This document shows positions 1 to 19,313 of a stretch of DNA of 19,313 nucleotides, one piece after another. How positions within the stretch are numbered: the first letter of the stretch is position 1; each line of letters opens with the position of its first letter. Location: assembly GCA_016932295.1 (NCBI GenBank), contig JAFGDC010000385.1:1-19313 (forward strand). The letters run 5' to 3'. The stretch comes from a candidate division CSSED10-310 bacterium (GTDB lineage: Bacteria; CSSED10-310; JAFGDC01). The notes beneath the pieces were generated by a model. It worked only from the letters and a program-made list of their open reading frames with translations, was not told where the DNA came from and made no database searches. The position numbers and the translations under genes are program-made.

Positions 1-295
1 CCGCCAGCCGATCCCTGAACTCCTCCACGCGCATGCAACTGAAGGCCAGTTTATCCACCGGTGTGGCGATCTCCGCCATCAGCTCCGCCAGCTCCGAGTT
101 CGTGGGTCCCAATCCCTTGGCGTATTGTTCAGTCCACAGAACCGGCAGGCCCAGCTTCTTGAATACCGACAGGATGAGTTTCAAGCGCTTTATCATCGAC
201 TCCGCCACCCGGTCCTTGACCTGCCTGAGCAGAATATCCTGGACATCGATCACCAGCAGGCATGCGCGCTCCCGGTCCAGCATCACGTCATTCAT
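1..295 (-). CDS. Isochorismatase-family cysteine hydrolase (partial, C-terminus off the window)
   Basis: Only the first 98 residues are present; the gene runs off the left edge. The N-terminus has the family's opening strand with CLLVIDVQD (residues 12-20, catalytic Asp17), then WTEQYAKGLGPT (54-65), and the second catalytic position as Lys82 in DKLAFSC. The nucleophilic cysteine expected about 30-40 residues later is outside the window, so activity cannot be judged. The TEQ(Y)xKGLGPT signature resembles the YcaC/ISOC1-type branch of the isochorismatase superfamily, whose substrates are often unknown; it is not evidence for siderophore synthesis. The start is ATG at 295, preceded by AAAGGAG six bases upstream. 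It lies 54 nt after the GspF-like gene on the same strand with no visible terminator between them, so it may be the third gene of that operon. Confidence 0.82.
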   Translation of the reverse strand, partial: MNDVMLDRERACLLVIDVQDILLRQVKDRVAESMIKRLKLILSVFKKLGLPVLWTEQYAKGLGPTNSELAELMAEIATPVDKLAFSCMRVEEFRDRLA

Positions 296-349
296 CACTA
301 CTCCTTTCGAATTTCCGTTTTCCCTTCACCTCTGCCGAAATACCTTCGA

Positions 350-1576
350 TCACTGCGGGAGGATGGCCGAACCCAGCGAAAAGTACGGCAGGAACATGGA
401 CAGGGCGATCAGTGCCACAAAGCCGCCGATAATCAGGAGCATGAGCGGCTCGATCAATACCGATATATTTTCCATCAATGTCTGGAGATCTTCTTCGTAG
501 GCCGAGGCCATTTGATCAAGGATGGTGTCCAGTGAACCGGTCTGTTCCCCAACGCCGATGATATCCACGTCGATTTCACGGAAGGCGGAGGTGCGACGCA
601 GCGATTCCTCGATCGTGTATCCCTCGTTGATGAGCGTATTCGCACTGGTCAAGGCCTGCCTGGTCACCCGGTTGCCCACCGCCTCGGCGGTGATGGCCAT
701 GGCCTGGTGGATGGGCACACCACTCCTGGACATGATGGACATGAGCCTGGCGAAGCGGTAGATCAGGATCCGGGATATGATATCGCCGATCCTCGGTACA
801 TGAAGCTTGAACCAATCGATGCCATGCCGGACACCGGATGATAACCTGAGAAAACGCATCAGTATGTAGAGGCCGATGATCACAGCGATGAGGATGATGT
901 AGTTCCCCCTGATGAACCTGGAAAACCCGATCAGGCCCAACGTGATAGCGGGTAATTCCTGGCTGGCATCGGCAAAGACCTTCTCGAAGACGGGGATCAC
1001 CTTGACAACCAGGAGTATTCCCACCGTCACGGCGATCAGCAGTGCCACCACCGGATAGGTCATGGCGGATTTGAACTTGCGCAGGATGCGGGTTTCCTTT
1101 TCCATGTAATCAGCGAGGAGTTTCAGAGATTCGTCGGCCGTGCCGGACTGCTCGCCGGCTCGCACCGTATTGACATAAAAGGTGTTGAACACCGTGGGAT
1201 GCTGCGCCAACGCCTCCGACACGGGATTACCCAGTTCCACCTCAGACCCTATCCTGGCGATGATTTTGCGCAGAAGCGGATTGGGGCTCCGCAGGGAGAG
1301 AATCTGCAGCGCCTGGATCACGGGAATGCCGATGCCGAGCATCATGGACAACTGGCGGCTGAACAGGATTATATCCTCGCGGCTGACCTTCAACCGTATC
1401 TGCCCACCGAAAAATTCCTTGAGAAACGAACGTCTGCCGGCACCGGCAACGCGCACACGACCGCCGCTTTCTTCGAATCGCCGGGATTCACGGAGCCTGT
1501 CGCTCAGTTCACCATGAATTTCCCTGGATGTGCGAGCATCTTTTTTCCCCTGGTCTTCTTTTCGACCCTTATTCAT
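350..1576 (-). CDS. GspF/PilC-type inner-membrane platform protein of a type II secretion or type IV pilus system
   Basis: A 408-residue polytopic protein. Residues 1-60 are a charged cytoplasmic leader. Two T2SSF-type four-helix domains follow, at about 65-190 and 268-392, with the family motifs REDIILFSRQLSMML, AGEQSG (140-145), GYTIEES and GVGEQTGSLD (341-350). Hydrophobic helices lie near 174-195, 224-244 and 373-398. Proteins of this family sit in the inner membrane and couple the assembly ATPase to pseudopilin or pilin polymerisation. An in-frame GTG lies two codons upstream (1582), but the ribosome site AGGGGG at 1587-1582 sits five bases from ATG 1576 and touches that GTG, so 1576 is chosen. 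The ribosome site overlaps the stop of the ATPase gene, implying coupled translation. No pilin or secretin gene is in view, so secretion and pilus roles cannot be separated. Confidence 0.9.
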   Translation of the reverse strand: MNKGRKEDQGKKDARTSREIHGELSDRLRESRRFEESGGRVRVAGAGRRSFLKEFFGGQIRLKVSREDIILFSRQLSMMLGIGIPVIQALQILSLRSPNPLLRKIIARIGSEVELGNPVSEALAQHPTVFNTFYVNTVRAGEQSGTADESLKLLADYMEKETRILRKFKSAMTYPVVALLIAVTVGILLVVKVIPVFEKVFADASQELPAITLGLIGFSRFIRGNYIILIAVIIGLYILMRFLRLSSGVRHGIDWFKLHVPRIGDIISRILIYRFARLMSIMSRSGVPIHQAMAITAEAVGNRVTRQALTSANTLINEGYTIEESLRRTSAFREIDVDIIGVGEQTGSLDTILDQMASAYEEDLQTLMENISVLIEPLMLLIIGGFVALIALSMFLPYFSLGSAILPQ

Positions 1577-1585
1577 ACCCACCCC

Positions 1586-3706
1586 CTATGCCAGGGTGAC
1601 TTCACGGAGCACCTCTTCGGGCGTCGTGAGGTGATGTGTTATCTTGTCGAGGCCGTCGTTCCACATCGACCGCATGCCACCGGCCACGGCCGCCTGGGTA
1701 ATCAGGTCACTGGCAACGCCGGCGGTGATCATCTTCTTCACCGCATCATCCGGTTCGAAGATCTCGAACACGCCCACCCGCCCCAAATATCCTGTCTGCT
1801 GGCACTGGTCGCAACCGAGACCACGGGAGAAGGTGAGTTCCTCCGCCGGAGGCAAGCCCAGACTGGCCAACAACGCCTCATCCGGCCGGTAAGGCGTGGC
1901 GCAATGGGGGCAAATCCGGCGCACCAGGCGCTGACCGACCACCGCCAGGAGTGAACTGGCTATGAGGAAATCCTCCACGCCGAGGTTGTTGAGCATGGTT
2001 ACAGCGGAAATAGCGTTCTTCGTGTGCAGCGTGCAGAAGACCAGTTGCCCGGTAAGCGCCGCCCAGGTGGCCACCCGGGCGGTTTCCGAATCGCGGATTT
2101 CACCCACCATCAGGATATCCGCATCCTGACGGAGCACCGCCCGTAATCCGGAGGCGAAACCAAGACCGATAACGGGATTGACCTGGATCTGTGTTACGCC
2201 GGGGAGCCGATATTCCACTGGATCCTCGATGGTCACGATGTTGTTCTCCAACACGTTTATTTCGTTGATGAAAGAATACAGAGATGTCGTCTTCCCCGAG
2301 CCGATGGGACCGGTCACCAGGATCATGCCGTTGGGCTGGGTGACCAATCGCTGGAGCTGCACCTCCTGTTCATCGTTCAGACCAAGTTGCCGCATGCCGC
2401 GCAGCACATTTGCTTCATCGAACAATCGAATCACCATTTTTTCACCCAGATAGGTCGGTACGGTGGCAATGCGCATGTTCAACTCCCTGCCGAAGAGCCG
2501 CATGCTGATGTGACCGTCCTGGGGGCGTCGTCGTTCGGTGATGTCCATGTCCGCCATGATCTTGATTCGCGAGAACACCGCCTGTTGAATGGATTCGGGA
2601 ATAGACATGACATCGTACAGCCTGCCGTCTATCCGGTAGCGGATCCGCATGGTGGGCAGTTGGGGTTCCAGATGGATATCCGTGGCACGGGCGTTGATCG
2701 CGCCTTCGATGATAGTGGTGGCGAGCTGCACGGCGGGCAGCTCCGCCACTTCCTCGATGCTTCGTTCACCGAACCCGGCGCGTACTACCCTCTCACTCTC
2801 AACCAGGCGCCGGAAATAGTCATCATGAGCCTTGTCCAGGTCATTGCCGGTACACAACATCGGATGCACGGTGAGCCCGGTCATGAAATTGATCCTGTTG
2901 ATCACCTCCATATCCAGCGGATTCACCATGGCCACGTAGAGATCCATGTCCTCGCGGCGGACCGGCAGCACCCGGTTCGTTCTTTGAAAGTTCTCCGGCA
3001 ATACATACACCACGTTGGCATCGATGGTCTGAGTCGTCAGCTCCGCGAAAGGGATCTGCAGGTGCTGCTCTAGGGCCTCCGCGACTTTCTCCTGGCTGAT
3101 GACCCCCTTGCCCATCAAGTAAGTGACCATCAATTTACCGGTCTCCTGCTTGTGGACCGCCGCCTCGTCCCTTTGCGCCGCGGTGATCAGGTTAGTGTTG
3201 ACCAGCACCTCCATCACCAATTCATCCTTGCCCGACTCCTGTGGTTTGGAAAGCTGGCCCTGGATGAGCTGCGTCAACATGGCAGGCTCGACGAAACCAA
3301 GGTTGAGCAGTGATCGCCACAGCGGCTGCCCGACTCTCTGGTGCTCCCTGCGGGCCCTGACCAACTGATTTTTGGTGATGATCCCACGCTCCACCAGCAT
3401 GGCGCCAAGTTCCTCATCAGCGGCATCATCGCCCGCCAGGGCGGCCGTCAACTGCTCATCGGTTATGGCGCCTGACTGTAAAAGCACATCTTTCAACTGT
3501 TCTCGCTTGGCCGCGCCGAACGGAAACGGCAGAGGATATCGCAACAGGTCCCAGATGGACCTGAAACTCACGTCACGCCTCAGCACATCAAGCATGCTGT
3601 CACCGGTGCGCTGCTGCTCCTCCAAGGCTCGTTCCAATTGTTTGGGTGAAAGTAATCCCATCTCGCGCAATAATTCAGCGAGACGCTTGGGGGCTTGATT
3701 CGGCAT
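1586..3706 (-). CDS. GspE/PilB-type assembly ATPase with an extended, repeated N-terminal region
   Basis: A 706-residue cytoplasmic hexameric-type ATPase that would power pseudopilin or pilin assembly with the GspF-like protein downstream. The C-terminal motor is complete: Walker A GPIGSGKT (466-473), Asp box IEDPVEY (493-499), Walker B ILMVGEIRD (531-539), His box TLHTKNA (559-565), and a zinc tetracysteine C599/C602 with C632/C635. The N-terminal half holds a helix-turn unit of the form G-x-[IL]-[ST]-x-x-Q-L repeated about six times (near 17, 79, 108, 137, 172 and 201), that is, about three MshEN-like pairs. The usual family length is roughly 500-600 residues, so this one is long. The start is ATG 3706 with a near-consensus AAAGGAGGAA five to six bases upstream. 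The gene is first in its operon behind a strong promoter. Whether it is GspE or PilB cannot be settled here. Confidence 0.93.
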   Translation of the reverse strand: MPNQAPKRLAELLREMGLLSPKQLERALEEQQRTGDSMLDVLRRDVSFRSIWDLLRYPLPFPFGAAKREQLKDVLLQSGAITDEQLTAALAGDDAADEELGAMLVERGIITKNQLVRARREHQRVGQPLWRSLLNLGFVEPAMLTQLIQGQLSKPQESGKDELVMEVLVNTNLITAAQRDEAAVHKQETGKLMVTYLMGKGVISQEKVAEALEQHLQIPFAELTTQTIDANVVYVLPENFQRTNRVLPVRREDMDLYVAMVNPLDMEVINRINFMTGLTVHPMLCTGNDLDKAHDDYFRRLVESERVVRAGFGERSIEEVAELPAVQLATTIIEGAINARATDIHLEPQLPTMRIRYRIDGRLYDVMSIPESIQQAVFSRIKIMADMDITERRRPQDGHISMRLFGRELNMRIATVPTYLGEKMVIRLFDEANVLRGMRQLGLNDEQEVQLQRLVTQPNGMILVTGPIGSGKTTSLYSFINEINVLENNIVTIEDPVEYRLPGVTQIQVNPVIGLGFASGLRAVLRQDADILMVGEIRDSETARVATWAALTGQLVFCTLHTKNAISAVTMLNNLGVEDFLIASSLLAVVGQRLVRRICPHCATPYRPDEALLASLGLPPAEELTFSRGLGCDQCQQTGYLGRVGVFEIFEPDDAVKKMITAGVASDLITQAAVAGGMRSMWNDGLDKITHHLTTPEEVLREVTLA

Positions 3707-3778
3707 GAGATTCCTCCTTTAATTCATATCCGACAATTACTCTTCATGACTGTGTCGAAGATCACTCCACATTGAGGA

Positions 3779-3808
3779 ATTATAAGGACAGCGCTACACA
3801 TTGGTCAA
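3779..3808 (-). promoter_or_regulatory. Sigma70-like promoter of the secretion/pilus ATPase operon
   Basis: On the minus strand, -35 TTGACC (3808-3803) and a perfect -10 TATAAT (3784-3779) are separated by 18 bases. Transcription would begin near 3772, giving a leader of about 66 nt before ATG 3706. It is the best consensus promoter in the window and sits just 3' of the zinc-ribbon gene, so the ATPase need not depend on upstream read-through. Confidence 0.7.
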
Positions 3809-3822
3809 ATCATCATTGTTTT

Positions 3823-4221
3823 CTATAACTTAAATAGGCGGTCCAACGCCCTCCTGGCATCGTCCTCGGTCATGGGACGATCCAGGGTCGGATCCCGTTC
3901 GAACCGTGGCGAAAAGAACCGGCACTCGTTGCCGGCCTGCTTGTCCGTTATGCCATCCTGCAGCGGTTGGGTGCATTGCAGCCGCGCCTTGTAATCGAGA
4001 TACTCACAGTGCACGCAGGCGTGCAGTGCCGCGCCGCACCTGCGGCATTCATCACCCGGCCTCACCGTACCGATGGTCTCGTTGCGTTCGCTGCATGATT
4101 CGCAACGCACGATCTTGAGCACCGAACCCAAAGGAACCTGCCGGCGGAGATCATCCTGCCGGACGCGACGATCCTCGTGTTCGTGATCCATATAGCCTCG
4201 TTGGCGATACTTACGGGACAT
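3823..4221 (-). CDS. Small eight-cysteine zinc-ribbon-like protein of unknown function
   Basis: A 132-residue soluble protein without signal peptide or membrane segment. It opens with a very basic MSRKYRQRGY and a charged stretch. It then carries CxxC pairs at C40/C43, C59/C62 and C69/C72, plus C83 and C100. The first two pairs are spaced like a zinc ribbon; the remaining four (CVHC, C83, C100) could make a second metal site. The C-terminal 30 residues are acidic and helical (TEDDARRALDRLF). The reading frame extends 47 codons further upstream, but ATG 4221 is chosen because GGAGGGGG lies a few bases before it and the extra residues look non-coding. It sits alone between the TldE-like gene and the ATPase promoter. 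I do not recognise a named family; a nucleic-acid or protein-binding adaptor is possible but unproven. Confidence 0.75.
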   Translation of the reverse strand: MSRKYRQRGYMDHEHEDRRVRQDDLRRQVPLGSVLKIVRCESCSERNETIGTVRPGDECRRCGAALHACVHCEYLDYKARLQCTQPLQDGITDKQAGNECRFFSPRFERDPTLDRPMTEDDARRALDRLFKL

Positions 4222-4321
4222 TTTCACCCCCTCCGCGCAACTCTTCCATACCGTCAGGAGCCGCTCACCCTGCGCGTGCGACGGGAAACCCAGCGTGGCA
4301 GGACAGGTATTACATACCAAT

Positions 4322-4350
4322 AGTATACTTGCTGGGTCCGGCGGCGCAAA
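4322..4350 (-). promoter_or_regulatory. Candidate promoter of the zinc-ribbon gene
   Basis: A minus-strand -10 TATACT (4327-4322) lies 17 bases from a poor -35 TTTGCG (4350-4345), about 95 nt before ATG 4221. The -10 is good and the -35 weak, so this is only a candidate. The -10 is embedded in the 8-bp palindrome AGTATACT. Confidence 0.3.
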
Positions 4351-4391
4351 GTCACAAGTCAAGATCCGGCGGCCGTCCGGATGTCCTTCGG

Positions 4392-4415
4392 CGGCGGGAA
4401 AAGCACCTCCCGCCG
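4392..4415 (-). terminator. GC-rich hairpin after the TldE-like gene, possible weak terminator
   Basis: Perfect 8-bp arms CGGCGGGA / TCCCGCCG with an 8-nt loop begin about 14 nt after the stop of the TldE-like gene on the minus strand. No U tract follows, so it may act as a 3' stabiliser or a factor-dependent pause site rather than a true intrinsic terminator. Confidence 0.35.
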
Positions 4416-4428
4416 GACGGTTGAAAGG

Positions 4429-5724
4429 CTAGAACAGCGTCCTGCTGGTGAAGTTGAAATCGTCGACTATCAGCGCCGGCATCATGATCGGAATGAAGCG
4501 GTTGCCGACTCGATAGGGCCGTGACATGGCGCTGATGTTGTTCAACATGGTGATGGGACTCTCGTTGAAACGGAGATTCAACACCCCGAACCGACAGGAG
4601 CCGTCAATGACATTGCAGGTACTGTCCCTGGTCATTCCGGTGAGCAGTACTGTCATATGATCCACCAGCCTGATGTACCAGAACCTGGTGATCAGGAGTC
4701 CGTCATGCATGCTCTCGAGGAGTTCTTCATACGGCAGATCGGTGCCATCCATCAGCAGATTGGTGGGCATGCCAGTGGCTGACCGGCCGGACTTCTGAGC
4801 CCAGAACCTGTCACACACCAAGTTTTCCGCAACGCCATCCCGAACCCAATGGACCTGTGCCGCCGGCTGCCCGTCGTCCTGAAAGGGAACCCCGGGAAGA
4901 CGGGTATCGGTGGGATCGCTGAGAATGTTCACCTGTGGATGAAACACCCTGGTGCCCTGCCTGCCGCTCATGAAGGAACGCTGTTCATCCGCGGCCCTCG
5001 CATTGTAGAACCACAACATGAAGGTCAAGAGATCGGCCACGGCGGCGGGCTCCAGCAGCACGCGGTATTTCCTCGGCTCGACCGCCCTTGGCCGCCGGCC
5101 GGCCAGCGCTTTCATGGAGGCGGTTTCAGCAGCGCGCACCGTATCGAGCTGTTCCACGTCCTCGTGGCAGTCCTCGGCCCAACCGGAGCTGTCATCGGTC
5201 ATTGCGGTGATGGTGAACTGAGCGTTGGAATGACGGTGATAGGCAAACAGGCCCTTGCTGTTGCCTACGGCTACGTGGTTGCTGCCCACTATGAACACGC
5301 CCGCAGCCAGTTGTTCCCGGCGCCTGCACACGTCCACCGCCGCTTCGATCCGCCCCACCCTGGACGCCGCATCGAACAATTCGGTGTTTTGATGGAACGC
5401 ATTCACCGGCACATACTCGACCGGCGCCACAGGCGTCACATATTCGGGATCGGGCTTGCTGAGACGGGCATTGGCTTCCGCCCGTCCGACCACCGCCGCC
5501 AAGCCTTCCTCGCTGAGATCCTCGGAAATCGCGGTACCCACTCGCCGATCGAAACTGACCGTCACCGCCAACCGCTCCTGGAACCGTTCCAGACTCTGAG
5601 TCACGGCGTTGTTGGCATAGCGCGTCGCCTTGGTGTCTGAGCAGGTCAGATTGACAACCGTGTCATCCGCCGTGGAGATATTCAACACCCTGTTGATGAT
5701 GTCGCCGGCATAGTCCCTGTTCAC
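4429..5724 (-). CDS. tldE: TldE/PmbA-like subunit of a TldD/TldE metalloprotease
   Basis: A 431-residue cytoplasmic protein of the TldD/PmbA family. The central and C-terminal parts show family features: LLITRFWYIRLVDHMTVLLTGMTRD-type strands, the LNLRFNES segment, and a closing block PALIVDDFNFTS. It has no HExxxH zinc motif, as expected for the TldE partner, which forms a heterodimer with zinc-bearing TldD to cleave unfolded peptides. In Escherichia coli that pair processes microcin B17 and degrades the CcdA antitoxin; the substrate here is unknown and no such target gene is in the window. The start is GTG at 5724, which overlaps the TGA stop of the upstream tldD by four bases (GTGA), implying translational coupling and matched dosage. 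Confidence 0.88.
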   Translation of the reverse strand: MNRDYAGDIINRVLNISTADDTVVNLTCSDTKATRYANNAVTQSLERFQERLAVTVSFDRRVGTAISEDLSEEGLAAVVGRAEANARLSKPDPEYVTPVAPVEYVPVNAFHQNTELFDAASRVGRIEAAVDVCRRREQLAAGVFIVGSNHVAVGNSKGLFAYHRHSNAQFTITAMTDDSSGWAEDCHEDVEQLDTVRAAETASMKALAGRRPRAVEPRKYRVLLEPAAVADLLTFMLWFYNARAADEQRSFMSGRQGTRVFHPQVNILSDPTDTRLPGVPFQDDGQPAAQVHWVRDGVAENLVCDRFWAQKSGRSATGMPTNLLMDGTDLPYEELLESMHDGLLITRFWYIRLVDHMTVLLTGMTRDSTCNVIDGSCRFGVLNLRFNESPITMLNNISAMSRPYRVGNRFIPIMMPALIVDDFNFTSRTLF

Positions 5725-7166
5725 GGTTTTATTCCTCCCACTTTGACTTTTCGGAACCTGGCGGGGGCCGCCCCATGTGTCATCATCGACAATTGACCGG
5801 GATCCCCCTTGCCGCAGTTGGTGATGCCGAACGGCCGCCAGGAGCGCTGGTCACATACGGCATCGCAGGATCCCCAGAATTCGGGAGTGATACTCTGGTA
5901 GATGACGTTTTTCAGCATGTGCCGTCGGGTACCATCCTTGATGAGCCAGGCGGCATCGGCACCGAATTGGAAATTCAGCCGCATCTGATCGATACTCCAA
6001 CTGCCCCTGCCTTCCATGTAGATACCCAGTTTGGTGTCGGCGATCAATTCATCGAGGGAAAGCGGCGTCTTCCCCGCCTCCAGGCTCAGATTTGGAATCC
6101 GCACGATGGGAACGCTGCCCCAGTGATCGGCGCGGTTGCAGCCGCGGCTGAAATCCTGATCGACGAGAGGAGCCACCTCGCGGTTAGTGGCATAGCCTGC
6201 CAGGATGCCATCCTTGACGATAGGCCAGCATGTGCCAGGCACTCCGTCGTCGTCCCAGCCCATGGTTGCCAGGCCGCCGGGGAACGTAGTATCGGCGGTC
6301 AGGTTGACGAGAGACGAACCATAGGCGAACTGGTTCACTTTGTCCGGCGTCGCGAAACTCCTGCCGGCAAGACTCTCTTCCATTCCCAGCACTCGATCCA
6401 ATTCAGTGGCATGCCCAACGGACTCATGGATCACCAGTGACAGGTGCGCCGGATCAAGGATCAGATCGAACTCTCCGGAGGGTGATTCAGGCGCATGCAG
6501 CAGTTCCACCGCCTCGGCGGCGATACGCCCGGCTTCCTGCAACAGCGGGGCCTCGGTCACCAGTTCATACCCACGGCTCATGGCCGGCCAGAAAAACATG
6601 CGCGACCGGACATCGCCGTTACCTACCGCGGACGCCTGGTAGCCGACATTGGAGATGTATTGCGTGGCTTCGATATCCGTGCCCTCGCTGCTGATGATAC
6701 GGCGCTCGGTCCGGATGAACTGCATGATTCCGAAACTCTTGCGGATCTCCGGATTGCGGAACAACTCTTCCGACACGGCCAACAGCAACTCCACCTTGTC
6801 CTGCATGGACACTTCGAAAGGATCCTGCTCGATCGCCGTACACCAGACACCTTGGCTGGGTGCCAGGGGAGCCAGCCGGACACCGCCGTCATTCCGAAGC
6901 CGACAGCCAGCCCTGGCAATGGCCACGGCACGATCCGCCACTCGTTCCATCTCGGCGGGTTCCACCCGACCACTACCCGAAAAACCCCAACAACCATCCA
7001 CCAAGACGCGCACACCAAAGCCGGTGACATCGGAATCGGTAATTGTTCTCACGCGCATATCCGAGGTCATGATGTATTGCGCCCGTTGGGAAAAAAACCT
7101 GACATCGGCATATTCCGCTCCAGCGGAACAGGCGACATCAATGGCCCGTCTCATGCTTTCCCGCAT
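5721..7166 (-). CDS. tldD: TldD-type zinc metalloprotease subunit
   Basis: A 481-residue TldD-family protein. The zinc motif HESVGH (H247, E248, H252) fits the family's HExxxH, and C451 in the conserved-looking NCGKGDPGQ near the C-terminus is the likely third ligand. Other family segments include TGFGVRV (48-54), a GWDDDGVPG loop (303-311) and MEGRGSWSID (384-393). It would carry the active site of a TldD/TldE heterodimeric peptidase with the next gene. An in-frame ATG lies nine codons upstream (7193), but AAGGAGG ends six to seven bases before ATG 7166, which is therefore preferred; the longer form would place that ribosome site inside the gene. It is first in a two-gene operon with its own promoter and a leader near 150 nt. 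Confidence 0.92.
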   Translation of the reverse strand: MRESMRRAIDVACSAGAEYADVRFFSQRAQYIMTSDMRVRTITDSDVTGFGVRVLVDGCWGFSGSGRVEPAEMERVADRAVAIARAGCRLRNDGGVRLAPLAPSQGVWCTAIEQDPFEVSMQDKVELLLAVSEELFRNPEIRKSFGIMQFIRTERRIISSEGTDIEATQYISNVGYQASAVGNGDVRSRMFFWPAMSRGYELVTEAPLLQEAGRIAAEAVELLHAPESPSGEFDLILDPAHLSLVIHESVGHATELDRVLGMEESLAGRSFATPDKVNQFAYGSSLVNLTADTTFPGGLATMGWDDDGVPGTCWPIVKDGILAGYATNREVAPLVDQDFSRGCNRADHWGSVPIVRIPNLSLEAGKTPLSLDELIADTKLGIYMEGRGSWSIDQMRLNFQFGADAAWLIKDGTRRHMLKNVIYQSITPEFWGSCDAVCDQRSWRPFGITNCGKGDPGQLSMMTHGAAPARFRKVKVGGIKP

Positions 7167-7320
7167 GCTCTCCTCCTTCACCGCTCCAACCATGCAGACG
7201 ATACCGGTTCACGCACGCTCGACAACCTATCCGGGATTCCGGGAAAACGTTCAATCCATCACCCGGGAGAAGCGGCCGCATCGCCCGCCGCCTGCAACGG
7301 ACTTCGAGGCCGGACATCCT

Positions 7321-7349
7321 TCTATAGTGCCCCCCCGGGCGAGAGTCAA
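7321..7349 (-). promoter_or_regulatory. Sigma70-like promoter of tldD-tldE
   Basis: Minus-strand -35 TTGACT (7349-7344) and -10 TATAGA (7326-7321) are spaced by 17 bases. A run of seven A residues lies just upstream on that strand (7357-7363), which could serve as an UP element. Transcription would start near 7314. Within the 290-nt gap between the HypE-like gene and tldD (7167-7456) I see no coding potential, only this promoter and a leader. Confidence 0.55.
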
Positions 7350-7456
7350 GCGGGTGTTTTTTTCGCGGTTTACGCACCAAGAGCCCGACCGGCGGCGGAC
7401 CAGCCCTGTCCCATTCCAGAGGAAATCTTCCGGCCGGTCAGTGGAACTATAGTGCG

Positions 7457-8464
7457 CTAAAGAATCTTGGCGATCTCGTCGCCCTCATCGGGATGAATGT
7501 AATCCCAGCCGGTCAGACGCTTGATACGAATCTGCTCGTGGCTTTCCACCACCTTGCCGATGATGGCGCTCTCGATACCCTCCTGCTTGTAACGATGCTG
7601 CAGACCCACCATCTGCTCGGCCGGAGCGACTACAAGCAGCGCGCCAGAGGCGATTAAGCGTAACGGATCCAGCCCGAAATAGCGGCACAATTCCACTGTT
7701 TCGGGAAACACGGGAATCTTTGATTCGTAGAGTTCCACACCCATATCAAGGCCGTTCATGAGTTCGAACACACCACCCAGCAGACCGCCCTCGGTGGGAT
7801 CATGCATGCCGTGGATGCCGCCGTATTTTACCGCCAGCTTCGCGTCCTTCACAATGGACAGACCCGGCTCATAAATAAAATTCACAGCCCGCTTGATAAG
7901 CTGATCCGTCAACTCCCTGGTGAGTTCTTCCTCTTTCATCCTGGCGATCATGGCAGTGCCTTCAATGGCAATCCCCTTGGTCAGGAGGATCAGGTCTCCG
8001 GAGCGAATCTTTCGCTTGTCCACCAAGGTTTTGTACGTGGCTTCTCCGAGCATGTGTCCCACCAGGATGGGACGATCCAGACCCTGTGTTACTTCCGTGT
8101 GCCCGCCAATGAGATTGATTCCCAGTTCTTTACAAGCGCTGATCACCTCCCCATGCAATCGTTCCACCATGGCCTGATCGGTACCCAGCTCGGGAAGCAG
8201 CGATGTCACCAACAGCCACCTGGGTTCTCCCCCCATGACCGCGATATCGTTGGCATTGATGTTGACCAGGTACCAGCCGAGATTCTCCTCCACCATGGTG
8301 ATGGGGTCTGATTTGGCGATGAGCAGCTTCTTGTCGAAATCCACCACCGCGGCATCTTCTCCGGGTCTTGGACCAATGATGACGCGCGGATCATCCACGC
8401 GGGTGCTGGAGATAATCTTCTCCAGGCATTCATAGGGTATCTTGCCAGGTGGGAATGATTTCAC
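7457..8464 (-). CDS. HypE/PurM (AIR synthase)-family ATP-binding protein
   Basis: A 335-residue cytoplasmic protein of the AIR-synthase-related superfamily (PurM, HypE, ThiL, SelD). The N-terminal domain shows GEDAAVVD (35-42), the metal/ATP-binding segment, and NINANDIAVMGGEP (68-81); GGHTEV lies at 120-125. The C-terminal domain shows HDPTEGGL (221-228) and LIASGALLVV. Sequence style is closest to HypE, but the C-terminus ends DEIAKIL and lacks the Pro-Arg-x-Cys tail that HypE needs to carry the thiocarboxamide for hydrogenase maturation. No other hyp or hydrogenase gene is present. It is thus better read as a HypE-like kinase or ligase of unknown substrate. The start is GTG 8464 with GGGGGAG seven bases upstream. 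It has its own promoter and is followed by the tldD promoter. Confidence 0.82.
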   Translation of the reverse strand: MKSFPPGKIPYECLEKIISSTRVDDPRVIIGPRPGEDAAVVDFDKKLLIAKSDPITMVEENLGWYLVNINANDIAVMGGEPRWLLVTSLLPELGTDQAMVERLHGEVISACKELGINLIGGHTEVTQGLDRPILVGHMLGEATYKTLVDKRKIRSGDLILLTKGIAIEGTAMIARMKEEELTRELTDQLIKRAVNFIYEPGLSIVKDAKLAVKYGGIHGMHDPTEGGLLGGVFELMNGLDMGVELYESKIPVFPETVELCRYFGLDPLRLIASGALLVVAPAEQMVGLQHRYKQEGIESAIIGKVVESHEQIRIKRLTGWDYIHPDEGDEIAKIL

Positions 8465-8573
8465 AATGATGCTCCCCCGTGCCAGCTCATGGCGGCTGAT
8501 CTGCGACCCGTTCCCACCGCTTTTTCACGATGGGCCGTGCGTATGGAATCTGTACCGGTCGAACGAGCAGTCT

Positions 8574-8602
8574 ATTATTGCGTACCAACCCAGGCATGGC
8601 AA
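8574..8602 (-). promoter_or_regulatory. Sigma70-like promoter of the HypE-like gene
   Basis: Minus-strand -35 TTGCCA (8602-8597; one mismatch) and -10 AATAAT (8579-8574; one mismatch) are separated by exactly 17 bases. The start would lie near 8567, giving a leader of about 100 nt before GTG 8464. Confidence 0.6.
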
Positions 8603-8611
8603 ACGTAAAAT

Positions 8612-8646
8612 GCGCCACCAGCATGGTCGGACCAGCCCGGTGGCGC
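8612..8646. repeat. Nested inverted repeat just upstream of the HypE-like promoter
   Basis: Perfect 8-bp arms GCGCCACC (8612-8619) and GGTGGCGC (8639-8646) enclose a second palindrome, TGGTC-G-GACCA (8624-8634). It lies about 10 bp upstream of the -35 box, where an activator or repressor could bind. The rest of 8465-8813 holds no convincing gene; short frames there have no ribosome site and one runs through the terminator. Confidence 0.4.
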
Positions 8647-8813
8647 GCGATCGGCAATTCGATCCCGGGTTGGATGCAGCACGCTGCCGGTTCCTCAGGT
8701 GCCGGTTTTCGCCGTATACGGATGCACCTTTCAAGGCGGGATACCTTTCAATTACACGCCTGGCACTCGAAATCCGGGCATCCCGACACCGGCCATCTCG
8801 ATGCGTTACAGGT

Positions 8814-8842
8814 AAAAAAAGGGCGGCGGTGCCGCCCTTTTT
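8814..8842 (-). terminator. Intrinsic terminator of the subtilase gene
   Basis: On the minus strand an A run leads into GGGCGGC, a 3-nt loop, GCCGCCC and then seven T residues. The A/T tracts extend the stem, and the element begins 14 nt after the stop of the subtilase. It is a textbook rho-independent terminator and, being A/T-flanked on both sides, could also work in the other direction. Confidence 0.9.
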
Positions 8843-8856
8843 CATGAGTCTGATCC

Positions 8857-9192
8857 TCAGTCGTGATAATCGAATGGACAGTAACCATACTCGCCGATGA
8901 GGTGGTAGGTACCGGGTTCCAGCATTGCCACCCAGATCGCGATATCATCCGCCGCACCGCCGCCGGGCGGCCAGATGAAATCGAGTATGGTGGCGGTCAG
9001 GCAGTCACAGGCCGGAATACTCCAGACGGCGAAATCCATATCAATGCTCCACGAGGGCCAGAACCAGTAGCTTCCGAACACATCCAGGATGACGTACACC
9101 TCCGCAGTGAAGCTGTTATTGCCGCCATTGCACATTGAAACGGTCATCGTGAACTGATCGCCGGGCACGAACACACTCTGACTGATTTCGCA
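8857..9192 (-). other. C-terminal tail domain of the subtilase, also present in the redoxin
   Basis: Residues 1505-1615 of the protease form a compact beta-rich domain after the Thr/Pro linker. The core motif is VILDVFGSYWFWPSWS, followed by FIWPPGGG. The redoxin at 17611-18564 has VLDVYGLYFFYPAWS and FSWPPVDG in the same order and spacing. In this copy several cysteines (C1505, C1525, C1566, C1568, C1609) suggest disulfides; the redoxin copy has none. Confidence 0.8.
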
Positions 9193-12100
9193 GAAGGCGC
9201 CGGTGGTTGGACAAGACGGTGTGGCGGTAACAATCGGCGTCCGGGTACAAGGCACACTCGTGAACGTGGGAGGAATGATCGGAGTGGGAGTGACGGTCGC
9301 CGGTGCACTTGAGTCCGCCCAAACCTCGATGTCGTCGAGATTCCAGCCGCAATACGCGTCATTCCCGTTAGCACTCCCCATGACCCACCGCAGGTAGACG
9401 GTTGGCTGCCCGTCGGCGACAGCGGAGATATCGTAGACCCGGGATGTCCATGATTGATCGTCGATCGTAGCGCCCGTATGCGTCCAGAGATCGGTCCAGG
9501 TGGTGCCGTTCGTGGAGATCCGGACCGCAGCATGATCATACTGGGCGGATTCGACACCCAGCCACCGCATGAACCGCAGTTCGGTGTCAATGAAGGAGGA
9601 GCAGTCGAGCACAGTGGTGGTAAGCTGTTCCTCGCTCATGCCGTTGGCGTATTCACCATTCAGGTTATAACCATACACCGCGGGGCCGTTGTAACCAGCG
9701 GACGGATCGCCGCCCTGGCCGGCTGGCACACCCCACTCCCATTCACCAGTTCCCGTCCATCCGGGATCGCTATCCATGTTCCAGAAATATCGACGGGAGA
9801 AACTGGACGTGGTCACTTCAACCTGGAACGGCACGGCCGTCGCGTAGCCCCCGGTCTCGCTCACCGCCAGCAGGAAGTTCACCACTGTTCCGTTTGGTGT
9901 GAATGGAGAAGCGTTGACAGTGAAATGCGGCGCCTGGCTGAACCCCTGCTCACCAGGACCGATGGAACCGAAATCCGCGCTGTTGTCGGAAATGCTGATA
10001 TACGCCGAGTGATCAGATGACAGCACCGCCGTGATCCCATCCGCTGCGTCGCTACCCGTATTGCCAATGGTGACCGGAATAATGACCGTTTCACCGGGAT
10101 CGAAATTGCCGTCCATGTCGCCGTTGTCCATCAACTGGTGCGATACATACTCAATCGAAGGCGCCAGGATGAAATCCGTGAAACCGGTATCACCCTGGCC
10201 CTGGTCGCATTGCCAGTGAAGCGTGAAATCAACCGCCGATTGATTGGGGACCTCGGTTGATACGGCGACTGTGAAATGGGGAGCGATAGAGTTCCCGGTC
10301 TGATTCTGAGGAATGTCCTGGAAAACCGCCTCGCCGTCGAGAACCGTGATGTACGGGCTGGAACTGCTGAGCATACCGGTGATATTCGTGGCATCCATTC
10401 CAAGGTTCTCCAGGGTGACCTGCAACCCGACCGTCTCCCCGGCATCCATGTCGCCATCTGCGTCACCGATGCTGTCATCCACGGCATGGCTCTCGTACAT
10501 GAGGTCGGGAGTGTTGCAGGGAGCCTCATACGAGATCTTGACGTCGTCGATGTTCCAGCCGCAGTAGATCACGCTGGAGTCAGTGGTGCCCATGGTCCAG
10601 CGCAGGTATACGGCAGGCTGCCCGTCGGCATAGGTGGACAGATCGTACTCCTGGCATACCCAGGCGCCGTCGGAAATGGATTCCGTCCCGTTGGCGAACA
10701 GATTGGTCCAGGTGGAGCCGTTGGTGGAAATACTCAGGTAGGCATGATCCCAGGAGCTGTTCTCGACGCCCAGCCAGCGGTAGTAGGTGAGCGTGGTGCC
10801 GGTAGCGCCGGAGCAGTCGAAAGACGGCGTGGTGAGATGGTACGCCGGCATGTTGTTGCTATAATCGCCGGACAGGTTGTAGCCGTAAACAGACGTACCG
10901 GTGTAACCGGAGGTGGGATCGGGATCGCCGTAGTAACCACCGCCGCCAATGGGCTGTCCCCATGCCCAGGAACCACCGGAGATGGTCCAGCCGGGGTTGG
11001 TATCCATGCTCTCCTCAAAAAGGATGAATACGGCCAGAGTGGTGAACCCGTAGTATACGCCGCCATTGTCGTCGGTGACCTCGTTGCCGGCAGCATCCGT
11101 GCTGGTGACACTGAAGCGATAAAGCACGCAATCATCCAGATCGGTGAGGGTGATGCGGTGAGCGGTAGTAAACGTCTCATCGGTCGCGGTGTGCGCCGGC
11201 GGCACGGCATCCCCGTACGTCACGGTGGAATCGGCCGCCTCATCGGTGGTCCAACTGATGGTGACACTCGATGAGGTCACCCCGCTGACAAGAACGCCGC
11301 TGATCTGGGGGGCCAGGCAATCGATTTCAGCCACATCGGTTTTCGGTACATTGACCCCGCCATGGCCGTCGTCCGCATCGATATAGGTCACGGTCACCGA
11401 GTCACCGTCAACCACCTGTATCTCGCCGGCTCCGGGTATACCGGTGGTGAAGGTCACCATGCCTTCGAAAATGCCGGAACTGGGGCCGCTTTCCGTCAGT
11501 GTTACCGTTTCACCAGTCGGATCAGTCGTGCTCACCACCGTGACATCCTGCATTCCCTGACCACCCAGGTCCGCATCGGACACGACGATCGCCGCGGTCC
11601 CATCGCACGCATACCTGCCGCTGTCGAAGCTCACCACACCGTCGGAAAAGCTGAGGGGGCCGGAGATAACAAGCGCGTACGGCTGCGGTCCCTGCGGTAT
11701 GTTGAACGCATTGATGGTGATGGTATAGGCGCCTACCGGTGGATTGTCTAGCTGGACGCACTCGATGTTGTTGAGCCGATCCGCCGAACCGCCCGGTACC
11801 GAGCCGCCGCCGCTGTAGTGGTTGCCAAGATATGTCTGTTGACCGCTCACAGTGAGATCCAGATCATTCACCAGGTTGATGCTTGCGGCGGGCGTGGATG
11901 GATAATCGGACCAAACCAGGGTGATCTCCAGGGGTTCGTCCGACGCGTTCACCGCCACCACATACTGGACCTGCTGGCCAGTGCTCAGACCGTCACTATT
12001 GTCATCCACGAACAACAAGCGCTGATCATTGAAGAAAAAGAGCGTCGTATCCAGGGTCACACGGCCCCAGCCCTGCCCCATGGAAGGGATATCCGCATGC

Positions 12101-13704
12101 CCGGCACCCGAATCGGCGGTGTACGTGCCTGTCATGTTGACGCCGCTGTTGACGAGCACCGCCTTGACCAAGGCCGAACTGGGCTCGAATGCAAAACCGG
12201 GATCAGCCGTTCCCAGCGGGTAAAAACCTTGCATGAAGTAATCACGCACCAACGCCGCGGAGCCGGCCACACCTGGCGTTGCCATACTGGTGCCGCTGCC
12301 GGAAAGGGTACTGCAATTGAAGGAACCGGTGTTACTGTCGTTGGAGGCGGAATAGATATCGCCGCCGGGCAGGGTGATATCCGGCTTGATACGACCGTCA
12401 TCGGTGGGTCCATGGCTCGAGAAATACATATTGTTTTCGGGCTGACTGGCACCGCTCTCGGTAGCGCCGACAGTCACCACGTTCTTGGCGGTGCCGGGCG
12501 CTCTGATTGTGTCGCTGCCGGCGCCGTCATTACCCGCTGCATACACGATACTATAGTCAGGGTTGTCCCAGATGAATTGATCAACCTCCTGGGAATCATC
12601 ATGATACACACCATGGACACTGGGCCATCCCCAACTGTTGGAATGTACCCTGCCGCCGATGTCATACACTTCCTGATGCGCATCATACTCACCGTCGGGC
12701 GGGTACACGTCCCAACCGTCACCGTAGTCCTGCACAATCAGTTTTGCCATATAGGCAATGCCGTCCCCGGTGTTCTCTCCGCCTGGCGTTGCGAAATCAT
12801 TACCGGCGATGGTGCCGGCGGTATGGGTGCCATGCCCCTGTGTGTCATAGCTGTTGGCATAGGAGGAGGGACCGACATACGCGACGATTTTGCGTTGATT
12901 GTAGTTGGGCGGCTGATTGACCTGGATCAAACCCTGGCCGGCATCATAGAAGTAGCACATGTCGGCATCCACACCGGTATCCATCACGCCGACAAGCTGA
13001 CCTTCCCCACGTACGCCGTTGTCATACAACGGTTTGAGACCACCCCCGTAGGGACCTGACTGACAAATGTACCGAGTATAATCGTTGCACAATTTATAAA
13101 CGGGTCGGCGCTGCACCCACTCCACCTCGGGCAGCATGGCCAGACTCCTGGAGACCTCCGCCACCTTCAAGCCCTTGATCTCGAAAGAGATGCGACGGCG
13201 ATGAGGATTGTCAGCATGGTCGATGATTGTCCCTCCCGCCGCGCGAATGATGGCGCGGGCGGTCTCGACCGATTCGCCGCCGAACAGGGTGACGCGGATC
13301 GGCACAAGCGCGGCGGCATCCATCCTCAGAAGTTCCAGATCAATCTTGCAGTAGGGTTGGTACAGAGCCACCATGTCCACTCCGTAAAGGGAACGCGCCT
13401 TGTTAAGCTGCATGGTATCCAGCCGCGCCAGGTAGGCATCGTGTGGCAGGTAGCCGACAATCGCCACCCCCAGTCGCTCGAGTGATTCCTTCGCGACGGG
13501 TGTGATACGGCCGGAAAAATGCACGATGTAATAGCCCGACTCCTCCTCGGTCAGCAACCAGTCGGAGGGTATGTCATCCCAACCGCCGGCCCGCAGCGTG
13601 GCGTTGTTCAGGACAACCGTGCACCGATCCATTCCGGTTGCGCCGGCGCCACACAGCATCGACAGACAGACGGTGATTGCAGAAATTATCAGGAATTGTT
13701 TCAC
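8857..13704 (-). CDS. Secreted multidomain subtilase (S8, KP-43-like) with a C-terminal linker and shared tail domain
   Basis: A 1615-residue exported serine protease. Residues 1-23 are a signal peptide (short basic start, hydrophobic core, GAGA-TG cleavage region); 24-200 look like a propeptide. The catalytic triad is D242 (VMDTG), H291 (GHGTH) and S473 (GTSMATP), with oxyanion N392 (AAGND). A jelly-roll like that of KP-43 proteases follows (about 555-680). Next come a beta module (685-797), an FnIII-like module (798-888), a lectin/MAM-like module (893-1058), two CARDB-like modules with GDxDGxxDxGE loops (1065-1180, 1181-1297), and a second copy of the MAM-like module (1305-1462). A Thr/Pro linker (1467-1503) leads to a tail domain (1505-1615). 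GTG 13704 is chosen as start because GGGAGGA sits five bases upstream and the signal peptide then begins at residue 1; an ATG 16 codons upstream has no such site. It is probably monocistronic, with its own terminator. Confidence 0.93.
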   Translation of the reverse strand: MKQFLIISAITVCLSMLCGAGATGMDRCTVVLNNATLRAGGWDDIPSDWLLTEEESGYYIVHFSGRITPVAKESLERLGVAIVGYLPHDAYLARLDTMQLNKARSLYGVDMVALYQPYCKIDLELLRMDAAALVPIRVTLFGGESVETARAIIRAAGGTIIDHADNPHRRRISFEIKGLKVAEVSRSLAMLPEVEWVQRRPVYKLCNDYTRYICQSGPYGGGLKPLYDNGVRGEGQLVGVMDTGVDADMCYFYDAGQGLIQVNQPPNYNQRKIVAYVGPSSYANSYDTQGHGTHTAGTIAGNDFATPGGENTGDGIAYMAKLIVQDYGDGWDVYPPDGEYDAHQEVYDIGGRVHSNSWGWPSVHGVYHDDSQEVDQFIWDNPDYSIVYAAGNDGAGSDTIRAPGTAKNVVTVGATESGASQPENNMYFSSHGPTDDGRIKPDITLPGGDIYSASNDSNTGSFNCSTLSGSGTSMATPGVAGSAALVRDYFMQGFYPLGTADPGFAFEPSSALVKAVLVNSGVNMTGTYTADSGAGHADIPSMGQGWGRVTLDTTLFFFNDQRLLFVDDNSDGLSTGQQVQYVVAVNASDEPLEITLVWSDYPSTPAASINLVNDLDLTVSGQQTYLGNHYSGGGSVPGGSADRLNNIECVQLDNPPVGAYTITINAFNIPQGPQPYALVISGPLSFSDGVVSFDSGRYACDGTAAIVVSDADLGGQGMQDVTVVSTTDPTGETVTLTESGPSSGIFEGMVTFTTGIPGAGEIQVVDGDSVTVTYIDADDGHGGVNVPKTDVAEIDCLAPQISGVLVSGVTSSSVTISWTTDEAADSTVTYGDAVPPAHTATDETFTTAHRITLTDLDDCVLYRFSVTSTDAAGNEVTDDNGGVYYGFTTLAVFILFEESMDTNPGWTISGGSWAWGQPIGGGGYYGDPDPTSGYTGTSVYGYNLSGDYSNNMPAYHLTTPSFDCSGATGTTLTYYRWLGVENSSWDHAYLSISTNGSTWTNLFANGTESISDGAWVCQEYDLSTYADGQPAVYLRWTMGTTDSSVIYCGWNIDDVKISYEAPCNTPDLMYESHAVDDSIGDADGDMDAGETVGLQVTLENLGMDATNITGMLSSSSPYITVLDGEAVFQDIPQNQTGNSIAPHFTVAVSTEVPNQSAVDFTLHWQCDQGQGDTGFTDFILAPSIEYVSHQLMDNGDMDGNFDPGETVIIPVTIGNTGSDAADGITAVLSSDHSAYISISDNSADFGSIGPGEQGFSQAPHFTVNASPFTPNGTVVNFLLAVSETGGYATAVPFQVEVTTSSFSRRYFWNMDSDPGWTGTGEWEWGVPAGQGGDPSAGYNGPAVYGYNLNGEYANGMSEEQLTTTVLDCSSFIDTELRFMRWLGVESAQYDHAAVRISTNGTTWTDLWTHTGATIDDQSWTSRVYDISAVADGQPTVYLRWVMGSANGNDAYCGWNLDDIEVWADSSAPATVTPTPIIPPTFTSVPCTRTPIVTATPSCPTTGAFCEISQSVFVPGDQFTMTVSMCNGGNNSFTAEVYVILDVFGSYWFWPSWSIDMDFAVWSIPACDCLTATILDFIWPPGGGAADDIAIWVAMLEPGTYHLIGEYGYCPFDYHD
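9319..9798 (-). repeat. Second copy of the lectin/MAM-like module in the subtilase
   Basis: Residues about 1303-1462. It matches the first copy through GW-T, VYGYNL-G-Y-N-M, LTT, DCS, RWLGVE, DHA, ISTNG-TWT, DGQP-VYLRW-MG and YCGWN-DD. The similarity is close enough to indicate internal duplication rather than two independent acquisitions. Confidence 0.75.
10531..11028 (-). repeat. First copy of the lectin/MAM-like module in the subtilase
   Basis: Residues about 893-1058, ending in YCGWNIDDVKI. Such jelly-roll modules in secreted proteins usually bind carbohydrate or proteins. The pair brackets two CARDB-like domains. Confidence 0.75.
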
Positions 13705-13794
13705 CTTATCCTCCCATGAAAACCACTGATAGCGGCCTGGCACGACACACACAAACCTTGCGTATCATCACCACTCTACTTTATTCCGTAGGTA

Positions 13795-13824
13795 TTCGTA
13801 TCAAGTCCGTCGCGCGGAAGTCAA
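13795..13824 (-). promoter_or_regulatory. Tentative promoter of the subtilase gene
   Basis: A minus-strand -35 TTGACT (13824-13819) lies 18 bases from a poor -10 TACGAA (13800-13795). Only the -35 is convincing. It is the best candidate found in the 253-nt divergent gap 13705-13957. Confidence 0.25.
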
Positions 13825-13858
13825 CTATCACGCAAGAGTCCGTCACATCGGTTCGATA

Positions 13859-13895
13859 TCCGATTACTCCACCAGAAACCCCGTCGGTAATCGGA
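13859..13895. repeat. 9-bp inverted repeat in the divergent intergenic region
   Basis: Perfect arms TCCGATTAC (13859-13867) and GTAATCGGA (13887-13895) are separated by 19 nt. It lies between the protease and the small membrane-protein gene and could be a regulator site for either, or a boundary element. No T tract follows on either strand. Confidence 0.4.
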
Positions 13896-13921
13896 ACGTA
13901 TCCAGAAACACACCAGCCTGC

Positions 13922-13937
13922 TATGGTATAAACCATA
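13922..13937 (+). promoter_or_regulatory. Extended -10 promoter inside a short inverted repeat, for the small membrane protein
   Basis: TGG followed by TATAAA (13924-13932) is an extended -10 element; no good -35 is present, as is common for this class. The start would be near 13939, leaving a short leader before the GGAGG at 13948-13952. The element lies within TATGGT-ATAA-ACCATA (13922-13937), a perfect 6-bp inverted repeat that a repressor could recognise. Confidence 0.45.
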
Positions 13938-13957
13938 CAACTATCGTGGAGGTCTGC

Positions 13958-14248
13958 ATGGAAATCGCCATGGTCATCATCGTCGTGATCGCGGTTACCG
14001 CTGTCCTGACTTTCGTCCAGATGAAAAGGCGACAATCCGAATGGATCGGTACCGTGGAAAAAAAAACTCACAAATCCTTCGAGGAGAACGACGGCACCCT
14101 GCGCGAGGAGTATCTGGTCGTCTTCAGCACCGACGCCGGCAAGAAAATCAAACTGCGCCTGAATGAATCATGGTTCGAGAAATACGAGGAAGGATTCCGC
14201 TACCACAAGCGATCGGGGGAGGACTTCCCCATCCCGATCGATGAGTGA
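13958..14248 (+). CDS. Small single-pass membrane protein of unknown function
   Basis: A 96-residue protein with one N-terminal hydrophobic helix (about 2-20), then a basic stop-transfer MKRRQ and a charged soluble domain of about 70 residues. That domain has alternating beta-like segments (WIGTVEKKT, EEYLVVFSTDAG, KKIKLRLNESW) and ends EDFPIPIDE. Its layout resembles small bacterial membrane-anchored domains of the DUF2500 type, but I would not assign it to that family without a profile search. ATG 13958 is chosen over GTG 13946 because GGAGG lies five bases before it. It is divergent from the secreted subtilase and convergent with zur, so it is likely monocistronic. Confidence 0.8.
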   Translation: MEIAMVIIVVIAVTAVLTFVQMKRRQSEWIGTVEKKTHKSFEENDGTLREEYLVVFSTDAGKKIKLRLNESWFEKYEEGFRYHKRSGEDFPIPIDE

Positions 14249-14327
14249 AGGCGATTGCGGCAGGTCTTGCGTAGTGTTCCATTGTGGCAAATCCGGCCGA
14301 CAACGGGCGCTTTCTCCACGCGGCGAG

Positions 14328-14765
14328 TCACTCTCTCCCGGACCCGTTGACGCTACATGCGCGACACACGCCGTCCAGCCGCAATTCCACGCGGTGTACC
14401 GATCCGGGCACCTCGCCGGCGAGCTGTTCGAGAACCGCCGCCACCACCGCGGTGGAAATGCATGTCATCGTACCGCATCGAACACAATAGAAATGCGGAT
14501 GGGCATGGTGTACACGGGCCGTGCTGAGACCGTATCGGAAAGAGCGATCGCCGGAACTGATCCTGTCCACCAGGTCATGGGTCACCAGCAGTTCCAGGAT
14601 GCGATACACGGTCACCCGATCGATGCCGCCTGTTCTGCCAACGGCGAGCCGCACTTCGGCGGCGGTCAGCGGGTGAGCGCTTTCATCCAAGACCCGCAGC
14701 ACAGCCAGGCGGTGAGGAGTCGCCGTCACGTCATGAGCGGCAAGCAGACCGTGGTGGCGGCTCAC
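14328..14765 (-). CDS. zur: Zur: Fur-family zinc uptake regulator
   Basis: A 145-residue Fur-superfamily repressor. The winged-helix part covers residues 1-80, with TPHRLAVLRVL (16-26) and recognition-helix region DRVTVYRILELL (49-60). The dimerisation part has the metal motif HHAHPHFYCVRCG (86-98) and a structural zinc site C94/C97 with C134/C137. It would repress zinc-uptake genes when zinc is replete. Its position as last gene behind znuA-znuC-znuB argues for Zur rather than Fur or PerR, though this is inference from context. The frame is open far upstream, but GTG 14765 overlaps the znuB stop by four bases (GTGA) with GGAG seven bases upstream, and gives the normal family length. Probably autoregulated through the palindrome before znuA. 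Confidence 0.9.
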   Translation of the reverse strand: MSRHHGLLAAHDVTATPHRLAVLRVLDESAHPLTAAEVRLAVGRTGGIDRVTVYRILELLVTHDLVDRISSGDRSFRYGLSTARVHHAHPHFYCVRCGTMTCISTAVVAAVLEQLAGEVPGSVHRVELRLDGVCRACSVNGSGRE

Positions 14766-15598
14766 GCCGGCGCTCCGGTGCGACGCCCCTGGAAATGACC
14801 GTGCACCCGCTCTCCGATGAGGAAGATGAAGAATCCGGCGCCAGCGGTCAAGATAATGGCAGCTCCGGAGGTCAGATTGAACGTATATGCCAGGGTCAGG
14901 CCGGCAAGGGTGAAGACGAGGTTGAACAGCGTCGACCAGGCCATCATGGCGGCCAGCGAAGCGGAAAATTTCTCCGCCATGAAGGGGGATATGGTAAGCA
15001 GCGCGATGACCAGGATGAGCCCAACCGTCTGGATGACCATCACCACCGAAAGAGCAATCAATACCATAAGCAGAAGGTACAGCGCGCGTACCGGCACACC
15101 CCTGATACGGGCGAACTCCGCGTCGTATGAAATCGCCACGAATTCTTTGTAAAACAGTGCCATTGACGCAATTATCATCAGATCCACGCCGAGCATGAGC
15201 AGGAGATCGGTTCTCGGGACCGTCAGGATGCTCCCGAAGAGATAACTCATCAAATCCACATTGTATCCCGGGGTCAGATCCAGGAGAACGATCCCCAGCG
15301 CCATGCCCACCGCCCAAATGACGCCGATGATAGTATCGGCCCGCTCCCTGGCACGCAGACTGACGACGGCCATCACGAGCGCCGCGGCCAGAGAGAAGAA
15401 CGCGATGCCCAGGAGCGGCGCCAACCCGAGAAAAAAGGCCAGGCCCACACCACCATATGCGGCATGGGCGATTCCTCCGGAGATGAAGACGATCCGGTTG
15501 ACGACCACCAACGTGCCGAGGATGCCACATGCCACCGCCGCCAATATACCTGCGGCCACCGCGTTGCGCATGAATTCGAAAGTCAATGCCTCGATCAT
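14762..15598 (-). CDS. znuB: ZnuB-type permease of a zinc/manganese ABC importer
   Basis: A 278-residue inner-membrane protein of the ABC-3 family, with about eight or nine hydrophobic segments spread from residue 12 to 265. Family segments include NRIVFISGGIAHAAYGGVG near the N-terminus and EFARIRGVPVRALYLLLM before a hydrophobic block containing QTVGLILV. It forms the membrane channel with the ZnuC ATPase. The frame continues 22 codons upstream, but ATG 15598 overlaps the znuC stop (ATGA) and has GAGG seven bases ahead, so it is preferred. The C-terminus ends in a basic cytoplasmic tail. Confidence 0.93.
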   Translation of the reverse strand: MIEALTFEFMRNAVAAGILAAVACGILGTLVVVNRIVFISGGIAHAAYGGVGLAFFLGLAPLLGIAFFSLAAALVMAVVSLRARERADTIIGVIWAVGMALGIVLLDLTPGYNVDLMSYLFGSILTVPRTDLLLMLGVDLMIIASMALFYKEFVAISYDAEFARIRGVPVRALYLLLMVLIALSVVMVIQTVGLILVIALLTISPFMAEKFSASLAAMMAWSTLFNLVFTLAGLTLAYTFNLTSGAAIILTAGAGFFIFLIGERVHGHFQGRRTGAPA

Positions 15599-16362
15599 GA
15601 CTTGTCCTCGTGGCTCGGCAGGACCCTGTGGGGCAGACCATGTGCGATAAGTTCCACGGGGCAATGATACGCCGCTTCCAGCATATCCTTGGTGATCTCG
15701 GGGGCGTTGTGAAAGTGAACCCTGCGGTTCACACAGGCCACCGATTTAATATAGGTGGACAGCACCATCAAATCATGACTCACCACGATGATCGTCACCT
15801 CTTTATTGAGTTCGTTCAGGAAACTGTAGAACTCCGATCGTCCCCGGCTGTCGATCCGGGCGGTCGGCTCATCCAACAGCAGCAAATCGGGTTCTGACAC
15901 CAACGCCCTGGCCAGAAAGACCCGCTGGCGCTGACCCCCGGAGAGCGTGCCGATACGGCGATCCTTGAAACCATCCATGGACACCCGCGTCAAGGCGCGC
16001 TCCACCGCCTCATGATCCGCCCGTGTGAACCGCCGTCGACCGGCCCCGCGCAATCGCCCCATGCACACCACCTGGCGCACGGAGATGGGGAATCCCAGAT
16101 TACGATCGAACTCCTGTGGAACATAACCAACTCTGATGGATGCCTGACGGGGTGTGCGGCCGAACACCCGAATGAAGCCGCCGGCCGGCTCCAGCAACCC
16201 CAGGATGAGCTTCAACATGGTGGTCTTGCCGCCGCCGTTCGGACCAATCACCGCCAAAAATTCACCCCGATCGACCGTCAGATTCACTTCCTCGAGAATA
16301 AAATTACCATCGTAGCCGAAGGAAACATCCCGGAGTTCCACAATGGCAGTGCGTTCACTCAT
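15595..16362 (-). CDS. znuC: ZnuC-type ATP-binding protein of the zinc importer
   Basis: A 255-residue ABC ATPase with Walker A GPNGGGKT (40-47), Q-loop in VPQEF (81-85), signature LSGGQ (140-144), Walker B LLLLDEP (160-166) and H-loop H196 in VVSHD. The tail HCPVELIAHGLPHRVL is typical of zinc/manganese-type ATPases of this family. It energises uptake through ZnuB. ATG 16362 overlaps the end of znuA by eight bases, and the gene's TGA overlaps the ATG of znuB, so all three are coupled. Confidence 0.95.
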   Translation of the reverse strand: MSERTAIVELRDVSFGYDGNFILEEVNLTVDRGEFLAVIGPNGGGKTTMLKLILGLLEPAGGFIRVFGRTPRQASIRVGYVPQEFDRNLGFPISVRQVVCMGRLRGAGRRRFTRADHEAVERALTRVSMDGFKDRRIGTLSGGQRQRVFLARALVSEPDLLLLDEPTARIDSRGRSEFYSFLNELNKEVTIIVVSHDLMVLSTYIKSVACVNRRVHFHNAPEITKDMLEAAYHCPVELIAHGLPHRVLPSHEDKS

Positions 16363-17263
16363 GGCTCAACACTTCCCGGAATGCCGCCGCCTGACGCCTG
16401 AGATTGTCCGCCCAGGCCTCGGCGAGAGGATCCGCGGACGACACCCGGCCACCAATCTCACGAGCGATCACTTGGGCACTCCTGGAGGAGAATTGCGGCT
16501 GCACGAAGATCACCCTGATGCCGCGCTGCCGGGCCATCTGGATGAGTGCCGCCAGATGCGCCGGTTTTGGTTCCTTACCTTCCAACTCCACTGGGATCTG
16601 CTTCAATCCATAGGTGTCTGCGAAGTACCCCCAGGAAGGATGAAAGACCATGAACGATCTTGGTTCGGGCAGACCGTCGAACACCGCGCGCAATTCCATG
16701 TCGAGATCGTCCAACTGGAGATTGAAAGCCGCCAGATTGGCCTGGTACAAACCGGCATGAGGGGGATCCAGTTCCGCCAGCGCCGAACAGATGACGGCGG
16801 CCTGCAGTTTCACCAGTGAAGGCGAGAGCCAGATATGAGGGTCCATGCCGCTCTCGTGAGCGTGCTCATGATGGTCATGTCCATGCTCCTGCGCGCCGTC
16901 TCCCGCGCCCTGCAGAATACTGTGGAACGTCTCGATTTCACGCTTGGCAATGCCATGATCAGTCGGCACGATGCGCAAGTTCGCATTGGCGGCGCTCAGC
17001 TTGGGTAACCAGACATGCTCGAAGGGAACACCGATTGAAAAATAGATTTCCGCGGATGCAAGGGCCGCCATCTGCCGTGGAGCAGGCTCATAAGTGGCGG
17101 GACTGGCTCCCGGGGTCACCATTACGGAAACGGTGACCTGCGAGCCGCCGATCTTCTCCACGAAATATTTCTGTGGAAGGATGCTCACAAACACATCGAC
17201 GGCACCCGTTGAGGCCGCCGCCAACCACAACCCAATCGCCGCCATCGCGATTTTCCGTTTCAT
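16355..17263 (-). CDS. znuA: ZnuA-type periplasmic zinc-binding protein
   Basis: A 302-residue cluster-A1/TroA-type binding protein with a signal peptide (1-21, hydrophobic core then ASTGA). A His-rich loop HGHDHHEHAH (128-137) is typical of zinc-specific members. Likely metal ligands are H143 (DPHIW), H208 (FHPSWGYF) and D278 (SSADPL). The position that is often a first His ligand (GAxPHxYEP in many homologues) reads GASPATYEP here, with Ala56, so coordination may be completed by another residue such as the nearby Glu59. The frame is open 25 codons upstream, but ATG 17263 has GAGGAA six bases ahead and starts the signal peptide correctly. First gene of the operon, behind a putative Zur-controlled promoter with a leader near 80 nt. 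Confidence 0.93.
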   Translation of the reverse strand: MKRKIAMAAIGLWLAAASTGAVDVFVSILPQKYFVEKIGGSQVTVSVMVTPGASPATYEPAPRQMAALASAEIYFSIGVPFEHVWLPKLSAANANLRIVPTDHGIAKREIETFHSILQGAGDGAQEHGHDHHEHAHESGMDPHIWLSPSLVKLQAAVICSALAELDPPHAGLYQANLAAFNLQLDDLDMELRAVFDGLPEPRSFMVFHPSWGYFADTYGLKQIPVELEGKEPKPAHLAALIQMARQRGIRVIFVQPQFSSRSAQVIAREIGGRVSSADPLAEAWADNLRRQAAAFREVLSHE

Positions 17264-17350
17264 TGACTGTTCCTCATTGTCACTCACAACCCCTCTATAC
17301 CATTCACCCACCATCGATCGGCGCCTGTCTGTTTCCATTCCTCATTCAAG

Positions 17351-17380
17351 AGTCTAGCACGACATGCAACTGAGTTGCAA
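17351..17380 (-). promoter_or_regulatory. Predicted promoter of the znuACB-zur operon
   Basis: Minus-strand -35 TTGCAA (17380-17375) is 18 bases from -10 TAGACT (17356-17351), which is preceded by TGC, making an extended -10. Transcription would begin near 17344. The -35 and the start of the spacer are inside the 7-1-7 palindrome. Confidence 0.5.
17365..17379. promoter_or_regulatory. Putative Zur operator, perfect 7-1-7 palindrome
   Basis: TGCAACT-G-AGTTGCA is a perfect inverted repeat with the 7-1-7 geometry known for Fur, Zur and PerR sites. It covers the -35 region of znuA, the position expected for repression, and a Fur-family gene is encoded in the same operon. Zur as the ligand is inferred from context. 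Confidence 0.7.
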
Positions 17381-17433
17381 ACAGAGGCTGCCGATTGTGG
17401 CAAGGCGGGACATTGATGGCCGGAAGTATCTGC

Positions 17434-17506
17434 CCGTCACTGCAATCATGGGATTGATCAGCCGGTCGCAAGTCGTTCCGAAACCAGCCGCTGCAGGCAG
17501 TGACGG
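17434..17506. repeat. 10-bp inverted repeat between znuA and the redoxin gene
   Basis: Perfect arms CCGTCACTGC (17434-17443) and GCAGTGACGG (17497-17506) enclose 53 nt that contain no gene. It lies between the Zur palindrome and the redoxin promoter within the 347-nt divergent gap 17264-17610. Function is unknown; a looped operator or a remnant element is possible. Confidence 0.4.
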
Positions 17507-17544
17507 CGCGATGTCTCGACCGGGACAGCCTGATTCGGGGAAAC

Positions 17545-17573
17545 TTGACAGGGAAAAGGTGAATAACTACTGT
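17545..17573 (+). promoter_or_regulatory. Candidate promoter of the redoxin gene
   Basis: A perfect -35 TTGACA (17545-17550) is 17 bases from a weak -10 TACTGT (17568-17573). The start would be near 17580, about 31 nt before ATG 17611. Confidence 0.5.
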
Positions 17574-17610
17574 GACAATGGGATTACAGGATGCTATCCA
17601 GGAGGAAGGT

Positions 17611-18564
17611 ATGAGATGGTTTTCAAGGCTGTTCGTCACGCTGGGGGTGGTGGCGCTTGCGGCGACCCCGGTGGTCCGCGCCAATCTCGGAGTAGGTGAC
17701 CCGGCGGCGGATTTCAATCTATTGTCGCAGTTCAACACCTATTATCACCTGTTCGATTACCAAGGCGACATCATCGTCCTGGATTTTTCCATCATGATGT
17801 GCCAGGACTGCCGCGTCGAGGCGGTGGATCTCCAGCAGAATTACTGGGAACCGTACCAGGACCAGGGTGTCATGGTATTCTGCCTGTTAGGCGAGGACAG
17901 CGGCGGCAGTATTCCGGATCTGGCGGATCTCAATGAATGGGCCAACGATCTGGGACTGACCTATCCCATTCTGTCGGAACCAGGCCCCTCGCGGACAACG
18001 TACGGGGTCTCCAGTTATCCCACCAATTTCATCATCGACCGCAGCATGACCATCCGTTACCGGAACAACGGATATGACCACACCCGCATGATGCAGGCGT
18101 TTCTGGATCTGCTGGACGAGGACACTCCCACTCCGATCACCACTCCAGTCCCCACGGATACGCCTTTCATTCCTTGCACACCAACGCCTTCTCCCACACC
18201 CGATCCCATGTTCGAGGAAATATCCCTGGAATTCACCATCAGCGACACCTATTTCCAGGAAAACGATACCTTCCTTTTAAGCGCCACGATGAACAGCGCC
18301 AATGTGCCTACCATCGTCGATTTTTACGCGGTGCTGGACGTGTACGGCCTCTATTTTTTCTATCCCGCGTGGAGTGAGACCCTGACAGCGGAACGCCTGA
18401 CAGTTCCGGCGGGCATGACCGGAAAGGATATCCTCGGTCCCTTCAGTTGGCCACCTGTAGATGGAATGCTCACCAACCTGGGGTTCTATGGCATTCTGAC
18501 CGGTCCGGACGATTTTACAATCCTGAGCACGCTGGCATTTGTGGAATTCGGCTACGGACCCTGA
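17611..18564 (+). CDS. Exported thioredoxin-fold (redoxin/TlpA-like) protein with Thr/Pro linker and shared tail domain
   Basis: A 317-residue secreted protein. Residues 1-24 form a signal peptide (MRWFSRL, hydrophobic core, VVRA). Residues 25-168 are a thioredoxin-like domain: GDPAADFNL opening as in AhpC/TSA-redoxin proteins, a CxxC at C64/C67 (MCQDC, without the usual Trp before the first Cys), and a cis-proline region SSYPTNF with P137. Residues 171-199 are a Thr/Pro linker. Residues 203-317 are a beta-type domain homologous to the C-terminus of the subtilase. It would act outside the cytoplasm as a thiol-disulfide oxidoreductase, with partner unknown. ATG 17611 is chosen over an ATG 13 codons upstream because AGGAGG lies five bases before it. 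Divergent from the znu operon, behind its own promoter. Confidence 0.88.
   Translation: MRWFSRLFVTLGVVALAATPVVRANLGVGDPAADFNLLSQFNTYYHLFDYQGDIIVLDFSIMMCQDCRVEAVDLQQNYWEPYQDQGVMVFCLLGEDSGGSIPDLADLNEWANDLGLTYPILSEPGPSRTTYGVSSYPTNFIIDRSMTIRYRNNGYDHTRMMQAFLDLLDEDTPTPITTPVPTDTPFIPCTPTPSPTPDPMFEEISLEFTISDTYFQENDTFLLSATMNSANVPTIVDFYAVLDVYGLYFFYPAWSETLTAERLTVPAGMTGKDILGPFSWPPVDGMLTNLGFYGILTGPDDFTILSTLAFVEFGYGP
18217..18561 (+). other. C-terminal tail domain of the redoxin, homologous to the subtilase tail
   Basis: Residues 203-317. It shares with the protease tail an early F-x-x-x-D-x-F turn, the strand VLDVYGLYFFYPAW, the FSWPP motif and a final aromatic strand ending FGYGP (EYGYCP in the protease). 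Both copies end the protein and both follow a Thr/Pro-rich linker. Confidence 0.8.
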
Positions 18565-18672
18565 GGTCGAACAGCCAGCCCAATCACGACCGCTTGAAAC
18601 CATGTGAAACGTGTTTGTATCACGCCGATTGGACCCATAGAGAAATAATTGTATGAGGTGCGGGCCAATGGG

Positions 18673-18737
18673 GTTGTTCCGACCGGCGATCGCCGCCGGT
18701 GGCAACCGCCACCTGGCAATCCCGTGCCCGGAACAAC
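18673..18737. repeat. Nested inverted repeats between convergent genes
   Basis: Outer perfect arms GTTGTTCCG (18673-18681) and CGGAACAAC (18729-18737) enclose two alternative hairpins: ACCGGC/GCCGGT (18682-18700) and GGTGGC/GCCACC with a 4-nt loop (18698-18713). The two share the GGT at 18698-18700, so they exclude each other. No U tract is present. The location, between the redoxin stop and the stop of the last gene, suggests a bidirectional 3'-end structure. The rest of 18565-18740 shows nothing else. Confidence 0.45.
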
Positions 18738-18740
18738 TGG

Positions 18741-19313
18741 TCAATTATCGAGAAGACTCATGACGGAAGCAACCCGTGCAAACTGCGCCATGGTGAGTTC
18801 ACTCAGCCGTGCGCGGGTCAGGAGCGCGGCCAAACCGTCCAGATCCACGGCGGCGCGGATATCCGCTTCCCTGGTTCCCTCGGGAAGCAGTTTGAAAAAT
18901 GGGCCGAGTTCCAGATCGTACACGATGGAATCCCGCAACGCCGCCAATGAATACTCCAGACGGCGGCCGGCGGTGATGAGTCCGGCGGCGCTGAATGGCA
19001 GGACTCCCGCCAGCAACACTCCTCCCACATCACTCACGCCCCGTTTCATCACCTCTGTCAGCGCCACTGCGGTGAGCCGCCCCCAGTTTCTGCCGAGAAA
19101 ATGAAAAAGGTAATGACAGCCATCCGCGGCCATCCAGGTGAAGTGTTCCGGTGCCGAAGCGCCCAACAGTTGCTCCTTGATGCGCTGGCTCAGCCAGAAT
19201 CCCATTGGTGGCGCGTGCTTGTGAGCGATGGCGACGGTTTCGGTGCGATGCTGTGCCGACCTCACATAGACTTTCCGCCGGCGAATCTGCACGATGCGCC
19301 ATGATCTGCCCCC
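18741..19313 (-). CDS. Unrecognised protein, 5' end beyond the window
   Basis: The frame is open from the right edge to the TGA at 18743-18741, about 190 codons. The visible protein is soluble-looking, with a mixed N-terminal part (RRRKVYVR, HRTETVAIAHKH). A stretch rich in small and hydrophobic residues follows (DVGGVLLAGVLPFSAAGLITAG), long enough for one membrane helix, and then an acidic helical C-terminus (DIRAAVDLDGLAALLTRARLSEL). Possible internal starts are GTG 19292 and ATG 19205, but neither has a clear ribosome site, so the true start probably lies outside. I recognise no family. It is convergent with the redoxin gene. Confidence 0.6.
   Translation of the reverse strand, partial: GGRSWRIVQIRRRKVYVRSAQHRTETVAIAHKHAPPMGFWLSQRIKEQLLGASAPEHFTWMAADGCHYLFHFLGRNWGRLTAVALTEVMKRGVSDVGGVLLAGVLPFSAAGLITAGRRLEYSLAALRDSIVYDLELGPFFKLLPEGTREADIRAAVDLDGLAALLTRARLSELTMAQFARVASVMSLLDN

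Follow-up and report, generated by a model that had tools for sequence, protein, structure and literature searches.

A mostly C-terminal tail domain shared by many unrelated, apparently exported proteins of candidate division CSSED10-310

Introduction

Two proteins encoded in the window analyzed here (the whole stretch of 19,313 nucleotides from a candidate division CSSED10-310 bacterium), a giant protease and a redoxin, end in similar sequences, which raises the question of what one and the same ending may do on two such different proteins. The earlier note read it as a mobile tail module acquired by several exported proteins, perhaps a sorting, anchoring or surface-display signal specific to this lineage. 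We find that, in five MAGs of this candidate division, unrelated, apparently exported proteins, from dozens to about a hundred in each genome, carry the same small tail, predicted to be a folded domain, and we tentatively favour a role in localization, more likely as an anchor than as an export signal. The tail thereby marks a sizeable part of the apparent exports of a poorly known uncultured phylum.

A common C-terminal domain in a protease and a redoxin

The features of the window that concern the tail are the following:

8857..13752, minus strand: giant tail-bearing S8 (subtilase) protease, 1631 aa from the first GTG (PF00082), signal peptide by eye
8857..9207, minus strand: protease tail domain plus stop codon (profile match at residues 1516-1631, up to the last residue)
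9208..9310, minus strand, approximate bounds: Thr/Pro-rich linker preceding the protease tail, by eye
17572..18564, plus strand: tail-bearing AhpC/TSA-like redoxin, CxxC (MMCQDC) and signal peptide by eye
18110..18210, plus strand, approximate bounds: Thr/Pro-rich linker of the redoxin, by eye
18211..18561, plus strand: redoxin tail domain, modelled as an Ig-like beta-sandwich of 8 strands (profile match, AlphaFold)

The upstream catalytic parts of the two proteins are unrelated, as Pfam recognizes a subtilase domain (PF00082, E 8e-42) at residues 249-543 of the protease and an AhpC-TSA domain (PF00578, E 3.4e-15) in the redoxin. Two lengths are in use for each protein: 1631 residues from the first GTG and 1615 in the database version (P0006) for the protease, 330 from a GTG and 317 from the ATG at MRWFSRL (P0003) for the redoxin. 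Their tails align over 107 residues with 26% identity (BLASTP, E 3e-14 for this single comparison), and one profile of 94 rows, which includes both window tails, recovers them in a six-frame search of the window with best-domain E values of 2.1e-36 (protease) and 5.4e-31 (redoxin); the same search gives no third copy above noise (next E 1.6). The domain common to both C-termini, its position (8857-9192 on the minus strand, that is, the last 111 residues of the protease plus stop codon, and 18217-18561 on the plus strand) and the unrelated catalytic parts had thus been correctly described, as had, by eye, the Thr/Pro linker ahead of both tails and the signal peptide on both proteins.

Distribution and copy number

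Database searches with each tail first led to two relatives that share the ending, namely P0004, which belongs to an exonuclease family, and P0007, a repeat protein of 2831 residues. A third early match (P0005, E 8.4) was taken in by eye and entered alignments A1 and A2; its later E value of 2e-31 comes from a profile built on copies found via these two alignments. A pattern scan of 84,980 species genomes yielded 36 stretches, 15 of which failed confirmation, while all 21 confirmed loci belong to MAGs titled candidate division CSSED10-310; as the scan relied on a single short pattern, its reach is limited to close variants. Whole-genome profile searches detected 105, 90, 57, 77 and 87 tail copies in five CSSED10-310 MAGs (416 in total); three further genomes of the phylum gave no copy. 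Relative to the gene counts that PMC8248873 gives for two of the MAGs (2515 for JAFGLW and 2073 for JAFGEQ), tail copies amount to 4.2% (105/2515) and 2.7% (57/2073), respectively.

A profile search of 290 related genomes, including 8 from the phylum, scored the 15 best candidates of each genome and provided credible matches in two further ones. Both are outside the phylum and carry a divergent form of the tail, in 32 and 44 copies, the profile of which matches the tail profile (99.4%, E 2.8e-21; comparison A3-A5), having been built from copies that the A3 tail profile itself had picked. Among the 17 of 30 loci that are readable (15 by script and 2 by motif search), 15 show the divergent form at the C-terminus; the exceptions are L193, where it directly follows the signal peptide, and L205, with 595 residues beyond the motif. 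One more match (G258, E 1.9e-4 over 35 positions) contains four in-frame stops and was treated as spurious. The family is thus wider than one phylum, and the idea of a lineage-specific tail needs correction; outside CSSED10-310, neither the strong form of the tail nor its amplification was seen. A plasmid search with one tail protein gave no match.

Position of the tail and signal peptides

The DNA around all 162 tail copies of two MAGs (G001 and G003) was taken for position analysis and 150 copies were counted, short or cut copies being dropped and one ORF with two copies being counted twice. In complete ORFs, the tail ends at most 5 residues from the stop in 134 of these 150 copies, 6-30 residues from it in 12, and more than 30 residues from it in 4. 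The placement at the extreme C-terminus that had been claimed therefore stands for 146 of the 150 copies of these two MAGs and fails for the other 4. It is further loosened by a third MAG (G004), where 36 of 48 domain matches are C-terminal, 11 are not (10 N-terminal, 9 of them followed by FGE motifs, and 1 internal) and the remaining one is cut; this sample covers the surroundings of the 45 better-scoring copies among the 77. The first 21 loci, through which alone G002 and G005 enter the position data, include seven in which the tail comes directly after the signal peptide, with FGE downstream in five, CpeT in one and no Pfam match in one. A database search with one MAG tail found 80 proteins, including the query itself and other proteins of these MAGs; each has one domain copy and 78 end at most 4 residues past it, the two non-terminal exceptions both having an FGE-sulfatase domain. 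On a tail tree of 177 rows (FastTree, 116 columns), in which 91 of the 174 inner branches are open and most forks are open or weak, 7 label changes are required to explain the 13 rows with an N-terminal or internal tail, and starred branches force at least 3 of these changes.

In-house heuristics served to call signal peptides, lipoboxes and transmembrane segments. The strict version finds a signal peptide in 122 of 147 tail ORFs versus 88 of 418 neighbouring ORFs, and the loose version in 132 of 147 versus 144 of 418. Many proteins of unrelated function beyond the window, with a signal peptide by these heuristics, thus end in the tail domain, which the earlier note had named as an outcome that would support a tail or sorting module. 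The Thr/Pro linker of the window proteins is not general, as threonine and proline reach at least 50% of the 37 residues before the domain in just 70 of 150 C-terminal copies and stay below 30% in 58.

Similar tails on unrelated proteins

The tail is found on very diverse proteins. In 55 tail ORFs of G003, Pfam recognizes 46 families; among the 25 listed, S8 (4), beta-helix (4) and C1 (3) lead, and FGE, astacin, PLD, C25, M6, GSDH, cohesin, Kelch, PQQ and DJ-1 are matched once each. Tail-bearing proteins also include FG-GAP proteins and, in the databases, GH18, agmatine/peptidylarginine deiminase, transglutaminase, M1, phosphatases and a second redoxin. When the upstream parts of 148 proteins are clustered at E 1e-5, 63 groups of up to 47 members result, which indicates that some architectures were also passed on as paralogues.

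Tails are divergent overall (median pairwise identity of 28% among 157 tails). BLASTP comparison of G001 and G003 tails provides 21 pairs at least 70% identical, all of them in G001 and among 12 proteins, and upstream parts are unrelated at E 1e-3 in 18 of the 21 (4 of these 18 involving the same protein, truncated at a contig end). The top pair with unrelated upstream parts, 81% identical, joins a subtilase-like protein (by eye) and the C25 protease P0012; at 60% identity or more, upstream parts are unrelated in 100 of 109 pairs. In a DNA comparison of ten pairs, nine of which have unrelated upstream parts, similarity was found to span the tail, to extend into the linker in nine of ten, and to stop at most 7 bases from the stop codon in nine and 34 bases short of it in one; the linkers of several pairs show additional repeat-like matches. 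Such a pattern would fit a spread of the tail by recombination via repetitive linker DNA. Overall, copy number, position, signal peptides, cargo and tail pairs strongly support the view of a mobile tail on many apparently exported, functionally unrelated proteins, which provides a way into the study of surface and secreted proteins in the phylum as well as a natural series of domain shuffles.

Predicted fold and family relations

The tail has about 115 residues and the signature LDVYGxYWFxPxW / FxWP. Among 94 divergent rows, six positions are conserved at 90% or more, and positions 113 and 115, in the closing strand, are aromatic in 97% and 96% of the rows. AlphaFold models the redoxin tail as an Ig-like beta-sandwich, all-beta to its end (pLDDT 96.5, pTM 0.86). 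Solved structures among the nearest listed by Foldseek include a porphyran-binding module (8wae), CARDB, RbmA and the Wzt glycan-binding domain (8dky). The predicted likeness to glycan binders is generic: the TM is about 0.55, identity is about 11%, and domains of complement C3 reach equal scores; compared with CARDB, 8wae and 8dky, the tail is moreover mostly terminal and single-copy. T9SS CTD structures are absent among the 50 structure matches listed, which excludes nothing.

A search for sequence relatives among solved structures gave no match. Neither Pfam (13 families, each matched by one copy, best E 0.0029 for macroglobulin MG4) nor NCBIfam (5 families at E <= 1) provides a convincing match to the 94 copies, and the CARDB Pfam profile hits one of the 94 at E 0.2. 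With 57-105 copies in each of five MAGs the family is large, and it has no convincing counterpart in Pfam or NCBIfam.

Comparison with known tail systems

The tail resembles the type A CTD of T9SS (TIGR04183) in being a predicted Ig-like sandwich of about 100-115 residues that is C-terminal, with the exceptions given above, and carried with low mutual identity by unrelated signal-peptide proteins; type A CTDs are described as Ig-like sandwiches of about 100 residues with low mutual identity (PMC4804311, PMC12618676). It differs from them in its 8 predicted strands, its own signature and its additional N-terminal occurrence. Neither TIGR04183 nor TIGR04131, both of which we take to be present in NCBIfam, is among the five NCBIfam families matched by the 94 copies at E <= 1, in agreement with the claim that the tail is devoid of T9SS sequence. 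The four Zodletone tail-bearing MAGs are 68-86% complete according to PMC8248873 (a figure that does not cover G004), which weakens single absences, five together less so. The SprA translocon was detected in none of the 8 phylum genomes, 5 of them tail-bearing and the MAGs being incomplete, versus 76 of the 290 genomes searched; an earlier SprA search with TIGR04189 was uninformative, since it matched none of the controls. With no SprA in the phylum genomes and no TIGR profile match, T9SS membership was rejected.

PEP-CTERM, GlyGly-CTERM, MYXO-CTERM and LPXTG tags combine a short motif with a transmembrane helix and a basic end. The corresponding systems (PEP-CTERM/exosortase, GlyGly-CTERM/rhombosortase, MYXO-CTERM and LPXTG/sortase) share with the tail the principle that dozens of unrelated exported proteins bear one kind of C-terminal tag (PMC11980579, PMC3237569), whereas the tail is predicted to be a folded domain that closes in a beta-strand. 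Sortase (PF04203) was detected in none of the five tail-bearing genomes, while two of the three tail-less genomes of the phylum and 3 of 14 controls were positive, and the LPXTG/sortase reading was rejected. The co-occurring translocon or sortase that a profile check might have revealed was thus not found, at least as regards SprA and sortase. Exosortase-like genes do not qualify as a partner either: PF09721 has one short match in each of the five tail-bearing genomes and also in all three tail-less ones, and thus does not track the tail. As the modelled tail is all-beta to the end and no PEP-CTERM model appears among the NCBIfam matches, PEP-CTERM was rejected.

SLH domains and dockerins are terminal modules that localize many exported enzymes. 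The tail shares this logic, but neither is among the Pfam families of the 94 copies, and the tail is predicted to be all-beta. Lipoprotein anchoring was rejected, a lipobox-like motif being present in 6 of 128 signal-peptide tail ORFs versus 15 of 130 others. The known tail systems tested (T9SS, sortase, exosortase) therefore do not account for the CSSED10-310 tail.

Anchor, export signal or neither

Being single-copy, overwhelmingly C-terminal, shuffled and carried by unrelated exported proteins, the tail is best read as a localization tail. We tentatively propose, with a probability of about 45%, that linker and tail form a mobile localization module which anchors proteins to the envelope or matrix, rather than an export signal. 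Cargo would cross the inner membrane by Sec, as suggested by the signal peptide, and the tail would then fix it, with no covalent processing, to one common receptor, most likely a glycan, on the envelope or extracellular matrix; new cargo would be gained by copying linker and tail behind further exported proteins. We infer this export route, the receptor, the retention and the lack of processing; no receptor was found among the 418 neighbouring ORFs, and a sorting or anchoring role is at present plausible. The anchor is favoured by the N-terminal copies together with the fold company of glycan binders, since a place right behind the signal peptide is more easily expected of a binding module than of a signal bound strictly to the C-terminus. 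The near-strict C-terminal rule, on the other hand, favours an export signal, as a near-absolute C-terminal, single-copy layout is more typical of secretion signals than of binding modules. The tail would in that case direct cargo through the outer membrane by way of an undescribed translocon, like T9SS CTDs, and might then be cleaved or surface-attached, N-terminal copies being derived and repurposed. Either reading, anchor or export signal, follows the logic of T9SS tails. The conserved closing aromatic strand and the sandwich fold of type A CTDs would agree with this, as would the C25 proteases and deiminase found as cargo, which are kinds of T9SS cargo in Porphyromonas; however, the failure to detect SprA in the 8 phylum genomes, the lack of a T9SS tail profile match and the repeated label changes on the tail tree make it a doubtful, if serious, candidate. 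That CSSED10-310 bacteria have an outer-membrane export and display system of their own, apart from T9SS and sortases, for which the tail would be the tag recognized by a dedicated putative translocon or receptor, with cargo recruited by copying linker and tail, also seems unlikely to us.

An ordinary extracellular Ig-like domain of CBM or CARDB type could also hold enzymes to external substrates or biofilm without any role in cell localization, as might be suggested by the carbohydrate-binding module and CARDB among the nearest structures, by the N-terminal copies and by the divergent homologous form outside the phylum. We consider this quite unlikely, as the cargo (redoxins, deiminases, phosphatases, proteases, propellers) is not mainly made of polysaccharide enzymes, its breadth makes a single external substrate for all hard to see, and the tail is mostly terminal and single-copy. 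Finally, recombination, for example via Thr/Pro linker DNA repeats, might by itself have spread a neutral or structural cap with no common ligand. Although the joint DNA similarity of linker and tail, the repeat-like extra matches and the wide tail divergence would be compatible with such a cap, it is improbable given six positions conserved in divergent rows and a copy number that, in each of five MAGs, argues for selection.

Neighbouring genes and other products of the window

With five tail-bearing and three tail-less genomes, a single phylum provides a setting for a partner-gene search. Among the 418 neighbouring ORFs, which come from loci picked around tails, nothing convincing recurs as a partner gene: of the two clusters most often adjoining tails, one counts 5 members, 4 of them next to a tail gene, and the other 4 members, all next to one and two from each MAG, which is too few to indicate a partner. 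The 4-member cluster looks radical-SAM-like by eye.

As for other products of the window, a GspE-like protein has its best full-length matches in G002 (49%), G005 (47%), G105 (46%, a genome that is not among the 8 of the phylum) and G004 (43%), with poorer matches in the tail-bearing MAGs G001 and G003. The TldD of the window is best matched in G187 (47%), G007 (46%) and G042 (45%), and at 40-42% in the five tail-bearing MAGs.

Position and arrangement of the module

Besides closing proteins at their C-terminus, the module, a predicted Ig-like beta-sandwich of about 115 residues, is found in other positions. In the soda-lake MAG (PWNJ), it often lies directly behind the signal peptide, with at least one FGE-sulfatase domain downstream. 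Stretches with this arrangement include the following:

L006, L011, L014, L016, L020: signal peptide, module, FGE-sulfatase
L223-L227, L231, L237, L239 (stretches of the MAG G004): signal peptide, module, FGE-sulfatase

A single protein of the MAG G003 (contig C12, L103:4199-7645) carries two module copies, the domain order read by eye being FGE-like, module, FGE-like, FGE-like, module. In two MAGs (L077:2621-5998 and L238), the protein continues beyond a copy of the module with a linker and then a different C-terminal stretch, which looks similar in the two by eye.

Among the loci of G001 and G003, 11 pairs of neighbouring tail genes lie at most 500 bp apart, of which five are tandem, three convergent, and three divergent.

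Exosortase-like genes in the phylum

Exosortase-like matches occur in all eight phylum genomes (G001-G008). Most are short proteins spanning only the last ~60% of the exosortase family PF09721, and G007 and G008 each have a fuller one.

Other features of the window

Between the two tail genes of the window, protease and redoxin, lie the following genes:

14328-17338: zinc uptake genes of the ABC-3 / ZnuA type and a gene for a regulator of the Fur family

Just past the protease stop codon (8814-8840), an inverted repeat rich in G+C leads into a run of T; read by eye, this looks like an intrinsic terminator. Finally, the protease (8857-13752, reverse strand) and P0007, a 2831-residue database repeat protein with the same C-terminal tail, also have in common, by eye, an aromatic domain (motif WGxPxGxGG...VYGYNLxGxY), which occurs twice in the protease.
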